From Curtobacterium sp. MCPF17_052 (GTDB lineage Bacteria; Actinomycetota; Actinomycetes; Actinomycetales; Microbacteriaceae): DNA of 64,000 nt. This document shows, piece by piece, positions 1 through 64,000 of the stretch (position 1 is the first letter of the stretch; every line of letters begins with the position of its first letter). The position numbers and the translations under genes are program-made. The notes beneath the pieces are model-generated. The model saw nothing but the letters and a program-made list of their open reading frames with translations, did no database searches and was not told the origin of the DNA. The stretch spans positions 1 to 64,000 of the forward strand of contig NZ_QKSD01000014.1 of assembly GCF_003234085.1 (NCBI RefSeq), given 5' to 3'.

Positions 1-350
1 AGGAATTGCTTCATGACCCGACCAGCCGAAACCGATCGAGCACGAGGTCAATAAAATTGGCATTGACAATGTGCACGCTGTTGAGTTCTCAAGGACCAGA
101 CGCACTCCCCACACAACACCAACACGATGTCACGCCAGAGAGGCTGGTTCGTTGCCCGGGGAAGCACGGGGCCGGATTGCATCTTCCAGGTCAGTGACCC
201 GGTCAGTGTCTCGGCCGTTCCGTTCTCCGCCTCAGCGGCAACGAGTGATTACTTTACGCACGGGTGAACGGCAGCGCCAAGCCAGCTCGACACCCGGGCG
301 TGTCGCGTTGTACGCGGAGTGATGGGTACGCGCCCCCAGGAACGCCGGAA
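1..350 (-). other. Gene-free leader region, probably upstream of an rRNA operon
   Basis: No credible coding frame is present in this stretch. Read on the minus strand it contains a BoxA-like antitermination element, an AT-rich tract around 45-70 and a long untranslated run to the window edge, which is how the 5' leader of an actinobacterial 16S rRNA gene looks. The rRNA itself would lie outside the window to the left. The call rests on the BoxA-like motif and the lack of genes; no rRNA sequence is visible here. Confidence 0.45.
79..93 (-). promoter_or_regulatory. BoxA-like antitermination element of an rrn leader
   Basis: The minus strand reads CTTGAGAACTCAACA, closely matching the NusB/S10-binding BoxA core (TTGAGAACTCAA) that precedes 16S and 23S rRNA in mycobacteria and other actinobacteria. 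It lies in a gene-free stretch and points off the left edge, so the rRNA operon should begin just outside the window. Confidence 0.5.
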
Positions 351-376
351 GGCGCGGTGCGAACCCGCACCGCGCC
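351..376 (-). terminator. Hairpin terminator after rlmN
   Basis: An 11-bp perfect stem (GGCGCGGTGCG at 351-361 pairing with 366-376) with a 4-nt loop lies 46 bp beyond the rlmN stop. There is no strong U-run, as is common for high-GC actinobacterial terminators. Confidence 0.55.
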
Positions 377-422
377 TCCTGGCAGACCCGTCGCCATGGC
401 GACCGGCATCGAGAACGCTTCG

Positions 423-1655
423 TCAGTCGGCCGCGGCCAACTGCCCGCAGGCACCGTCGATCTCCTTGCCGCGGGTGTCGCGGAGGGTCGTCGGGATGCC
501 GGCGGCGTTGAGTCGGCGGACGAACTCGTCCTGCACGTGGACCTCGGACGACGTCCACACGGAGCCGGGCGTCGGGTTCAGCGGGATCGGGTTGACGTGC
601 ACCCAGCCCTTGCCACGCTTGTTGAGCTTCTCCGCCAGCAGGTCAGCTCGCCAGGCGTGGTCGTTCATGTCCTTGATGAGCGCGTACTCGATCGACACTC
701 GCCGACCGGTCTTGACGTAGTAGTTGTGGGCGGCGTCGATCGCCTCGTCAGCCTTCCACTTCGAGTTCACCGGGATGAGCTCGTCACGGAGTTCGTCGTC
801 GGGTGCGTGCAGCGAGAGCGCGAAGGTCACGGGGATGTCCTCTTCCGCGAGCTTGAGCATCGCCGGCACCAGGCCCACGGTCGAGATCGTGATACCGCGG
901 GCACTCATGCCCAGGCCGTTCGGCTGCGGAGCGACCATGATCCGCACGGCGTCCATCACGCGCTTGTAGTTCGCGAGCGGCTCCCCCATGCCCATGAACA
1001 CGATGTTCGTCACGCGCTCGGCGTCGACACGGTCCTGCCCGCCCTTGCGCGGGTCTCCCCCGAGTTCCCCGGCGGCGATGGCGGCGTTCGCGCGGACGAT
1101 CTGCTCGATGATCTCGGCCGTCGACATGTTCCGGGTGAGGCCGGCCTGTCCGGTCGCGCAGAACGGGCAGTTCATGCCACAGCCGGCCTGGGATGAGACG
1201 CAGAGGGTGATGCGACCGGGGTAGCGCATGAGCACCGACTCGACCAGGGCGCCGTCGTGCAGCTTCCAGAGGAACTTGATCGTGTCGCCCTTGTCGGTCT
1301 CGAGACGACGGGTCTCAGTCAGCATGGGCGGCAGCATCCCGGCGACGAGTTCCTCGCGCTGGGCCGCCGGCAGGTCGGTCATCTTCGCCGGGTCGGACGT
1401 GTAGTGCGTGAAGTAGTGGGTGGCGAGCTGCTTGGCGCGGAACCCGGGCAGACCGAGTTCCTTCACCTTGGCTTCGCGCTCCGCCACCGTCAGGTCCGCC
1501 AGGTGCACCGGCGGCTTGCCCCGCTTCGGGGACGCGAACTGCAGCAGCGGCCGACCGTCGGTCCCGGTCGCCTGCTGCCATCCTTCGGTGCGCGGGCGCA
1601 CCTGCGGGCGGGCAGAGCGCTGCTCCTCGAACGGTGTGCGGGTGTCGGTGGCCAT
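423..1655 (-). CDS. rlmN: 23S rRNA (adenine2503-C2)-methyltransferase RlmN
   Basis: Radical-SAM enzyme that methylates C2 of A2503 in 23S rRNA (and A37 of some tRNAs), tuning the ribosomal exit tunnel. The 410-residue protein is of family length. It carries the radical-SAM CxxxCxxC cluster (Cys159, Cys163, Cys166 in CGMNCPFC), the GMGEPLANY SAM motif, and near the C-terminus the conserved catalytic Cys403 (DGACGQ), so it should be active. I start at the ATG at 1655 rather than the GTG one codon earlier. A TAAGCT -10-like hexamer sits only 6 nt before that ATG, so the mRNA may be leaderless. It is separated from the NlpC/P60 gene upstream by about 100 bp. Confidence 0.95.
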   Translation of the reverse strand: MATDTRTPFEEQRSARPQVRPRTEGWQQATGTDGRPLLQFASPKRGKPPVHLADLTVAEREAKVKELGLPGFRAKQLATHYFTHYTSDPAKMTDLPAAQREELVAGMLPPMLTETRRLETDKGDTIKFLWKLHDGALVESVLMRYPGRITLCVSSQAGCGMNCPFCATGQAGLTRNMSTAEIIEQIVRANAAIAAGELGGDPRKGGQDRVDAERVTNIVFMGMGEPLANYKRVMDAVRIMVAPQPNGLGMSARGITISTVGLVPAMLKLAEEDIPVTFALSLHAPDDELRDELIPVNSKWKADEAIDAAHNYYVKTGRRVSIEYALIKDMNDHAWRADLLAEKLNKRGKGWVHVNPIPLNPTPGSVWTSSEVHVQDEFVRRLNAAGIPTTLRDTRGKEIDGACGQLAAAD

Positions 1656-1762
1656 CACTCCAGCTTACGGGAGGCCCGCAACCCCTCGAGCGCGCCGGTC
1701 CGGCCCGTCAGGTGGTCGCCGCCCCGGGTCCGTGTCCTGCTCCGGGTACGGGTGGTCGCCGC

Positions 1763-2671
1763 TCAGGAACCGGCGGGCAGGAGCCGGCTGAAGTGGTGCG
1801 CGGCCGGGTACATCGGGACGATGTCGACGACCTCGCCCGGGTGCGGTGCCTGGAGCACGAGCCCCTGGCCGAGGTACAGGCCGACGTGGTCCTCGTCGTC
1901 GTAGACCACCAGGTCGCCCGGCAGCGCCTCGGACTCGGGCACCGTCGTCGCAGCGGCGTCCTGTGTCGGGACGTAGTGGGCGAGCTGGATGCCGACCGCC
2001 TGGTACGCCACCATCGTCAGCCCGGAGCAGTCGATGCCCGAGTGGCTGGCCCCGCCCTCGACGTAGGGGTCGCCGAGGTACTGCAGTGCCGTCTGGAGCA
2101 CGGTGGCGCGGTCGCCGCCGGCCGAGAGCGCAGCCGACAGTGCCGACTTCGCCTGGGTCTCGGTCACGCCGAAGCGGAGCACCAGCGTCGGGTACGACAC
2201 GATCGAGGTGGTCGTCACGCCGTCCGAGGACACGATCGGCACCTGGACGTCGTGGGCGACCGTGTAGGTCTGCAGGTCCTGCGACGTGGTGGTGGTCGCC
2301 GGAGCGGGGACGGCCGTCGCCGCCTCCGCCGGGATCGACAACGACAGCGTCGAGGTGATCGCGAGCGCCGGCGCGAGGAGCAGCGCGGCACGCTTGGCGT
2401 TCGCGGCGCGGCGGACGTGGCGCGGATCGGCGACGCGCTCGGCACGGAGTGCGGCGTTCCGCGAGACGAAGGCGTTCGTCGTCGGCTGCACGGCTCGGGC
2501 GGGAGCGAGCGCGACCACGCGGGCCGGGCGGCGGTGCTCGACGAAGGTGGAGCGGGCGACGGCCGGACCCGCTGCTGAGCGGCGGCCACGGGTGCGCGGT
2601 CCGGGTGTGGAGGTCGGGACGGGTGCGGCTCGACGGTCGTCGTCGAGTGCGGGCAGAGCGTGGCGTCCCAT
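1763..2671 (-). CDS. Secreted NlpC/P60 peptidoglycan hydrolase
   Basis: 302-residue cell-wall hydrolase of the NlpC/P60 (CHAP-like cysteine peptidase) superfamily, which cleaves peptide stems of peptidoglycan. Residues 1-92 are a basic, disordered cytoplasmic-looking stretch. A hydrophobic segment (about 94-115) ends in an AEA-type signal-peptidase site, so the mature domain is exported. The catalytic Cys215 is in GIDCSG, followed by His262 (DEDHVGLY) and a third polar residue near His278. A GGAAGGA ribosome-binding site sits just before the ATG at 2671. The long leader before the signal peptide is unusual; it could be a real N-in extension or reflect a start further in. Substrate specificity cannot be read from the sequence. 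Confidence 0.88.
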   Translation of the reverse strand: MGRHALPALDDDRRAAPVPTSTPGPRTRGRRSAAGPAVARSTFVEHRRPARVVALAPARAVQPTTNAFVSRNAALRAERVADPRHVRRAANAKRAALLLAPALAITSTLSLSIPAEAATAVPAPATTTTSQDLQTYTVAHDVQVPIVSSDGVTTTSIVSYPTLVLRFGVTETQAKSALSAALSAGGDRATVLQTALQYLGDPYVEGGASHSGIDCSGLTMVAYQAVGIQLAHYVPTQDAAATTVPESEALPGDLVVYDDEDHVGLYLGQGLVLQAPHPGEVVDIVPMYPAAHHFSRLLPAGS

Positions 2672-2827
2672 GGTTCCTTCCGGGTCCGAGGCGCCCAGTC
2701 TGAGCGGCGACTCGGGAAGATAACGTATTGGTCACGAACCTGATCTCGCCTGGGGAACCGGGCCACGAACCTGCGGTCCGTCACAGGCTCGCCGACCCGA
2801 CCCGACGCGTCTCACCGGCGGAACTCG

Positions 2828-3544
2828 TCACGCGGAGGCGAGCCGGGCCTCCCGTCCCTCGGCGAGCGCGTCGAGTCGTGCGGCGAGCGCGACCACGGAG
2901 GCATCGACCGGGGTTGCCGCGTCCGCGGCGAGCGCGCCGGGCACCGGTGCCCCCGCCCGGAGTGCGACGGGCAGGACGCCGGCCCAGGTGCGGTGATCCT
3001 CGCCGTCGTCGGGTGACTCCCCCACACCGGCGGCGCGGACCTTGACGCTGGCGGCGTCGAGCGGGAGTTGCAGGACCTGGGTCTGGCGGACCTCCTTCGC
3101 GGTCATCTCGCGCAGTTCCGCCCGACGACCCGGCATGAGGTGGTCGGACACCTGGCGGAGCGCGTCCGCCCGGAGCTCGGCCGGCACCACGGTGGCCCGT
3201 CCGACCACCATCGCGCTGCGGTAGTTCGCCGAGCTGTCGAAGGTCGAGCGGGCGAAGACGATGCCGTCGACGTGGGTGATCGTGGCCGAGACGGGGACGC
3301 CGTTCGCGCCGGCGTCGAGGAAGAGTCCGCCGCCGGTCGAGCCGTGCAGCAGCAGGACCGGTCCGGCACCGAGGTCGCCGACGCCGTAGAGGAAGGGCAG
3401 CACGATCGGGAAGCCGTCGCGGACCAGGCCGACGTGGGCGACGAAGCCCTCGGCGAGGACCTGGCGGAGGGCCTCGGGGTCGGTCTGCTGGCGGTCGCGG
3501 AGGCGTCGGACGGTCAGGGAGGGCAGGGCGTCGTCGGTGGGCAC
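2828..3544 (-). CDS. Pyridoxamine 5'-phosphate oxidase-family FMN-binding protein
   Basis: 238-residue protein of the split-barrel flavin-nucleotide-binding group. These are short PNPOx-like proteins that bind FMN or F420 and reduce small molecules, and are often annotated as nitroimidazole-resistance-like. The family features are visible: an opening strand with GFVAHVGLVRDGFPIVLPFLYG, the glycine-rich HGSTGGG loop, and the SSANYRSAMVVGRATVV core strand. The gene is divergent from a MocR regulator with only 57 bp between the two starts, an arrangement typical of MocR regulation of a vitamin-B6- or flavin-linked target. The true substrate is unknown; I infer MocR control from position only. 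Confidence 0.8.
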   Translation of the reverse strand: MPTDDALPSLTVRRLRDRQQTDPEALRQVLAEGFVAHVGLVRDGFPIVLPFLYGVGDLGAGPVLLLHGSTGGGLFLDAGANGVPVSATITHVDGIVFARSTFDSSANYRSAMVVGRATVVPAELRADALRQVSDHLMPGRRAELREMTAKEVRQTQVLQLPLDAASVKVRAAGVGESPDDGEDHRTWAGVLPVALRAGAPVPGALAADAATPVDASVVALAARLDALAEGREARLASA

Positions 3545-3601
3545 ACCTCGACGCTAGGGTCGGGACTGGATCAGCACGTAGACCAGATCGGGGCAGTTCG
3601 A

Positions 3602-5095
3602 GTGGACCAGTCGAGCAAGGTGGCCGCCGTCGTCGCCCGGGTCCGACGACTGGTCCACGACGGGACGCTCGGCGCCGACGACCCGCTGCCGTCCACTCGT
3701 GCCCTGGCGGCCGAGCTCGGGGTGGCGCGCGGGACCGTGGTGGCGGCGTACGAGCAGCTCGACGGCGAGGGCTACATCCGGACGCGTCACGGGGCCGCTG
3801 CACGGGTGGTCGGGGGCGCGGCCTCCGGCGCGGGGACCCGGCCGGTCGCGTCCGACGCGGACCCGGGTCCCCGGGTGGGCGGCGGGACGAACGTGGACCG
3901 TGCCTCCCGCCCGGGGCCGCCGCTGGACTGTCGGCCGGGGATCCCCGCCGTCACCGCGATCAGCCCGCGGGACTGGCGGGCGGCATGGCGGGCTGCCGCC
4001 GAGGCACCGCTGCGCAACGAACTGTCGAACCCGCTGGGCCTCCCCGCGCTGCGGGAGCAGGTCGTCGCGCAGCTCGGTCTGGCGCGCGGCTTCAGCCCGC
4101 CGGTGTCCGACGTCGTGGTCGCGGCGGGGACCTCGGAGGCACTCTCGCTGCTCGTCGAGGCACTCCGGTCCCGGCTCGGTCGTGCCCCGCGCATCGCGGT
4201 CGAGGACCCCGGCTACCGCTCCGGCCACCGCGCGCTGACGAGTGCGGGCGCGGAACTCGTCGCCGTGCCGGTCGGGCCGGACGGCATCGACCTGGCGGTC
4301 CTCGCGACGACGTCGGCCGACGCGGTCGTCGTCTCGCCGACGCACCAGTACCCGCTCGGGTCCGTGATGCCGGTCGGCCACCGGCGGGCGCTCCTCACGC
4401 AGGCCGCCGTGGCGGGGATGGTCGTCGTCGAGGACGACTACGACTCCGAGCTCAGACACCGTGGCACACCCGTTCCGGCGCTCGCGGCGCTCGACACCGA
4501 GGGGGTGGTCGTGCACCTCGGCGGGTTCTCGAAGACCCTCGACCCGCGGTTGCGGTGCGCCTACGTCGTCCTGCCGGGCTCGGCCGGTCCGCTCCGTGAC
4601 GCGGTCGTCGCCGCTCGGACGTCGCGTGGCGCCGTCGTTGCGGAGCCGGTGCAGGTCGCGATCGCCCACCTGCTCCGGACCGGCGCGTACCGGCGGCACC
4701 TGGGCCGGGTCCGGCGGGACTACACGCACCGCCGTGAGCGGATCGCGCTCCGGCTGACGGACAGCGCGGTCCCCGGCCTGGAGGCTCGTGCCCTGACCGG
4801 TGGGCTGCACGCGGTCCTGACGTGGCCGGCTCCGGCGGCGGGTGCGCCTGTGACGGGCGCTGGTGCGGCCGTTCCGTCCGGCGCGGACGTGGCGGCGCAG
4901 GCGGCTGCGGCCGGGGTCCTCGTGGCAGACCTCGCGGACTACGAGACCGAGCGGTCCGGCCCCGGGGCGGCGCTCGGGTACGGAATCGCGCTCGGGTACG
5001 GGGTGGTGCTCGGCTACGGGGCGGTGACGCTGCCGGAACTCGACCGGGCGCTCGACGTGGTGCTCGCGGCGATCCGCGGACCGGTGGCGACCTGA
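3602..5095 (+). CDS. MocR/PdxR-type GntR regulator with aminotransferase domain
   Basis: 497-residue transcriptional regulator made of an N-terminal GntR winged helix (about 1-65, with LPSTRALAAELGVARGTV) fused to a fold-type I PLP-binding aminotransferase-like domain. PLP-site features are present: VVVEDDYDSE, and the Schiff-base lysine in HLGGFSKTLDP. Such proteins sense pyridoxal phosphate or an amino acid and control an adjacent divergent gene, here the FMN-binding oxidase-like protein. I chose GTG 3602: the open frame runs upstream to 3068, but that part lies inside the divergent gene. The C-terminus carries three tandem LGYG-x-x(x) repeats (about 4973-5030), probably an expanded codon repeat. 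Possible binding half-sites (TGGATCAG, TGGACCAG) lie between the starts. Confidence 0.85.
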   Translation: MDQSSKVAAVVARVRRLVHDGTLGADDPLPSTRALAAELGVARGTVVAAYEQLDGEGYIRTRHGAAARVVGGAASGAGTRPVASDADPGPRVGGGTNVDRASRPGPPLDCRPGIPAVTAISPRDWRAAWRAAAEAPLRNELSNPLGLPALREQVVAQLGLARGFSPPVSDVVVAAGTSEALSLLVEALRSRLGRAPRIAVEDPGYRSGHRALTSAGAELVAVPVGPDGIDLAVLATTSADAVVVSPTHQYPLGSVMPVGHRRALLTQAAVAGMVVVEDDYDSELRHRGTPVPALAALDTEGVVVHLGGFSKTLDPRLRCAYVVLPGSAGPLRDAVVAARTSRGAVVAEPVQVAIAHLLRTGAYRRHLGRVRRDYTHRRERIALRLTDSAVPGLEARALTGGLHAVLTWPAPAAGAPVTGAGAAVPSGADVAAQAAAAGVLVADLADYETERSGPGAALGYGIALGYGVVLGYGAVTLPELDRALDVVLAAIRGPVAT

Positions 5096-5152
5096 CCGGA
5101 GTGGTGCAGCCTCCCGGCCGTCACGGATGACGTCGAGGACGCACGCGGTCGG

Positions 5153-5320
5153 TCACCGTCGGCGGACGCGCTCCGTGGTGCCGGTGCGCCAGAGGTCGTC
5201 CAAGGACGGGACCGGCATGTCCGCCGGGATGGCCCAGCCCCGTCGCGCCGCCTTGCGGGCCGAACGGTAGGTGGTGACGTGGAGCGGCTCCACGTCGTGG
5301 TTCGATTCGTACTTCGTCAT
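5153..5320 (-). CDS. Small basic hypothetical protein (55 aa)
   Basis: A 55-codon ORF beginning MTKYESNHDVEPLHV and rich in Arg/Lys/Trp (RKAARRGWAIPADMP). I recognise no family. It is supported as a gene by an AGGGAG ribosome-binding site 7-8 nt before the ATG at 5320, by codon usage like its neighbours, and by filling an otherwise empty gap between the MocR and MarR genes. It has no membrane segment or signal peptide. It could be a short conserved actinobacterial protein of unknown role; without homologs it stays hypothetical. Confidence 0.5.
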   Translation of the reverse strand: MTKYESNHDVEPLHVTTYRSARKAARRGWAIPADMPVPSLDDLWRTGTTERVRRR

Positions 5321-5606
5321 GGCGTGCTCCCTGTTCACGGCGCCCACCCTCCGCTGGCGATGTCCGGCTCCGGAAGACGGGGCCTGCGACCACCCGCGGA
5401 CTGCGGGACGCGAGACGAACTCTCTTCTTGGCGGGGACGCTACGTGACGTCGGAGGCGGCCGGGTGAACTGCACCGGAAGACAGCGCCATGCGGACGACG
5501 CCGCTGCGGTGAGACGCCGGCGTCACTGCGAGACGCCCCTGAACGACCGAGACGCCGCGGACTTCGGCGGCGTCTGGGCATCGCGTCGGCGTTTCGGGGG
5601 CTCAGC

Positions 5607-5715
5607 GGCGCCTCGGGCTGTGCGGCGCCTCGGGCTGTGCGGCGCCTCGGGCTGTGCGGCGCCTCGGGCTCCGCGGCGCCTCGGCCTCGGCGCCTCGGGC
5701 TGTGTGGCGCCTCTG
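5607..5715. repeat. 17-bp tandem repeat, about 6.5 copies
   Basis: The unit GGCGCCTCGGGCTGTGC is repeated head to tail from 5607: three identical copies, then variants at 5658, 5675 (shortened to 14 bp) and 5689, with a partial copy to 5715. Each unit contains the palindrome GGCGCC. It ends about 50 bp before the marR start; further upstream (5511-5575) GAGACGCC occurs three times. It is non-coding on both strands as far as I can tell. Confidence 0.85.
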
Positions 5716-5763
5716 CTCGCCGCGGATGTGCGTCCGGGCCGTCGCGGGCGGCAGGATGGTCGC

Positions 5764-6228
5764 ATGTCTGATGCACCTCCCGAGGGGATCGACGAACTGC
5801 TCGCAGCCTCGCGAGGACTCCTCGGAGTCGTCGCACGGTCCCTGGCCCCGGCGCTCGAGGACGTCACGGTCCCGCAGTTCCGCCTGATCGTCCTCGTCAC
5901 CACCCTCGGCCCGACCCGCTCCGGCGACCTGGCCGAACGACTGGCGGTCGGGCCGTCCACCCTCACCCGCAACGTCGACCGGCTCGTCGCGGACGGCTGG
6001 GTCGAACGACTGCCGAGCGCGGAGAGCCGCCGCGAGGTGCTCGTCGGCGCCACGGATCAGGGTCGCGCGCTGGTCGCCGACGTCATGGAGCGCCGTCGCG
6101 TCGAGATCGTCGGGCTGCTCGCGAGCCTCGGGGAGGACGAGCGCGCCACCGTGTTCGCCGGAGCCGCGGTGCTCCGACGGGCCATGCACGAACCGCTGCT
6201 CGAGGAGATCTCGGGCTTCGGCGGGTGA
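5764..6228 (+). CDS. MarR-family transcriptional regulator
   Basis: 154-residue winged-helix regulator. The MarR core is visible: helix LTVPQ-like FRLIVLVTTLGPTRSGDLAERLAVGPSTLTRNVDRL, the wing DGWVERLPSAESRREVLVGATDQG, and a C-terminal dimerisation helix. MarR proteins usually repress efflux or stress genes and release DNA on binding phenolic ligands. The frame is open further upstream, but the ATG at 5764 fits the family N-terminus. The gene is alone on its strand; the convergent neighbours at 6291 are membrane proteins. Its promoter region contains the 17-bp tandem repeat array, which may affect expression. Confidence 0.88.
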   Translation: MSDAPPEGIDELLAASRGLLGVVARSLAPALEDVTVPQFRLIVLVTTLGPTRSGDLAERLAVGPSTLTRNVDRLVADGWVERLPSAESRREVLVGATDQGRALVADVMERRRVEIVGLLASLGEDERATVFAGAAVLRRAMHEPLLEEISGFGG

Positions 6229-6290
6229 GGTCCTCGCGGCAGCGCTGACCGTCCGAGCTCAGCTCTGTCCGGGTTCAGCCCCGTCCGAGT

Positions 6291-6944
6291 TCAGCCCCGT
6301 TCGGCCTTCTCCCGCGTCGCACGCGCACGCGCCTTCTGCCGAGCGGCCTTCTCCCGACGCCGCCGCAGCTTCGGGTCGTGTCGCCGACGGTGCACCACCA
6401 CCGGCACGCCGACGCCCAGGAAGACCACGCTGCTGATCGCCACCCCCACCGACCGGTGCAGCGCGCGGGTGTTCCGGTCACGCGCAGCGTCCGACGCCGG
6501 CACCACGGAGTCCCGATCGCCCGGGTCGACGAGCACCGCGAACCGCTGTCCGCGGTGGAAGGCGTCCTCGTCGCGCGACGAGTACCGCTCGAGCTCGGTG
6601 GTGCTGCTCCACCCGTCGACGGTCTGCTGTGTGGTCGGGATCCACTCGTCCCAACTGCTGTGCCGACCGTGGTGGTGTTGCTTCCGGACGCTCACCACCT
6701 CGGCGGTGGCGCGCACCCCGATGCGATGGAGTTCCACGTTCTGGTCGTGCGCCGCGACCGCCGGACCGAGTCCGAACGCCGTGACGATCAGGCCCAGCGT
6801 GCCGAAGTAACCCAACAGGTTCGGCAGGAGCTGCCACACCCCGGCGCCGAACCGACGCCAGGTGAGCGGCTGGGCCGGTCGGCGAGGACGTCGACGACGA
6901 GCGGGCCGCCGCCCGGGCTGCCCGGGTCGAGCAGGTCGGGTCAC
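6291..6944 (-). CDS. DUF3592-like membrane protein
   Basis: 217-residue protein with one membrane segment near residues 30-55 (LLPNLLGYFGTLGLIVTAFG), an extracytoplasmic beta-rich stretch of the DUF3592 type (ATAEVVSVRKQHHHG ... RGQRFAVLVDPGDRDSVV), a second membrane segment (VAISSVVFLGVGVPVVV) and a very basic C-terminal tail. The function of the family is unknown. The start is the GTG at 6944, which overlaps the TGA of the upstream membrane gene as GTGA, so the two are translationally coupled. The open frame continues far upstream of this GTG, but that part is antisense-like and is dropped. Confidence 0.7.
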   Translation of the reverse strand: MTRPARPGQPGRRPARRRRPRRPAQPLTWRRFGAGVWQLLPNLLGYFGTLGLIVTAFGLGPAVAAHDQNVELHRIGVRATAEVVSVRKQHHHGRHSSWDEWIPTTQQTVDGWSSTTELERYSSRDEDAFHRGQRFAVLVDPGDRDSVVPASDAARDRNTRALHRSVGVAISSVVFLGVGVPVVVHRRRHDPKLRRRREKAARQKARARATREKAERG

Positions 6945-7690
6945 GCCCCGACCTCCGGACACGCGTCGACGTGTGGGTCCGCGTCGGCCTCCGACACCGC
7001 GTGCCGCCGCAGATCCCGCCGGCGGACGACGATCAACGCGACGACGACGGCGAGGACCACCGGGAGCAGGAGGACCGGCGGGAAGGAGTACGGGTTCCCC
7101 GCGACGAGGCCGGTCAGCAGGAAGAACGGCCCGGTCGACAGCACCGACGAGACGAGGGCCACCACCACCCAGCCCCACACGACCAGGCGCGTCAGTCGAC
7201 GATCGCGGGCCGCGAGGTCGTTCGAGGCGTAGTGCGGCGCCGGTCGTCGGAGCGCCCGACGCGCGAGGGCCAGCACGAAGGCCAGGACGATGCCGAACAA
7301 CACCAGCGCCCCGACGAAGCCGCCGGGGCCGAAGCTCAGTCCGAGCCCGAAGCTCAGGCTGGCACCGATCGACAGCGGGATGCACACGAGGACGACCCCG
7401 ACGTGCACGAGCCGCCGCGCCGGCCCTGCGACCAGCATGCCGAGTCCGGCGAGGACGGCCGCGACGGGGACACCGCCGAAGACCAGCCCCAGGACCGCCT
7501 GGCCGAGGGGTTCCGGCAGTCGCAGGAGCCGCCCGAACGGCAGGCTCAGGAGCGCCGCGTTGACCACGACGACGGCGACCAGGACGATCGTCGCGAACAC
7601 CCACGACCCCGCACCCGGCCCCACCGACGGCTCGGCCGCCCTCGCCCCCGCGTGCTCCTCGTCCGGCCACGGCGCTGCTGGACCCGTCAT
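6941..7690 (-). CDS. Polytopic membrane protein of unknown function
   Basis: 249-residue integral membrane protein with about six to seven hydrophobic helices (first at about 30-55, then 70-90, 95-115, 120-150, 170-195, 205-225) and an acidic, Asp/His-containing C-terminus. I recognise no family. It is the first gene of a two-gene unit with the DUF3592-like protein (4-bp overlap), so they may form one membrane complex. The start at 7690 is the first ATG of the frame and leaves 150 bp to the divergent MFS gene, enough for promoters in both directions. Confidence 0.7.
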   Translation of the reverse strand: MTGPAAPWPDEEHAGARAAEPSVGPGAGSWVFATIVLVAVVVVNAALLSLPFGRLLRLPEPLGQAVLGLVFGGVPVAAVLAGLGMLVAGPARRLVHVGVVLVCIPLSIGASLSFGLGLSFGPGGFVGALVLFGIVLAFVLALARRALRRPAPHYASNDLAARDRRLTRLVVWGWVVVALVSSVLSTGPFFLLTGLVAGNPYSFPPVLLLPVVLAVVVALIVVRRRDLRRHAVSEADADPHVDACPEVGA

Positions 7691-7840
7691 GTGTTCCCCC
7701 TGTCCCCTCCTTCCATCCTGCCCACCTCGGCCGCTGGCGTCCGGGAGGCCCGCCGCAGCCGAGCGCGTCTCGGTCCGGGGACGAACGGGCAGCGACCGTC
7801 ACACCGGAATGGACGGCGCCGGAGCGCGCTTGTCGCGTCC

Positions 7841-9070
7841 ATGACCTCACCAGCGGATCGACGCGGATGGCTCAGCGTCCTGTCGGTCGCCCTCGGCTCG
7901 TTCGTCCTCGTGCTCTCGGAGTTCCTGCCCATCGGGCTCCTGCCCGCCATCGCCGACGACCTGCACGTCGGCATCGGCACGGCTGGCCTCATGGTCGTCT
8001 TCACGGGCCTGACCGGCGCGGTCGCCGCCCCGGTCGTGACCGTCGCCACGTCGCGACTGGATCGTCGGACCGTGCTGCTCGGTCTGACGGTCCTGCTCGT
8101 GGTCGCGGACGCGCTGGCGGCACTGGCCCCGACGTTCTGGGTCCTCCTCGTCGCACGCATGCTGCTCGGGGTCGGCATCGGCGGGTTCTGGGCGATCGGG
8201 GCCGGGATCGCGGGCCGCCTCGTCCCGCCGGCGTCCGTCATCCGAGCCACGTCGCTGATCACGGCCGGGGTCTCGGTCGCGACGGTGGTGAGCCTGCCGC
8301 TCGGCGCCTTCGTGTCGTCGCTGGCGAGTTGGCGGCTGGCGTTCGTCATCGGCGGTGCGCTCGGCATCGTCGCACTCGTGCTGCAGCTCGCGATGCTGCC
8401 GCGCATCCCATCGGTCCAGCGGGTGCGCTTCGCGACGCTCGGCGGACTGCTCCGGGTGCAGCGCGCCCGGGTTGGGCTCATCGCGACGGCGTTCCTCTTC
8501 GTCGCCCAGTTCGCCGCGTACACCTACGTCGCGCCGTACCTGCAGGAGTCCGTGCGCGTCGGTCCGGACACCGTCACGCTGGCGCTGCTCGTCTTCGGTG
8601 TCGCCGGCATCGCGGGGAACTTCGTCGCGGGCGTGACGCTGAGCCGGAACGTCATCGGCACGATCGGGGTGTCGAAGATCGTCCTGGCCGCCGCCGTCGT
8701 CATGCTGCCCCTCGCGGCGCACTCGGTCGTCGGGGTGTTCGCCCTGCTCGTCGTGTGGGGCTTCGTCTGGGGCGCCCTGCCGCTCGGGACCCAGACGTGG
8801 ATGTCGACCGCGTCCCCCGGCGGTTCGGAGAGCGGTCTGGCCCTGTTCGTCACGACGATCCAGTTGGCGATCGCGGCCGGCTCCGTGGTCGGGGGCGTGG
8901 CCGTGACGGGCTTCGGGCTCGCCGCCGACTTCTGGTTCGCCGGTGCCGTCGCGGTCATCGGCGCGGTCGTGCTCCTGTCGCTCGGCTCGCGACGGTCGAG
9001 CGCCGTGCCCGAGGTCGCACCCGCACCCGCACCCGAGACCGGACCGGTCACGACCGCAGCGGCGGACTGA
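7841..9070 (+). CDS. MFS drug/sugar exporter (DHA1-like, AraJ type)
   Basis: 409-residue 12-helix major facilitator with the first helix LSVALGSFVLVLSEFLPIGLLPAIADDL, typical of the DHA1 Ara/chloramphenicol-type exporters. The motif-A-like loop after helix 2 (TSRLDRRTVLLG) and GVGIGGFWAIGAGIAGRLVPP in helices 4-5 are visible. Members export sugars, chloramphenicol-like drugs or other small molecules by proton antiport. The C-terminus ends in an Ala/Pro/Thr-rich tail. I chose the ATG at 7841 because the protein then starts directly before helix 1; the upstream frame overlaps the divergent gene. A clear paralog lies at 34812-36038. Confidence 0.88.
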   Translation: MTSPADRRGWLSVLSVALGSFVLVLSEFLPIGLLPAIADDLHVGIGTAGLMVVFTGLTGAVAAPVVTVATSRLDRRTVLLGLTVLLVVADALAALAPTFWVLLVARMLLGVGIGGFWAIGAGIAGRLVPPASVIRATSLITAGVSVATVVSLPLGAFVSSLASWRLAFVIGGALGIVALVLQLAMLPRIPSVQRVRFATLGGLLRVQRARVGLIATAFLFVAQFAAYTYVAPYLQESVRVGPDTVTLALLVFGVAGIAGNFVAGVTLSRNVIGTIGVSKIVLAAAVVMLPLAAHSVVGVFALLVVWGFVWGALPLGTQTWMSTASPGGSESGLALFVTTIQLAIAAGSVVGGVAVTGFGLAADFWFAGAVAVIGAVVLLSLGSRRSSAVPEVAPAPAPETGPVTTAAAD

Positions 9071-9151
9071 CCGGGTCCCGGACGGCGCGGTGCCGGACGG
9101 GAAGCATGAGCCGGACGGGAGGCGCGACTCTGTCCCGGTGCGATACGCCCT

Positions 9152-10030
9152 TCAGCCGACGTGCGGGCCGGGTACCGGAACCCGCACCGCACTGATGCGC
9201 CCGGCGTGCGTCCGGGCCGTCGTCGCCGGGTCGTAGCTGTCCGCCGTCGCCAGGTACAGCGTCCGCCCGTCCTCGCCACCGAGGGCGCAGTCGATCGCAC
9301 ACCGACCGGGGGCGTCGATGCGGTCCGTGACCTCGCCCCCTTCGACGACCCGGAGGAACTCCCCCGTGTCGACCGAGCACACCCAGATCGCACCCTCGGC
9401 GTCGACCGTGCTGCCGTCGGGGGTGACGCCCTCGGGCAGCGCTGCCCACTCGCGGCGCCCGGTCAGGGACCCGTCGGGCTCGATGTCGAACGCCGTCAGC
9501 TTCCCGCCCCACGTCTCACTGACCACCAGGGTGCGGGTGCCGGGCAGGACGTTCGCGCTGTTCGGGAAGACCAGACCCTCGGCCGCCAGGCGGAACGACC
9601 CGTCCTGCTCGATGACGTAGAGGGGGCCCGGGCGGAGTTCCTCGCCGGCGTAGAGGTCGTAGCCGAACGCGCCGATGTAGGTCCGGCCGGTCTCGGGGTC
9701 GACGACCAGGTCGTTGACGAGCGACGACTCGACCGACGACAGGTCCGCGAAGACGCTCGTCGTGCCGTCATCCTCGACGGCCACGACCGTGCGGGACTCC
9801 ATCGAGCTGACGATCAGGCGACCGTCCGGCAGCCAGCCGAGGCCGGACGACTGCCCGGCGACCGTGGCCTCGAGACGGGGAGCGGCGTCCGCGGCGCTGT
9901 CCGGGTCGATCGAGAAGACCTCCCCGGTGTGCATGTCGGAGTACCAGAGCCGACCCTCGTGCCAGCGGTTCCCCTCGGGGAAGCGGATGCCGGTGACGAC
10001 GTCGGTCGCGGAGTCCAGGGTGATGTGCAC
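9152..10030 (-). CDS. SMP-30/gluconolactonase-family beta-propeller hydrolase
   Basis: 292-residue six-bladed propeller of the SMP-30/gluconolactonase/LRE family, calcium-dependent lactonases that open sugar lactones. Family marks are the N-terminal FPEGNRWHEGRLWYSDMHTGEVF (metal-binding Glu), SSLVNDLVVDPETGRTYIGAFG (conserved Asn-Asp), ANVLPGTRTLVVSETWGG and GVTPDGSTVDAEGAIWV (Pro-Asp-Gly). I start at the GTG at 10030 because the family begins right before the first blade; the frame upstream is shadow. The neighbours are an MFS exporter (convergent) and an XRE regulator on the same strand. The substrate cannot be assigned. Confidence 0.85.
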   Translation of the reverse strand: MHITLDSATDVVTGIRFPEGNRWHEGRLWYSDMHTGEVFSIDPDSAADAAPRLEATVAGQSSGLGWLPDGRLIVSSMESRTVVAVEDDGTTSVFADLSSVESSLVNDLVVDPETGRTYIGAFGYDLYAGEELRPGPLYVIEQDGSFRLAAEGLVFPNSANVLPGTRTLVVSETWGGKLTAFDIEPDGSLTGRREWAALPEGVTPDGSTVDAEGAIWVCSVDTGEFLRVVEGGEVTDRIDAPGRCAIDCALGGEDGRTLYLATADSYDPATTARTHAGRISAVRVPVPGPHVG

Positions 10031-10188
10031 CAGGCCAGCATGCCAGCCGCCCCACTGCCCGATCGCAGCATGTGTCCGGGCTGCTCGTTGAGAGTCTGAA
10101 CTCGAACACGCCGAGGGCCGGTCCGGCACGTGGTCACCGCCGTCAGCTGTGACCGGCGCTGTCGATCGCGACGAGCAGGTCCCGAGGG

Positions 10189-11046
10189 TCAGGCCTCGGT
10201 GGGGAACGCCGCATGGACGGCACGGACACGGAGGAAGTCGAGCTTCTCCGCGTCCGTGCCGCTCTCGGTCGTGGAGTACACGACGAGCTTCACGTCGGAG
10301 TCGGGCACGGTGAGGACGTCGCAATCGAGCGTGACGTCCCCGACGAGCGGGCTGTGCACGGTCTTCACCATCGAACGGTGAGCGGCCGCACGCCCCTCGT
10401 CCCACAGCAGGGCGAAGCGCGGGCTCTCGGCGCGGACCCGGGCGATGAACGCCCGGAGCCGGGTGTCACCGTCCAGCACGGCTGCGGTCCGGCGGAGGTC
10501 GGCGACGAGGGCGCGTTCGAAGCTGTCGGGGCCGCCGTGGGCGGTCGCGACGTCGGCGATGCTGTCCTCGATGAACGTCTGGACGATGAGGTTCTGGTTC
10601 GGATCGCTGCGCGTCGACGGCGCCCCGAAGAGGGCCTGCCACAGCGGCGTGGAGTGCAGCAGCGTCCAGTCCGCGGCGAACACCGCCAGGGGCAGGTCGG
10701 CCATGCGGACGACCATCCGCTGCACACCCGGCGGGATGTGGTGCGAGACCGTCCCCGTCCGGGGCGGAGCGAGGCCGGCGGCATGGTGGAGGAGGTCCGT
10801 CTCCGGCCGGTCGAGCTGCAGGGCCCGGGCGAGCGACGCGACGATCTGCGCCGACGGCGTCCGCGAGCGCCCCTGTTCCAGTCGCGTCACGTAGTCGACA
10901 CTGACGCCGGCGAGTTGCGCGAGCTCTTCACGCCGGAGGCCCGTCGTCCGCCGCTGCCCGGAGGACTCCATCCCGACGTCCGCCGGGAGCAGCCGTCCTC
11001 GCCATGCGCGGAGCAGCTGGGCGAGGGTGTCGTCGTCAGCGGGCAT
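10189..11046 (-). CDS. XRE-family regulator with MmyB-like ligand-binding domain
   Basis: 285-residue regulator. Residues about 10-75 form a helix-turn-helix of the XRE type (GLRREELAQLAGVSVDYVTRLEQGRSRTPS); the rest is the MmyB-like domain, a PAS-like pocket reported to bind fatty acids in relatives. The family signature LRREELAxLAGVSxxYxxRLEQG is intact. It is divergent from an SDR gene (start 11228) across a 181-bp intergenic region, the usual layout in which this family represses a neighbouring oxidoreductase. Two relatives lie in this window: a truncated one at 14265 and a full one at 58560. Confidence 0.88.
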   Translation of the reverse strand: MPADDDTLAQLLRAWRGRLLPADVGMESSGQRRTTGLRREELAQLAGVSVDYVTRLEQGRSRTPSAQIVASLARALQLDRPETDLLHHAAGLAPPRTGTVSHHIPPGVQRMVVRMADLPLAVFAADWTLLHSTPLWQALFGAPSTRSDPNQNLIVQTFIEDSIADVATAHGGPDSFERALVADLRRTAAVLDGDTRLRAFIARVRAESPRFALLWDEGRAAAHRSMVKTVHSPLVGDVTLDCDVLTVPDSDVKLVVYSTTESGTDAEKLDFLRVRAVHAAFPTEA

Positions 11047-11227
11047 GGCCCCATCATCCGCCGATCGCAGGTCCGCAGCCTGGTACCGCTCGTCCCAGGC
11101 AGCCGAGCTTGGGACGCTCGGGCGTCGGGTAGCACGATCCGTCCCTGGCTGACCATCGTCGTCTCGGCACACCCTGGACTCCGATCCGCAGCGGCTCGAT
11201 CCGCTGCCCGCAGAACCAGGGAGCACC

Positions 11228-11920
11228 ATGACCATCACCCTCATCACCGGCGGCAACAAGGGCCTCGGCCGCGAGACCGCACGACGCCTGGTCGGCGCCG
11301 GCCACACCGTGTGGATCGGAGCCCGTGACGCCGATCGCGGCCGCGAGGCTGCCGAGGCCCTCGGCGCCTCGTTCGTGCAACTCGACGTGACGGACGACAC
11401 GTCCGTCGCGTCGGCGGTCGCCACGGTCCGCGACCAGGCCGGGCACCTCGACGTCCTCGTCAACAACGCGGGGATCCTGGGCGACGTCACCGCTCCCGAG
11501 CAGATGACCGTCGAGCAACTCCGCACCGTCTACGAGACGAACGTGTTCGGGGTCGTCCGTGTCACCAACGCGTTCCTGCCGCTCCTCCGGCTGGCGGACG
11601 CTCCGTCGGTCGTCAACGTGACCAGCGGCCTGGGCTCCTTCACGCTGGTCCACGACCCGGACCGTGTCGAGTCCCAGTACCCCTTCGCCGCATACGGGTC
11701 CTCGAAGACGGCCCTGACGATGCTGACCATGCAGTACGCCAAGACCACACCCGACGTGCGCTTCAACGCCGTCGACCCGGGACAGACCGCCACGGAGTTC
11801 ACCGGGCACCTCGGCCACAGCGTCTCCGAGGGTGCCGACGCCGCGGTCCGCATCGCGACCCTCGGTTCCGACACGCCGACCGGGACGGTGACCGACCGCG
11901 AGGGCGTCCTGCCCTGGTGA
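11228..11920 (+). CDS. SDR-family oxidoreductase
   Basis: 230-residue short-chain dehydrogenase/reductase. The cofactor motif TGGNKGLG is at residues about 7-14, NNAG at about 79-82, the catalytic Ser in NVTSGLG and the YGSSK (YxxxK) motif near 157-161, so it should be active with NADP(H) (Arg after the second strand, GARDADRG). A GAGCACC segment precedes the ATG at 11228. It is divergent from the XRE/MmyB-like regulator and is its likely target. The carbonyl substrate is unknown. Confidence 0.9.
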   Translation: MTITLITGGNKGLGRETARRLVGAGHTVWIGARDADRGREAAEALGASFVQLDVTDDTSVASAVATVRDQAGHLDVLVNNAGILGDVTAPEQMTVEQLRTVYETNVFGVVRVTNAFLPLLRLADAPSVVNVTSGLGSFTLVHDPDRVESQYPFAAYGSSKTALTMLTMQYAKTTPDVRFNAVDPGQTATEFTGHLGHSVSEGADAAVRIATLGSDTPTGTVTDREGVLPW

Positions 11921-11955
11921 CGAGGGACGTGCCCGCGTGACGGGCGAGGCGGGCT

Positions 11956-11999
11956 GGTCGCGTCCCTCCAGGAAGGGAGTCGCCTGGAGGGGCGCGACC
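11956..11999. terminator. Bidirectional hairpin between convergent genes
   Basis: A 17-bp stem with one mismatch (GGTCGCGTCCCTCCAGG at 11956-11972 pairing with 11983-11999) and a 10-nt loop sits between the stops of the SDR (plus) and a membrane protein gene (minus). This is the position expected of a shared terminator. Confidence 0.7.
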
Positions 12000-12055
12000 T
12001 GCGGGACGCGGAACCGCTTCGAGATCCCGTGCCCGAGGCGAGCCCGGCGGACCCG

Positions 12056-12670
12056 TCATGCGGTCGGCCTCCCGGCGAGGGCCGTCTCGATCTTCGAGAT
12101 CGTCCGCCGCATGGCGTACTCGTCGTGGTTCTGCTGGTCGTCGAGCATCCAGAGGTGCACGGTCGCCGTGCCGGCGTCCCGCGACACGGCCTCGCTCGGG
12201 GCGAGGGCGATCGCGATCCCCCACCGGTTCGTACTGCCGAGCGGGGTCCCGTCACTGAACACCTCGAGGCCGGTGACCTCCTGCCGTGTGGCGATCGGGA
12301 TCCCCGCCCCGCCGCCGTCGTCCGGCCAGGCCGTGATGCCGTTCCGGTCGAAGCCGAGGTCGCACGGGAACCAGACCCGGAGGCCCGGGCGCCAGGCGTC
12401 GAGCTCGTCGTAGGTCGAACCCGTGGGGTAGGCGTCGACGAAGAACGTGCCCGGGCTCGCCTCGCTCTTCCGCTGGAGACGCTCCCGGCGGCGACGGTTG
12501 CCCACCGTGATGACGAGGCCGGCGCCGAAGCCGATCGTGACGAGGCCGCCGAGCCGGAGCACCTGGAGCAGCACCTGCGTGTCATCGGTTCCGACGAGGA
12601 GCGCGAGGACGATCGTGGCCGCGCCGAACACACCGGTGAGCAGAGCCAGGAGGATCGTCGACGGTCGCAT
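12056..12670 (-). CDS. Membrane-anchored hypothetical protein
   Basis: 204-residue protein. Two N-terminal hydrophobic helices (about 4-24 and 32-55) are followed by a basic stretch (NRRRRERLQRKSE) and a soluble domain of about 140 residues containing WRPGLRVWFPCDLGFDRNGI. I do not recognise the family. I prefer the ATG at 12670 over an upstream ATG at 12724, because the protein then begins directly with the first helix and does not overlap the SnoaL gene. It is convergent with the SDR and shares the hairpin terminator at 11956. Confidence 0.65.
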   Translation of the reverse strand: MRPSTILLALLTGVFGAATIVLALLVGTDDTQVLLQVLRLGGLVTIGFGAGLVITVGNRRRRERLQRKSEASPGTFFVDAYPTGSTYDELDAWRPGLRVWFPCDLGFDRNGITAWPDDGGGAGIPIATRQEVTGLEVFSDGTPLGSTNRWGIAIALAPSEAVSRDAGTATVHLWMLDDQQNHDEYAMRRTISKIETALAGRPTA

Positions 12671-12710
12671 GGCTCGACGATGCCAGACGGGGGTCAGGTC
12701 AGTGCACGCA

Positions 12711-13121
12711 TCAGTGCTCACCACCGGAAGCAGTGCGGACGGGCAGGATGACCCGGCTCGCGATCAACCAGCGACCCTCGTGCAGCGCGACCGTGTCGTC
12801 GTACACCACCCCGTGCACGGCGCCGTCGTGCATGATCATCAGCCCCTTCGAGCGCACTGATGCCGTCGACCCTGGGGTCTCCGTGATGACGATGTTGGTC
12901 ACGAAGTGCGACAACGGCGCGTGTCCGGAAGCGAACAGCTGCCCCGCGGCGGCCCGCAGTGCATCGAGACCCTGGAAGGCACCCATCCCCGAGCTCGTCA
13001 TGTCGTAGGTCGCGTCCGGGGTGAACACCTCCCCGAGCTCGTCCAACCGGTTCTCGTCCACGACGAACGCGTGACGGGCGAGCGTCTCGGAGATCTGGGA
13101 GCGGTCTTCGACAGTGAGCAT
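12711..13121 (-). CDS. SnoaL-like/NTF2-fold protein
   Basis: 136-residue alpha+beta-barrel protein of the SnoaL-like (NTF2 superfamily) group, whose members act as small isomerases, hydratases or ligand binders. The pattern is typical: ISETLARHAFVVDENRLDELGEVFTPDATYDM, then LSHFVTNIVI and a final strand LHEGRWLIASRVILP. A strong AAGGAGGAG ribosome-binding site precedes the ATG at 13121. It is divergent from a TetR regulator, and the operator palindrome at 13145-13167 lies directly upstream, so TetR repression of this gene is very likely. The substrate is unknown. Confidence 0.82.
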   Translation of the reverse strand: MLTVEDRSQISETLARHAFVVDENRLDELGEVFTPDATYDMTSSGMGAFQGLDALRAAAGQLFASGHAPLSHFVTNIVITETPGSTASVRSKGLMIMHDGAVHGVVYDDTVALHEGRWLIASRVILPVRTASGGEH

Positions 13122-13144
13122 GAGCTCCTCCTTGTTTGGTACTT

Positions 13145-13167
13145 GGTACCGTAACACACACGGTACC
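13145..13167. promoter_or_regulatory. Palindromic TetR operator between snoaL-like gene and tetR
   Basis: GGTACCGT and ACGGTACC form a perfect 8-bp inverted repeat with a 7-bp spacer. An outer CTTGGT (13142-13147) and ACCAAG (13175-13180) extend the symmetry loosely. It sits in the 85-bp gap between the two divergent starts, where a TetR dimer would block both promoters. Confidence 0.75.
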
Positions 13168-13206
13168 GATCGGGACCAAGTGCGGTGATTGCGGTACGAT
13201 CGGTCC

Positions 13207-13839
13207 ATGGCAGAACAGATCGCTGGTGCGAAGAAGGCCTCGCTGTCCCTGGTCGAGCGGAAGCAGCTCGCAGCGCGGAGTCGGATCATCGAGGCGGCCG
13301 ATGCTCTGTTCGCCGAGCGGGGCTTCGATGCGGTCTCGGTCACGGACATCGCCGCGCGTGCGGAGGTGGGGCGGACCACGTTCTTCCGGCACTTCGGGGA
13401 CAAGACCGAGGTCGTCTTCGCCAAGGAGCAGGCCGTGTTCGACGCGATCGGCACCACGACGTCCGCGGCGTGGGATCCTCCGCAGTCCGTGGCGTCACTC
13501 GCAGGGGCGCTCCGCGCACTCGAACCGCTCGTCCTCCGGTTGTGCGCTCAGGCCACCACCGACCTCGCCGCCTACCGACGCCACGTCCTGCTCGTCGACG
13601 CACACGAGGAACTGCGGGCACGTGAAGCGGTGAAGCACCAGTACATCGCGCAGGAGTTCACACGAGTGCTCCTCGAGCACGACGCCCCGCTCGACGTCGC
13701 CACCATCGCGGGGCAACTCGCGGTGGCCTGCTACTCCAGCGGCCGCATCCTGGCCACGGACCCCGCCGACCTCGTCACCACGACAGCCGATGCGTTCCGC
13801 CGTGCTCTCGCAATGCCTCCCGCAGAGCCGACGCACTGA
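13207..13839 (+). CDS. TetR-family transcriptional regulator
   Basis: 210-residue TetR regulator. The HTH lies at about residues 22-68 (RSRIIEAADALFAERGFDAVSVTDIAARAEVGRTTFFRHFGDKTEV); the remainder is the ligand-binding/dimerisation domain. It is divergent from the SnoaL-like gene with a palindromic operator between them, so autoregulation and control of that gene are likely. I start at the ATG at 13207; an in-frame start at 13189 would add six residues not typical of the family. Confidence 0.9.
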   Translation: MAEQIAGAKKASLSLVERKQLAARSRIIEAADALFAERGFDAVSVTDIAARAEVGRTTFFRHFGDKTEVVFAKEQAVFDAIGTTTSAAWDPPQSVASLAGALRALEPLVLRLCAQATTDLAAYRRHVLLVDAHEELRAREAVKHQYIAQEFTRVLLEHDAPLDVATIAGQLAVACYSSGRILATDPADLVTTTADAFRRALAMPPAEPTH

Positions 13840-13894
13840 AGAAGTGAACCGCTCTGCGATGCGCACAGACCAGGACACCACTACGGTGCTCGAC

Positions 13895-14264
13895 ATGAGT
13901 GTGACGGGCATCGGTGGGCTCTTCTTCCGGAGCCGTGACCCTGAGGCGCGAGCGGCTTGGTACCGGAAGCACCTCGGTGTCGACGCCGGAGCGGACACGG
14001 TGTGGCACCAGGACGCGGGGATGACCGTCTTCGCACCGTTCCGTGCCGACGATGAGTACTTCGCACTCGACCAGCCCTTCATGATCAACCTCAGGGTGGA
14101 AGCGCTCGACGAACTCGTCGCCCGGCTGGAGGCAGCGGGTGTCGCGGTCGAGCGCCGGCCTGAGTGGGAGACGGAGTACGGGCTTCGTCCGCGTCCACGA
14201 TCCGGAGGGTCTGCCGCTGGAGCTGTGGGAACCGAGGTCGCACGAGGGTCCCGGCGAGCGGTGA
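13895..14264 (+). pseudogene. VOC/glyoxalase-family gene with C-terminal frameshift
   Basis: The first 95 residues are a VOC (glyoxalase/bleomycin-resistance fold) half-to-full domain: GIGGLFFRSRDPEARAAWYRKHLG, then INLRVEALDELVARLEAAGVAVE. The family's last strand should read FVRVHDPEGLPLELWEP. That sequence is present, but in a different frame from position 14180 onward, ending at the TGA 14262-14264. The uninterrupted frame instead gives an unrelated Ser/Arg/Gly tail to 14290. A 1-nt insertion or 2-nt deletion in TACGGGC near 14177-14183 explains it. The restored stop abuts the stop of the convergent XRE fragment exactly, which supports the restored frame as ancestral. Confidence 0.75.
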
Positions 14265-14775
14265 TCAGCGGCGGCTCGGGTTCGTCCTGACCGGGGCCAC
14301 TCCCGTCTCGGTGGTGGATCCTGCACGCGCACGATCCGATGTCGCAGCCTCTCCCGACGGTGACGAACCGATGACCAGGTGCCGCTCGTGCCGCTGGAGT
14401 TCGCACTCGTGTCCCCGTGATCCGTCGACGCCCGCGGTTGCTGCCCAGCTACTGAGGAGGTCGAGGGCCTCGCGGTGCTCGGTACCGACCTCGGCCGTGT
14501 AGAGGAAGAGCGTCTGGTCGGGGTCGCCGGGCAGGCTGACGGATTCGTACTGCAGGGTGAGGTCTCCGACGATCGGATGGCGGAACCGCTTGTCGCCGTG
14601 GGTGCGTTGGAACACTCGGTGTTCCTGCCACCAGACGGCGAACTCACTGCTCGCGATCGTCAGCTCGCCGACGAGGGCTTGGGTTGCAGGGTCGTGCGAG
14701 TTCCGGCCAGCCTCGAGTCGGAGGTTCTCCACGACGACGCGTGCCTGCATCTCCCAATCCGCGAAACCCGTTCGC
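14265..14775 (-). pseudogene. 5'-truncated XRE/MmyB-like regulator (C-terminal half only)
   Basis: The minus-strand frame encodes the C-terminal ligand-binding half of an MmyB-like XRE regulator (VENLRLEAGRNSHDP, FRHPIVGDLTLQYESVSLPGDPDQTLFLYTAEVGTEHREAL). It aligns with the same region of the intact proteins at 10189 and 58560. The N-terminal HTH is missing: upstream of FADWEM the sequence becomes the IS30-type transposase remnant. The gene was therefore cut by the insertion or by a later deletion. The fragment is unlikely to bind DNA. Confidence 0.75.
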
Positions 14776-14785
14776 TCACCAGCCC

Positions 14786-15190
14786 CGCTCCGGCAGATAC
14801 CTGAGCCAAGAAGAGCGGTTGCAGATCGCAGACCTACGCCAGGACGGTGAGGGCGTGCGTGCAATCGCCAAAGCACTCGGTTGGGCGCCGTCGACGATCA
14901 GTCGTGAGCTGACGAGGAACGCCGCGGCCGGCGGGAGCTACCGGCCGTACTCCGCCGAGAAGCGATGCCGGGCACGAGCGCGCCGGCCGAAACCGCGGAA
15001 GCTCGCCCTGCCGAGGCCGACGACCGAGCTGTTCCCGGCCATTGGGAAGGCGATCTGATCGTCGGGATCAACGCCCGCAGCGCGATCGGCACCCTCGTCG
15101 AACGCACGACCCGGTACGTGATGCTGCTGCACCTCCCTGACGGGCACGGCGCCGACGCGGTCCGTGACGCGATGATCCCCACCATCCGCA
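14786..15190 (+). mobile_element. IS30-family transposase remnant with internal deletion
   Basis: Two pieces of one IS30-type transposase are joined out of frame. The first (frame of 14684, about 14786-15000) is the N-terminal HTH: GRYLSQEERLQIADLRQDG and [17 protein letters not shown]. The second (frame of 14965, about 15005-15190) is the catalytic-core start: [17 protein letters not shown], followed by [21 protein letters not shown]. Roughly 450 bp that normally separates them is absent, and the 3' part with the last catalytic Glu is gone (coding similarity stops near 15190). No terminal inverted repeats are visible. It is dead, and it adjoins the truncated XRE gene. Confidence 0.85.
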
Positions 15191-15225
15191 CCGGCTCCTC
15201 ACAATTTTGTCCTGACGAGGATCGT

Positions 15226-15537
15226 TCAGCGGTCCGTGCGCCGGAGCGAGTTGAGATCGCGAACCAACTCCGCGACGCGGGACGATCCGAGCCGAGCAGT
15301 CAAGGACTCGGAGAACGAGCGCGACCAGATGCCTTCCACCTCCTGCACGGTGACGTTTCCGTGCTCGAGCAGGATCCCGGCCAAGGCGATGGCCTCTGGT
15401 GCGTATTCGTCCCCCGGGGTTCCGTCATCACTTCCCGGCGCGAGACCGTACGGGTCCACAGCGGTCACCAACTTGAGAGCACCGGACGCGGCGAGTTCGA
15501 AGTCGTCGCAAGGGACTTGACCAACGCTGCTTCCCAC
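15226..15537 (-). CDS. Hypothetical acidic protein (103 aa)
   Basis: A 103-residue soluble protein beginning at a GTG (15537), with [46 protein letters not shown] recognise no family. The frame is open to 15714, but the upstream part runs through the terminator hairpin at 15576-15610, so I use the GTG behind it. It lies directly next to the IS30 remnant, and its real 5' and 3' context may have been altered. It could be an orphan immunity- or toxin-partner-like protein, but nothing visible proves that. Confidence 0.45.
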
Positions 15538-15575
15538 TGCACCTGAACCAGCGCGCCCAAACGCCGGGGCAACGC

Positions 15576-15610
15576 AAAACGAGCCGCCCCAGGGAAGGGG
15601 CGACTCGTTT
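15576..15610 (-). terminator. Intrinsic terminator after the small lipoprotein gene
   Basis: AAACGAG..GCCCC (15577-15590) pairs with GGGGC..CTCGTTT (15597-15610), a 12-bp stem with a small internal bulge. Read on the minus strand it is followed by a TTTT run. It lies 16 bp after the stop of the lipoprotein gene at 15626. Confidence 0.75.
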
Positions 15611-15625
15611 CGTGCTTCTGCCACG

Positions 15626-15970
15626 TCAGCCGGCAGTCGGCATGTCCTCCGGCTCGACAGATTCCACGCGCTCATCCGTCCAGTAGGACGACGAGGGGTC
15701 ACCCTTCGGACCAACAGATGTCAGCGGCGCCGGAGTCACCGTCTGATCGCCACCGTCGCCGGCAGACGTACCGTTGCCACACCCGCCGAGCAGGCCAGCA
15801 GCTGCAACCACCACTCCCACCATCAGCATCCGTCGCAGCATCATCAGCTCATCTCGTTGTGCATGCTCAGCACGGCGTTCCCATTCGGAGTCGTGATCAG
15901 ATACGCCGTCCCACTCAAAGTACGCCTCGGCGTCACGCCGTAGAGCTAGCCGACGTTCGGCGTCGGCCAT
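15626..15970 (-). CDS. Small putative lipoprotein
   Basis: The 114-codon frame has an internal segment that reads like a lipoprotein signal: MMLRRMLMVGVVVAAAGLLGGCGN with lipobox LLGGC. Starting at the ATG at 15844 gives a 72-residue lipoprotein with a Thr/Pro/Asp-rich mature part. Starting at 15970 adds a 42-residue acidic/basic cytoplasmic stretch. Neither start has a good ribosome-binding site. The lipobox argues for the short form, but the extended frame is coding-like (LRRDAEAYFEWDGVSDHDSEWE), so a single-pass protein with a cytoplasmic N-terminus is possible. Function unknown. Confidence 0.55.
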   Translation of the reverse strand: MADAERRLALRRDAEAYFEWDGVSDHDSEWERRAEHAQRDELMMLRRMLMVGVVVAAAGLLGGCGNGTSAGDGGDQTVTPAPLTSVGPKGDPSSSYWTDERVESVEPEDMPTAG

Positions 15971-16300
15971 GAGCTGTACCAGGGGCCACGGGAAGCTGAT
16001 GAAGACCGTTCGGATGCCGATCGGCTACCAAACGGTCAGGTCACGTTCTCAGAGAACGAGCGACCCGCTTCGTCCCACTTCTGCGAGGCCGCTTCTGGTG
16101 AGGACGCGACGCGGCGTTGTCAGCTTCCGTGTCCGCCGCTGCGACCGACGTTCCAAGCAGACGAGCATGTTCGAGCGCGAGAAGGACAGCACACATACGT
16201 CATCTGACGCATTCGGGCACCTGCCGCTGTCACTACCGTCGTTGCGACTACGTTTCAGCGCGAGGGAACTCATTTCATCCTCGTCGTTAACGGTGGAAAG
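15971..16300. other. 330-bp gene-free interval upstream of the ABC operon
   Basis: I see no gene here. The interval is less GC-rich than its surroundings and carries a perfect 15-bp palindrome, CGTTCTCAGAGAACG (16044-16058), and a looser GACCGTT / AACGGTC inverted pair (about 16006-16037). These are candidate regulatory sites for the four-gene ABC operon that starts at 16301. Confidence 0.5.
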
Positions 16301-19300
16301 GTGCGTCCCCGGCGAATGGATTTGCCGTCCCTGCTGTTCCGTCGTTCACTCGCGCGGTGGCGGTTCCTCGTCCCGCTCGCGCTCGTCCTGGCGGCCCTCA
16401 CCGCGCTCCCGCTCCTGCTGACTGCAGCCGTAGACACGGTATCCGCCGCCGGATCCACCGCCTTCGTCCATGACCAGCCCGCACGTGCCGCGTCGGTCCA
16501 CGTCGAGGAGGACCTCGACACGGCAGCGACGGAGCAGGCCCATGCCGTCGCCGCGGCGATCACTGAGCACTTCCCGCGCCACAGTGTCGACGTCGTCCGG
16601 GGTACCCACTCCACCGCGGACCTGGTCGACGGTCGGGCGGTGGGAATCGCAGCGATTCCCGACCTTGCACGGGTGGCACGACTGAGGGCCGGCGAGTGGG
16701 TCGGCGAGGGGTCCCCCGGCGCGATTGCCGGGGTGCTGCAGGTAGACGCAGCCCGTCGGCTCGGCGTGACCGTCGGCAGCACGATCGCCGTGGGCGACCC
16801 GGACGAGCCCATTGACGTGCTGATCGTCGGGACCTGGCGGGCCGACGACCCCGGTGCTGCCCGTTGGTTCGGCGCCTCCGATGTGGGTTCCGGGCGAGAC
16901 GGCGACGCCGTCGGGCCCCTGGTCGTCGCGGCGGACGACCTGGTTGCGGTCACCGGCACAGCAAGGGCCACGTGGACCATCACGCCATCCGCGGGACTCC
17001 TGACGCCGGCGGACGTGCAGGACGTTCGTCGTGGAATCGCCGCCGTGACGACGGCCGCGTCGGGTGGCAGCTCCGTCCTGGCGGGCGCCGACGTCTCCGG
17101 GACGCTGGACGCGACGTTGGCGGAGGTCCAGGCGTCGGTGCGGACCGAGACGGCGCTCGTCACCGTCGCGATGGCGGTGATTGCGGTCGTCGGGACGTTG
17201 ACCGTCATCCTCCTCGTGACGCTCGTCGCCCGGTCGCGGGAGGCCGAGGACCGGCTCCTGACAGCGCGCGGAGCCTCCGTCGGCCAACGACTCCGGTGGG
17301 CTGTGCTCGAGGGGCTGGGCGTCGGTCTGCTCGGCGCCGCGGCCGGGACCGTGCTGGTCGTCGCCGCGGTCCTCCTCGGCGTCGGCGGCAGCTCGGTGAG
17401 CGGGGCTGTGGTGGATCCAGCTCGGGTGCTCCTCGTGGTGCTCCTCGTCGTGCTGGTCGCCGCACTGTCGAACGGCGGGGCGGCGCTCCGTCTCGGGCAG
17501 CGCGACGGAGCGGGACGGGCCGGTTGGTGGACCGCCGCCCCGGCGGTCCTCCTCGCCGCAGCAGCGGGCTTCACCGTGTGGCGGCTCGGGTCCGCCAGCG
17601 CGCCGGGCCGCGTCACCGGAGATGGGTTCGTCCTCGACCCGGTCGCGTCGGCGGCGCCGGTCGTCGTGGTGCTCGCCGGGTCCGCGGTGTCCGCCCTCGC
17701 GGTCCTGGTCGCCTCCCGGGTCGCAGCGCGCGGCGTCCGGCGCACGCGGCGCCTTCTGCCTGCGTTGACCGTGCGCCGACTGGCCCGTGGGTGGTCGACC
17801 GTTGCACCCGTTGTGGTCATCGTCGTGATCGCCGTGTCCACCGGTGGCTTCGCGGCCGGGTTCGCGGCGACGAGCGCCCGGGTCGAACGGGTGACGGCGA
17901 TGGCCGTGGTCGGGCCGGAGGTGCGTGTGGTGTCCGACGGCGATGCCGTGGTCTCCGACGACACCCCGGACCAGGGCATCGACGGCCCACTGGACGGAGC
18001 GACCGCGATCGGACCGGTCCTGACCGATACGGTCCGTACCGGTGGCTCCGAAATCCCTTTCACGGCGCTTCCGAAGTCGGTGATGCCCCTCGCGGTCCCG
18101 TCCTTGGACGCCCGGAATGCGGCGGCATTGCATCACGACGTCGCCGGCGTGCCACTGCCGGCTGGCACGACGCGGGTGCGGGTCGTCGTCCGCAGCGCCG
18201 TACCGACGCTCAACGGCGTCGAGCGCCTCGACGCCCGCGGCTCCTTGCGGTACTCGCTCTGGGTTGGTGACAGTTCCGGTGTCGTGCGGTCCTTCACGCT
18301 CGCCGGTGCAGACGGGGAACAGATGCCGACCGGCACCAGCACGACCCTGACGGCGACGCTGCCCGCCGACCACCGCTGGCGAGTCCTGGCGGTGGCACCG
18401 ACCCTGACGTTCTCCGTCCGACCGGCGGAGGTCGACGCCACCGTGAGCCCCGCCACGAGACCTGCACGCCTGCGGGTTGCACTGCACGCCCGGGTCCTGG
18501 GAGTGGACGACGCCGTCGGGACCGCCGACGTCGAGGACCTGACCGCGGCCCCGATCGTGCGGCTCGGAGCGCCGGCGATCGCCGGGCGCCTCCCGGTCGT
18601 GGTGACCGCTGCGACTGCGGCCAGCCTCGGGGCGAGGGTCGGCACCAACCTGGACTTGACCCTTGCCTCGACGAGCGCGGCGGTGCGTGCGCGAATCGCC
18701 GCCGTCGTCCCGCGCGTCTCCGGGACGTCCTCACAGTCCGGGATTGTCGCCGACCTGCGGACCCTCACCGACGCGTCCGTCCTGGGCGGCGGCGCCATCC
18801 AGGGCGCGCCCGGGACCGTGCCCCGGGTCGACGAGACGTGGATCGCGAGCTCGGATCTCCCTGCGACGACAGCTTCTGTGCTCCGTGCCCTGCCGGTTCC
18901 GGGCAGCGTCATGACGACCGCCTCGGCATATCCCGGACGGATCGTCGATGTTGCTCGCGCCGTACTCGTGGGTGTGGCCGTCTTCGCGGCGCTGTCGGCA
19001 GCACTCGTGATCGCGGCCGTGTCCGTCGTGACCGGCCGCTCGTCGCCGACCGTCGTCCTCCGGTCGCTCGGCGTGGCGCCCGGGGCCGCCGCACGTGCAC
19101 GCGCCACCGAGGTCGGCGGACCCGTCCTCGTGGCGCTCGCACTCGGTCTCGTCAGCGCGGTCGTCGTGGTCGCGCTCACCGCTGCCCCGTTCGCGCACGG
19201 CTCCGTCCCTACCTCCCTCGGCCTGGTGGACGTCGGGCCGACGGCCGCCGTCCGCGACGTCCTCCTGGTGCCGGCCGCGATCGCGGTCGTCACCGCCGTC

Positions 19301-19372
19301 GCGGCCATCGCTGCAGCGCGCTCCGTATCGAGACGCATGGATCGGACGACCGACGGGGAGGCGGACGGGTGA
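16301..19372 (+). CDS. FtsX-like ABC permease (first of a pair)
   Basis: 1023-residue membrane protein with the FtsX/MacB-like permease plan in duplicate. It has a first helix at about 22-45, a large extracytoplasmic domain (about 48-280), a bundle of helices around 285-480, a second extracytoplasmic domain (about 525-870) and final helices around 885-1005. Such permeases work mechanically with cytoplasmic ATPases to export lipoproteins, peptides or antimicrobials, or to regulate wall hydrolases. The GTG at 16301 follows a GGTGG segment; an ATG at 16316 is the alternative. It starts a four-gene operon, and its TGA overlaps the GTG of the next permease. Confidence 0.85.
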   Translation: MRPRRMDLPSLLFRRSLARWRFLVPLALVLAALTALPLLLTAAVDTVSAAGSTAFVHDQPARAASVHVEEDLDTAATEQAHAVAAAITEHFPRHSVDVVRGTHSTADLVDGRAVGIAAIPDLARVARLRAGEWVGEGSPGAIAGVLQVDAARRLGVTVGSTIAVGDPDEPIDVLIVGTWRADDPGAARWFGASDVGSGRDGDAVGPLVVAADDLVAVTGTARATWTITPSAGLLTPADVQDVRRGIAAVTTAASGGSSVLAGADVSGTLDATLAEVQASVRTETALVTVAMAVIAVVGTLTVILLVTLVARSREAEDRLLTARGASVGQRLRWAVLEGLGVGLLGAAAGTVLVVAAVLLGVGGSSVSGAVVDPARVLLVVLLVVLVAALSNGGAALRLGQRDGAGRAGWWTAAPAVLLAAAAGFTVWRLGSASAPGRVTGDGFVLDPVASAAPVVVVLAGSAVSALAVLVASRVAARGVRRTRRLLPALTVRRLARGWSTVAPVVVIVVIAVSTGGFAAGFAATSARVERVTAMAVVGPEVRVVSDGDAVVSDDTPDQGIDGPLDGATAIGPVLTDTVRTGGSEIPFTALPKSVMPLAVPSLDARNAAALHHDVAGVPLPAGTTRVRVVVRSAVPTLNGVERLDARGSLRYSLWVGDSSGVVRSFTLAGADGEQMPTGTSTTLTATLPADHRWRVLAVAPTLTFSVRPAEVDATVSPATRPARLRVALHARVLGVDDAVGTADVEDLTAAPIVRLGAPAIAGRLPVVVTAATAASLGARVGTNLDLTLASTSAAVRARIAAVVPRVSGTSSQSGIVADLRTLTDASVLGGGAIQGAPGTVPRVDETWIASSDLPATTASVLRALPVPGSVMTTASAYPGRIVDVARAVLVGVAVFAALSAALVIAAVSVVTGRSSPTVVLRSLGVAPGAAARARATEVGGPVLVALALGLVSAVVVVALTAAPFAHGSVPTSLGLVDVGPTAAVRDVLLVPAAIAVVTAVAAIAAARSVSRRMDRTTDGEADG

Positions 19373-22101
19373 CGGCGGCGACCTGGAGGGCCGCGCTGCG
19401 GATCCTGCGCGTCCACCGTCAGCCGCTGGTCGCGATCGCGGCCGTGACGCTCGTCGCCGCCTTCATCGGCGGCACTGCCGTGCCGGCGCTCGACGCGCTC
19501 GCGAGCGCCGGTACCCGTGCTGACCTCCACCGGTCGACGGACCGCGAACGGGACCTCGAGGCGACGTTCGCCGTCATCGCTCCGGACAGCGTCGGCGGTG
19601 ACCCGCAGAAGGCGTTCGACGGCGTCGCCGGAGACCTCGCCGCCATCCATCGCCGCATGCCCGCAGAGCTCCGCGCGTCGACGGGAGCTGGCCAGTGGGT
19701 GGCAATGACCCCCTTCGCCGCGCTCGACCCCTTGCCGACGAAGGTGCCTGCCTCTGTCGCGCTCGCCACTGACCCCGATGCCGCGCACCGGGTCCGGTTC
19801 GTCCAGGGCCGCGCTCCGTCCCCGTCGAAGGACAGCAGCGCCATCGAGGTGATCGTCTCTGAGCGCGTCGCGGGGGCCATCGGGTGGCACGTCGGCGAAG
19901 AGCGGACCATAAGCGACGCCACAGGGACGACAACGCTGCGATTGACCGGGATCTACACGGCGCGCGACCGACACGATCCGGCGTGGGGCCACACACCCGA
20001 CGCACTCAGACCGGCAGCCACCGGGACGAGTGACGGCGGAACCGCATTCTCGGGAAGCGCCTACACCGCACCCGGGTCCTTCGGCGCGGTGGCCGGTACC
20101 GGCCGAGTGACCCTCGGACGAGCGTGGTTCCCGTTGCACCAGCACTCGATCACTGCAGAGATGCGGACGCAGCTCATCTCGGACACCCGCAGGTTCCTCT
20201 CCATCCGTCAGCCACTGCCCGCGACCGCCGCGGAGAAAGCGGTCTTCACCACCGACCTCCCCCAGTTACTGCGCGCCTCGGCAGCTCGGGACGCGACGGT
20301 GCGGACCCTCGCCGCAGCGCTCGGCTCCGGTCCTGCCGGCGCCGTAGTCGCCCTGCAGTTCCTGCTCGCCGCACTCCTGCTCCGACGTGCACGTCCGCAA
20401 CTCGAACTGCTCAGCGCCCGCGGAGCGAGCCCGGCGACGATCCGGATGATCGCGGCGGCACTCGTTCTCCCTGCAGTGGTACCGGCGGCGCTGGTCGGTG
20501 GGGCGCTCGCGGTGCTGGTGTCGGCGTCGTCCGCCGGTGACGCCCCGGGGGGCACGGGGACGGCCGTCGGTGCGACGGTCCTCACGGTCCTGCTGTCCTG
20601 CGCGGCCGCGGCGGCTTCCGCGCCGACCGATCGGCTTCGGACGCCCTCGCCCCGTCTGCGCTGGACCGGTGCGGGAGTTCTCGTCGCGGTGACAGTCGCC
20701 TCGGTCGCTGTGACTGTGCGTGATGGCCTCGACGCGGCGGCGCCCGGCGGCGCAGTGGACCCGGTGGTGGCGGTCCTCCCGCTCGCGTTGGCGACGTGCG
20801 GCGCGTTGCTCGTGGTCCGGGTGCTGCCGCTGGTCGCCCGGATCGTGACGGAGCGGGGTCGCCGTCGTCGTGGACTCGGGACGTTCCTCGGCGGTGCCGC
20901 GTTGTCGCGGTCCGGTCCGGGAGGGGCGGTGCCGCTCGCGGTCGCCGTGATCGGGCTGGTTGTCGCACTGTTCGCGACGGTCGTCGGCAGCACGCTCGAG
21001 CACGGTGTGGCCGACGCAGCCCGGCGGTCCGTCGCGGCCGACGTGTCGGTCTCGGCCGACGGTCTGGACGTCGACGACGTCAGACGGATCAAGGCGGTGC
21101 GAGGTGTCAGCGACGCGGTCGGCGTTTCCACGACGGATGAAGTCACCTTCGACACCACCCACGGCAGCGTCTCCGCAGTCGTGCTCGTCGCCGACACCGC
21201 CACGCTCCGTCGGGTCCAGGCCAGCATCCCCGGCGCCCTGCCGACGCCGGATGCGCTCCGGCGGGCTGAGGGGCACACGGTCCCCGTCCTCGTCTCACGG
21301 ACCCTCTTCGCCGCCACCGGCCGGGCGTCTGAGGTGCTCTCGACACACACCCGGGTGGTCGCCACCGCGCCCAACGCCGTCCCGTTCACCGCGGCGAAGC
21401 GGTGGGTACTCGTCGACGACCGCTTCGCCGCGGACCTCACGGAGACGGGAAGCGTCGACCGCGTGCTCGTCCGGCTGACGCCCGGAGCCCACGCCGCGGC
21501 GGTCGCCACCGCGGTCCGCCGAGCGGCTCACGGTGCGCAGGTCACCGTCGCCGCCGACGCGGAGCGTGCCCTCGCAGCGGACCCGCGGGACCCCGGCGCG
21601 CGGATGATCGCCACGGCCGCGTCAGGGCTGGGCGGGGCGTTCGGCGTCGGAGCGCTCCTGGTCGACGCCGTCCTGACCGCACCGGTCCGTCGACGGCGGT
21701 CCGCACTGCTCGACATGCTCGGTCTCGAGCGCCGCCGGACCGGCCGCGTCACGGTCGTCGAGAGCCTGCCGACGCTGGTCGCGGTCCCGGTGACGGCGGT
21801 GCTCGTCGCTGCCGCGGTGGTCGCCCTGACGCTGCCGGCCGCCGACCTCCGGTCCTTCACGGGCGGCGCCGTCAGGCCAGCCGTCACCGTCGACCCGACA
21901 CTGTTTGGGATCGTCCTCGCGGCGACGCTGTTGTCGCTGGTCGGCGTCCTGGCCGTCACCGTTCACCTGTCGCTGCCAAGACGCCCCGACCCTCCCGGCG
22001 GCGCCCAACCGACCACAAGCACCGCGACGACGAGCACGGCGAGGACGACGACCAGGGACCGCCCACGCGGATCGCACCGCAGGAACAGGGAGAACCGTTG
22101 A
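19369..22101 (+). CDS. FtsX-like ABC permease (second of a pair)
   Basis: 910-residue permease of the same architecture as its upstream partner: an opening helix (LVAIAAVTLVAAFIGGTAVPAL), an extracytoplasmic domain of about 270 residues, central helices from about 315, a second outside domain (about 555-720) and a final helix cluster (VAVPVTAVLVAAAVVALTL; GIVLAATLLSLVGVLAV). It begins at GTG 19369 in the overlap GTGA with the first permease and ends in the overlap TTGA with the first ATPase gene. Two permeases and two ATPases in one coupled operon suggest a heteromeric exporter. The substrate is unknown; no peptide precursor or sensor kinase gene is nearby. Confidence 0.85.
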   Translation: MTAATWRAALRILRVHRQPLVAIAAVTLVAAFIGGTAVPALDALASAGTRADLHRSTDRERDLEATFAVIAPDSVGGDPQKAFDGVAGDLAAIHRRMPAELRASTGAGQWVAMTPFAALDPLPTKVPASVALATDPDAAHRVRFVQGRAPSPSKDSSAIEVIVSERVAGAIGWHVGEERTISDATGTTTLRLTGIYTARDRHDPAWGHTPDALRPAATGTSDGGTAFSGSAYTAPGSFGAVAGTGRVTLGRAWFPLHQHSITAEMRTQLISDTRRFLSIRQPLPATAAEKAVFTTDLPQLLRASAARDATVRTLAAALGSGPAGAVVALQFLLAALLLRRARPQLELLSARGASPATIRMIAAALVLPAVVPAALVGGALAVLVSASSAGDAPGGTGTAVGATVLTVLLSCAAAAASAPTDRLRTPSPRLRWTGAGVLVAVTVASVAVTVRDGLDAAAPGGAVDPVVAVLPLALATCGALLVVRVLPLVARIVTERGRRRRGLGTFLGGAALSRSGPGGAVPLAVAVIGLVVALFATVVGSTLEHGVADAARRSVAADVSVSADGLDVDDVRRIKAVRGVSDAVGVSTTDEVTFDTTHGSVSAVVLVADTATLRRVQASIPGALPTPDALRRAEGHTVPVLVSRTLFAATGRASEVLSTHTRVVATAPNAVPFTAAKRWVLVDDRFAADLTETGSVDRVLVRLTPGAHAAAVATAVRRAAHGAQVTVAADAERALAADPRDPGARMIATAASGLGGAFGVGALLVDAVLTAPVRRRRSALLDMLGLERRRTGRVTVVESLPTLVAVPVTAVLVAAAVVALTLPAADLRSFTGGAVRPAVTVDPTLFGIVLAATLLSLVGVLAVTVHLSLPRRPDPPGGAQPTTSTATTSTARTTTRDRPRGSHRRNRENR

Positions 22102-23000
22102 GCACCAGCACCAGCACCAGCACCGTCGCGATCACCGCGGACGTCGTCTGCCGTGACCTGGTCCGTATTTTCCGGACTCGTGATGTCGAAGTCCAGGCCC
22201 TCCAAGGACTCAATCTCGTCGTGCGACCGGGTGAGATGGTCGCCGTCGTCGGCGCCTCGGGGAGCGGGAAATCGACCCTGCTGACGATCCTCTCCGGACT
22301 GGACGCACCGTCCGCCGGGCAAGCCGTCGTCGCCGGGGTCGACATCGGCACCCTCACCGCACGCGGCCGAACGGCGTTCCACCGGACCGGTGTCGGCTTC
22401 GTGTGGCAGCAGACCACACGCAACCTCATCCCGTACCTCACCGTGCGGCAGAACGTCGCCGCGGTGCTCACCATCGCCGGCGTCCGCGGCCGGCCGCGTG
22501 CCGAACGCATCGAGGAGGTCCTCGACCTGGTCGGGATGCGAGCGCACGCCGACCGGCTCCCCGGCACGCTGCCGGGTGGCCTGCAACAGCTGGCGGCCGT
22601 CGCCGTCGCACTCGCGAACCGCCCCAGGGTGCTCCTCGCCGACGAACCGACCGGGGCCCTCGACCGAGACACCGCCACGGCCGTGCTCGCGGCCATGCGT
22701 GCCGTGAACGAACACGAAGGGGTCACCGTGCTCATCGTCACCCACGACCAGGACGTGGCGGAGCAGGTCCGTCGGACGGTCCGCATCCGAGACGGCCGCA
22801 CGTCGACCGAGACCATCCGGGACGACGTCGGACGCGCCTCCGGTGAGGAGTTCGCGGTCATCGATGACGCCGGCCGCCTCCAACTGCCCGAGTCCTTCCA
22901 GGTGGCCCTCGGCCTGCGCGACCTCGTGCGGTTGACGCTCGAGGACGACCACGTCGCCGTACACCGCGGGGACGCCGACGCGACGGGACTGGGCCGGTGA
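22098..23000 (+). CDS. ABC transporter ATPase with degenerate signature motif
   Basis: 300-residue MacB/LolD-type ATPase. Walker A GASGSGKST and Walker B VLLADEPTGAL are intact, and the switch His is in VTHDQD. The ABC signature normally reads LSGGQQQR; here it is LPGGLQQLAAVAVAL, losing the Ser and the Gln/Arg that contact ATP across the dimer. A C-terminal extension of about 70 residues follows the ATPase core. The start is a TTG at 22098 preceded by AGGGAG and overlapping the permease stop (TTGA). With the partner ATPase it probably forms an asymmetric heterodimer having one canonical and one degenerate site. Confidence 0.85.
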   Translation: MSTSTSTSTVAITADVVCRDLVRIFRTRDVEVQALQGLNLVVRPGEMVAVVGASGSGKSTLLTILSGLDAPSAGQAVVAGVDIGTLTARGRTAFHRTGVGFVWQQTTRNLIPYLTVRQNVAAVLTIAGVRGRPRAERIEEVLDLVGMRAHADRLPGTLPGGLQQLAAVAVALANRPRVLLADEPTGALDRDTATAVLAAMRAVNEHEGVTVLIVTHDQDVAEQVRRTVRIRDGRTSTETIRDDVGRASGEEFAVIDDAGRLQLPESFQVALGLRDLVRLTLEDDHVAVHRGDADATGLGR

Positions 23001-23659
23001 CCGGTCCGGTGCTCAGCGCGGGCGATCTGGGGCGCGACCACGAGACGGCAGCGGGAACGGTCCGCGCGCTCGGCAGGGTCGACCTCACTGCCGACCGCGG
23101 TGAACTCGTCGTCGTTCGCGGAGCGTCCGGATCCGGGAAGACCACGTTGCTCCGCCTACTCGGCGGCCTCGACGTCCCGACCCGTGGCAGGGTCCTCGTC
23201 GACGGCGTCCCGCTCGGTGAGCGCGACGAGGTCGGGCTCCGCGCGCTCCGTCGTGACCGGATCGCGTTCGTCTTCCAGGACTTCGCCCTGTTGCCGGTGC
23301 TCACCGCCGCCGAGAACGTCGAGATGCCGCTGCGCATCCGCCGGGTCTCACCCCGTCGCCGCGATGCCGCCGTCGTCGATGCGCTCCGGAAGGTCGGGCT
23401 GACGGGGCACGAGGCCCAGTTCCCCGACGAGCTCTCGGGCGGCCAGCAGCAGCGGGTCGCGATCGCCCGGGCGGTGGTCGGCGGCGCGGCCCTGCTGCTC
23501 GCGGACGAACCGACCGCGCAGCTCGACAGTGCGACAGCCGCGGGCATTGTCGATGTCGTGGCGGACCTCGTCGACCGCACCGGGCTCGCCGTGGTCGTCA
23601 CCACGTCCGACGACGCCTTCCTCGATCACGCAACCCGCGTCGTTGAACTGGAGCGGTGA
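22997..23659 (+). CDS. ABC transporter ATPase (canonical)
   Basis: 220-residue MacB/LolD-type ATPase with all motifs canonical: Walker A GASGSGKTT, Q-loop FVFQDFALLP, signature ELSGGQQQRVAIARA and Walker B ALLLADEPTAQLD. The usual switch His is replaced in VVVTTSDDAF (Ser-Asp in the place of His-Asp), which complements the degenerate signature of its partner. The start GTG 22997 overlaps the upstream stop (GTGA). It is the last gene of the operon; a hairpin follows immediately. Confidence 0.88.
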   Translation: MTGPVLSAGDLGRDHETAAGTVRALGRVDLTADRGELVVVRGASGSGKTTLLRLLGGLDVPTRGRVLVDGVPLGERDEVGLRALRRDRIAFVFQDFALLPVLTAAENVEMPLRIRRVSPRRRDAAVVDALRKVGLTGHEAQFPDELSGGQQQRVAIARAVVGGAALLLADEPTAQLDSATAAGIVDVVADLVDRTGLAVVVTTSDDAFLDHATRVVELER

Positions 23660-23661
23660 GC

Positions 23662-23705
23662 GAGCGCGAGCAGCAGCGCCCAACAGCGCCGCCTCGCTCG
23701 CGCTC
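23662..23705. terminator. Inverted repeat between convergent ABC operon and ltrA
   Basis: GAGCGCGAGC (23662-23671) is repeated inverted at 23696-23705 with a 24-nt loop. It begins right after the last ATPase stop, in the gap between convergent genes, so it is probably a shared terminator. Confidence 0.5.
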
Positions 23706-23707
23706 CT

Positions 23708-24934
23708 TCACAGCTCGACAGGGCGTCCGAGGTTCCCCCCGTCGGTGTCGCGCCTCCGTGCGCTGACGGCGTCGGTCACGACGACAACTCCGAGGACCAG
23801 GACCAGCGCCCACTCCATGGCGAGCGGCGGCACAACTCCGTGCAGGGGGATGAGCGCAAGAGATACGAACACTGCCGGGACGTGGGAGCGGAACGGTGCG
23901 TTGCTGAGCGAGAGCCGGAAGAGGAGGTTCGCGATCAGGCAGACGACGTTCGCACCGATGAGCAAACCCGCAGTCCACAGGGGCGTCGATGCTTCCCCCG
24001 CCTGCTCGAATGCGATGTCGGTCGCACCAGCACTCAGCACGATGCCGAAGACCAACAGCGCGGCGGTGTAGCTGTACGTGTTCCTCGCTATCGCCCCGGT
24101 CTGGTCTGCGCCACGGATTCGACGGCTTCCGAGTGACTCGCTGCGGTCGAAGTACAGGAACCACAGCAGCACCGTGTGCGCGAACGCTGCAGTGAGGCTG
24201 ACCAGCGCGAGCGGGTCGGGCAGTGCCTCGGCGATGTGCTCGCCGATCAGTGCGATGGACTCACCGAGCGCGATGAGGACGAACAGTGAGACGCGTTCTG
24301 CGAGGTGCGCGCCTCGGATCTTCCATGCGTGGTACTGGGTGTGACCGAGGCCGGGAACGGCGTAGAGCATCGCTGGACCGAGGAGGTCCACGACCACCGC
24401 GAGAGTCCACCAGAGCAATGGCTCCGCGGTGAACGCTCCGATGACCCACAAGGGTGCCGACGCGACGACCCAGAGGGTGAGGTTGACGAAGTTCGCGGCG
24501 TCGTCACGTCGGTTCTGCCACAGCGCGAGAAGCGCGAACAGTGGCCGCCCGAGGTTCATCACGACGAGCGTGATCGCGAACGCAGCTCCGCCTCCGTGCA
24601 GTACGTCACCGATCGTGCCGCTGAGCACGAGACTGGCTGCCATCAGGCCGATGAGCAGACCCCGAACGGGGCCACGGTTCGGATCGAGCCAGTTCGTGAC
24701 CCACCCTGTCGAGATCCACGTCCACCAGATTGCGGTACCGAGAAGGACGGTGGCGAGCAGGCGGTGCCAGGTCTGCTCGTGCACCAGCAGTTGTGTCAGG
24801 GCAGTGATCGCGTAGACGAACACCAGGTCGAAGAAGAGCTCCATGTAGCCGACGCGGTCGGCGTTTTCTCCGTCGTCCGGCCGGTGTAGGTCGGTGCGGA
24901 ACCCGAATCGTGGTGTCCGGTGGCCTCCGAGCAT
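23708..24934 (-). CDS. ltrA: Low-temperature-requirement A (LtrA) family membrane protein
   Basis: 408-residue LtrA-family integral membrane protein of about 10-11 helices. The hallmark N-terminal motif VGYMELFFDLVFVYAITALTQ is present, as is WWTWISTGWVTNWLD and the central ERVSLFVLIALGESIALIGE. LtrA was named for Listeria cold growth; the biochemical role is not known. The ATG at 24934 follows AGGAGAG with acceptable spacing. A copy of the recurrent 21-bp element (24987-25007) lies 53 bp upstream. It is convergent with the ABC operon. Confidence 0.9.
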   Translation of the reverse strand: MLGGHRTPRFGFRTDLHRPDDGENADRVGYMELFFDLVFVYAITALTQLLVHEQTWHRLLATVLLGTAIWWTWISTGWVTNWLDPNRGPVRGLLIGLMAASLVLSGTIGDVLHGGGAAFAITLVVMNLGRPLFALLALWQNRRDDAANFVNLTLWVVASAPLWVIGAFTAEPLLWWTLAVVVDLLGPAMLYAVPGLGHTQYHAWKIRGAHLAERVSLFVLIALGESIALIGEHIAEALPDPLALVSLTAAFAHTVLLWFLYFDRSESLGSRRIRGADQTGAIARNTYSYTAALLVFGIVLSAGATDIAFEQAGEASTPLWTAGLLIGANVVCLIANLLFRLSLSNAPFRSHVPAVFVSLALIPLHGVVPPLAMEWALVLVLGVVVVTDAVSARRRDTDGGNLGRPVEL

Positions 24935-24986
24935 GATGCTGGCTCTCCTCGCCTCGGGGGGGAGCTTGCCGCACTGGACACGCCGC

Positions 24987-25007
24987 CGCATCCGAACGAT
25001 GACGTAT
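24987..25007 (-). promoter_or_regulatory. Recurrent regulatory element upstream of ltrA
   Basis: Plus strand CGCATCCGAACGATGACGTA followed by T matches the element at 34688 in 16 of 21 positions, and the match continues into CTG downstream. In the direction of ltrA it reads ATACGTCA...GGATGCG and lies 53 bp before the start codon, comparable to the other copies. Confidence 0.45.
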
Positions 25008-25027
25008 CTGGAGGAGCCGCGGTCGTT

Positions 25028-25714
25028 TCAGCTCCCTGACTGGGCAGCGAGTCCGGCGAGCGTGCGGTAGGTGAGCATGTGGTGTTTGAGCGCGGTGGAC
25101 ACTGCGACGACGTCGCCGGCCTTCCGCGATTCAGCAAGTGCGTGAAGTATCTGCTCGTGCCGTTGGCGCTGGAGGGAGAGGACGTTCATCGGCAGGTCAG
25201 CGGGGATCGGCACCAGTAACGCCCGCTCACCCACCCGTCGGTGCAGCGCGATGAGTTCCGGTAGCTCCGTTGATTCCACGAATGCGAAGTGGAACTGCAT
25301 GTCAGCTTGCATGGACGCTGCGGGGTCGCCCGCGGCTGCAGCGGCGTCCATCCGGCCGAGGGCTTCCGCCACTTCAGGGAGAACCGGCCGTTCTGTCTCC
25401 GTCAAGAACCGAGCCGCAGCGGTCTCGTAGCTCCAGCGAATGAGGTTGAGTTCGACGAGGTTGTCCTCGGTCCACTCTCGGACTCGGAACGGGTAGTTCT
25501 GCTGCTTGGTCATGAGCCCATCTGCGACGAGTTGGTTGCACGCGTCGCGGACCGGCGCGCGGCTGACGTGCAGTTCACGAGCTATGACGGAATCCGCCAC
25601 GTCAGCTCCCGCGGGGAGCCGACCGTCGAGGATTCGAGCGCGGAGTTCGTCGAACACACGCTGCCCCAGAGTCGAGCTCTGGAGCATTGGGAAATCGAGT
25701 GCGTCTTCGTCCAC
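25028..25714 (-). CDS. GntR-family regulator, FCD (FadR) subfamily
   Basis: 228-residue FCD-type GntR regulator. The winged helix (about 15-75) has LRARILDGRLPAGADVADSVIARELHVSRAPVRDACNQL, and the C-terminal FCD all-helical domain carries metal-ligand-like His residues (MQFHFAFVEST; RQRHEQILHAL; LKHHM). Such regulators sense carboxylic acids and usually repress catabolic genes. It is paralogous to the regulator at 29522 (same length, same motifs such as RDACN and IRW.YE). Its own target is not obvious; it lies on the same strand as, and upstream of, the sigma-factor module's 3' end, separated by a terminator. Confidence 0.88.
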   Translation of the reverse strand: MDEDALDFPMLQSSTLGQRVFDELRARILDGRLPAGADVADSVIARELHVSRAPVRDACNQLVADGLMTKQQNYPFRVREWTEDNLVELNLIRWSYETAAARFLTETERPVLPEVAEALGRMDAAAAAGDPAASMQADMQFHFAFVESTELPELIALHRRVGERALLVPIPADLPMNVLSLQRQRHEQILHALAESRKAGDVVAVSTALKHHMLTYRTLAGLAAQSGS

Positions 25715-25760
25715 GCCTTGAGAGTAGTGAGAACACCGCTCAGCGTGGTGGTGGCGACGT

Positions 25761-25796
25761 GACAGGCGGGGATCCCAGTGAGATCACCCGCCTGTC
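25761..25796 (-). terminator. Hairpin terminator after the sigma-factor operon
   Basis: GACAGGCGGG (25761-25770) pairs with CCCGCCTGTC (25787-25796), extended by GATC/GATC inside the loop. It lies just past the stop of the small ORF at 25801 and would end the sigma/anti-sigma transcript on the minus strand. Confidence 0.65.
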
Positions 25797-25800
25797 GTGC

Positions 25801-25941
25801 TTATGCAGCCCGCGTCTTCATCACCGCGGTGGGGATGTTCAGCAGCACTGTCATGTCGATGGGCTGCGTGTCGAGGAGAACGATCCCGCTGGGGTCGTCA
25901 CATCCGCTGGGGCGGCGTGTGATGCCGACGACCATGTTCAC
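25801..25941 (-). CDS. Small ORF (46 aa) coupled to the putative anti-sigma gene
   Basis: A 46-codon frame starting at GTG 25941, which overlaps the TGA of the upstream membrane protein as GTGA. A GGAG lies about 9 nt upstream, inside the end of that gene. It reads VNMVVGITRRPSGCDD..., ending NIPTAVMKTRAA, with one Cys and a mildly hydrophobic middle (GIVLLDTQPIDM). The terminator hairpin follows 4 bp after its stop, so the ORF fills the exact space to the end of the transcript. No family is recognised; the coupling is the main reason to consider it real. Confidence 0.4.
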   Translation of the reverse strand: MNMVVGITRRPSGCDDPSGIVLLDTQPIDMTVLLNIPTAVMKTRAA

Positions 25942-26690
25942 TCGCTCCACGTTGTCCACGGCGCGCTCACCGTCTTGCCGCCGCGCAGGTGAACGTCGAG
26001 TACCTTGGCGTCTGCCTGGTTGGTGCCGGGCCACCATGCGACGAACCATCCGTCCTGGACCGAGGCCTGCACGACGCCCTTGGAGGTTCGGACGTCGACT
26101 CCGGTGACGTCCGAGCCCACCCGTCCGACATCGTAGGAGTACCCGTCGGCACCGTCGCCGCTGGTCTCGATGCCGTAGATCCGGAGACCATTCGAGGTCG
26201 GGGTGGCTTCCGTTGAGACTGCGGGGTCGTAGAGCCGTTCCCAGCCCACCGGCACGTTGGGGTCGACGCCACTGCACATGAGGACGCTCTGACCGTTCTT
26301 CACCAGGGCGATCTGCGCGTCTCCGCGCCATTCGCCGAGGATGATGTCGTCGTTGCCGACGGTTGTCGGGGAAGCCCAGCTCTCGGCGCAGTCGTTGGCG
26401 AATGCGACGGACTGCTTCGTCGTCGCGGGGCTGGGAGTGGCAGTCCAGTCGGCGTACGCGGCGCTACCGCCGGTGACGACCGAGACAGCGAGGACAGCGA
26501 CTGCGGCGATGCTGCCGCCCAGCGCGCCTGCGCCGACGCCTGCCCGGCGGCGGCGGCGCTTCTTGCTTTCGGCAGCTGGCGGCGTGGCGATGATGCGTTC
26601 GAGGTCGGCTTCGGCGCGGATCATCTCGGCGTCGCTCAGGGTTCGGTTCTTCGCCGGGTCGAGGGTGGTGAGGGTGTCCAGGTCGGTCAT
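25938..26690 (-). CDS. Membrane protein paired with ECF sigma factor, putative anti-sigma factor
   Basis: 250-residue single-pass protein: cytoplasmic N-terminus of about 45 residues (DLDTLTTLDPAKNRTLSDAEMIRAEADLERII), a basic stop-transfer SKKRRRRR, one membrane segment (about 50-75) and an outside domain of about 170 residues. The layout resembles the CU044_5270-type partners of ECF sigma factors; no zinc HxxxCxxC anti-sigma motif is visible. The ATG at 26690 overlaps the sigma stop as ATGA (ATG 26699 is the alternative). I infer that it holds the sigma factor at the membrane until a signal acts on the outer domain. Confidence 0.72.
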   Translation of the reverse strand: MTDLDTLTTLDPAKNRTLSDAEMIRAEADLERIIATPPAAESKKRRRRRAGVGAGALGGSIAAVAVLAVSVVTGGSAAYADWTATPSPATTKQSVAFANDCAESWASPTTVGNDDIILGEWRGDAQIALVKNGQSVLMCSGVDPNVPVGWERLYDPAVSTEATPTSNGLRIYGIETSGDGADGYSYDVGRVGSDVTGVDVRTSKGVVQASVQDGWFVAWWPGTNQADAKVLDVHLRGGKTVSAPWTTWSE

Positions 26691-27253
26691 GCGTTCCATG
26701 TGATGGCCTCCAAGTCGGGTTGTGTGTGTGGGACGGCGCCGTGGTCTGACGTCTCGTCCAGGGCGTCGCGCAAACGGCGACGAGCGCGGGTGAGGCGCAT
26801 GGTGAAGGTAGAGCGGCGGCAGCCGAGGACTGTTGCGGCCTGATCCGCGTTCAACCCGTCAAATGCGACGAGGGCGAGCGTTTCCCGGTCTCGGGGTTCG
26901 AGCCGGTGCCAGGCGCGGACGAAGTCGATCCGGGCCGATGACGCCTGCGCGGTGTCGGCGACTGTTGAGTCGGCGTGAGCCGCGATGGCCACATCGAGGT
27001 CACGTTGCCGGGCTGCGCCGCGAGCAGCATTCTGCATCTGCTTCCGAGCGATCCCGAACAGCCAGGGCCGGGCGTCTTCCGGCATGTCGTCGATGCGACG
27101 CCATGCCGTCATGAAGACCGCGGAGACGACATCTTCTGCGTCGTTGCCGAAGGATCGGCGTTCAACGAAGCGGACGAGGTCGGCGTACGTCTCAGCGTGC
27201 AGGTCGCGGAAGCGTCGTTCGATCGCTGCGCGTGGTGGTGATGGTGTTCTCAT
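26687..27253 (-). CDS. ECF-type RNA polymerase sigma factor
   Basis: 188-residue sigma-70 of the extracytoplasmic-function class. Region 2 is at about 15-85 (YADLVRFVERRSFGNDAEDVV, FMTAWRRI, RPWLFGIARKQMQNAARG) and region 4 at about 115-165 (LEPRDRETLALVAFDGLNADQAATVLGCRRSTFTMRLTRARRRLR). It is first in a coupled operon with the membrane partner and the 46-aa ORF. Upstream (27254-27428) is the shared divergent promoter region with the luciferase-like gene. I see no classic -35 AAC autoregulatory motif that I would defend. Confidence 0.9.
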   Translation of the reverse strand: MRTPSPPRAAIERRFRDLHAETYADLVRFVERRSFGNDAEDVVSAVFMTAWRRIDDMPEDARPWLFGIARKQMQNAARGAARQRDLDVAIAAHADSTVADTAQASSARIDFVRAWHRLEPRDRETLALVAFDGLNADQAATVLGCRRSTFTMRLTRARRRLRDALDETSDHGAVPHTQPDLEAITWNA

Positions 27254-27428
27254 TGGCGCCCCTTCCGTGACGTCTCATTCAGTACATGTCCACCCGCACG
27301 TCAAGTGACACAACCTCTACGAGGGACGAGGAAACGAACGTCCCGCCTTCTCCGGCTGGCGGCGCCCCTGCAGCGGGAACAACCCACGCAGTCGATGCGT
27401 TCGCATGCACAATCGAAAGAAGGACGAC

Positions 27429-28445
27429 ATGCAGTTCGGCATTTTGAGTTTCGGTGACCTGAGGCAGGATGGGTCGGGTCAACGGCAGCACGTGAGGGAT
27501 CAGCTTCGGGAGCAGCTGGAGCGCATCCAACTCGCCGAGGACGTCGGCTTGGGTTTTTACGGGATCGGCGAACACCACCTTCCGGAGTACGCGGTGTCTC
27601 ATCCAGGTTCGGTCCTGGCTGCCGCGGCTGCGGTGACTGACCGGATCACACTGAGCAGTGCGGTCACTGTGCTCAGCACCGAAGATCCTGTTCGGCTGTA
27701 CCAAGAGTTCGCGACCATTGATCAGCTCACCTCGGGCCGAGCGGAGATCATCGCGGGGCGGGGTTCCTTCACGGAGTCGTTCCCACTGTTCGGGGCAAGC
27801 CTCGGCGACTACGACGCTCTCTATGCGGAGAAACTGGGCCTGCTCCTGCAGATCGACCGGCAGAACCCCGTCAGCTGGACGGGTCAGCATCGCGCGCCGC
27901 TCGAGGACGCGTTCATCTGGCCGCGACCGTTCGGTGATCATCTCAAGGTGTCTCTCGGCACCGGCGGCAACGCGGAATCGTCGGTTCGAGCGGGGAGTCT
28001 CGGTCTCCCGATCGTGTACGCGATCATCGGTGGTGAACCCGAGCGGTTTGCGCCCCTGGTGAACCTGTACCGGGAAGTCGGAGCGGAAGCGGGCCACGGG
28101 GACCTCGAAGTGACGATGTCGGGCATCGGCCTCATCTCCGACACCTCGCAACAGGCAAAAGACACGTACTTCCCCTACTGGCGATCGACCATGGAAGCCG
28201 GCGCGAAGTCCCGGGGGTGGCGGATACCGGGTCGTGGGGAGTACGACGAGTTCACGCGCGGTGCGAGGTCGATCCTCGCCGGAAGTCCTTCGGAGATCGT
28301 GGACCGCCTTGGCCCGGTGGTTGAGCTGACGCGCCCGGATCGGTACGGGCTCCAGATGGACTGGTCCGGTGTTCCGCATGCTGATGTCATGCGGGGCATC
28401 GAACTCCTCGGCACCCAGGTCGCACCACACTTCGCCGACAAGTAG
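27429..28445 (+). CDS. Luciferase-like (LLM class) flavin-dependent oxidoreductase
   Basis: 338-residue TIM-barrel oxidoreductase of the bacterial-luciferase-like superfamily, using FMNH2 or F420. Family marks are the N-terminal strand MQFGILSFGD, AEDVGLGFYGIGEHHLPEYAVSHP, the ITLSSAVTVLSTEDPVRLYQEFATIDQLTSGRAEIIAGRGSF block and VSLGTGGNAESSVRAGSLGLPIVYAIIGG. A ribosome-binding site AGAAGGA stands 8 nt before the ATG at 27429, so I prefer it to the earlier ATG 27405. The genes around it (quinone oxidoreductase, F420-dependent-reductase-like protein) suggest a shared redox or detoxification theme. Confidence 0.9.
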   Translation: MQFGILSFGDLRQDGSGQRQHVRDQLREQLERIQLAEDVGLGFYGIGEHHLPEYAVSHPGSVLAAAAAVTDRITLSSAVTVLSTEDPVRLYQEFATIDQLTSGRAEIIAGRGSFTESFPLFGASLGDYDALYAEKLGLLLQIDRQNPVSWTGQHRAPLEDAFIWPRPFGDHLKVSLGTGGNAESSVRAGSLGLPIVYAIIGGEPERFAPLVNLYREVGAEAGHGDLEVTMSGIGLISDTSQQAKDTYFPYWRSTMEAGAKSRGWRIPGRGEYDEFTRGARSILAGSPSEIVDRLGPVVELTRPDRYGLQMDWSGVPHADVMRGIELLGTQVAPHFADK

Positions 28446-28459
28446 TAGTCGGTCAGGCC

Positions 28460-28505
28460 TGAGGAGTGCGGGATCGGGAGGCACGCCCCGATGCCGCACT
28501 CCTCA
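28460..28505. terminator. Bidirectional terminator between convergent oxidoreductases
   Basis: TGAGGAGTGCGG (28460-28471) pairs perfectly with CCGCACTCCTCA (28494-28505), with an inner CGGG/CCCG extending the hairpin. It lies between the stops of the luciferase-like gene and the quinone oxidoreductase gene. Confidence 0.8.
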
Positions 28506-28511
28506 CAGTGT

Positions 28512-29441
28512 TCAGTCGTTGACGAGCACGAGCTTCCGGTGTGACCGGTGTTCTTCGAGAGCCGTGTGCGCAGCTGCAGCCTGCGCCATCGGGAACGTTT
28601 CCCGGGGGCGCATCCTCAGCTGCCCAGACGCCAGCAACGGCATTGCCATGTCGAGTGCATCGGCGGCGCGGTTGACGCCGTCAGCGAGCATCTGCACACC
28701 GCCGCGCGCTCCGGCACCTGTTAGCGTGACGATCTTTCCCGGCGCCCCGACAGCGTCGACGACCTCTTCCAACCCACCAGCAGAGATGGCGTCGAGCACC
28801 CAGTCCACCTCAACTCCGAGCGCTTTCAGGGCGTCACCGACCGGAGTCCCGGCCGGAAGGAACAACGCCCCGAGGTCCTCGACCACTGCACGGTCTCGTT
28901 CAGGAGCTGACCCGATGACGGTAGCCCCCATGGACCGCGCCAGCTGCACGGCCATCAAGCCGACGGATCCGGTCGCACCGAGCACCAGGAGCTGATCCCC
29001 CTTCGCCACGCCGAGCTGGCGGAGTGCCGCGACCGCAGCTTCCGCAGCCGTGGGCAGGGACCCTGCCTCTTCCCAACTGACGGATTCCGGCTTCGGTGTC
29101 CAAGCATCGGCTAGCACGAAGTCCGCGTAGCCGCCGAGCCGCGGAAGTCGAGCGGCCACCTCATCACCGACGCTCACTCCGGTGACACCGTCCCCAAGGG
29201 CATCCACCACGCCGGCGGCTTCGAATCCGAGGATCGCTGGCTCAGGGAGTGCGAAGAACGCGCTGAGGTCGCCGGCTCTGATGTGAAGGTCAGTGGGGCT
29301 GATCCCGGCGGCTCGAACGCTGATGCGGACCTGGCCTGGTCCTGGTACTGGGAGCGGGACGTCTCGTACCACTAGCACCTCTGGGTCTCCGTACTCGGAC
29401 ACCACTGTCGCTCGCATCGTTTGCGGGGTCGGTTCTGTCAT
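28512..29441 (-). CDS. Zinc-independent quinone oxidoreductase-like protein (MDR family)
   Basis: 309-residue medium-chain dehydrogenase/reductase related to NADPH:quinone reductase. An N-terminal GroES-like domain (about 1-120, VPLPVPGPGQVRISVRAAGISPTDLHIRAGD) is followed by a Rossmann domain with LVLGATGSVGLMAVQLARSMGATVIGSA (NADPH site). The catalytic and structural zinc Cys clusters of alcohol dehydrogenases are absent. GGAGG precedes the ATG at 29441. A copy of the recurrent 21-bp element (29496-29516) lies 55 bp upstream, and it is convergent with the luciferase-like gene. Confidence 0.9.
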   Translation of the reverse strand: MTEPTPQTMRATVVSEYGDPEVLVVRDVPLPVPGPGQVRISVRAAGISPTDLHIRAGDLSAFFALPEPAILGFEAAGVVDALGDGVTGVSVGDEVAARLPRLGGYADFVLADAWTPKPESVSWEEAGSLPTAAEAAVAALRQLGVAKGDQLLVLGATGSVGLMAVQLARSMGATVIGSAPERDRAVVEDLGALFLPAGTPVGDALKALGVEVDWVLDAISAGGLEEVVDAVGAPGKIVTLTGAGARGGVQMLADGVNRAADALDMAMPLLASGQLRMRPRETFPMAQAAAAHTALEEHRSHRKLVLVND

Positions 29442-29495
29442 CGCTGCCTCCTGCGCTTGATCGTTACTTCAAGCTTCGAGAAGGACGCCCGCTGC

Positions 29496-29516
29496 CGAAT
29501 CCGTCAGTCGACGTAC
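29496..29516 (-). promoter_or_regulatory. Recurrent regulatory element upstream of quinone oxidoreductase
   Basis: Plus strand CGAATCCGTCAGTCGACGTA matches the 34688 copy at 17 of 20 positions. Read in the direction of the oxidoreductase gene it is TACGTCGACTGACGGATTCG and lies 55 bp before the ATG, in the same orientation and at a similar distance as the copy before ltrA. Confidence 0.55.
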
Positions 29517-29521
29517 GGCCG

Positions 29522-30193
29522 TCACGACTTCGAGCGCAACTGATCGTTCTCGGCGACGTCACTCCTGGCCGTCAGCAGATGCGTGCTCATGAGGCGGAGG
29601 ATCGGCGCTGGGTCCGATGCAGCTTGCGATTCCTGCAGCACGTCGAGGATCTCGCGGTGCCGGTACTCCTGGGTCGGAACGACGAAGGCCGGCAGCGTCC
29701 GCATCGACAGCGACAGTTGCGTCATCAGGGAATCGTGGCGGCGGGTGAGTTCAAGCAGCCCTGTCGACCGAACCAGCGCGCGATGGAAGTCGATGTCCGC
29801 CTGCCCGCTCTCGTCGCCGTCACCGTCCTCGCCAGCGACCCGCATGCGATCCAGGGGTTCTCTGACGCCCTGCGGATTGACGTGGGCTCTGACCAGATGC
29901 CGCACCGCCACGGACTCGTACCCCCACCTGATGAGCTGAAGCTCGCCGAGGTCAGCTTCTGAGAACTCACGCACGCGGTAGGGATGGTGCTCTTGCTTCG
30001 ACAGCAATCCCGACTGCACGAGGAGATTGCACGCATCGCGCACCGGAACCCGACTGATGCCCATGCTCTTGGCGATGACGGAGTCGCGTACTTCGCTCCC
30101 AGGAGCCAGACGCCCGTCAAGGATGCGCCGCTTCAACTCTGCGTGCACCTGCTCCGTGAGCGACTGGGTCCGCTGCACGTTGGTTTCGCTCAC
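29522..30193 (-). CDS. GntR-family regulator, FCD (FadR) subfamily
   Basis: 223-residue paralog of the regulator at 25028. The winged helix spans LKRRILDGRLAPGSEVRDSVIAKSMGISRVPVRDACNLL, and an FCD domain follows with DIDFHRALVRSTG and EYRHREIL supplying the His ligands typical of the metal site. It is divergent from the LuxR-type LAL regulator across 63 bp that contain a 16-bp near-palindrome (30216-30231), the probable operator. Its stop is only 80 bp from the oxidoreductase start, leaving the recurrent element between them. Confidence 0.88.
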   Translation of the reverse strand: MSETNVQRTQSLTEQVHAELKRRILDGRLAPGSEVRDSVIAKSMGISRVPVRDACNLLVQSGLLSKQEHHPYRVREFSEADLGELQLIRWGYESVAVRHLVRAHVNPQGVREPLDRMRVAGEDGDGDESGQADIDFHRALVRSTGLLELTRRHDSLMTQLSLSMRTLPAFVVPTQEYRHREILDVLQESQAASDPAPILRLMSTHLLTARSDVAENDQLRSKS

Positions 30194-30215
30194 GACATCA
30201 GTCTACTCCCGACCA

Positions 30216-30231
30216 ACTCTGTCGACAGTGT
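30216..30231. promoter_or_regulatory. Near-palindrome between divergent gntR and luxR genes
   Basis: ACTCTGTCGACAGTGT is a 16-bp palindrome with one mismatched pair, centred on GTCGAC. It lies 22 bp from the gntR start and 25 bp from the luxR start, a natural place for GntR autoregulation and control of the LAL regulator. Confidence 0.5.
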
Positions 30232-30256
30232 CGAGTTCGCGAGTTATGGTTCCTCC

Positions 30257-32992
30257 GTGCTTCCATTCCCCGTCGAGACTCCTGAACCCCTGTTGTTCGG
30301 CAGGGCACGGGAGCGTGCGCTCCTTCTGGAGCTGGTGGGACGAAGAGGCTCCGGTGGTGCGCTCATCATCGAAGGCGAAGCGGGGATCGGCAAGAGTGCG
30401 CTTCTCGCCGACGCAGTCAGGGCCGCGGAAGCAGGAGGGGCCCGGAGGCTGACGTCCACCGGACTGCAAGGACCGACACGCTCCGGTTACGGTGGGCTCC
30501 ACGAGTTGCTGCATCCGCTCTTACCTCACGTGGACGCTCTGCCGAACCGTCAGCGGGTGGCGCTGCTCACGGCGTTCGGGATGGTCGACGGGCCGTCGCC
30601 GGATCGGTTACTCGTCTCTTTGGCTGCGCTCGGGCTCCTCGAAGAAGCTGCCGCGAGACACCCACTCGTGCTGGCGATCGAGGATCTGCAGTGGCTTGAC
30701 CGGTCCACCGTCGCAGTCATCAGTTTCATCGCCCTCCACGTCTCGGGCGTTCCCATCACGGTGCTCTGCACGGTGCGACCCGGCGTCGACGCAGACACAC
30801 TGCCCGCTCTCGGACTCGATCGTCTCCATCTGGCCGGCTTGTCAGATGATGACGCACGCGAACTGGTCTCGGTGCTCGGTTGCGACCTGAGCGACCTTGC
30901 TCGCCGCCGCATCCTTCAGGAGTCCGCCGGCAACCCGTTAGCGCTTCGCGAGTTCATCGCTGCCGTTCGTCAGCGCGGCCCGGCAGGTTCCATACTGCAA
31001 ACCCGCCTGCCGATCACGAAGCGGCTCGAACGAACGTTCCTGGGCCGCCTCGGCCCTCTCCCCTCCGGAAGTCGATCCCTGCTCATACTCATTGCAGCAG
31101 CAAATGGCGCAGACTTCCACGACGTCATGTCCGCAGCGCGAACACTCGACCTCACGCTCGAGGACCTCCGACCGCTCGAGGAGAACGACCTCGTATCTGT
31201 CGATGGGAGCGACCTTCGCTTCCGCCATCCGTTGATCCGGTCGGCCGCCGAGAACGCTGCTTCGACAACCGAATGGGTCGACGCCCACCTCGCCCTGGCA
31301 TCAGCGATGAGCGGGCACGACAGCGCCGTATGGCACCGAGCAGCAGCAACGATCGAGCGCGACGAAACCGTCGCCGGTGAACTCGAAGCCGTCGGCCGAC
31401 GCGCGTCGGAACGTGGCGCCCTCCCGGAGGCTGCGTTCGCGCTCGAGCGCGCCGCCATGGTGTCTCGCGGCGCTTCACAACGGTCTCGACGCCTGGTGCT
31501 CGCCGCAGAATCAGCCCGATCCGCGGGCCTCACCAGTGAAGCCGTTGAGCTGCTCAACCGAGCCGACTGGGCCGAGGCTGATTCGGACACACGAACGCAG
31601 GCCGTCCTCTCCCGCGTCATCCTCGCTCTGACCGCAGGGGCGCCAGTGCCCCGAGCGGTCGAGATCGCTGCAGTCCTCGCTTCGTTGCCTGGAGAAGAAC
31701 ACGGGCCGCGCCGAATCAAGATCCTGTGGGTGCTGGCGGTCCTGATGCGCAGCCAGCACGTGACAGTGAGTTCATGGCAAAACCTCCGCGACAAGCTCGA
31801 TCGCGAGGACGAGCGAAACCCACTCCGGACAGTCGCACTCGCGTTGCTTGCACCGCTCGGTCAGGCGGCGGAGACGCGAGGGGACCTTCCTGACCTTGTT
31901 CCGCGTCTCGCCGACGACCCCCTCGCACTTGTCTCGTTGGCCATCGCTTCGGAGTCTCTCCAAGACCTCGACACAGCGCTGACCTGCTGGGGTCTGGCGC
32001 AGGAAGGATTCCACAAAAGCGGCGCTCCTGCGGACGAAATGCAGGCCATCCGTGGTCGCGCCCACCTGCTCATGCTGCGAGGGCGGGTCCGTGAGGGTCT
32101 TGCCGACGCTGAGTACGCCGAACGCATGACCGACGAGATGCATCAGCCGCTGCTGCAGAGCATGGCTGCCGCCACCGCTGCCCGCGGTCATTCGCTCCTC
32201 GGGGACTTCGCGGCCGCGACCGCCGCCCTGATGCGCAGTGCGGAACTCGCCCAGGACAGCCAGATGGCGTTGATCGTCGCCGATGCGCGATGGGCGGCCG
32301 GCACAGTTGCACTCGCGCAGCACCGATACCGTGACGCGCTCATCGAATACACGCACATGACCGTGCACCCCACGCGCTCACTTTGGGCGATCGCGGATCG
32401 CACTGAAGCAGCAGTTCGAGCGGGTCGTCCTGATGACCTCCGCAAGAACGTGGAAGAGGCCGCTGTTGCCGCGGCTCTGTATCGTTCGCCGTTCCTCAGC
32501 GCGCTTGTTGCTCGCAGTCGCGCTCTTCTTGCCGACGACGACGCGGCGGAGTCGTACTTCGCCGAGGCTCTGGCGCTCGGCGCTCTCAGCGAATCTCCCC
32601 TTGAAGTCGCGCGAACGCAGCTCCTGTTCGGCGAATGGCTCCGCCGTCAGAAGCGGAGGAAAGACGCTTGTGCGCAACTGACCGCCGCGTTGGATCAATT
32701 CGAGACCGTTGGAGCTCAAGCCTTCATCGAGCGCGCCACCCAGGAGCTGCGGGCCGCGGGTCAGGTCAGCGCACGACCCACCGCACCTTCGACGGCGGTA
32801 CAACAGCTGACACCTCAAGAACTCCAGGTCGCGCAGCTTGCCGCCGCAGGCTTGAGCAACCGCGAGATAGCGGACCGGGTTTACCTGTCCCACCGGACAG
32901 TGAGCACGCACCTGTACAAGGTGTTCCCGAAGCTCGGTATCTCGAGCCGCGGGCAGTTGCGGCACGCGTTGGGCGGAGCCACGAGCGACTGA
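30257..32992 (+). CDS. LuxR-family LAL-type (large ATP-binding) regulator
   Basis: 911-residue LAL regulator. The N-terminal AAA-type NTPase has Walker A GEAGIGKS at about 40-47 and Walker B PLVLAIEDLQWLD at about 137-149. A long helical/TPR-like middle follows (about 400-830), then a C-terminal LuxR/GerE HTH (about 850-905, LTPQELQVAQLAAAGLSNREIADRVYLSHRTVSTHLYKVFPKLGI). LAL proteins activate catabolic or secondary-metabolite genes after inducer and ATP binding (MalT-like). I start at GTG 30257, just before the NTPase domain; no strong ribosome-binding site is visible. It is a plausible activator for the recurrent elements found around it. Confidence 0.88.
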   Translation: MLPFPVETPEPLLFGRARERALLLELVGRRGSGGALIIEGEAGIGKSALLADAVRAAEAGGARRLTSTGLQGPTRSGYGGLHELLHPLLPHVDALPNRQRVALLTAFGMVDGPSPDRLLVSLAALGLLEEAAARHPLVLAIEDLQWLDRSTVAVISFIALHVSGVPITVLCTVRPGVDADTLPALGLDRLHLAGLSDDDARELVSVLGCDLSDLARRRILQESAGNPLALREFIAAVRQRGPAGSILQTRLPITKRLERTFLGRLGPLPSGSRSLLILIAAANGADFHDVMSAARTLDLTLEDLRPLEENDLVSVDGSDLRFRHPLIRSAAENAASTTEWVDAHLALASAMSGHDSAVWHRAAATIERDETVAGELEAVGRRASERGALPEAAFALERAAMVSRGASQRSRRLVLAAESARSAGLTSEAVELLNRADWAEADSDTRTQAVLSRVILALTAGAPVPRAVEIAAVLASLPGEEHGPRRIKILWVLAVLMRSQHVTVSSWQNLRDKLDREDERNPLRTVALALLAPLGQAAETRGDLPDLVPRLADDPLALVSLAIASESLQDLDTALTCWGLAQEGFHKSGAPADEMQAIRGRAHLLMLRGRVREGLADAEYAERMTDEMHQPLLQSMAAATAARGHSLLGDFAAATAALMRSAELAQDSQMALIVADARWAAGTVALAQHRYRDALIEYTHMTVHPTRSLWAIADRTEAAVRAGRPDDLRKNVEEAAVAAALYRSPFLSALVARSRALLADDDAAESYFAEALALGALSESPLEVARTQLLFGEWLRRQKRRKDACAQLTAALDQFETVGAQAFIERATQELRAAGQVSARPTAPSTAVQQLTPQELQVAQLAAAGLSNREIADRVYLSHRTVSTHLYKVFPKLGISSRGQLRHALGGATSD

Positions 32993-33004
32993 GGCGCCCG
33001 TTGC

Positions 33005-33268
33005 TCATTGGTGGGAGTCGTCACCCTCTCCGGAAGCGGCGAACATTCCCGATGCGGCTTCGATTTGCAGGGCGCCTGACGGGCAGGCACGAACCGTGGC
33101 GACAACCCGTGCCGGGTCGGCGTTCTCCGGCTGCACCCAAGGGCGTCTCGCAGTGTCGAACACCTCCGGCAGTTGACGGACGCAGACCGCGAAGTGACGG
33201 CAGATGCTCCCGTCCCACGTCACGATCACTCCGTCCGCGGGATAGTGGTGGACCGCACTGTCAACCAT
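33005..33268 (-). CDS. Divergent 4Fe-4S mono-cluster protein (YjdI-like)
   Basis: 87-residue iron-sulfur protein of the YjdI type. The pattern DGSICRHFAVCVRQLPEVFD, followed by NADPARVVATVRACPSGAL, gives three visible Cys (C.....C, and CPSGAL) with a His-containing loop, matching the divergent mono-cluster ferredoxin domain. The ATG at 33268 follows an AGG and overlaps the GNAT gene by 8 bp. The gene pair mirrors Escherichia coli yjdI-yjdJ, where the role is also unknown. Confidence 0.75.
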   Translation of the reverse strand: MVDSAVHHYPADGVIVTWDGSICRHFAVCVRQLPEVFDTARRPWVQPENADPARVVATVRACPSGALQIEAASGMFAASGEGDDSHQ

Positions 33269-33599
33269 GAGCACCTGCTGTGGTGCTGTCTTGAGGCCCA
33301 GACGGCGTGGAGCTTCGTGGGTCGGTGTAGCGCTGGAACTCCGGATGCGTTGCCACGAAATGCGCTACGAACGGGCACACCGCTACGATCCGAAGCCCGT
33401 CATCCACCACTGACCGTAGGGCTTCGCTGACGAGTGCACCGCCGACACCGTTGCCTTCAACGTCTCGGGCAACTTCCGTGTGGATGAACGTGCGATGACC
33501 TTCCTGGGGTGTGTACTGCGTGAAGCCGACTTCGCGTCCGTCGAGGAGCGCGACGTATCGGTGTTCGTTTGACCGGTGGACGACGGTGAGCGTTGTCAA
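33261..33599 (-). CDS. GNAT-like N-acetyltransferase (YjdJ-like)
   Basis: 112-residue minimal GCN5-related acetyltransferase of the YjdJ/COG2388 type. It has HRYVALLDGREVGFTQYTPQEGHRTFIHTEVARDVEGNGVGGALVSEALRSV, with the acetyl-CoA loop EGNGVGGAL in place of the standard Q/RxxGxG/A, and VAVCPFVAHFVATHPEF near the end. It is first in a two-gene unit with the Fe-S protein. Such short GNATs act on small molecules or free amines; the target is not known. Confidence 0.82.
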   Translation of the reverse strand: MTTLTVVHRSNEHRYVALLDGREVGFTQYTPQEGHRTFIHTEVARDVEGNGVGGALVSEALRSVVDDGLRIVAVCPFVAHFVATHPEFQRYTDPRSSTPSGPQDSTTAGAHG

Positions 33600-33617
33600 C
33601 TGAGCCTCGATGCTTGT

Positions 33618-33649
33618 GGCGGGGCTGCCGCCTGCGTGGCAGCCCCGCC
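33618..33649 (-). terminator. Hairpin terminator after the esterase gene
   Basis: GGCGGGGCTGCC (33618-33629) pairs perfectly with GGCAGCCCCGCC (33638-33649) around an 8-nt loop. It stands between the esterase stop and the GNAT start on the same strand. Confidence 0.75.
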
Positions 33650-33655
33650 GGACGG

Positions 33656-34615
33656 TCAGGAGAGAGCGACGCGCAGCGAGGCGGTGGCCAGCAGCACGGC
33701 ATGCTTTGCCGCTTCTGTGTCGTGCAGCTGGTTCACCATGACGAAGTCGTGCACGATTCCACCGAAGCGGGCGTTTGTCGCCTTCACGCCGGCTTCACGA
33801 AGACGTGCTGCGAATGCTTCACCCTCATCGCGCAGAACGTCGGCTTCCGCGGTGATGATGAGCGTCTCGGGAACGACGGCGAGCTGTTCGAGCGAGGCTC
33901 GCAGTGGGGAGACGGTCGGCAGTGCCCGCTGCGCCTCATCGGTCGTGTACTGGTCCCAGAACCACTTCATGCCGTCTCGAGCGAGGAAGTAGCCCTCCGC
34001 GAACTCCTCGTAGGAGGCGGTGTCGAACGCTGCGTTGGTAACCGGGTAGAACGCGACGAGCTTGCGGAACTCGACGTCTCCACGCTCTGCAGCGAGGAGC
34101 GTCAGGGCGATGGCCATGTTGGCACCCACCGAGTCGCCAGAAACCGCCATCCGAGACGCGTCGAGTCCCTTCGAAGCGCCTTCCGTCGCGACCCAGTGAG
34201 CGGCCGCGTAGGACTGCTCGAGCGCGACCGGGAAGCCGACCTCCGGGGAACGGTCGTACTCGGGGAACACCACGGCGGCTTCCGAGCCGATCGCGAGGTC
34301 TCGCACCAGACGGTCGTGCGTGTGGGCGTCACCGAAGACCCATCCGGCACCGTGCACGTACAGGATCACCGGCAGGTTACTGGTCGTCCCCGCGGGCTTG
34401 ACGATGCGGACCTTCACCGAACCGGTCGGTCCGCCCTGGATCTCGATCCATTCCTCGTCAACGTCGGGCTTGAAGATGGGCGCGTCCTGCACCGCGTCCA
34501 CTGCCTTGCGACCCTCGGCTGGCGGCAGCTGGTAGAGGAACGGGGGCATCGAAGTCGCGTCGACGAAGTCCTGCGCCGCAGGCTCGAGGGCGATCTTCTT
34601 GGGGTTTCCAGACAT
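33656..34615 (-). CDS. Alpha/beta hydrolase, HSL-type esterase
   Basis: 319-residue hydrolase of the hormone-sensitive-lipase family. The oxyanion motif HGAGWVFGDAHTHDR (HGGG-like) is at about 106-120, the nucleophile elbow GDSVGAN at about 180, and a late Asp (EADVLRDEGE) and His (GIVHDF) complete the triad. Members hydrolyse short acyl esters. AGGAG lies 7 nt before the ATG at 34615. It is divergent from an MFS exporter, and the intergenic region carries two inverted copies of the recurrent element, one facing each gene. Confidence 0.92.
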   Translation of the reverse strand: MSGNPKKIALEPAAQDFVDATSMPPFLYQLPPAEGRKAVDAVQDAPIFKPDVDEEWIEIQGGPTGSVKVRIVKPAGTTSNLPVILYVHGAGWVFGDAHTHDRLVRDLAIGSEAAVVFPEYDRSPEVGFPVALEQSYAAAHWVATEGASKGLDASRMAVSGDSVGANMAIALTLLAAERGDVEFRKLVAFYPVTNAAFDTASYEEFAEGYFLARDGMKWFWDQYTTDEAQRALPTVSPLRASLEQLAVVPETLIITAEADVLRDEGEAFAARLREAGVKATNARFGGIVHDFVMVNQLHDTEAAKHAVLLATASLRVALS

Positions 34616-34687
34616 CACGTGCTCCTGTTGCTGGGTGAGGTCGAGCGTCTGCTCGACACAATCAGCATCGAACAATGGTCCGCTCGC

Positions 34688-34742
34688 CGAATCCGTGAGG
34701 TGACGTATCTGACCCCCGCGCATACGTCACGTCACGGATTCG
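34688..34742. promoter_or_regulatory. Paired inverted copies of the recurrent element (esterase/MFS promoter)
   Basis: Two 21-bp arms, 34688-34708 and 34722-34742, are inverted copies of each other with one mismatch and a 13-bp spacer. In gene direction each reads ATACGTCAC.TCACGGATTCG; one faces the esterase (73 bp before its ATG) and one the MFS gene (70 bp before its ATG). This is the best copy of the element in the window. Confidence 0.8.
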
Positions 34743-34811
34743 CCGCCTCGACCTGCTCCAGCACACTCGATGTCGTTCCCATTGCACGAGTTGCTGCCAC
34801 CAGGAGGCGCC

Positions 34812-36038
34812 ATGTCCGAGGTCGACGACCAACCGGCCACCCGACCACGGACCCGTTGGGCAGCCATCGCTTCTCTCGGAGCCGGCGCTTTCGTCATCGT
34901 GGCTGCTGAGTTCCTGCCCGTCGGGATCCTCCCGGAACTGGCGAAGCACTTCGGAGTGTCCCTGGGCGCGGCCAGCGCAGTGGTACTCGTCCCGGGACTC
35001 GTCGCCGGAGTGTCAGCCCCGCTCATCGTCGCTCTCGTTCGCAACCTGGATCGTCGACTCCTCGTCCTCGCGACGACCGCTTTGCTCGTCGCGTCGAACC
35101 TACTCACCACGGTCGCCCCGGACTTCGGAGTTCTCCTCGTGGCACGCGTTCTCGTCGGGCTGTCGCTCGGCGGATTCTGGGCGGTCGGCCCGTCACTCGG
35201 AGTGCGTCTGGCAGCCCCAGAGAAGAGCGGGGTTGCGACCTCCGTCGTGCTTGCTGGCATCTCCGCAGGCACCGTATTGGGTCTCCCGCTCGGTCAACTT
35301 GTCTCGGCGAGCAGCGGTTGGCAGAGTGCGTTCCTCGGCGCCGCAGTCGCTGCAGCCGCCGTGCTCATCTTGCAAGCGATCACCCTCCCCTCGCTCCGCG
35401 GAGCCTCGACCGCGGTTCCCCTGCGAGCGATCGCCGCCGTCTTCGCCCGGCCTCGGTCACGCGTCGTTCTCATCGTGACCGTGTTGGCGATCACCGGACA
35501 GTTGATGGCGTCGACGTACGTCAGCGCGTACCTCGATGCGATCCACGGTTCCAGCACCTCGCTGCTCAGCGCACTGCTGCTCACTTACGGGATCGTCGGG
35601 CTTGCCGGGAACCTCATCGCCGGCCGCATCCGGCTGTCGTTCCCGGTTCTGTTCGGGTCGGCAGCGGTCGCGCTCAGCGTCGTCCTCGCGCTGCTCCCGT
35701 TCGCCGAGTCCTCGCCCGTCGCCGCGATCGTCCTCGTCATCGCCTGGGGGCTGCTCTGGGGTGCGTACCCGTTCATGCTGCAGTCGTGGACGATCTCGCT
35801 GGTTCCCGACGCTCCCGAAGCGGGGTCAGCAGTCCTGGTGACGTTCCTGCAGCTCTCGATCGCGCTGGGGTCGGCTGTCGGTGGCCTCGTCATCTCCTTC
35901 GGCGACCTCAACGCGGTCTTCTTCGGCGCTGCAGTGCTCCAGCTCGCAGCCGCGACCACCGCTCTGACACTCGGCAGGCGGAAGAACGCGTCGCCGATCA
36001 GGGGAACGCTCGAAGAGCCCGTCGCACCACCAGCATGA
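34812..36038 (+). CDS. MFS exporter (DHA1-like, AraJ type)
   Basis: 408-residue 12-helix transporter, paralogous to the one at 7841: the first helix GAGAFVIVAAEFLPVGILPELAKHFGV, the loop NLDRRLLVLA and GLSLGGFWAVGPSLGVRL match position by position. It is likely a proton-coupled exporter of a small organic compound. AGGAGG precedes the ATG at 34812. It is divergent from the esterase and shares its paired regulatory element, which suggests the two are induced together; the tail overlaps the convergent tetR gene by 41 bp. Confidence 0.9.
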   Translation: MSEVDDQPATRPRTRWAAIASLGAGAFVIVAAEFLPVGILPELAKHFGVSLGAASAVVLVPGLVAGVSAPLIVALVRNLDRRLLVLATTALLVASNLLTTVAPDFGVLLVARVLVGLSLGGFWAVGPSLGVRLAAPEKSGVATSVVLAGISAGTVLGLPLGQLVSASSGWQSAFLGAAVAAAAVLILQAITLPSLRGASTAVPLRAIAAVFARPRSRVVLIVTVLAITGQLMASTYVSAYLDAIHGSSTSLLSALLLTYGIVGLAGNLIAGRIRLSFPVLFGSAAVALSVVLALLPFAESSPVAAIVLVIAWGLLWGAYPFMLQSWTISLVPDAPEAGSAVLVTFLQLSIALGSAVGGLVISFGDLNAVFFGAAVLQLAAATTALTLGRRKNASPIRGTLEEPVAPPA

Positions 36039-36585
36039 GTTCCGCGCGAGAGGCGCCCCCTGCAGCCTGCACCGCCAGCCCGGCGGACACCGTGCTCACG
36101 TACTTCGCGAGCTCCTCCGGGACCTCGGTGTCGTCGAGGTCGCCCTCCTCAACAGCCCGCTTGAACCGGTCGATGAGCCGCTGTTCGCCTGACATGCGGC
36201 TCTCAGCGAGGAAGTCGACCACCCCCTGGTCGGACTCTCCCGCAACCAAACCGCCCTGGATGGACAGACAGCCCGCTGGTTTCCCTGGCGTCGTGACAGC
36301 GATCGCGTTGCTGGTCAGGTAGGTCTCCGCTACAGCCCTGGCCGTTGAGCAGGCCAGAGCGTCCTCGACATAGGCCATGTCGACCTCCGCGTACCGCGCG
36401 ACCGCCTTGCGAAAGGTCGACTCCTTGTTGCCGAACGCCGCGTAGAGACTTGGGCGGTTGATGCCCATCGCCGACGTGAGGTCATCGAGTGACGTCCCGT
36501 TGTAGCCCTGGCGCCAGAAGACCTCCACAGCACGGTCGAGTGCATCATCCAAGTCGAACGACCGCGGCCTTCCCCTTACAGCCAT
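35998..36585 (-). CDS. TetR-family regulator
   Basis: 195-residue TetR regulator. The HTH lies at about 12-58 (DALDRAVEVFWRQGYNGTSLDDLTSAMGINRPSLYAAFGNKEST), with a ligand domain containing KPAGCLSIQGGLVAGESDQG, as in regulators of SDR or NADPH oxidoreductase genes. It is divergent from an SDR gene (start 36819) with two GTACC(A/G).TCAGTA direct repeats around a TTGACA promoter; these are the probable operators. Its 3' end overlaps the convergent MFS gene by 41 bp. Confidence 0.9.
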   Translation of the reverse strand: MAVRGRPRSFDLDDALDRAVEVFWRQGYNGTSLDDLTSAMGINRPSLYAAFGNKESTFRKAVARYAEVDMAYVEDALACSTARAVAETYLTSNAIAVTTPGKPAGCLSIQGGLVAGESDQGVVDFLAESRMSGEQRLIDRFKRAVEEGDLDDTEVPEELAKYVSTVSAGLAVQAAGGASRAELMLVVRRALRAFP

Positions 36586-36648
36586 GGCTGCCTCCTCCCA
36601 AAATCAGCCAGCGCGGCGCCCTCGCGGGTTCGCACGCACCGTCCTGCC

Positions 36649-36669
36649 GTACGTCAGGTGACGGATTCG
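36649..36669 (+). promoter_or_regulatory. Recurrent regulatory element upstream of tetR/SDR
   Basis: The plus strand reads G followed by TACGTCAGGTGACGGATTCG, matching the 34722 copy at 18 of 21 positions. It lies 64 bp upstream of tetR and 150 bp upstream of the SDR start, in the orientation facing the SDR gene. Confidence 0.6.
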
Positions 36670-36714
36670 CCCACCTGACAGTCCCCACCACAGTGGGTGT
36701 AGCCCTCACGAACA

Positions 36715-36782
36715 GTACCAGTCAGTACAGATTTGACAAGGACGAGGATCCATGGTGTTCTCTCGTTCTGTACCAATCAGTA
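36715..36782 (+). promoter_or_regulatory. SDR promoter flanked by TetR-type repeats
   Basis: A TTGACA -35 (36733-36738) is followed 17 bp later by a weak TGTTCT -10 (36756-36761). GTACCAGTCAGTAC (36715-36728) and GTACCAATCAGTA (36770-36782) flank the promoter as direct repeats 55 bp apart. Binding of a TetR dimer at both would block the promoter, as expected for the adjacent TetR gene. Confidence 0.6.
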
Positions 36783-36818
36783 AGTAACCCGGGTGGCCGG
36801 GCGACGGAAGGAAACACC

Positions 36819-37568
36819 ATGGGAGACTTCACCAACAAGACAGCGCTCGTCACCGGCGGCACCGCGGGCATCGGCCTCGCCGTCGTCCGCCGCCTGGTCC
36901 AGGAGGGTGCTCACGTATTCGTGGCCGGCCGCCGGCAGGAAGCACTGGACACCGTGGCAGCGGAACTCGGTGACGCAGTCACCACTGTCCGGGGAGACGT
37001 CACGAAGGCGGACGACGTCGAGAACCTCTTCGCAGCCATCCGCGAGCACGGCGCCGGACTCGACGTCGTCTTCGCGAACGCTGGGGGCGGCGAGTTCGCA
37101 GCCCTCGGTGACATCAGCTGGGAGCACTACTCGTCCACCTTTGATGGCAACGTCGGCGGTGTCATCCGGACCGTGCAGGGCGCGCTTCCACTGCTCACCG
37201 TCGGTAGCTCGATCGTCTTGACCGGCTCGAACATCGACGTCAAGGGCAGCCCCGCCTTCAGCGTCTACGCAGCCACGAAGGCCGCCGTCCGCTCCTTGGC
37301 GCGCAGCTGGGCGGCGGAACTGATCGAGCGGAAGGTCCGCGTGAACGTCGTCTCCCCGGGCCCCATCGGCACGCCCGGCCTCAGCGGTCTCGCCTCCGCT
37401 CCGGAGGAGGCGGACGCACTCCTCGAGGGTCTCGCCGCGGGCGTGCCCATGGGTCGACTCGGCAGCGCCGACGAGGTCGCAGACGCCGTCCTGTACCTCG
37501 CGTCCGACCGCGCGAGTTACGTCACCGGCGCGGAGCTCTACGTAGACGGTGGCGCCAGCCAGATCTGA
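36819..37568 (+). CDS. SDR-family oxidoreductase
   Basis: 249-residue short-chain dehydrogenase/reductase of the classical type. TGGTAGIG (about 12-19) binds the cofactor, followed by NAGG at about 87-90, the catalytic Ser in VLTGSNIDVKG and YAATK (YxxxK, about 149-153), then SPGPIGTPG. The GRR after strand 2 (VAGRRQEAL) points to NADP(H). GGAAGG precedes the ATG at 36819. Control is probably by the divergent TetR and possibly the recurrent element further upstream. The substrate is not known. Confidence 0.92.
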   Translation: MGDFTNKTALVTGGTAGIGLAVVRRLVQEGAHVFVAGRRQEALDTVAAELGDAVTTVRGDVTKADDVENLFAAIREHGAGLDVVFANAGGGEFAALGDISWEHYSSTFDGNVGGVIRTVQGALPLLTVGSSIVLTGSNIDVKGSPAFSVYAATKAAVRSLARSWAAELIERKVRVNVVSPGPIGTPGLSGLASAPEEADALLEGLAAGVPMGRLGSADEVADAVLYLASDRASYVTGAELYVDGGASQI

Positions 37569-37586
37569 CGCTTGCCGCGTCATCAA

Positions 37587-37629
37587 CGCCGCCCTGCCAC
37601 GCCGCTCACAGCGGCACAGCAGGGCGGCG
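37587..37629 (+). terminator. Hairpin terminator after the SDR gene
   Basis: CGCCGCCCTGC (37587-37597) pairs perfectly with GCAGGGCGGCG (37619-37629), with a smaller CCGCT/AGCGG hairpin inside the loop. It begins 19 bp after the SDR stop. Confidence 0.7.
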
Positions 37630-37681
37630 TCCCCATCTTCGCCGGCCTGCAGCTCGGGCCCGGACACAGCAGAGGTCGCAC

Positions 37682-38356
37682 ATGAACGAGGACCGCTCGG
37701 AAGAACCAGTTGATGCGCCTCCCCCCGCTGAGGAGGCCGCGGCTGTTCTCTCAGATCGACCGCTCGCGTTCTTCAACGCACTCCTCACGGAGCACTTCGT
37801 ACTCCAGTCCGTCCGCGGGGTGACTGTATCCGAGTCGTCGTCCAGAGCGTCGATCTACCTCATGACACTTTCCAGTGCGCTCGTCGCCTACGGGTTCCTC
37901 GCGAGGACCGAGTACGCACTCGGCTATCTCGCTGTGGTGATCCCCGTGATCGTGTTGCTCGGCGTCTTCACCTACGTTCGCCTGGTGCAGACCTCACTCG
38001 AGGACGTCGCAGCCCTCATCGCGATGCAACGCATCCGGCGCTGGTACGGCAGCTTGCTCCCCGGAGCCGCTGCGTACTTCCCCCTCCCGGATGAGGCACG
38101 AGCTCCAAACGAGATGCTGGAGATCGGGTGGCGCGGCTCGTGGAGCGGAGTGTTCTTCACCCTGTCCTCGGCAATAGCGGGCGTGAACTCGATCGTTGCC
38201 GGAGCTGGCGTCGCGCTGTTCCTCGCGAAAGCGACGTCCTCAGGTACGGCGATCGGAGTCGGTATCGGTGCCACGCTCGTGCTGGTCACAGTCCACGGGC
38301 TCTACCAGGAGCGGCAGTACTCGCATCTACTCAAACTCGAGTCGAACGGCTCATAA
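37682..38356 (+). CDS. Four-helix membrane protein of unknown function
   Basis: 224-residue protein with an acidic N-terminus (about 1-50) and four hydrophobic helices: about 60-80, 84-105, 160-185 and 190-212. Between helices 2 and 3 is a soluble segment with RLVQTSLEDVAALIAMQRIRRWYGSLLPGAAAYF. I recognise no family by name, though the RIRRWY-containing loop between two helix pairs is conserved-looking. It overlaps the convergent reductase gene by 6 bp. No operon partner is present. Confidence 0.65.
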   Translation: MNEDRSEEPVDAPPPAEEAAAVLSDRPLAFFNALLTEHFVLQSVRGVTVSESSSRASIYLMTLSSALVAYGFLARTEYALGYLAVVIPVIVLLGVFTYVRLVQTSLEDVAALIAMQRIRRWYGSLLPGAAAYFPLPDEARAPNEMLEIGWRGSWSGVFFTLSSAIAGVNSIVAGAGVALFLAKATSSGTAIGVGIGATLVLVTVHGLYQERQYSHLLKLESNGS

Positions 38357-38980
38357 CCCACCAGCGACTCCGTCGGCAAGCACGACGCGGTAGTTGAACT
38401 CTCCTGTGCCGTACTTCCGCACTAGTGCCCAAAACAACAAACCGAGATGCTCAACCGCTCGAGAAGTCGTGATGTCGCCGAGGTCAATCTGCGCCGCTTC
38501 GCTCCACCCGATGCTGACCAGCAGGTCGCTCACAACACGTTTGGCGCGCTCGTCGTTGCCGGACAGAAACACGGTCGTCTCGCTGAGCGCCGACGGGTCG
38601 CCAGCTATGTACCCAGCCATGTTGTTCAACGACTTCACCACCAGAGACGACGGCAACAGGTCCTGCAGCTGCTCGCCGACACTGCTGTTGGGGAAGCGAA
38701 GGCCGCCATCAGAGGTGAAGGCGTTACTCACATCGAGAACCACCTTGCCTTGCAGCGCTTCCTCAAACTCGGGCAAGAACGCAAGTGCTGTCTCCCCGGG
38801 AAGCGCGACAACAATGACGTCGGCACGAGCGATGGCTTCCGCAGTGGACACCACTAGCGCGCCAGCGAGGAGTTCCTCCCTGCGGTGCCGTGACCCGAAG
38901 ATGACGTCATGACCCGCGCGGACGAGAGCGGGAGCGAAATCCGTCGCGAACCGACCTGTCCCCAGGAGAGCTATGCGCAT
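38351..38980 (-). CDS. NADPH-dependent F420 reductase-like protein
   Basis: 209-residue Rossmann protein of the F420-dependent NADP reductase (Fno)/YqfA-like group. It opens MRIALLGTGRFATDFAPALVRAGHDVIFGSRHRRE (GxGxxA dinucleotide motif, with an SRH loop that would bind the NADP phosphate), then ADVIVVALPGETA and VVLDVSNAF. Members transfer hydride between F420 and NADP, or act as generic NADP oxidoreductases. I start at ATG 38980 because it abuts the first strand; no ribosome-binding site is clear. Its presence near a luciferase-like enzyme fits an F420- or flavin-linked theme. Confidence 0.82.
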   Translation of the reverse strand: MRIALLGTGRFATDFAPALVRAGHDVIFGSRHRREELLAGALVVSTAEAIARADVIVVALPGETALAFLPEFEEALQGKVVLDVSNAFTSDGGLRFPNSSVGEQLQDLLPSSLVVKSLNNMAGYIAGDPSALSETTVFLSGNDERAKRVVSDLLVSIGWSEAAQIDLGDITTSRAVEHLGLLFWALVRKYGTGEFNYRVVLADGVAGGL

Positions 38981-39538
38981 GAACACAGTGTTGCAGACGG
39001 AGGCCGCCAGGAAGCGCGACTGCTGCCTATTAGCCCGTCGGCTCGTTCGCAATACGCAGCACCGGAACTAGGGGCAGTCCGACCGAGGGCGAGCCATACC
39101 AGTGCCGTGACGTGCTGACGCTCATCGTGACCTACAGAGAGAGAGCTCCGACCGCCGGATCCGGACCGGGCTACGCGTGCCGTCCTAGTTCGCAGGCACT
39201 GGCCGGTCCGGACGGGATCGAAGGAAGCGTCGAGCTTTCGCAACCGGTGCCACCCTTCAGCACCCGGGGACGACGAAATGGCAGTTGCGACCGAGGCCGC
39301 GGTCGAGATGCCCATGACCGTCCACAAGTACGGGGCTTGTACTAGAGAGCGGCAGCGCCAGCGGCGTCATCGACTCCAGCGTGATACTGAGTCCTCATGC
39401 AACACTGTCTGACTACTTCGGCCGACCCGACGACTACAGCGGGCGGCAGCCTTTCTCGCCTCCGACGCAGGACATGGTTGTCCACCGCGGTGATCCCCGT
39501 CTCCCGAGGAGGACACCGACTGCGCGCGGAAAGCGGAA
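38981..39538. other. Gene-free interval
   Basis: I see no gene I would defend in these 558 bp; the short frames on both strands lack ribosome-binding sites and family features. A partial resemblance to the recurrent element (CCGTGACGTG then GACG, 39105-39118) stands 125 bp before the F420-reductase-like gene, but it needs a 2-nt insertion to align. Confidence 0.5.
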
Positions 39539-39566
39539 GGGCCCGGAACGCAACGCGTCCGGGCCC
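39539..39566 (-). terminator. Hairpin terminator after the polyol permease gene
   Basis: GGGCCCGGA (39539-39547) pairs with TCCGGGCCC (39558-39566) around a 10-nt loop, 24 bp past the permease stop. Confidence 0.75.
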
Positions 39567-39589
39567 CGTCAACCGATCACGGCGATTCG

Positions 39590-40867
39590 TTACTGCTGCG
39601 CGACTGGCACGGCTTCTGCTGAGGGGACCGCTTCGCTCGACCCGCGCTTCGAACGGGTGACTTCGTCCGGGGTCTTGAGGAACGGCGTCAGGACGGCGCT
39701 CAGGATGTAGAGACCGGCGTAGATCCCGAGAACTCCTCCGGCTCCGAGCGATTCGTAGAAGAGGCCCGCGATGGCGGGAGCCACGAAGGTCGACAACCCG
39801 GCCCCGAGGTTCAGGATGCTCATCGATGCGCCCTTGTTGTCGGGAGCGAGGAGCGGGAACAGTGCCGAGAGCGGGACGTACCCGGCCATGGTGACGCCGC
39901 AGAGGCAGAGCACGAGGGTCATGAGGGTGACGTTGTGGCCGATGACCTGCGGGGTGAAGAACAGGACGACGAGGACGACGGCGTAGGCGACACCACCGAC
40001 CCATCCGATGGTGCGACGCCAGCCGATCTTGTCACCGACGTACCCGAAGAACAGGTTGGCGAAGATCGCAACGGTGAAGACGAGCGACCACATCTGCAGC
40101 CACTGTGTGGTGGTGTAGCCGAAGGTGGCGAGGTAGAGCGGCATGAACACGGGCAGGCCGTACTGGGCGATCCCGTTGATCGTCTTGACGACCAGGCCGG
40201 CGGAGACCCGCGGTCGGCCGAGGAGGGTGACTGCCTTCGACAGTTCCTTGGCGCTGAACGGGTGCAGTTCGGATTTCGGGATCGTCGCCTTGTTGACGAA
40301 CACACCGATGATCGTGCCGATGATGACGAAGGCCAGGCCAGTCCAGAGGACGGCGATGTGGCCGAGGACCGGGAGCACGATGGATGAGTAGAACGGTCCG
40401 ACGACGCTGAGGCCGAGGGAGAACATGAACCAGAACCAGCCGGCGGCCATGCCACGGCGCTCCAACGGGGCGCTGTAGTTGATCCAGGTGAGGAACGAGA
40501 ACGCGAACAGCGGGTAGCCCAGCCCGCGGATCGCGTAACAGACCAGCATGACCGGCCAGTCGAGCGCGGCGACTCCGTATCCGATGAACCCGACGCTGCC
40601 GACGACGAAGGCGCCGGTGGCGATGAGCATGACCTTGCGGGGGCCGAGCGTCTGCACGAGGACACCGGAGAGCCAGGCTGCGATCGCGACGGTGATGCCG
40701 TACACGGTGATCAGGAGCGCGGTGTCGGGCACGGCGACTCCCCGGGAGACGAGCCACGGGGAGATCCAGCCTTGCTCGACTCCGTCGCCGATCATGAAGA
40801 ACACGAGGCCGATGTAGCCCCAGATGAGGTTGCTCGGCAGACCGATACGGTCCAGTACACGGTTCAC
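39590..40867 (-). CDS. MFS polyol/sugar permease (RbtT/DalT/CsbX type)
   Basis: 425-residue 12-helix importer. The first helix IWGYIGLVFFMIGDGVEQGWISPWLVSRG is the signature of the RbtT/DalT/CsbX group, which imports ribitol, D-arabinitol or related polyols by proton symport. The loop between helices 2 and 3 and the VSAGLVVKTINGIAQYGLPVFMPLYL core also fit. The gene lies 109 bp downstream of the TIM-barrel isomerase on the same strand, with a stable hairpin between, so permease levels may be tuned by partial termination. It is part of a sugar cluster with the PfkB kinase and DeoR regulator. Confidence 0.88.
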   Translation of the reverse strand: MNRVLDRIGLPSNLIWGYIGLVFFMIGDGVEQGWISPWLVSRGVAVPDTALLITVYGITVAIAAWLSGVLVQTLGPRKVMLIATGAFVVGSVGFIGYGVAALDWPVMLVCYAIRGLGYPLFAFSFLTWINYSAPLERRGMAAGWFWFMFSLGLSVVGPFYSSIVLPVLGHIAVLWTGLAFVIIGTIIGVFVNKATIPKSELHPFSAKELSKAVTLLGRPRVSAGLVVKTINGIAQYGLPVFMPLYLATFGYTTTQWLQMWSLVFTVAIFANLFFGYVGDKIGWRRTIGWVGGVAYAVVLVVLFFTPQVIGHNVTLMTLVLCLCGVTMAGYVPLSALFPLLAPDNKGASMSILNLGAGLSTFVAPAIAGLFYESLGAGGVLGIYAGLYILSAVLTPFLKTPDEVTRSKRGSSEAVPSAEAVPVAQQ

Positions 40868-40935
40868 GTGAGAACCGACCTTTCAATTCACGTCATTGGG
40901 AAAGTGTGTTCAGGTGCACGCCTTCGGCGTGCGAC

Positions 40936-40970
40936 GGGCCGACCGGCTGAAGTCCGCCACCGGTCGGCCC
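40936..40970 (-). terminator. Intercistronic hairpin between isomerase and permease
   Basis: GGGCCGACCGG (40936-40946) pairs perfectly with CCGGTCGGCCC (40960-40970) with a 13-nt loop, right after the isomerase stop. Because the next gene on this strand belongs to the same pathway, it may be an attenuator or processing site rather than a full stop. Confidence 0.6.
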
Positions 40971-40976
40971 GGGTGT

Positions 40977-41936
40977 TCAGCGCGTCAGTTCGGCGGCGTA
41001 CTTGGCAGCGCCGATGCCGAGGAGCTCGTTCCGGAGCTGCTGCGCGGCGATGCCGTCCTGCGACCGGATCACGTCCGTGATGCGGTCGACGCCGACGGCC
41101 TTCACCTTCTCGAAGAACAGCTCGACGGTGGCGCGGTTGGTCTCCGCCTCGTCCTGCGCGTCCTCCCGGATCGGGAAGGTGTCGAAGTAGATGACGCCAT
41201 CCCACTCGTAGCGGAGGAGGAAGTAGATCATCTCCATCGTCTCGAACGGGTGGATCGAGCCGATCAGCAGGCCGTCGTCGTGGGCGTTGTTGCCGTCGTT
41301 GAGGTGGATGCCGAACAGCTTGCCGTCCTCGAGCAGGAGCGAGGCACCGAAGCCGGGCTGGTCGCCGGCCATGAGCATGTGCGCGAAGTCGAGCGTCGCG
41401 CCGAGGTTGGGTCGGTCGATCCGCTTGATGATGTCGAGGGTCTGGCCGAAGCTGTTGATCATCGAGTGCACGCGCTCTTCGTAGGGCTTGTACTCGATGC
41501 TGATGCGAAAGTCGGGGCGGTAGTCGGCGAGTTCCTGGAACGCCTCGACGATGCGCTGCAGGTCCTTGGCGTAGTCCTTCTGGAACGTGAAGTCATAGCC
41601 GTCGAAGCCGAGCCAGACGGTGAGCAGGTCGCTGCCGCAGGTGGCAGACGCGTCGATGGCTTCCTTCGCGAGGTCGATCGCAGCCCGACGGATCGTTTCG
41701 TCCGGGTTGCTGAACTCGCCCGCGACGAACTGCTTCCGGAACCGGGTCGCGGTCCCGTTGAGGGTAAGCCCGAGTTCATCGAGCAGCGCTTTCATGGCGG
41801 CAGGGTCGAGGTTCTCGAAGTGCTCGGGGTAGTTGAGGTCGACGTAGTCGATGGCGTCGGTCGCGGCGACGCGGCGGAGGGCGGCGGACACGTCGCCGCC
41901 GCTGACGAATGAGTTGAGACGAGTAGCGAACTTCAT
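40977..41936 (-). CDS. Sugar phosphate isomerase/epimerase (AP-endonuclease-2-like TIM barrel)
   Basis: 319-residue xylose-isomerase-like TIM barrel. Features are MKFATRLNSFVSGGD, IDYVDLNYPEHF (strand 2), a mid-barrel Glu in ISIEYKPYEER, LGATLDFAHMLMAGD and IHLNDGNNAHDDGLLIGS, supplying the Glu/Asp/His metal ligands expected of an isomerase or epimerase. It acts on a sugar or polyol-derived ketose; the exact sugar is unclear. A TTGACC -35 and TACGTT -10 end only 7 nt before the ATG at 41936, so the transcript is probably leaderless. A repressor palindrome overlaps the -35. Confidence 0.85.
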   Translation of the reverse strand: MKFATRLNSFVSGGDVSAALRRVAATDAIDYVDLNYPEHFENLDPAAMKALLDELGLTLNGTATRFRKQFVAGEFSNPDETIRRAAIDLAKEAIDASATCGSDLLTVWLGFDGYDFTFQKDYAKDLQRIVEAFQELADYRPDFRISIEYKPYEERVHSMINSFGQTLDIIKRIDRPNLGATLDFAHMLMAGDQPGFGASLLLEDGKLFGIHLNDGNNAHDDGLLIGSIHPFETMEMIYFLLRYEWDGVIYFDTFPIREDAQDEAETNRATVELFFEKVKAVGVDRITDVIRSQDGIAAQQLRNELLGIGAAKYAAELTR

Positions 41937-41943
41937 GGCGGCG

Positions 41944-42039
41944 AACGTAACAGGGATGACAACCGTGGTCAACTTTTTCCGTTCTGCGTCATTGCGGACG
42001 CGGTTCGGTTGACAACAGTGGTCAGCGGCGTCGTATGCT
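41944..42039. promoter_or_regulatory. Divergent promoters with twin 15-bp palindromes (sugar cluster)
   Basis: TGACAACCGTGGTCA (41957-41971) and TGACAACAGTGGTCA (42010-42024) are near-identical TGAC...GTCA palindromes, 53 bp apart. The first overlaps the minus-strand -35 TTGACC (41967-41972; -10 TACGTT at 41944-41949, 17-bp spacer). The second overlaps the plus-strand -35 TTGACA (42009-42014), with a TATGCT -10-like hexamer at 42034. One repressor, most likely the DeoR protein encoded in the cluster, could control both sides. Confidence 0.75.
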
Positions 42040-42123
42040 CGACGGGCCGTCCTCGGCGCTGAGCGCAGCGGATGGCACGAACCGGCTGGCTTCGACCAGC
42101 GACACGACGAGGTGGAGGTCCCC

Positions 42124-43041
42124 ATGGCGAGCGGTCACGTTCTGGTCATCGGCAGCGTGAACTACGACTACATCGTCACGCAGGACCGGCTTCCACGCCG
42201 GGGCGAGACGTACGTCGCATCGGATCTCCGTGGAGCCTTCGGCGGCAAGGGAGCGAACCAGGCGGTGCAGGCTGCTCGCCTGGGCTCGCAGGTGCGATTC
42301 ATCGGCTCGACCGGTGGTGATCAGCTCGGGCAGATCAGCCTCGACAACCTGCGGAGTCAGGGCGTCGAGTGCCACATGCGTCCGACCGATCTCGGCAACG
42401 GACTCGGCATCGTTCACGTCACCGGCGAAGGCGATGTCTACGCGACGATCTTCGAGGGTGCCAACGGTGCTGTCGACGCGGCGTGGGTCGAGGAGAACCG
42501 GGAGCTGTTCGCCGGCGCTGGTGCTGCGGTGATCCAGAACGAGATCCCCGCGGAGGCGAACGAGCGTGCCGTGCAACTCGCAGTGGCCGCAGGTACCCCC
42601 GTGATCTACAACGCAGCACCGGCTCGCCCGGTGCCGACCCGCGTGAGCCGTCAGTGCGCATGGTTCGTCGTCAACGAAGACGAGGCTGCCGCCTACATCG
42701 GCCGTGACCTCGGCGACGTCCACGACGACCGGGCCATGCGCGAAGCTGTCGACCGGCTGCGCGACTACTGCTCCAGCGTCGTCCTCACCCTCGGAAGCCG
42801 AGGCTGCTATGTTGCGACCGGCGAGGACGTCGTCTTCATTGAAGCGATCCCGACCCACGCCGTCGACTCCACTGGCGCTGGAGACTCCTTCATTGGAGCC
42901 TTCGCCCACGCGCTCGTCGGCGGTGCCGACCCCTTCGCCGCGGCGGCAGACGCATCACGTGTCGCGTCGATCACCGTCGAAGGTCTCGGAGCACAGTCCA
43001 GCATGCCTACCCACGAGGTGCTCAGCCGTGAAGTCCTTTGA
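42124..43041 (+). CDS. PfkB-family carbohydrate kinase (ribokinase-like)
   Basis: 305-residue ribokinase-type kinase. The N-terminal strand VLVIGSVNYDYIVTQDRLPRRGE, the GGKGANQAVQAARLG signature (about 40-54), the internal VIYNAAPARPVP and the C-terminal STGAGDSFIGAFAHAL (anion hole and catalytic Asp, about 250) are all present. It phosphorylates a sugar or keto-sugar taken up by the RbtT-type permease. GGAGG lies just before the ATG at 42124; a GTG four codons earlier is the alternative. The 3' end overlaps the deoR start by 14 bp. Confidence 0.9.
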   Translation: MASGHVLVIGSVNYDYIVTQDRLPRRGETYVASDLRGAFGGKGANQAVQAARLGSQVRFIGSTGGDQLGQISLDNLRSQGVECHMRPTDLGNGLGIVHVTGEGDVYATIFEGANGAVDAAWVEENRELFAGAGAAVIQNEIPAEANERAVQLAVAAGTPVIYNAAPARPVPTRVSRQCAWFVVNEDEAAAYIGRDLGDVHDDRAMREAVDRLRDYCSSVVLTLGSRGCYVATGEDVVFIEAIPTHAVDSTGAGDSFIGAFAHALVGGADPFAAAADASRVASITVEGLGAQSSMPTHEVLSREVL

Positions 43042-43765
43042 GCGACACCAGCTCATCCTCGACCAAGCATCATCCGGAGAACCGGTCACCATCGATGCGT
43101 TGATCGACGCCACCGGCGCATCACCATCGACAGTACGACGCGACATCAAAGCGCTCGAGGAAACCGGACGCATCGTCAGCCTCCGTGGAGGGGCGATCCG
43201 GCTCGAAGACGCAGCAACCGAAGTGCCCGTTGCCGCGAAGTCGTTGATCAACCCCGACGAGAAGCGTTCGATCGCAGAAGCGGCCGCCGCCCTCATCAGC
43301 GACGGGGACACGATCTACCTCGACTCAGGGACGACAGCGACAGAGGTCATGCGTGCGCTGCACGGCATCACCGTGCACGTCATCACGTCGAACACGCACG
43401 CACTCGCGCTCCCCATCGCGCCGACCGTGACGGTGACAGTCCTCGGCGGTGACCTCCTGCCCGACATCGGTTCCGTCGCCGGCCCCATCACAGACCGTGA
43501 ACTCAACGACCTCTACTTCGACAAGGCCTTCATCGGCGTGACCGGCATCGACGCGGATGCCGGTGTCACCACCTTCGACATCCGCGAAGCGACGAAGAAG
43601 CGAGTCGTGCACGCACATAGCCGGCACACGTACGTCCTCGCCGACAGCAGCAAGTTCGACCACATCTCGCTCTGCCACGCGTTCCCCCTCGCCGACTGCA
43701 CCGTCATTACCGACAAACAGGGAGACGTACTGTCCGCAGCAGGCGCCGCAGTCATCGCCACCTGA
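43028..43765 (+). CDS. DeoR-family transcriptional regulator
   Basis: 245-residue DeoR/GlpR-type repressor. The N-terminal winged helix has RHQLILDQASSGEPVTIDALIDATGASPSTVRRDIKALEETG, followed by the sugar-phosphate-binding domain with DGDTIYLDSGTTATEVMRAL and FIGVTGIDADAGVTTFD. GTG 43028 lies inside the end of the kinase gene, so the two are coupled. It should sense a phosphorylated sugar and bind the twin palindromes at 41957 and 42010. Confidence 0.9.
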   Translation: MKSFERHQLILDQASSGEPVTIDALIDATGASPSTVRRDIKALEETGRIVSLRGGAIRLEDAATEVPVAAKSLINPDEKRSIAEAAAALISDGDTIYLDSGTTATEVMRALHGITVHVITSNTHALALPIAPTVTVTVLGGDLLPDIGSVAGPITDRELNDLYFDKAFIGVTGIDADAGVTTFDIREATKKRVVHAHSRHTYVLADSSKFDHISLCHAFPLADCTVITDKQGDVLSAAGAAVIAT

Positions 43766-43964
43766 CACGGAAGGTCTCATCACGTGAGACGTCTGCACTC
43801 GACTGACCACGAACGGGACCAACGGCAGCGCCCTCAGTCACCCATTCGCTAGGTGGCACTGACGGCCCTCTGCTGCTGGCGCTGGCGGCAACAGGGACGA
43901 TCCCAAAGCGCCGATTCGTTCCGTGCGTGGGGTCGCCCGGGGCGGGGCGAGGGGTTGATCACCC

Positions 43965-43993
43965 ACCCCACCACCCGCGGCGGGTGGTGGGGT
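43965..43993 (+). terminator. Near-perfect palindromic hairpin downstream of deoR
   Basis: The 14-bp arms (43965-43978 and 43980-43993, CCCCACCACCCGC with its complement) are separated by a single base. With 200 bp to the deoR stop it is a probable terminator of the kinase-deoR unit; the almost loopless form also suggests an extruding palindrome. Confidence 0.6.
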
Positions 43994-44047
43994 CAGCTCG
44001 TAGTTGAGGTCGCCATCTCGTCGAGCAGCCGGGGTGGAGGCTAACTC

Positions 44048-44320
44048 TCACACCTCGATCGAGTGATCGTCGAATGAGTCGAAGTCGGGAACGTTGAAGG
44101 GGCTGGAGAGGTCGCCGTCGTCTCGGTCCTCGTCGGGGACGTCGTCAACCTCGAACGTGATCGGCACACCGGGGGTGACGACCACGTCCAGCGACCGGTT
44201 GCCGTACAGGGTGACTTTTACGAGGACCGCGCGAGCGCGGTCGGCTTCCACAACGGCCGTTTCAAGCGTGTGCAGGTCCTGGCCTTGCGCCAGCGGGTAT
44301 GCGGTTCCATCGACGTTCAT
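44048..44320 (-). CDS. Hypothetical acidic protein (90 aa)
   Basis: 90-residue protein starting at the ATG 44320: MNVDGTAYPLAQGQDLHTLETAVVEADRARAVLVKVTLYGNRSLDVVVTPG, then a strongly Asp-rich tail. It is soluble with no signal peptide. The layout (a short beta-strand domain followed by an acidic tail) occurs in many small orphan actinobacterial proteins, but I cannot assign a family. A frame to 44437 is open but would add an unconvincing Arg/Ser-rich piece. Confidence 0.5.
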   Translation of the reverse strand: MNVDGTAYPLAQGQDLHTLETAVVEADRARAVLVKVTLYGNRSLDVVVTPGVPITFEVDDVPDEDRDDGDLSSPFNVPDFDSFDDHSIEV

Positions 44321-44351
44321 CGTGATCCGACGCAAAAGGGGCCCTGTCTGT

Positions 44352-44597
44352 TCAGCAGGCCCAAGTGAGCTGCGGTGGCCGACCAGCCACCGACAACAGA
44401 ACGCCCGGCTCCTCGAGCTTCGCGAACAGCTCCGCATATCTCTCTGCCCGCCTCTTGGCGGCCTTCTCTAGTGCAGAGCCTCCTTGCCATGAGCCAGCCG
44501 TCCATAGACCAGCCTCGACGAGATACTTGAAGACAGGCACGTACGTCGTGATTGGCAGCTTGGGATACACCTTGGAGATGACCAGATCCGCAGGCAA
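44352..44597 (-). CDS. Hypothetical protein (81 aa), possibly a fragment
   Basis: 81-residue frame with LVISKVYPKLPITTYVPVFKYLVEAGLWTAGSWQGGSALEKAAKRRAERYAELFAKLEEPGVLL. It looks coding (aromatic-rich start, amphipathic helix in the middle), but I recognise no family. It could be the tail of a longer gene cut during island decay, as the next gene upstream is a broken NUDIX gene. Confidence 0.4.
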   Translation of the reverse strand: MPADLVISKVYPKLPITTYVPVFKYLVEAGLWTAGSWQGGSALEKAAKRRAERYAELFAKLEEPGVLLSVAGRPPQLTWAC

Positions 44598-44668
44598 ATC
44601 TCAAGCAGGGCTCTGTAGCACGTCATCGAAAAGGTCCTGACGGGTGAGTCCGACGATGCCAACTGCCG

Positions 44669-45077
44669 TCATCTTCGCTCCGACGCCAAAAACGACGTCC
44701 AACCCGCTAGGTATTCATCATCGAGCGAGGTCGCGGCGCCCCAGCTGGGGGCGTACTCGTCGGAGTCCTATGCTCGGTGTAGCTCCGGTCCTCCGAGTGA
44801 CACATCTGTGCAGGTCAGCCGCACCGCGAAGTACGCCGCAGGCACATCGCTGCCTACGGAGACGTCGAGCAGCTCGCCCGCGTCGCCGTCGAGCCCGGTC
44901 GCTTCGGAATTCGCGGCGGGAGGCCTCACGTAGGTTCTCGCTTTCTTCGACGCCGCCTCCGGGGAGCACGCAGTAGCTCCGGCCGTCCTTGAGCCGTCGG
45001 ATCACGAGCACCTGCTCGTCGTGCACGACGACTTCCGATAAGCAGTCACGCTGGCGGTCAACGCCGATACGAGACAA
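44669..45077 (-). pseudogene. NUDIX hydrolase pseudogene (frameshift and internal stop)
   Basis: The 5' part reads LSEVVVHDEQVLVIRRLKDGRSYCVLPGGGVEESENLREASRRE, most of a NUDIX box (GX5EX7REUXEEXGU). Right after REF the frame is lost; the continuation EATGLDGDAGELLDVSV, then AAYFAVRLTC, lies in another frame, consistent with a 2-nt deletion inside the box. An in-frame TAG follows after HRA in that restored frame, before SDEYAPSWG. The gene is therefore broken twice and will not make an active pyrophosphohydrolase. Confidence 0.75.
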
Positions 45078-45295
45078 ACTGAGGCCGGAACTGAGAATCT
45101 GAAGAACTTCCAGACATTTTCACCCGCCTAGTCACACGAAACTGAGTCGACGGACTCACTACTTGTCGCCAACTCCGCTCGCGAGTCTCGGCGACGGCGC
45201 GCGTGTCACTCGATTCGACCAAACATCTTGTCGCCGTTTCGACGGCGCTAGGGCGGTCTCGATAGCCGATAACGGTTCGGACGGTAGACAGGGCC

Positions 45296-45769
45296 ATGCC
45301 TTCCTCCGACGACGTCCCACACCTCTTGCAGACGGTCATCGACACGCCTGCACCGCGCGAGCTGGCCGAGTTCTACCGGTCGCTCCTGGGTCTCCGGTAC
45401 CGCGATGGTGACGCACCCGACGCCGACGAGTCGGAGCAGCCCGAGTGGTTGGTGCTGACCGCCGACGACGGAACTCGCCGCCTGGCCTTCCAACTCGCTC
45501 CTGACCTGCCACGACCACAGTGGCCGACAGGCTCACCCCCGCAGATGCTCCACCTCGACCTCACCGTGGACTCGACAGCAGCCCTCGAACAGCAACGGGC
45601 TCGCGCCCTACGCCTCGGAGCGGCAGTTTTGAATGATCGATCCGCCGATGTCGACGAACCCCTCATTGTCTTCGCTGACCCTTCCGGGCACCCCTTCTGC
45701 ATCTTCGTCGCACCGCGCACCGCGTCCCGATCGCTTTGCGATCAAGGACGGAGCCGAGAACGTCGATAG
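45296..45769 (+). CDS. VOC-family (glyoxalase-like) protein
   Basis: 157-residue VOC-fold protein: LLQTVIDTPAPRELAEFYRSLLGLRYR at the start, QMLHLDLTVDSTAALEQQRARALRLGAAVLN in the second half and VFADPSGHPFCIFV as the last strand, with His and Glu positions that could bind a metal. It is likely a small-molecule-binding or resistance-like protein; no substrate can be given. About 16 residues after the last strand look like read-through tail. Its 3' end overlaps a convergent small membrane gene by 28 bp. Confidence 0.85.
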   Translation: MPSSDDVPHLLQTVIDTPAPRELAEFYRSLLGLRYRDGDAPDADESEQPEWLVLTADDGTRRLAFQLAPDLPRPQWPTGSPPQMLHLDLTVDSTAALEQQRARALRLGAAVLNDRSADVDEPLIVFADPSGHPFCIFVAPRTASRSLCDQGRSRERR

Positions 45770-45924
45770 CCGACCGCGGCGCTCGCGAGGATGACGACGG
45801 CGCAGGCGAGCGTGACCCAAGCGAACACGTTGACCGAGCCGGTCGTGAAGAGAACGACTGCGGCTGCGCCGAACACGAGTCCAAGCAGCAGGAACACGAG
45901 CCATACGGCGTTCGGTCGAGTCAT
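45742..45924 (-). CDS. Small two-helix membrane protein (60 aa)
   Basis: 60-residue protein with two hydrophobic helices (PNAVWLVFLLLGLVFGAAAVVLF and VFAWVTLACAVVILASAAV) and a short basic end (GYRRSRLRP). It starts at ATG 45924; the open frame upstream to 46041 lacks support. No family name, no ribosome-binding site that I would rely on, but the hydrophobic pattern is clear. Confidence 0.55.
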   Translation of the reverse strand: MTRPNAVWLVFLLLGLVFGAAAVVLFTTGSVNVFAWVTLACAVVILASAAVGYRRSRLRP

Positions 45925-46077
45925 GAGACGAAGATACCGGCGCCCGACGACGGGCTTCGAGTTACGGCCTGCGTCCGAAAGACGATCGGCCAACGGGCCG
46001 TTCCATGGGCTTGACTGGGTGGCCATGAGCCCGCGAAGCAATCGACCACCGCTGATGAGCTGGGGCGCTTCTCGTTC

Positions 46078-46428
46078 TTGGCCGCGACAGCGGTCGTCGT
46101 GGGTGTTGTGCTGCTAGCGGGTGCTGTTGTTGCAGCGCAGGGACGTCTTATCGGCGGTGATGATGGAGTTGGGTGCCTGACGGACCCTGCTGTTGTGGGT
46201 GCTGAGTTCGAGGAGGAGGTCGGGATCAGTGTCACCCCGTCGTACTGGCCGCTTGGCACCGACTGCACGCTCGTCGGACCGTCGGACCGTAGCGCAGTCG
46301 TCGCCGAGAGTGACTGGGCGATGACAGCTGTTGCTCTCACGGGCATGGGTCTGGGAGCGGGACCAGTGCTCCTCCTGCCGTTTACGAGTCTCGGAAGACG
46401 TCGCATCGTTCGATCGGGTGACCGTTAG
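46078..46428 (+). CDS. Small membrane protein (116 aa)
   Basis: 116-residue protein, apparently starting at TTG 46078, directly before the first helix (AATAVVVGVVLLAGAVVAAQG). An outside segment of about 50 residues with two Cys (DDGVGCLTDP, PLGTDCTLVG) may be disulfide-linked. A second helix (MTAVALTGMGLGAGPVLLLPF) and a basic end follow. The frame is coding-like up to an upstream TGA near 46012, so the true start is uncertain. Function unknown. Confidence 0.5.
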   Translation: MAATAVVVGVVLLAGAVVAAQGRLIGGDDGVGCLTDPAVVGAEFEEEVGISVTPSYWPLGTDCTLVGPSDRSAVVAESDWAMTAVALTGMGLGAGPVLLLPFTSLGRRRIVRSGDR

Positions 46429-46473
46429 CCGATCGTGCTGCGGGACGCCTCCAGCGCCTTATGGTGCTGCTTG

Positions 46474-46638
46474 ATGATCAAGCAGTGCGTAAGCACCTTC
46501 GACCGGTGGCGATGTGAGCGGGAAGTCGATCACGTCGGCGACCATGAGCAGATCATCGGCCACGAGCGCACCAGATGGAATGAGAACGCGGCGGGCAAGC
46601 AGCTGCGCGATCTGCGGTCACAGCGGTCCGCCCAATAG
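46474..46638 (+). CDS. Small Cys/His protein (54 aa), zinc-ribbon-like
   Basis: 54-residue protein beginning MIKQCVSTFDRWRCEREVDHVGDHEQ. The pattern Cys-x8-Cys-x5-His-x3-His resembles the short zinc-binding CxnC...GHxxxH proteins that are common in actinobacterial and phage accessory DNA. No strong ribosome-binding site is visible. It lies in the decayed island and its role is unknown. Confidence 0.45.
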   Translation: MIKQCVSTFDRWRCEREVDHVGDHEQIIGHERTRWNENAAGKQLRDLRSQRSAQ

Positions 46639-47491
46639 CGGATCGTCTACCGGCACACCGAATTGAGGCGCATCGACGCCGAGGAGTCACTTGGCGAGCT
46701 GCGCTGGCCGTAGACGGTCCACGAGGAAGACTGCCACCACCCCGAGCATGATGATCGCGCCTTTTCAATCGACAGCACCGGGCACCGGGCACCAGGCACC
46801 AGGCACCAGGCACCAGGCACCAGGCACCGGGCACCGGGCACCGGGCACCGGGCACCGGGAGGAAGACTTCCCATCCGCTCATAGGAGACGGACTGAAGCT
46901 TCCAACGACCTGCACCGATGGTGCTACAGGATGCGGTACCTGACCTGACGCAGTTCTCGAAGTCGGCTTGCTGGGAGGCCCCCGGCCCTCGCGACTGCGC
47001 TGATGGGCGACCCAACGTGCAATGGATGCCTCGATCGGGTCGGATGAGCGTCGACGAGGAGGACGCTGTTCCGTTTCCCAGAAGAGTTGGTGGGCATCCA
47101 ACCAGGACTTCCACACTGCGTCCCTCGGGTCCCATGTGAACCCCGGCAGGATTTCGAGTCGCGCCCGCTGGTACTCGGTCATGCCCGCACGCGTCGACGG
47201 TCGGCGCTGGTAGGCGAGTCGGTCGACGAGGCGCTGCTCTTCGGTTCGCGGGCGTGGACGAGCAGCGCTCGCGGACGGTAGCCGGCCAGTCGCCGCCGTG
47301 AAGGCGTCGAGGTCGTGCACCGTCGTCACCCATCGCTGGACGGAGGCCGTGGGTATCGGGTCCTCACCGACGTCTGCGAGGTAGTAGTCGAGGCTGCGGC
47401 GCTGATCGGGGGTGAGCTGGTTGGCCGGCATGGTCGCGATCGCTGCCCATCGGTCGCGCAGGCGAACAAATCGGGGGTTCGGGGTCGACAC
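46553..47491 (-). CDS. Helicase-associated-domain protein with frameshifted C-terminus
   Basis: The open frame encodes 312 residues. The first ~180 carry two helicase-associated (HA) repeats, DNA-binding three-helix units usually attached to phage or plasmid helicases: RLAYQRRPSTRAGMTEYQRARLEILPGFTW and ARWVAHQRSREGRG. After REGRG the frame turns into low-complexity sequence running through a heptamer repeat. A frameshift at the C-run 46979-46983 restores LPASRLRELRQVRYRIL and a stop at 46924, matching the first HA repeat. The native gene is therefore about 47491 to 46924, and the long form is an artefact of frame loss, or of a sequencing error. AAGGA precedes the GTG start. Confidence 0.6.
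   Translation of the reverse strand: MSTPNPRFVRLRDRWAAIATMPANQLTPDQRRSLDYYLADVGEDPIPTASVQRWVTTVHDLDAFTAATGRLPSASAARPRPRTEEQRLVDRLAYQRRPSTRAGMTEYQRARLEILPGFTWDPRDAVWKSWLDAHQLFWETEQRPPRRRSSDPIEASIARWVAHQRSREGRGPPSKPTSRTASGQVPHPVAPSVQVVGSFSPSPMSGWEVFLPVPGARCPVPGAWCLVPGAWCLVPGARCCRLKRRDHHARGGGSLPRGPSTASAARQVTPRRRCASIRCAGRRSAIGRTAVTADRAAACPPRSHSIWCARGR
46776..46859. repeat. Heptanucleotide tandem repeat, 12 copies
   Basis: Twelve exact head-to-tail units of CACCGGG or CACCAGG: two CACCGGG, five CACCAGG, then five CACCGGG. 84 bp is a multiple of three, so in the extended minus-strand frame it encodes a repeated VPGARCP/VPGAWCL-like peptide. Block-wise unit order suggests recent slippage expansion. 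Confidence 0.95.
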
Positions 47492-47658
47492 GGCGGTCCT
47501 TTCCGAGCCCGCGGGTCGGCCTCGAAAGCGCTATGCGCGGACGGGTGCTCGATCCGGTAGGCGCGCTGATCCAGACCCACTTGGAGCCAAGAACAGGACG
47601 ACTTTGGACGGGCGGATCACTACGGTTCTGACGTCCACCGTCTGAAAGGCCGACTCCT

Positions 47659-48507
47659 GTGTCCTACCCAGAACGCACATCCGCGACGTACACGCCGCTG
47701 CTCGCACTGCCTTGGTGGGACACGGTAGGGCCCTTCCTCACACCGCTCGTGGAAGACGCAGCCGACCATCTCGACCTCGACCCGCGTTTGCTCTACCCAG
47801 TGGTCACCCCGTTCGTTCTCTGGTGCTGGCAGGACCGGGGGCTCGACCTCGAGCCTGGTCAGGTCTTCCGGCAAGCCGTGATCGAACAGTTCGTTGCCAC
47901 AGGGATGCCCGACTACGCGCGAGGAAGCCGCAACACCTTCCGAGGACGTCTTCTCCGGGTCGCGAACGTCGTGGGGACGGCTTCTCAGCGTGACCTCCGG
48001 CCCATCGGCAGATCGGCGCCGACGACGCCGTACTCGACCGCCGACATCGCTCGCTTGTGGTCCTGGTCAACTTCACAGAACACGCCCGCGCGTCAGACAG
48101 ATGCGCGGGTGCTCCTCGCATTGGGGCTCGGGTGCGGTCTCGCTGCTCGAGAGGTACTCAACCTCCGCGTGCGCGACATCAGCCCTGACGGCTCGTTGGT
48201 CACCGTTCCTTCAGGGCGCCAGCGCACCGTCAGCGTCGATGGCCTCTGGCGCGCTCCGCTTGCTGATCGCGTCGTAGCGGCGGGCAGGGACGAGTGGGCC
48301 TTCAGGCGTCGCCGCAACTCCGTGGACGTCGGTCAGATCACCGATTTCGTGCAACGACATCGAACCGCCGAGGACATTCGTGTTGTGCGGATGCGCGCCA
48401 CCTGGCTGGCGGGGAGGATCCGCGCGGGCCAACCGACCACAGACCTCTTGCGTGAGGCTGGCCTCACCCGGTTCGCCGCGCTAGATCGGTACCGAAGCAG
48501 TCCCTGA
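47659..48507 (+). CDS. Tyrosine-recombinase-fold protein, degenerate active site
   Basis: 282-residue protein with an N-terminal core-binding-like half (about 20-115) and a C-terminal catalytic-like half (about 125-280). The box I region, normally TGLRxxEL, reads GCGLAAREVLNLRVRDI: the catalytic Arg is replaced. Box II-like VVRMRATWLAGRIRAG keeps Arg246 but lacks the HxLRH His residues, and Tyr278 (LDRYRS) stands where the nucleophile should be. It is homologous to the next protein (PYS.ADI..LWSW / LLALGLGCGL). It may bind DNA without cleaving, or cleave with altered chemistry. The GTG start at 47659 follows AAAGG. Confidence 0.65.
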   Translation: MSYPERTSATYTPLLALPWWDTVGPFLTPLVEDAADHLDLDPRLLYPVVTPFVLWCWQDRGLDLEPGQVFRQAVIEQFVATGMPDYARGSRNTFRGRLLRVANVVGTASQRDLRPIGRSAPTTPYSTADIARLWSWSTSQNTPARQTDARVLLALGLGCGLAAREVLNLRVRDISPDGSLVTVPSGRQRTVSVDGLWRAPLADRVVAAGRDEWAFRRRRNSVDVGQITDFVQRHRTAEDIRVVRMRATWLAGRIRAGQPTTDLLREAGLTRFAALDRYRSSP

Positions 48508-48644
48508 CCTGGGCAAAGCCCCCCAGCTCACAGGTGGGTTGGGGCTCGCGGTATAGGGCGCTCGTGATCAAGAACACGAACCGCCCGTCAGGGGCTCGGC
48601 TCAGCCCGCGAGAACCCCAGCCGCGGGAGCAGATGGAGCCCCCG

Positions 48645-49556
48645 ATGGCCGACCGCATCGACCAACGAATCCAGAAATTTCAACCACAGGTCAACAGGCA
48701 CGTGTACGAAGTGATCCGCAACGACGTCATCGCCCTTGCTCGTGCGTCAGAGCCGCGGTCGATCTCTGACGCGCGGCGCGCGATGACGATGCTGAACGGC
48801 TTCGTGTCGTCCGTCTACACGAACGTCGGCGGCGACCTGACCGCCGACGCTCTCCTTCGTCCCTCCGTGATCATCCGCTACCTCAACACCGACACGCTCC
48901 ACATACGCTACGTGTCCCGCTTCGACATCGCCCGGTTCCTCGGGACGCTCACCGAACGGCTCACCGGTCGTCAGGTGATGCGGCTTGCCCCGCCGCCGAG
49001 CACCCGCTCGAAGCCGTACACGAACGCAGAACTCGGGAAGCTCGTTTCCTGGGCGGGCAGCATGAACAGTGAGCTGCAGGCTCGCAACGCCTGGGCTCTT
49101 CTCGCGCTCGGCGCAGGTTGTGGCCTGACGGCAGCGGAGATCGCATCTTGCCGGCGGTCCGATGTCGAATTGATCGACGGCATCTGGTGGGTGAACGTCT
49201 CCGGTGAACGCGCTCGTCGGGTTCCCGCCCGTCGACAGTGGGCATCCGCTCTCGAACTTGCATGCGATCACTCCGAGGAATACCTCTTCCACGGGTACCG
49301 CCTCGACGAGTACCCGCCGCGAATGATCCAGTCGTTCGTTTCAGACCATCCCGCCGAGGTACGCCTGAGCCCCCTGCGGCTGCGCTCTGGCTGGATCGTC
49401 GGTCTGATCGACAATGGCGTTCCGCCCACCTACATCGCTGCCCTCGCCGGGCTGGCGAACGTCTCGTCACTTAACGACTACTTCGCCTTCGCCGCGCCGA
49501 GCGCGCTCACCGATCATCTGCAGGCCATCGTCGGCGGCCGCGAGGTGACGCGATGA
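48645..49556 (+). CDS. Tyrosine-recombinase-fold protein, degenerate, paralog of the previous gene
   Basis: 303-residue paralog. PYTNAELGKLVSWAGS (about 125-140) and ALLALGAGCGLTAAEIASCRRSD (about 151-173) match the box I area, with Thr in place of the Arg. RLRSGWIVGLIDNGVPPTYIAALAGLANVSSLNDYFAF (about 245-282) matches the box II/III area with Arg247 and Tyr279 but no HxLRH. The ATG at 48645 has GGAG six bases upstream; longer frames start at GTG 48534 or ATG 48633. Its end overlaps the DDE gene as ATGA. A GC-rich structured gap of 137 bp separates it from the first recombinase-like gene. Confidence 0.65.
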   Translation: MADRIDQRIQKFQPQVNRHVYEVIRNDVIALARASEPRSISDARRAMTMLNGFVSSVYTNVGGDLTADALLRPSVIIRYLNTDTLHIRYVSRFDIARFLGTLTERLTGRQVMRLAPPPSTRSKPYTNAELGKLVSWAGSMNSELQARNAWALLALGAGCGLTAAEIASCRRSDVELIDGIWWVNVSGERARRVPARRQWASALELACDHSEEYLFHGYRLDEYPPRMIQSFVSDHPAEVRLSPLRLRSGWIVGLIDNGVPPTYIAALAGLANVSSLNDYFAFAAPSALTDHLQAIVGGREVTR

Positions 49557-51652
49557 TCACGAACGGCACTCCCCCGGTCGGTGACCTCCTAGAACGCTCG
49601 ACCCCGGACAACGAAACCGGTGCACCCTCCGCCCGCATGCTCGCTGACCGGAAGCAGACACTCGCCTCGGCCGATCCGTCCGACGAGCTCTACGCGGACG
49701 CGTTCGAGATGCTCGGCAAGATGCTGGACGCGCGTGGTCTCGACATCCAGCAGGACGAGGTCGAGGACTCCGTCGCAGCCGCCCGCCGGTACTCGTTCAA
49801 CGACGTCAAGCGCATGCGCGGCCGCCTGCTCGCCTCCCGCGCGGACCTCCTGCTCGACGGTTTCGACTCGGAGGAACGTCGACCCGGAGCAGGTGGTCGA
49901 CCGGCCACCATCAATCGACTTGCCCTGCTGACCGGGCTGTGCATGCTCGCGCTGGACAACCGTCCCCTGTGGATGCGCCAACTCGGCTCCTTTTTCAAGA
50001 ACCAGATCGACGACGACGCGCGGGAACTCCTCGGGCTTCCCGACCCGAACAGCAAGCCGAGCCTGCAGAGCAAGCGGAACTGGGAACAGAACTGCCGCAA
50101 CGCGTTCCAGCGCATGCTCGGTCTGATGGACCCCTACCCGTACAGCCGCTACGAGAACCGTCCGTACTCGGAGCACGCCCAAGAGCGCGCCGAGCACGAA
50201 GCTCACCACCTCGAGCGTGAGAAGAAGATGTACGAGCGTCTGGGCGACTTCGCGGACTTGCTCGTCAACATGACCTTCCACATGCAGCCTCGACGGCTCC
50301 GTCGAGCATCCGCACGTGAGAAGGTCAACGTCTCCTTTGACCAGACATTCATGTCGTCTCCGCTCAGCCGCACCGTCACCGCGTCACGGCTTCCGGCGAA
50401 GATCCAGGAGCAGCGTGCGCTCGAAGCCGCCGGTCGGCCGAAAGCCGGAATTGTCGACTCCTGGTCGGGCTACTACGTCCGAGAGACCGAGGACCGTCAG
50501 GATGGCGCGCCCGGCACCGCTCCGGCGTACGGAAGCGGAAGACCCACGACCAAGGTCGGTTGGCAGGCATCGATCGCCATGCGCGTTGACGATGGGATCG
50601 GCCTCGGGCGACACCCGAAGTTGATCCTCGCGACTGCGCTCAGCATGCCGAACGTGGGCGTTGCAGAAACCGCAGCGGACCTGCTCATCCGTATTGCGGA
50701 CAATGGCCACCGGCCCGGTCTCGCTGCCGCTGACAAGGAGTACTGGGCGAACGCCATCCCGTCGCGCCTGCAGATCCCGGCGACGGCACGAGGCTGGCTG
50801 CCCAGCACTGATTACAGGATTGATCGTCTAGGCAAGTGGGGCGACGGACATCGCGGCGCCATCTTCGTCGAGGGCAAGGCAATGTGCCCGGCTACTCCAA
50901 AGTCGATCATCGACGCCACGAAGGATCGCATGCAGGGACGTATCGATGACGTGACGTACCACAAGCGACGCGGCAACCGTCGGTACTTCGAACTGCGCCC
51001 GAAAGCGAAGCCGGATGCTCGCGGAAACGTGAACATGATGTGCCCGGCCGCAGGCAAGAGTCCGACCGTCATCTGCCCGCTCCGCGAGATGCTCAAGACA
51101 GCCTCGAACAGCAAAGACCGGTGGGAGATCGAGGACGACGACCCCAACCTGCCCGACCGGGCGCTGATGGACGACATCTGCAAGCAGCACTCCGTCCAGT
51201 TCACCCCTGAGGACATGCCCCCGGCGTTCCAGGGGCTCGCCTACCGGTCACCGGAATGGCACGACTTCCACAGTCACGCCCGCAATTCGATTGAATCGCT
51301 GAACGGCAGCTTGAAGGGCACGCACCACGGCAACCTCGACGACCACGACCGTCGCAGGGTCCGCGGCTTCGCTGCTGCGTACGTCTTCCTCGTGATCATG
51401 GTGGTCGCGTTCAACATGAGACGCATCGCCGACTTCCTCGAGGCAGAAGCAGAAGAGTCCCGGCGAGAGAACCCGCAGGCGCCACCCGTTCAGCGTGCCC
51501 GAGACCGCAAGTACGCCAACCCCTACACCGCGACCCTTCCCGGTGGAGCTCCTGACGAAGTCGAACTCGCCAGACGCAGGGAGAAGAAAGCTGAAGGTGC
51601 TCGGCGAAAAGCTGAGCTCAGGGCAACGTCGCGCACGCCGCTTCGAACCTGA
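49553..51652 (+). CDS. DDE-transposase-like protein (699 aa)
   Basis: 699-residue protein with an RNase-H-like DDE pattern in the correct order. First Asp263 is in VNVSFDQTFMSSP, second Asp394 in LAAADKEYWANAIPSRL (like the ADKGY motif of IS transposases), and Glu581 in HARNSIESLNGSLKG (the R..IE..NG.LK motif). The 187-residue span between the last two holds an insertion with three Cys (445, 497, 508), possibly zinc-binding. The N-terminal 250 residues are helical and charged, probably DNA-binding; the C-terminus is highly basic. It is coupled to the recombinase-like gene by ATGA. I know of no named family with this three-gene arrangement. Confidence 0.6.
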   Translation: MITNGTPPVGDLLERSTPDNETGAPSARMLADRKQTLASADPSDELYADAFEMLGKMLDARGLDIQQDEVEDSVAAARRYSFNDVKRMRGRLLASRADLLLDGFDSEERRPGAGGRPATINRLALLTGLCMLALDNRPLWMRQLGSFFKNQIDDDARELLGLPDPNSKPSLQSKRNWEQNCRNAFQRMLGLMDPYPYSRYENRPYSEHAQERAEHEAHHLEREKKMYERLGDFADLLVNMTFHMQPRRLRRASAREKVNVSFDQTFMSSPLSRTVTASRLPAKIQEQRALEAAGRPKAGIVDSWSGYYVRETEDRQDGAPGTAPAYGSGRPTTKVGWQASIAMRVDDGIGLGRHPKLILATALSMPNVGVAETAADLLIRIADNGHRPGLAAADKEYWANAIPSRLQIPATARGWLPSTDYRIDRLGKWGDGHRGAIFVEGKAMCPATPKSIIDATKDRMQGRIDDVTYHKRRGNRRYFELRPKAKPDARGNVNMMCPAAGKSPTVICPLREMLKTASNSKDRWEIEDDDPNLPDRALMDDICKQHSVQFTPEDMPPAFQGLAYRSPEWHDFHSHARNSIESLNGSLKGTHHGNLDDHDRRRVRGFAAAYVFLVIMVVAFNMRRIADFLEAEAEESRRENPQAPPVQRARDRKYANPYTATLPGGAPDEVELARRREKKAEGARRKAELRATSRTPLRT

Positions 51653-51937
51653 TCCCGAACGAACGCGTCGCCACGGTCCGCGACTTCAGCACCCTCAGCC
51701 GCGCTTCCACCGAACCCCAAACCTCCAAGCGGTCTGTCCGACCCCTACTGCGCTCCGGTTGCGACATCTGCCGCAGCGCTGCCGGCCCTGAGTACCCCGG
51801 CTCGCGCTGATCCCGTCTTTTCGGGGTGCTCCGGCGCGCCCGGAAACGGCTGACGACGAGCTGGACGGGCGCAGAACGTTCTCAACGACGCAATGATCGT
51901 GTTGCGCCAGCCGGATCGATCCGCTGCCGCGCAAGAA
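51653..51937 (+). other. Tail region of the candidate mobile element
   Basis: No gene is supported. Frames of 60-70 codons remain open after the DDE stop, but none has a start with a ribosome-binding site. It holds the right copy of the imperfect direct repeat (51852-51882) and is followed by the terminator. Confidence 0.4.
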
Positions 51938-51978
51938 GAAGGCCCTTCCCGGAGACATTCGGGAAGGGCCTTCTTTTT
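51938..51978 (+). terminator. Strong intrinsic terminator at the end of the three-gene element
   Basis: GAAGGCCCTTCCCG (51938-51951) pairs perfectly with CGGGAAGGGCCTTC (51960-51973) around an 8-nt loop, followed by TTTTT (51974-51978). It is the best Rho-independent terminator in the window. Confidence 0.9.
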
Positions 51979-52019
51979 GCCGTCGAGTTCTTAACACACT
52001 AACTACGACGGCCCTTCGG

Positions 52020-52093
<74 letters not shown>

Positions 52094-52230
52094 CGAGTCC
52101 CAGAAGGACCCAGACCCCGCCTCCACGAGGGAGACTGCGAGCCCCGCCCCACACCCGACCGAGCGTGGAGCAGCCCGTCAAGCATAGCGGAAGCGGGAGC
52201 CCCACCGCGCCACGACGACCGACCCGCGCG

Positions 52231-52833
52231 TCACCCCCGCAGGTGCATCGGCTGGACGACCCGCCGCTCCCGCGACAGCCAGGGCAGCGCGAACCCGGCG
52301 AGCAACGCCCCGAGTCCGTCCGCCGCCAGGTCGCCGATGGTGTCGTCGTACCCGACGAAGATCGTGTCGTCGACGAGGTTGTGCCCGAGCCACTCGCCGA
52401 TCTCCCACACCGAGCCGATCGCCATCCCGGCAGCGAGCGCCACGAGGGCGGAGAGCAGCACGCCGGCGCGCGGGGCCGAGACGACGACGCCGGCGTCCGA
52501 GGCGATCACGACGAGCAACGCCGCGAGCAGCCCGACCAGGATGACGTGGACGAGCTTGTCCCAGAGGAACACGGTCGTGTACCAGTCGAGCACGCTGCTC
52601 CAGGCGGCGACCAGGCAGAGCAGCACGACGGCGGCGTCGAACGTCGGTCGCAGCCCGAGCATGCGCGGAACGACGGTGCCGAGGAGCGCGAGGGTCGTCA
52701 CGGCGAACGCGACTGCTCCCCAGCCGACGGCTGCGACGGGCACGCTCACCAGGGTGACGATGCGCAGGACGTCCGCGGCCCAGACGGCGCCGTGCGGCCG
52801 TCGGAGGAACGTCGGCCCGAAGGTGTCGATCAC
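52231..52833 (-). CDS. DUF2238-like membrane protein
   Basis: 200-residue membrane protein with about five helices (about 20-40, 45-65, 73-95, 98-120, 125-145). The C-terminal motif GSVWEIGEWLGHNLVDDTIFVGYDDTIGDLAADGLGALLAGF is the hallmark of the DUF2238/YjdF type. The biochemical role is unknown. It starts at GTG 52833, which overlaps the EEP nuclease stop (GTGA), so the two genes are coupled. Confidence 0.82.
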   Translation of the reverse strand: MIDTFGPTFLRRPHGAVWAADVLRIVTLVSVPVAAVGWGAVAFAVTTLALLGTVVPRMLGLRPTFDAAVVLLCLVAAWSSVLDWYTTVFLWDKLVHVILVGLLAALLVVIASDAGVVVSAPRAGVLLSALVALAAGMAIGSVWEIGEWLGHNLVDDTIFVGYDDTIGDLAADGLGALLAGFALPWLSRERRVVQPMHLRG

Positions 52834-53666
52834 GCGGTCGCCTGGAAGGACAGCACGGCGTGCACGGCGAGGTGGTCGGACGGCCACACTCCCCCGGGCC
52901 GCCGTGTCGAGATCGCGGCGCGGGACACGACGGCGTCCGCGGTGGCGAACACGCCGTCGATGCGCGGCTTGTCGGCGCGCGGCTCCCGGTAGGCGGCGTA
53001 CGTGCCGAGTTCCGCCGTCTCCAGACGGGAGGCTCGCCTCCAGGTGTCCGTGATGCCCGCCCCCGCCAGTGCTCGCCACGGTGCCGACCCGGCCGGCGCG
53101 TTGCAGTCGGCCATCACGACGGCGGGCAGGCCGGACTGGGCGACGATCCGGCCGAGCAGTTGCGCCGAGCGGAGTCGGGCCCAGGGCGATGCGACGTCGA
53201 GGTGCGTGGCCAGTGCCAGGAACCGTCGTCCGGTCGCGTGGTCGTCGAGGACGGCGCCGACCACGTGCCGGGGGAAGGCGGTCGCCCATGAGCGGGAGCC
53301 GGGGCGCAAGGGTGTGCGGGACATCGCCCACGACCGGCGCTCGACGACGGTGCATCGCTCGGTGTCGACCAGGAGCCCGACGGCCTCCCCGTCGCCGAAA
53401 CGGTCACGGCCGAGCAGGACCGCTTCCCAGCGCGACCCTATGCCGGTGGCGAGGTCGACGGCCTGGGGGCGCAGGGCCTCCTGGACGGCGAGCACGGTGG
53501 GCTCCTCGGAGGCGACGAGTGCCACCACGGCGTCGCGACGGTGTTCCCACGAGTCCGGGTGGCCGGTGGGTCGGGGCACGCTGCGGCGCAGGTTGAGGGT
53601 CATGCAGTGCAGGTCGGGAGCGGCCACCGGCCCGATGATCGGTCGGTCGTCGGCCTGTCGGTGCAT
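52830..53666 (-). CDS. Endonuclease/exonuclease/phosphatase-family protein
   Basis: 278-residue EEP-fold metal-dependent phosphodiesterase. The strand LHCMTLNLRR, the Glu in VLAVQEALRPQ (metal ligand), THLDVAS (catalytic His/Asp), MADCNAPAGS (Asp-x-Asn) and the final SDHLAVHAVL (general-base His) are all present, so it should be active. The substrate could be nucleic acid, phosphoinositide-like or sphingomyelin-type lipid. There is no signal peptide, so it acts in the cytoplasm. It is first in a coupled pair with the DUF2238-like protein. Confidence 0.87.
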   Translation of the reverse strand: MHRQADDRPIIGPVAAPDLHCMTLNLRRSVPRPTGHPDSWEHRRDAVVALVASEEPTVLAVQEALRPQAVDLATGIGSRWEAVLLGRDRFGDGEAVGLLVDTERCTVVERRSWAMSRTPLRPGSRSWATAFPRHVVGAVLDDHATGRRFLALATHLDVASPWARLRSAQLLGRIVAQSGLPAVVMADCNAPAGSAPWRALAGAGITDTWRRASRLETAELGTYAAYREPRADKPRIDGVFATADAVVSRAAISTRRPGGVWPSDHLAVHAVLSFQATA

Positions 53667-53736
53667 GCTCCCCTTCTACGAGACGGCACGGATGTCCTTC
53701 TCAGGGAGACGTCGGCTCGCCTCCTAGGGTGGGCCG

Positions 53737-55212
53737 ATGCGTTCTCGACCCGTCCGTGCCCTGCTCGCGCTCGCTGTGACCGGTCTGGTGCTCGGGGTGA
53801 CGGCCTGTTCGGGTGCGGCTCCGACCCCGCGTCCGACGCTCGCCCGGGCGTCGTCGGACACCGTGACCGTGGTGGCGGAACGGTCCGCCGCGGACCGTTC
53901 GGTCCGGACGAGTCGTGCCCTCTTCCGATCCGCGCCGGGTGCTGTCGTCGCGCCCGCCGGAGACGCCGATGCCGTCCGCGACGCGGCGAGCGCCGCGGTC
54001 CGCGCGCACGTTCCGGCCCTGCTCGTCGACCCGGGATCGAAGAAGGCGACCGCTGCCGTGACCGACGAACTCGAGCGTCTCGGTGCGTCCTGGTACCGGG
54101 CGTTCGGCGACGTGACCCTCGACACGCAGATCGAGGAGCGGGACGTGCCGGAGGTGGGCCGGCAGGCGGAGGCGGGCCGGGCCTCCCGGCAGACGGTGCT
54201 CGTCGCGGACCGGTCGGACGAGGCTGCCGCGGTGGCGACGGCCCGCGCTGCCGACGCTCAGGTGGTGGAGATGCCCTCGGGCGTGTCGGACCCGGCTGCG
54301 TCGGGGGCGGTCGTCCGCGCGCTGCACGGTGCGCAGGGGCGGCCGACGCTGTTGCTCGGGGCGTCGTTCGCGGACCTCGGCGATCCGGATTGGGTGGTCC
54401 GGGCCGCGCAGACCGGGTACCGGATCGGTGGGGGTGGGCAGCGTCCGTTCGACGGCCACCGGTACACGGCTCTCTACGGCGCGCCCGGGGCGCCGGTGCT
54501 CGGCGTCCTCGGCGAGCAGGACCCGGCCGCGAGTGTCGCGCGGGCCCGGAAGCTGGCGGAGCAGTACCGCGGGCTGTCCGACGTGCCCGTGACGCCCGCG
54601 TTCGAGGTGATCGCGACGGTGGCAGCGGGTGAGGCAGGGGACGACGGCGACTACTCGCGCGAGCTGCCGGTGTCGGCCCTGGAGCCGTACGTCGATGCCG
54701 CGCACCGAGCGGGCATGCCGACGATCATCGACCTCCAGCCCGGGCGCAGCGACTTCCTGGCGCAGGCGGAGCGGTACGAGTCGCTGCTGTCGCGGCCGGA
54801 CGTGTGGCTGGCGCTCGACCCGGAGTGGCGGCTCGGCCCAGACCAGGTGCCGCTCCGGCAGATCGGTTCGGTCAGCGCGCGGGAGGTGAACGGCGTGTCG
54901 GAGTGGCTCGCCGGCCTCGTCCGTCGTGAGGGGCTGCCGCCGAAGGCGCTCGTCCTGCACCAGTTCCGGTCCTCGATGGTGACGGACCGCGGCTCGCTCA
55001 CGTCGCACCCGGAACTCGACCTGCTCGTCCACGTCGACGGCCAGGGGTCGCAGCCGGACAAGCAGGCGACGTGGAAGGCGCTGCACGACGGTGGCCCGGA
55101 CGGACTGCACTGGGGGTGGAAGAACTTCTTCGACGAGGACACCCCGATGCTGACGCCGGAGCAGACCATGTCCGAGGTGCAACCGACGCCGTCGCTGGTC
55201 ACCTACCAGTGA
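53737..55212 (+). CDS. Large secreted lipoprotein of unknown function
   Basis: 491-residue protein with a lipoprotein signal (LLALAVTGLVLGVTACSG, lipobox VTAC at about 25). The mature part has a first half with repeated alpha/beta elements such as RSAPGAVVAPAGDADAVRDAASAAVRAHVPALLVDPGSKK, which resemble the cell-wall-binding repeat 2 strand-helix pattern. The second half is TIM-barrel-like, with IIDLQPGRSDFLAQAERYESLLSRPDVWLALDPEWRLGP and LVLHQFRSSMV. It is anchored outside the membrane. A sugar-hydrolase-like fold is possible, but I would not name an activity. Confidence 0.72.
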   Translation: MRSRPVRALLALAVTGLVLGVTACSGAAPTPRPTLARASSDTVTVVAERSAADRSVRTSRALFRSAPGAVVAPAGDADAVRDAASAAVRAHVPALLVDPGSKKATAAVTDELERLGASWYRAFGDVTLDTQIEERDVPEVGRQAEAGRASRQTVLVADRSDEAAAVATARAADAQVVEMPSGVSDPAASGAVVRALHGAQGRPTLLLGASFADLGDPDWVVRAAQTGYRIGGGGQRPFDGHRYTALYGAPGAPVLGVLGEQDPAASVARARKLAEQYRGLSDVPVTPAFEVIATVAAGEAGDDGDYSRELPVSALEPYVDAAHRAGMPTIIDLQPGRSDFLAQAERYESLLSRPDVWLALDPEWRLGPDQVPLRQIGSVSAREVNGVSEWLAGLVRREGLPPKALVLHQFRSSMVTDRGSLTSHPELDLLVHVDGQGSQPDKQATWKALHDGGPDGLHWGWKNFFDEDTPMLTPEQTMSEVQPTPSLVTYQ

Positions 55213-55340
55213 ACGGTCGCGGGTTCTCCACAGCCTGGCGCGCCCCGCTCAGTGGCGACGCGAAGCGTTGCGCGGGGCGCGCCGACCGAGCCTGCGAGGG
55301 AGGGGCCGGGTTCGTCGGTCGGTCCTGACAGCATGGGGGC

Positions 55341-57494
55341 ATGAGTTCACCCGCTGGCTCCCCCGTCCCGCCTGCTGCGGTGCCGTCTGCTGACATCGTG
55401 GCCGAGGCGCAGGAGGCCCTGCAGGCGCTGACCGGCCGGGTCGATGCGGTCTTCCACCCGGGGCAGCTCGAGGCGATCTCCGCGCTGGTCGAGCACCGGC
55501 AGCGAGCGCTCGTCGTGCAGCGCACCGGGTGGGGCAAGTCAGCGGTCTACTTCCTCGCCACGCTGCTGCTCCGGCGTCGGGGCGGTGGGCCGACCGTCCT
55601 CGTGTCGCCGCTGCTCGCCCTGATGCGTGACCAGGTCGCCGCAGCGGCCCGGGCCGGGGTCCGAGCGGTCTCGATCAACTCCGCGAACGCGCACGAGTGG
55701 ACCGAGACCCAGGCGGCCCTCGCCCGTGACGAAGTCGACGTGCTGCTGGTCTCCCCGGAGCGGCTGAACAACCCGAAGTTCCGTGACGAACAGCTGCCCG
55801 CGCTCATCGGGCGGATGGGCATGCTCGTCGTCGACGAAGCGCACTGCATCTCCGACTGGGGTCACGACTTCCGGCCGGACTACCGCCGCCTCGCCGAACT
55901 CATCCGGTCCCTGCCGCACGGCGTGCCGGTCCTCGCGACGACGGCTACCGCGAACGAGCGCGTGGTGGAGGACGTCGCCGAACAGCTGACCGCCGGACCC
56001 GACGACCCTGTGTTCACCATCCGCGGGTCGCTCGCCCGCGCTTCGCTGCGGCTCGGTGTGCTCACCCTGCCGGACGCCCGTGCTCGCCTCGGCTGGCTGC
56101 TCGCCCACCTCGGCGACCTGCCCGGCAGCGGCATCATCTACACGCTCACCGTCTCGGCGGCCGAGGACATCGCCCGGCTCCTCCGGGAATCCGGGTACGC
56201 CGTCCGCGCCTACACCGGCCGGACCGACAACGACGAACGCGAGCAGCTCGAAGGGCAGCTGAAGGACAACCAGCTCAAGGCCCTGGTCGCCACCAGCGCG
56301 CTCGGCATGGGGTTCGACAAGCCCGACCTGGGCTTCGTCGTGCACATCGGGGCGCCGTCCTCCCCCGTGGCGTACTACCAGCAGATCGGTCGTGCCGGCC
56401 GCGCCACCGACAACGCCGACGTCCTGCTGCTGCCCGGGCGTGAGGACCAGGAGATCTGGCAGTACTTCGCCAGCGCCTCGATGCCGACCGAGTCCCGGGC
56501 CTCGGCGGTGCTCGGCGCGCTCTCCGTCGACACCGCTATGTCGACCGTGGCCCTCGAAGGGCTCGTCGACATCAAGCGATCGACGCTGGAACTGCTCCTC
56601 AAGGTGCTCGACGTCGACGGCGCCGTCCGTCGGGTCGGCGGCGGCTGGGTCGCCACCGGTCGGCCGTGGGAGTACGACGCCGCCCGCTACGAGCGGGTCG
56701 CCGCCGCCCGTGCCGCCGAGGCCGCGTCGATGCTCACCTACGAGTCCACGAGCGCGTGCCGGATGCAGCTGCTCCAGCAGGACCTCGACGACCCCACCGC
56801 GGAACCCTGTGGCCGGTGCGACAACTGCGCCGGCGCCTGGTACCCGACGGACGTCTCGGACGCGGACCGCACGGGTGCCGCGAACGCCCTCGACCAGGTC
56901 GGCGTCGAGATCGCCCCCCGTGCACAGTGGCCCTCGGGCATGTCGTCGCTGGGCGTCGCGGTCAAGGGCAAGATCCCGGTCGGCGAACTCGTCGCTCCGG
57001 GTCGGGCCGTCGCCCGGCTCACCGACCTCGGATGGGGTGGTCCGCTGCGAGCCCTGTTCGCGAACGGGACCCCGGACGCACCGGTGTCCCGCGAACTCGT
57101 CGACGGCTGTGTCCGTGCGCTCAAGGACTGGCCGTGGGAGACCCGACCGACCGGTGTCGTCGCGATGTCCTCGCGCTCCCGCCCGCAACTCGTCGCCTCG
57201 CTCGCCCAGGCGCTGTCCTCGATCGGTCGGCTGCAGTACCTCGGCACCCTCGACCGGGAGGGCGGGGTGCCGCGTGGTGACGGTGCGACGAACAGCGCCT
57301 ACCGGTTGTCCGGCGTGTGGGAAACGTTCGTCGTCGGACCGGAGCTCGCGGCGGCGCTGCAGGCGCACGAGGGGCCGGTCCTGCTCGTCGACGACCTGGT
57401 CGACAGCCGGTGGACGATGACCGTCGCCGGGCGGGAACTCCGACGGGCCGGCGCATCGGCCGTGCTGCCGTTCGCGCTCGCCACCGTGGCCTGA
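55341..57494 (+). CDS. recQ: RecQ-family DNA helicase with C-terminal phosphoribosyltransferase-like motif
   Basis: 717-residue superfamily 2 helicase. Motif I QRTGWGKSAVYF is near residue 60, Ia SPLLALMRDQV, II VDEAHCISDWGHDFRPDYRR (DEAH plus RecQ loop), III ATTATANERV, V TSALGMGFDKPDLGFVVHIG and VI YYQQIGRAGRA. The RecQ zinc site follows (CRMQLLQQDL, then CGRCDNC). It unwinds 3'-5' in recombination and repair. After about residue 510 the RQC/HRDC domains are not evident; instead the C-terminus ends with PVLLVDDLVDSRWTMTVAGRELRRAGA, a PRPP-binding loop of type I phosphoribosyltransferases, as in ComF. The ATG at 55341 begins it. Confidence 0.9.
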   Translation: MSSPAGSPVPPAAVPSADIVAEAQEALQALTGRVDAVFHPGQLEAISALVEHRQRALVVQRTGWGKSAVYFLATLLLRRRGGGPTVLVSPLLALMRDQVAAAARAGVRAVSINSANAHEWTETQAALARDEVDVLLVSPERLNNPKFRDEQLPALIGRMGMLVVDEAHCISDWGHDFRPDYRRLAELIRSLPHGVPVLATTATANERVVEDVAEQLTAGPDDPVFTIRGSLARASLRLGVLTLPDARARLGWLLAHLGDLPGSGIIYTLTVSAAEDIARLLRESGYAVRAYTGRTDNDEREQLEGQLKDNQLKALVATSALGMGFDKPDLGFVVHIGAPSSPVAYYQQIGRAGRATDNADVLLLPGREDQEIWQYFASASMPTESRASAVLGALSVDTAMSTVALEGLVDIKRSTLELLLKVLDVDGAVRRVGGGWVATGRPWEYDAARYERVAAARAAEAASMLTYESTSACRMQLLQQDLDDPTAEPCGRCDNCAGAWYPTDVSDADRTGAANALDQVGVEIAPRAQWPSGMSSLGVAVKGKIPVGELVAPGRAVARLTDLGWGGPLRALFANGTPDAPVSRELVDGCVRALKDWPWETRPTGVVAMSSRSRPQLVASLAQALSSIGRLQYLGTLDREGGVPRGDGATNSAYRLSGVWETFVVGPELAAALQAHEGPVLLVDDLVDSRWTMTVAGRELRRAGASAVLPFALATVA

Positions 57495-57579
57495 CAGTTC
57501 GCCCGGCCCGCTCGGCCGCGCGGCACCGAGCCGGCGTGACCGGGCCGGCGGGACCGAGGCCGGGCCGATCCCGGTCGGA

Positions 57580-58455
57580 CTATCCGGCCGAACCGATCGC
57601 GTCGAGTTCGGCGACGGCGTCGTCCGGCAGCACGAAGCCCGCGGACGCCACGTTGTCCCGCAGGTGGTCGACCGACGACGTCCCCGGGATCAGCAGCATG
57701 TTCGGCGACCGCTGGAGCAGCCACGACAGCGCGACCGTCAGGCGCGAGACCTCCAGGCGCTCCGCGACCCGGTCGAGTGCCCCGGACTGCAGCGGCGAGA
57801 ACCCACCGAGCGGGAAGTACGGCACGTAGGCGATGCCCTGCGACGCGGTGCGGTCGACGAGGGCGTCGTCTTCGCGGCGCGCCACGTTGTACATGTTCTG
57901 CACGCAAACGATCGGCGCGTAGCTCTGCGCCTCCGCGAGCTGCTCGGCACTGACGGTCGACAGACCGATGTGGCGGACGAGCCCGTCCTCCTGCAGGCGC
58001 GCGAGTGCCTCGACCTGCGGGGCGATCGAGCCCGGTTCCGGAGCGTCGAAGCCGCCCATCCGGATGTTCACGACCTCGAGCTGCTCGAGACCGAGGGTGC
58101 GGAGGTTCTCGTGCACCTGCGCCACCAGGTCGTCGGGCTGCCGGGTCGGCACCCAGTTGCCCTCGGCGTCCCGCACCGATCCGACCTTCGTCACGATGTG
58201 TACGTCGTCCCCGTAGGGCGAGAGCGCTTCGCGGATGAGTTCGTTCGTGACGTGCGGGCCGTAGAACTCAGCGGTGTCGATGTGCGTGATGCCGAGCTCG
58301 ACGACGGTCCGGAGCACCCGGACGGCCTCGTCGCGGTCGGCCGGAGGACCGAACACGTGCGGTCCGGCGAGCTGCATGGCGCCGTACCCGACGCGGGTGA
58401 GTTCGAGGTCGTCGGCGAGGCGGAACGTGCCGCCGGGGAGCGATGTCGTGGTCAT
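57580..58455 (-). CDS. Aldo/keto reductase
   Basis: 291-residue NADPH-dependent TIM-barrel reductase. Asp/Tyr/Lys/His catalytic residues are visible in HIDTAEFYGPHVTNELIREAL (Asp and Tyr), HIVTKVG (Lys), and an Arg-Met in VVNIRMGG in place of the His found in many members; LIPGTSSVDHLRDNVAS binds the cofactor phosphate. GGAGG stands before the ATG at 58455. It is divergent from an XRE/MmyB-like regulator, which probably controls it. The carbonyl substrate is unknown. Confidence 0.9.
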   Translation of the reverse strand: MTTTSLPGGTFRLADDLELTRVGYGAMQLAGPHVFGPPADRDEAVRVLRTVVELGITHIDTAEFYGPHVTNELIREALSPYGDDVHIVTKVGSVRDAEGNWVPTRQPDDLVAQVHENLRTLGLEQLEVVNIRMGGFDAPEPGSIAPQVEALARLQEDGLVRHIGLSTVSAEQLAEAQSYAPIVCVQNMYNVARREDDALVDRTASQGIAYVPYFPLGGFSPLQSGALDRVAERLEVSRLTVALSWLLQRSPNMLLIPGTSSVDHLRDNVASAGFVLPDDAVAELDAIGSAG

Positions 58456-58559
58456 GGCCTCCACGATGCTCCCCGTCACCCGTGCTGCCCAGATCCCCGA
58501 CGATCCTGGGACCACGGGGACCAGGACCGGACCCCGGCACTGCGCCTACGATCGGCACC

Positions 58560-59438
58560 GTGAGCGACAACCCCCTCGGCGACCACCTGCGCGCCCGCCG
58601 CGAGCTGGTGCAGCCGGCGGACGTCGGCATCCGCGTGACGGGCGTCCGACGCACCCCTGGCCTCCGCCGGGAGGAGGTCGCGACACTCGCCGGGATCAGC
58701 GCCGACTACTACCTGCGCCTGGAGCAGGGTCGGGACCGCAACCCGTCACCGCAGGTCCTGGAGGCGCTCGCCCGGGTCCTGGGGCTCGACACGACCGCCA
58801 CCGAGTACCTGCTCGGCCTGGCCGGCATCCGCCCGACCACCCCCGCCAGACGCTCCCGCCCCCACCGCCAGGTGGTGCCGGCCGGCACCCGCCAGCTCCT
58901 CGACGTGATCGGGCTACCGGCCTTCGTCGAGAACCGGGCGTTCGACGTCCTCGCCGCGAACAGCCTGGCGACCGAACTCGCCCCGGGCCTCCGAGCAGGC
59001 GAGAACCGACTGCGGACCATGTTCCTCGACCACGACGAGGTCGAACGGTACCCGGAGTGGCCACAGCAGCGGGCGGGGATGGTCGCCGCGTTCCGGACGT
59101 CGATCGGACCGGACGTCGACGACCCGGACGTCGTCCAGCTGGTCGGCGAGCTGTCCCTCGGCAGCGAGGAGTTCCGGCAACTCTGGGCCCGCCACGACGT
59201 GCGGCCCCTCGGTGGCGGCGCGGTGCGGATGTGGCATCCGGAGGTCGGCGACCTGGAACTCCGCCGCGAGAAGTTGGCCGTCGGCGGCACCGACGGGCAG
59301 CTGCTCGTCGTGCACCACGCGGAGCCGGGCTCACCGTCGGCACGCGGGCTCGCGCTGCTCGGTTCGCTCGCCGCGACACGGACGGCGGCAGCGCACTCCG
59401 CTACCGAACGGTCCGACGTACCGGCTTCGGGAACGTGA
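58560..59438 (+). CDS. XRE-family regulator with MmyB-like ligand-binding domain
   Basis: 292-residue regulator of the same class as the protein at 10189. The HTH (about 8-75) has RTPGLRREEVATLAGISADYYLRLEQGRDRNPS, followed by the MmyB-like domain with ENRAFDVLAANSLATEL, MWHPEVGDLELRREKL and LVVHHAEPGSPS. It starts at GTG 58560 and is divergent from the aldo/keto reductase (105 bp apart), its likely target. The 3' end overlaps the next convergent gene by 38 bp. Confidence 0.9.
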   Translation: MSDNPLGDHLRARRELVQPADVGIRVTGVRRTPGLRREEVATLAGISADYYLRLEQGRDRNPSPQVLEALARVLGLDTTATEYLLGLAGIRPTTPARRSRPHRQVVPAGTRQLLDVIGLPAFVENRAFDVLAANSLATELAPGLRAGENRLRTMFLDHDEVERYPEWPQQRAGMVAAFRTSIGPDVDDPDVVQLVGELSLGSEEFRQLWARHDVRPLGGGAVRMWHPEVGDLELRREKLAVGGTDGQLLVVHHAEPGSPSARGLALLGSLAATRTAAAHSATERSDVPASGT

Positions 59439-59931
59439 GTCGCATGTGGTCGCTCGTCAGGACGTCGCCGATCCCGACCATGAGCACCGAGAACAGGATC
59501 TGCTCGATGACCATCCAGAACGGGTAGAGGCCCGGGATCGCCGCGATCACCAGCGTCACGATCGGGAAGACCCGGCTGAAGAGCCGTAGCCGCTGGTACG
59601 CCCAGTAGTACCCGAGCTGCGCACGCCACGCGAACACGTAGAGCGTCAGGGTGATGAGCAGCACGACCGTCGCTCGGAACCACACCGCCCACGGGACGAC
59701 CTCCCCGGCACGGGTCAGCAGCACGGCGACGACGATCGCGGTCAGCCCGACGACCGTCTCGGCGACGAGCAGCCACCGGATCCACCGGAACGAGCGGACC
59801 GTGTCGGGATGGGCGAGCATGTCCTCGCGGATGACGTAGCCGCCCTGCCGACCGCCGGCCAGGCGGTCCAGGCGGAGCCGGCTCCACGCCCGGTCAGCGG
59901 TCGCTGCCAGGCCGGATGGTCGCTGCGTCAC
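59401..59931 (-). CDS. Membrane protein of unknown function
   Basis: 176-residue protein with four hydrophobic helices: about 50-72, 78-100, 115-137 and 140-160. It has a basic C-terminus (FPKPVRRTVR) and a cytoplasmic Arg-rich N-terminal stretch (RPSGLAATADRAWSRLRLDRL). I recognise no family. I start at GTG 59931, because the upstream frame runs across a tandem repeat and has no start support. It is convergent with the XRE gene. Confidence 0.6.
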   Translation of the reverse strand: MTQRPSGLAATADRAWSRLRLDRLAGGRQGGYVIREDMLAHPDTVRSFRWIRWLLVAETVVGLTAIVVAVLLTRAGEVVPWAVWFRATVVLLITLTLYVFAWRAQLGYYWAYQRLRLFSRVFPIVTLVIAAIPGLYPFWMVIEQILFSVLMVGIGDVLTSDHMRLTFPKPVRRTVR

Positions 59932-59990
59932 CGTCCCATCGTGCCGCACCCGACGGCTCGCTGCTGCCTCGGGCCGCCGACGCGGCTGAG

Positions 59991-60035
59991 AGTCCGGCCT
60001 GCCGGAGTGCGGTCTGCCGGAGTGCGGTCTGCCGG
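59991..60035. repeat. 15-bp tandem repeat, three copies
   Basis: AGTCCGGCCTGCCGG, then two exact copies of AGTGCGGTCTGCCGG, lie head to tail in the gap between the membrane protein start and the next gene's stop. This is probably neutral slippage sequence; there is no sign of a coding role. Confidence 0.8.
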
Positions 60036-60067
60036 GAGGCACGCCCTCCCCCGCCGTGCTCCCCCGG

Positions 60068-60748
60068 TCAGAAGACGGGGAGCAACTCGGCGCCGCCGAG
60101 CAGGTCCCCGGTGTCGGCATCGACCAACAGGACGGAGTGCACCACCGGCGGCAGGTCCTGCGGGTCGATGATGACCAGTACGGGGTGTTCGCCGTCCGGT
60201 GTGAACGAGCCGAAGTCGGCGGGGACGTCCTCACCGGTCCACTGCGCTCGTTCGCTCCCCAGGACTTCGCCCGAGGACAGCTGGACCCGCACCGCACCGA
60301 CGTGCGACCCGGTCGTACCGGACCCTGCCATCACCTGCACGCCGGTCAGGGTGATCTGGACGACCTGTTCGCCGACGACCTCGAGGCGGACGTTCCCGCG
60401 GACCTCGCCACGGATGGGGACGAGGTCGCCGGCGATCGGCAGTGCCCGTCGCCACCACGGACCCGACGCCTGCGCGTCGTCGACGGGGAGCCCGGTCGCG
60501 GCATCGATCATCGGAGCGTCGCCGGTGGCGTCCGTGGTCGGCTCGTCCGGGATGAACCCGTGGCCGATCGAGATCCCGGCGTCGTCCGCACTCGGGGACG
60601 GGTCAGGAACCGACGCCGACGTCGTCCCACCGTCCGCAGCCGACCACTGCACGACCGCGCCGGCGGCGACCACGACGAGCAGCACCAGCCCGGCCACGAG
60701 AGGCCATCGACGTCGAGACGTCGATCGCTCCCCTCGTGGCACGGACAT
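60068..60748 (-). CDS. Membrane-anchored exported protein of unknown function
   Basis: 226-residue protein: a basic start (SVPRGERSTSRRRWP), one hydrophobic helix (about 17-35, LVAGLVLLVVVAAGAVVQW) acting as anchor or uncleaved signal, then a Ser/Pro/Asp-rich linker. A beta-rich outer domain follows with GEVRGNVRLEVVGEQVVQITLTGVQVMAGSG and HPVLVIIDPQDLPPVVHSVLLVDA. No family name. It lies 6 bp downstream of der on the same strand, so it may share the der transcript. Confidence 0.6.
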   Translation of the reverse strand: MSVPRGERSTSRRRWPLVAGLVLLVVVAAGAVVQWSAADGGTTSASVPDPSPSADDAGISIGHGFIPDEPTTDATGDAPMIDAATGLPVDDAQASGPWWRRALPIAGDLVPIRGEVRGNVRLEVVGEQVVQITLTGVQVMAGSGTTGSHVGAVRVQLSSGEVLGSERAQWTGEDVPADFGSFTPDGEHPVLVIIDPQDLPPVVHSVLLVDADTGDLLGGAELLPVF

Positions 60749-60754
60749 GGCGGC

Positions 60755-62275
60755 TCAGCGCTTCCGGCGCTCGCGCACTCGCATGTTGACGACGATCGGC
60801 GTGCCGTCGAAGCCCCAGACCTCGCGCAGACGGCGGGTGATGAACCGGCGGTACTGCGGGTCGAGGAACGCCGAGGTGAACAGCACGAACGTCGGCGGCT
60901 GGCTCGACGCCTGCGTGGCGAACAGGATGCGGGGCTGCTTGCCGCCGCGGACCGGGTGCGGGTGCTCCTGGACCAGTTCGGCGACGAAGGCGTTGACCTT
61001 GCCCGTCGGGATGCGGGTGTCCCACGACTCGAGCGCGGTCTCGAGGGCCGGCACGAGCTTCTCGAGGTGACGGCCGGTGCGGGCGGAGATGTTCACGCGC
61101 GGGGCCCAGGCGACGTGCGCCAGGTCCTGCTCGATCTCGCGCTCCAGGTAGCGGCGGCGCTCGTCGTCCAGCAGGTCCCACTTGTTGTACGCCAGGACCA
61201 GGGCACGACCGGACTCGAGGACCAGGTCGATGATGCGGAGGTCCTGCACGGACACCGGCTCGGTCACGTCGAGGACGACGACCGCGACCTCGGCCTTCTC
61301 GAGCGCGGCGGTGGTGCGGAGCGATGCGTAGAAGTCGGCGCCCTGCTGCAGGTGGACGCGCTTCCGGATGCCGGCGGTGTCGACGAAGCGCCAGGTCTTG
61401 CCACCGAGCTCGATCTGCTCGTCCACCGGGTCACGGGTCGTGCCCGCGAGCTCGTTGACGACGACGCGCTCTTCACCGGCGGCCTTGTTGAGCAGCGAGC
61501 TCTTGCCGACGTTCGGACGGCCGAGGATGGCGACGCGACGCGGGCCGCCGATCTCCTGCTTGGCGACCGCGGACACGTCGGGCAGCGTCGTGATGATGAG
61601 GTCGAGGAGGTCCGCGACGCCACGGCCGTGCAGTGCCGAGACGGGGTGCGGCTCGCCGAGACCCAGGTTCCAGAGTGCGTAGGCCTCGAGGTCACGACGC
61701 TCGTCGTCGGACTTGTTCGCGGCGACGATGACCGGGCGGTCGGTGCCGCGGAGCATCTTGACGACGTGCTCGTCGGTGGCGGTGATGCCGACCGTGACGT
61801 CGACGACGAACAGGACCGCGTCGGCGAGGTCGATCGCGACCTCGGCCTGGGCGGCGACCGATGCGTTGATGCCCTTCGCGTCGGGCTCCCACCCGCCGGT
61901 GTCGACGATGGTGAAGCGCTTGTCGTTCCACTCGGCCTTGTAGCTGACGCGGTCGCGGGTGACACCGGGGGTGTCCTGCACGACGGCTTCGCGGCGGCCG
62001 AGGATGCGGTTCACGAGCTGCGACTTGCCGACGTTCGGACGGCCGACGATCGCGAGCACCGGCAGCGCCGGCAGGTACGCGACGCCGTCGACGCCGAGCT
62101 TGCCGGCTTCGAGGAGTGCCAGGTCCTCGTCGTCCAGGTCGTAGTCCTCGAGGCCGGCGCGGAGCGCGCTTGCACGCTGGTCCGCTTCGGCGTCGTCGAT
62201 GCCGGCGAGCCGCTCTCCGAGCGAGTCGTCGTACTCGGGGAAGTCGTCGTCGCTTCGGTCGTCCAGCTGCGCCAT
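60755..62275 (-). CDS. der: Ribosome-assembly GTPase Der (EngA)
   Basis: 506-residue double-GTPase protein needed for 50S ribosome assembly. First G domain: [30 protein letters not shown] and NKSD; second: [25 protein letters not shown] and NKWD. The KH-like C-terminal domain ends in a basic tail (VRERRKR). An acidic N-terminal extension of about 75 residues, typical of actinobacterial Der, precedes G1. It is third in the tyrA-cmk-der block. Confidence 0.96.
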
Positions 62276-62347
62276 GGTGGTTTCCTTGCCGGCGGCCGGT
62301 GGGCCGCGTGTTCGTGGTTCAGATGCGGCCGTGTGGCCGGGTTGTCG

Positions 62348-63217
62348 TCAGTTCGTGGCCGAGCGGGCCAGGTCGACCACCGCCTGCACGGTCTGGTCGA
62401 AGTCGAGGTCGGTGGAGTCGAGGGTGGTGACACCGTCGGCGGCGTTCATGAAGTCGACGACCTTCGCGTCGGCAGCGTCCCGACGGGCCAGGGCGGCCGA
62501 GGTCTCTTCGGCCGACTGCGTCGTGACCTCTGCCGACCGACGTGCCATCCTAACGGATTCGTCGGCGGTCAACAGGATCCGGACTTCGGCGTCCGGAGCG
62601 ACCACTGTCGTGATGTCGCGTCCTTCGGTGATGATGCCCTGTCCGTCGGCCATCCGCATCACCTTGCGGAAGAGCGACACGAGCTTCGCGCGGACCTCCG
62701 GCAGCTTCGCGATGTGCGCCACGGCCGCGGTGACCTCCGGCGTCCGGATGGCATCGGTGACGTCGACACCGCCGACGCGGACGAAGTACTCGTCGGGGTC
62801 GGTGCCGATCGCGTAGTCGAAGGAGTCGAAGGCCGCGACCACCGCGACCGGGTCGTCCAGGTCGACGCCCTGCTGCAGCGCGTGCCAGGCGAGCGCGCGG
62901 TAGGCGGCGCCGGTGTCCTGGTAGCCGAAGCCGAGCGCACGGGCCGCCGCGCGGGAGACGCTGGACTTGCCGCTGCCGGCAGGGCCGTCCACGGCGATGA
63001 CGAACTTCGCCACGAACGCTCCGGCGGGCAGGCCGGCGGGCATCGGGTCGCGGGTCGAACCGAGCTCGCCCGCACCCTGCCCGTCAGGACCGCCGGTGAC
63101 GTCGCCGCCGCCGAGGGGCCCGGGCTGGTCCTTCGGGCTCGGCAGTCCGGAGTCGGGGGCGTCCGGGCCGCCGGTGACGCCGGACTCGAGCGTGGTGTCG
63201 TTGTCGTTCAGGCCCAT
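62348..63217 (-). CDS. cmk: Cytidylate kinase
   Basis: 289-residue CMP/dCMP kinase that makes CDP from CMP and ATP. The P-loop [24 protein letters not shown] (about 65-88) is followed by [16 protein letters not shown] (CMP site) and the [23 protein letters not shown] and [11 protein letters not shown] motifs. A disordered Gly/Pro/Asp-rich extension of about 60 residues precedes the P-loop; such extensions vary in actinobacteria. I use ATG 63217, overlapping the tyrA stop by 10 bp; ATG 63235 with GAGGG upstream is equally possible. Confidence 0.93.
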
Positions 63218-64000
63218 GCTGCTGCGATCCTCCATCCGCGACCCTCGAGTTCCTCGACGAGTCGCTGTTCGTGCTCCGGGACGACCGACACCTCGACGAT
63301 GCCGATCTGCGCCCGGGGCGAGTGCTCGAGGCGCAGGTCCTCGAGGTTGATGCCGAGTTCCCCGATGGTGGTGAGGAGTTCGGCGAACTGCCCGGGTCGG
63401 TCGTCGATGAGGACGACGACCTGGGCGAACCGTGCGGTGGACCCGTGCTTGCCGGGCAGCCGTTCGACCCCGCGGTTGCCCGAGGCCATGGTCTCGGCGA
63501 TCGCCCGAGGCGACCCGGCTGCGGCGGGGTCGGCGAGCGCGGTGAGCACCCGGTCGAGTTCGTCGCGGAGGTCGGCGAGCACCGGCCGGATGTGCTCGGC
63601 GTTGGCTCCGATGATCTGCACCCACAGCCCGGGGTCGCTCGCGGCGATGCGCGTGACGTCTCGGACGCCGCCGCCCGCCAGACCGAGCGCTTCGCCGGGA
63701 GCGTCCCGCAGGCGCGAGGCCATCAGCGTCGCGACCAGCTGGGGCGCGTGCGACACCACGGCGACGGCCCGGTCGTGCGACTCGGGGTCCATCGGGACGA
63801 CGGTCGCGCCGAGATCGAGTGCCAGGTGCTCGACCACGGCTGCGCGCTGGTGGCTGATGTCGTCGTGTCCGGCGATGACCCAGGGGCGACCGATGAACAG
63901 GTCGGCGCGGGCGGCGGTCGGACCGCTGCGTTCGCGGCCCGCCATCGGGTGCGAGCCGATGTACCGCGAGACGTCCGCTCCGGCGGCGCGGAGTCGGTCG
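63208..64000 (-). CDS. tyrA: Prephenate dehydrogenase, C-terminal part (cut by the window edge)
   Basis: The visible 264 residues are the C-terminal part of prephenate dehydrogenase, which makes 4-hydroxyphenylpyruvate for tyrosine. The visible motifs are [14 protein letters not shown] (prephenate binding), [28 protein letters not shown] and [17 protein letters not shown]-terminal ACT-like regulatory domain follows ([29 protein letters not shown]). The N-terminal Rossmann part lies beyond the window. The order tyrA-cmk-der is conserved in actinobacteria. Confidence 0.93.

Follow-up and report, generated by a model that had tools for sequence, protein, structure and literature searches.

With TnsD, Tn7 inserts in one orientation, always equally far from an essential, conserved gene, which is left intact; it has a multi-protein core, targets glmS and makes a 5-bp duplication. 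The IS4/Tn5 family has the signature Y-x2-R-x3-E-x6-K, and in Tn4651-type transposons cointegrates are resolved by TnpS/TnpT. RIT elements and Tn554 carry neighbouring recombinase-fold genes in one operon; these encode catalytically complete, active tyrosine recombinases (the full catalytic set being R, K, H, R, H/W and Y), and to our knowledge neither element includes a DDE enzyme. Active integrases favour tRNA genes as targets.

Three groups of described elements share single features with the locus presented here. In the Tn7-like transposon Tn6022, a DDE transposon, the target comM is selected by TnsF, a protein of 498 aa with an inactivated tyrosine-recombinase domain and N-terminal zinc fingers, whose removal impairs insertion into comM; in the portion of the paper available to us the other components are TnsA, TnsB, TnsC and TniQ (PMC10293859). 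The Dada DDE transposons of animals and a protist are specific to tRNA genes, and different lineages use different tRNAs; they are eukaryotic, their insertions lie within the tRNA genes, close to the anticodon or the A box, and the accessible part of the source describes no recombinase-fold partner (PMC8869645). The SE/GInt elements encode a tyrosine-recombinase-fold protein lacking the RHRY residues (Tfp/GinC), but use the recombinases IntA and IntB in place of a DDE enzyme, according to the sections of the report that were available (PMC10214605). A further DDE-carrying conjugative element, as presented in the available part of its description, is different again (PMC7478629).

The window analyzed here is a 64-kb stretch of DNA from Curtobacterium sp. 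MCPF17_052, with a lower-GC stretch from about 24 kb to 52 kb that is bounded by a tRNA-Pro(GGG) gene. Next to this tRNA gene lie three genes, A, B and C (Table 1). They are probably the mobility module of a large DDE transposon that carries cargo and whose insertion site is the 3' end of a specific tRNA gene, with a catalytically dead recombinase pair as the most likely tRNA reader. The family of bacterial transposons to which they belong seems not to have been described before; its members insert at tRNA gene ends and are able to carry anti-virus defence genes, and we found no account of it in the open-licence PMC literature, where the closest system, judging from the part of the source at hand, is that of PMC10293859. 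An earlier note on this DNA placed the three open reading frames correctly; all are on the + strand, and the B/C overlap (ATGA) lies at 49553-49556.

Table 1. Features of the A-B-C element and its target site, in window coordinates.
Feature	Coordinates	Strand	Remarks
D: accessory protein, HA (helicase-associated) domain	46553..47491	-	Divergently oriented relative to A
A: first tyrosine-recombinase-fold protein, 282 aa, catalytic residues lost	47659..48507	+	
B: second tyrosine-recombinase-fold protein, 303 aa, Tyr and one Arg kept	48645..49556	+	Phage_integrase match, catalytic columns
C: predicted DDE transposase, 699 aa, D263/D394/E581	49553..51652	+	
Hairpin with T run, probable operon terminator	51928..51982	+	-45.7 kcal/mol for 51925-51985, z -9.5
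Transposon right end: ~10-bp motif twice and terminal GGCCC	51987..52014		Outer copy degenerate in the window
Target duplication TTCGGT, tRNA side	52015..52020		
tRNA-Pro(GGG) gene, the target; 3' end toward element	52018..52093	-	

Protein C is a DDE-type enzyme, as judged from conservation and predicted fold. The three acidic residues that the earlier note had picked out are conserved, with D263 and D394 in 23/23 relatives, and E581, together with R577, in all 20 that extend that far. The structure predicted for the 699-aa protein, on which that interpretation had been made to depend, is an RNase H fold with D, D and E in order and Tn5 as the best match, although the absence of other families from the fold list is no test and Foldseek alone gives Tn5 only an E-value of 7e-3. 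There is no significant Pfam, NCBIfam or PHROG family for C, and no match to a Pfam transposase or DDE_Tnp family. The motif R577-x3-E581-x6-K588 reproduces the R-x3-E-x6-K part of the IS4/Tn5 signature, but in the window another residue occupies the place of the Tyr. The resemblance to IS4/Tn5 thus lies in the fold and in this spacing; the differences are the lack of a Pfam match, a large Cys-bearing insertion (four Cys are conserved in the stretch that separates the second Asp from the Glu), the partners A and B, a strict target, and elements of 10–48 kb.

The right end of the window element is fixed at 52014 by homologous elements with both ends known. The end at 51978 given in the earlier note falls within the terminator, and the tRNA gene just beyond had been missed. 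Read inward, the inverted repeat of the right end is GGGCCGTCGTAGTTAGT. Left ends were sought as a mismatch-free repeat of the 6 bp that adjoin the tRNA gene, followed by 17 bp that were compared with the inverted right end; 31 regions were assembled and, with two lacking a tRNA anchor, 29 were scanned. Nine of the 29 have an exact 6-bp duplication with an inverted repeat matching at 12–17 of 17 positions: G044 (17/17, 32.6 kb), G058 (16/17, 34.9 kb), G024 (16/17, 14.9 kb), the first and second C. breve elements (16/17, 31.0 kb and 14/17, 22.7 kb), G006 (15/17, 15.9 kb), G001 (14/17, 27.4 kb), G060 (14/17, 48.4 kb) and G009 (12/17, 9.8 kb). None of 1136 shuffled duplications and none of 580 shuffled repeats reached 12/17, and the other 20 regions scored 6–9/17, which lies within the control range. 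Outside these nine, three were accepted by eye: G051 and G003 (both 9/17 ungapped, with the usual left-end form), and G016 (with the repeat offset by one base). Neither the exact nor the by-eye criteria found a left end in the remaining 17 of the 29 regions, the window included (spans 19–80 kb). A border proposed from homology blocks turned out not to be an end.

The element of G001 has the left end TTTTC-TGTGGC-GGGTCATTTGCAGGTCT, exposed because the insertion had taken place next to a different island whose border is known, and the right end AGACCTGCAATCAACCC-TGTGGC-GGTACC. The duplications differ between sites (TTCGGT, TTTGGT, AAATGT, TGTGGC and CGTGGC), as expected if the target is copied, and the left flank in G044 closely resembles the tRNA-Pro neighbourhood in species without an A-B-C end at that position (such as L071 and L081, where other islands are possible). 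By tRNA numbering, the first base of the 6-bp duplication is the one that follows the acceptor stem, so that the tRNA gene remains whole. In G058 and C. breve an element directly abuts an older one at its right end; target immunity is therefore not strict. These exact 6-bp target duplications, with the inverted repeats, show a DDE transposon that has two recombinase-fold partners and inserts specifically at tRNA genes, and the architecture that the earlier note had suggested is thus supported.

The window copy may itself be immobilised. Its A, B and C reading frames are all open, but searches of the window for an exact duplication, a one-mismatch duplication and, on both strands, the end consensus found no left end and no left TTCGGT copy, the outer right-end motif is degenerate, and the 3' part of D, which may be a damaged gene, runs into a 7-bp tandem repeat (46775-46859). 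A 12-bp tRNA match at window position 23392 lies inside an ABC-transporter ORF and was judged to be chance.

Target sites were compared at 81 loci, at 80 of which the C end is visible with at least 400 bp beyond it, and tRNA genes were sought within 800 bp. Beyond C there is an opposite-strand tRNA gene with its 3' end toward C at 56 of the 80 loci, and a same-strand gene at none. Twelve tRNA types are represented: Pro(GGG) at 24 loci, Ser(CGA) at nine, Leu(CAG) at six, Gln(TTG) at five, Met, Leu(GAG), Ser(GGA) and Tyr at two each, and Pro(CGG), Thr, Leu(TAA) and Gly at one each. No tRNA gene is found within 800 bp of C at the other 24, some of which are displaced elements, with 44 bp of the tRNA retained in L001 and about 40 bp in L012; in L020 the next element follows. 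In three of the 24 (L038, L046 and L055) the layout is reversed, with C pointing away from a tRNA-Ser gene about 3 kb distant. Six rows had been removed before the count, five as duplicates (L035, L036, L225, L226 and L228) and L047 with its downstream sequence missing; the genome of the window contributes its C23 locus twice (L031 and L223, both tRNA-less), and L060-L063 are near-identical. The target type tracks the C tree (60 rows, 44 of them labelled), with 11 changes compared to a mean of 25.1 for shuffled labels and 0/200 shuffles as low.

In the mechanism that we propose, C, as a Tn5/IS4-like DDE enzyme, would cut at the terminal inverted repeats of about 17 bp, by a predicted cut-and-paste chemistry, and would join the ends to the target with a 6-bp stagger starting after the acceptor stem, leaving the tRNA gene whole and C usually facing it. 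A and B, catalytically dead, would most likely recognise the tRNA gene and bring C there, and one of them may also hold the asymmetric right end. The earlier note had cast the pair as end- or target-recognition subunits; the DDE transposon context of that proposal has held, and as to the role of the pair we infer that A and/or B read the tRNA gene, target recognition being favoured over an end role because TnsF of Tn6022 is a known analogue.

It is unlikely that C selects the target itself, with A and B in an architectural role, binding the ends or bending DNA for transpososome assembly. By eye, the end motif is present in two copies in the right end and one in the left, and the second right-end copy has a palindromic core and is a plausible recombinase-fold site; the target type, as noted above, also tracks the C tree. 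On the other hand, the known analogue, TnsF, is a target selector, and the right ends stay alike, by eye, when the target becomes a Met or Thr tRNA, so end binding need not vary with the target. Single loci inside the Pro clade have Met, Thr or Pro(CGG) targets, and after these switches B diverges slightly more than predicted from C, a weak signal (residuals: L019, Thr, -5.6; L006, Met, -2.9; L004, Pro(CGG), +1.9; same-target controls -4.2 to +2.7); those of A (-4.6, +0.2 and -1.4, respectively) fall inside their own wide control range of -16.3 to +7.2.

The A-B-C family is real rather than a chance arrangement. A scan of genome contigs recovered 29 loci with C relatives, 28 of them in Microbacteriaceae and one in an unplaced actinomycetote, and in all 18 with a near full-length C the order is A, B, C along one strand (L001-L016, L019 and L021, with A truncated at a contig end in L011, a split B in L014 and a split C in L016). 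Neither A nor B was detected at the other 11 loci, where C is truncated or broken, and three Streptomyces plasmid copies have a single recombinase-fold gene with C. Among the 12 delimited elements, nine contain C and two recombinase-fold genes, with a split C in G006 and in the first C. breve element; C is reduced to pieces in G003 and G009, and no C was seen in G024, which is perhaps a non-autonomous copy. This synteny, together with the element ends, bears out the expectation that the three genes move together. Counting remnants and the window's own genome, 38 of 66 genomes of the genus have a match; a sample of the phylum gave matches in 17/396 genomes and 13/237 genera, the window's own again counted. 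Elements of the Ser and Leu types have A about 0.1–2.1 kb upstream of the B-containing ORF, and in the Pro type there is a divergent upstream gene with a helicase-associated domain. A D-related ORF is present upstream in 20/32 regions, corresponding to 18 distinct loci (L140 and L142 duplicate L001 and L002); the HA domain (PF03457) is below the cut-off in the window D (1.7e-4) and above it in the L001 and L008 relatives. We regard it as quite improbable that A and B are transcription regulators outside the transpososome, similar to MrpR/YopR and SroF, which are phage repressors with this fold: in the window the B and C genes overlap, and a pair so inseparable from C, ahead of it at every near full-length locus, is not expected of regulators.

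A and B both have a tyrosine recombinase fold and, as had been proposed, are homologous, aligning over 247 aa with 28% identity (E 4e-21). For B the Pfam family Phage_integrase is above the cut-off (2e-7), A has no significant Pfam family match, and both match an integrase family in PHROGs; neither has a Pfam zinc-finger match, and none of A, B or C has a match in PADLOC. In an alignment of the catalytic columns of 45 proteins (38 A-type and seven B-type), three catalytic residues are missing from all 45 (the first Arg, the His of HxxR and that of box III), R246, the second Arg, occurs in every protein, and the catalytic Tyr is found in 9/38 A-type and 7/7 B-type proteins. The catalytic sites are thus degenerate, as the earlier note had claimed, tempered by an Arg at the first position in 19 of 81 rows of a wider recombinase-fold set, mostly B proteins of Cryobacterium and allies. 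Nine of the 81 retain Arg, Arg and Tyr together, and some B proteins may therefore have residual activity. These rows, and a similar layout of two recombinase-fold genes beside a DDE gene, recall Tn4651-type transposons, but it is hardly plausible that A and B are active site-specific recombinases that resolve cointegrates as TnpS/TnpT do: a complete set (R, H/K/Y/R, R, H/W/K, Y) occurs in 0/84 rows, fragments counted, and at neither the HxxR nor the box III position is His one of the 12 most frequent residues that were listed for the 81 rows tallied.

That these are ordinary tyrosine-integrase islands, with A-B-C as a passenger near the attachment site, is largely refuted: other islands at the same tRNA genes do leave tRNA copies of 27–44 bp, and the C. 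breve array has a canonical integrase nearby, but this integrase is just outside the left end of the first element, the A-B-C element there has its own 6-bp duplication, not one of 27–44 bp, and its own repeats, and a Phage_integrase search of 10 genomes found no canonical integrase within six delimited elements (G001, G058, G044, G060 and the two of C. breve), the only matches inside them being B proteins (G044 and C. breve). tRNA copies of 37–44 bp beside some modules, one of them a 37-bp copy in L022, were considered as attachment repeats of the module; in G046 and C. breve they instead mark other islands that displaced older elements.

A-B-C, read as a tRNA-targeting DDE transposon, resembles Tn7/TnsD in its orientation, in its fixed distance from an essential gene and in leaving that gene intact, but differs in its 6-bp duplication and tRNA targets. 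It differs from Tn6022 in having two proteins of about 280–330 aa with no zinc-finger match, another type of DDE enzyme, and tRNA targets; no Tn7 component (TnsA, TnsB, TnsC or TniQ) was named among 20 proteins scanned against Pfam, ten each from the G044 element and one C. breve element. One G044 protein has HTH_38 and an rve integrase core, which we take to be IS30-like, and a KAP NTPase is also present. Compared with RIT and Tn554, A and B have incomplete catalytic sets and are accompanied by the DDE enzyme C. Among the cargo in G044 are Hachiman HamA and HamB, together with AbiTii and a PifA-like protein; in C. breve the cargo includes a SIR2 protein as well as a PD-Lambda-4-like one.

More tentatively, and with the balance slightly against it at present, the family might be an independent, phylum-wide superfamily in which a domesticated dead integrase pair serves as a swappable tRNA reader for one DDE enzyme without an AAA+ regulator, reaching at least 12 tRNA types through changes of reader; this would be a second, separately evolved solution to the problem solved by Tn7. 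If so, an integrase has lost its chemistry and kept its preference for tRNA genes.

These elements add a DDE system that, beside dead tyrosine recombinases, homes to tRNA genes and leaves them undamaged. They would account for tRNA-associated islands without a working integrase, and tRNA islands need not be integrase islands. As the machinery seemingly consists of three proteins with many natural tRNA specificities, the recruitment and re-aiming of the reader are directly testable, and compact site-specific insertion tools might be possible. In the Actinomycetota, A-B-C elements are vehicles of defence genes.

About five genes, kept in the same order, recur as a block in six of the twelve delimited elements (those of G001, G016, G044, G051, G058 and G060), and these six span three target types. 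Four of the genes were run against Pfam and PADLOC, the sole match being a weak one to the VbhA antitoxin domain. Anti-phage defence genes are among the cargo of the G044 element (L129-L130; HamAB, AbiTii and a PifA-like gene) and of the C. breve locus L161 (SIR2 and a PD-Lambda-4-like gene). A 14.9-kb element in G024 (L199-L200) has both ends and the duplication TTTGGT; no A, B or C gene was found in it, and it is possibly non-autonomous.

The organization of the mobility module varies. In L038, L046 and L055 a recombinase-fold gene and C are followed by an A-like gene in convergent orientation, and the module lies about 3 kb from tRNA-Ser and is directed away from it. A Streptomyces plasmid (L034) carries a two-gene form, with type I-E CRISPR-Cas genes a few kb off. 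Another C-like gene, very divergent, occurs elsewhere in the window's own genome; it is preceded by a gene of the recombinase fold and has no tRNA gene within 1.4 kb.

Coordinates of individual features
Feature	Position	Setting
GCACCGG (7 bp), twelve copies	window 46775-46859	3' part of the helicase-associated-domain ORF (D)
Block of about five genes, G044	L130:162-2155; L129:17713-19846	
Very divergent C-like gene	G000:C23:35422-36636 (L031, L223)	
Third recombinase-fold gene	L003:2422-3558	upstream of A-B-C, Salinibacterium

The tRNA-Pro and tRNA-Ser genes also hold other islands (L141, L144, L145, L148, L149, L151, L152 and L157), that of L141 (G046) with a canonical integrase; some of these sites are layered because A-B-C elements have been displaced.
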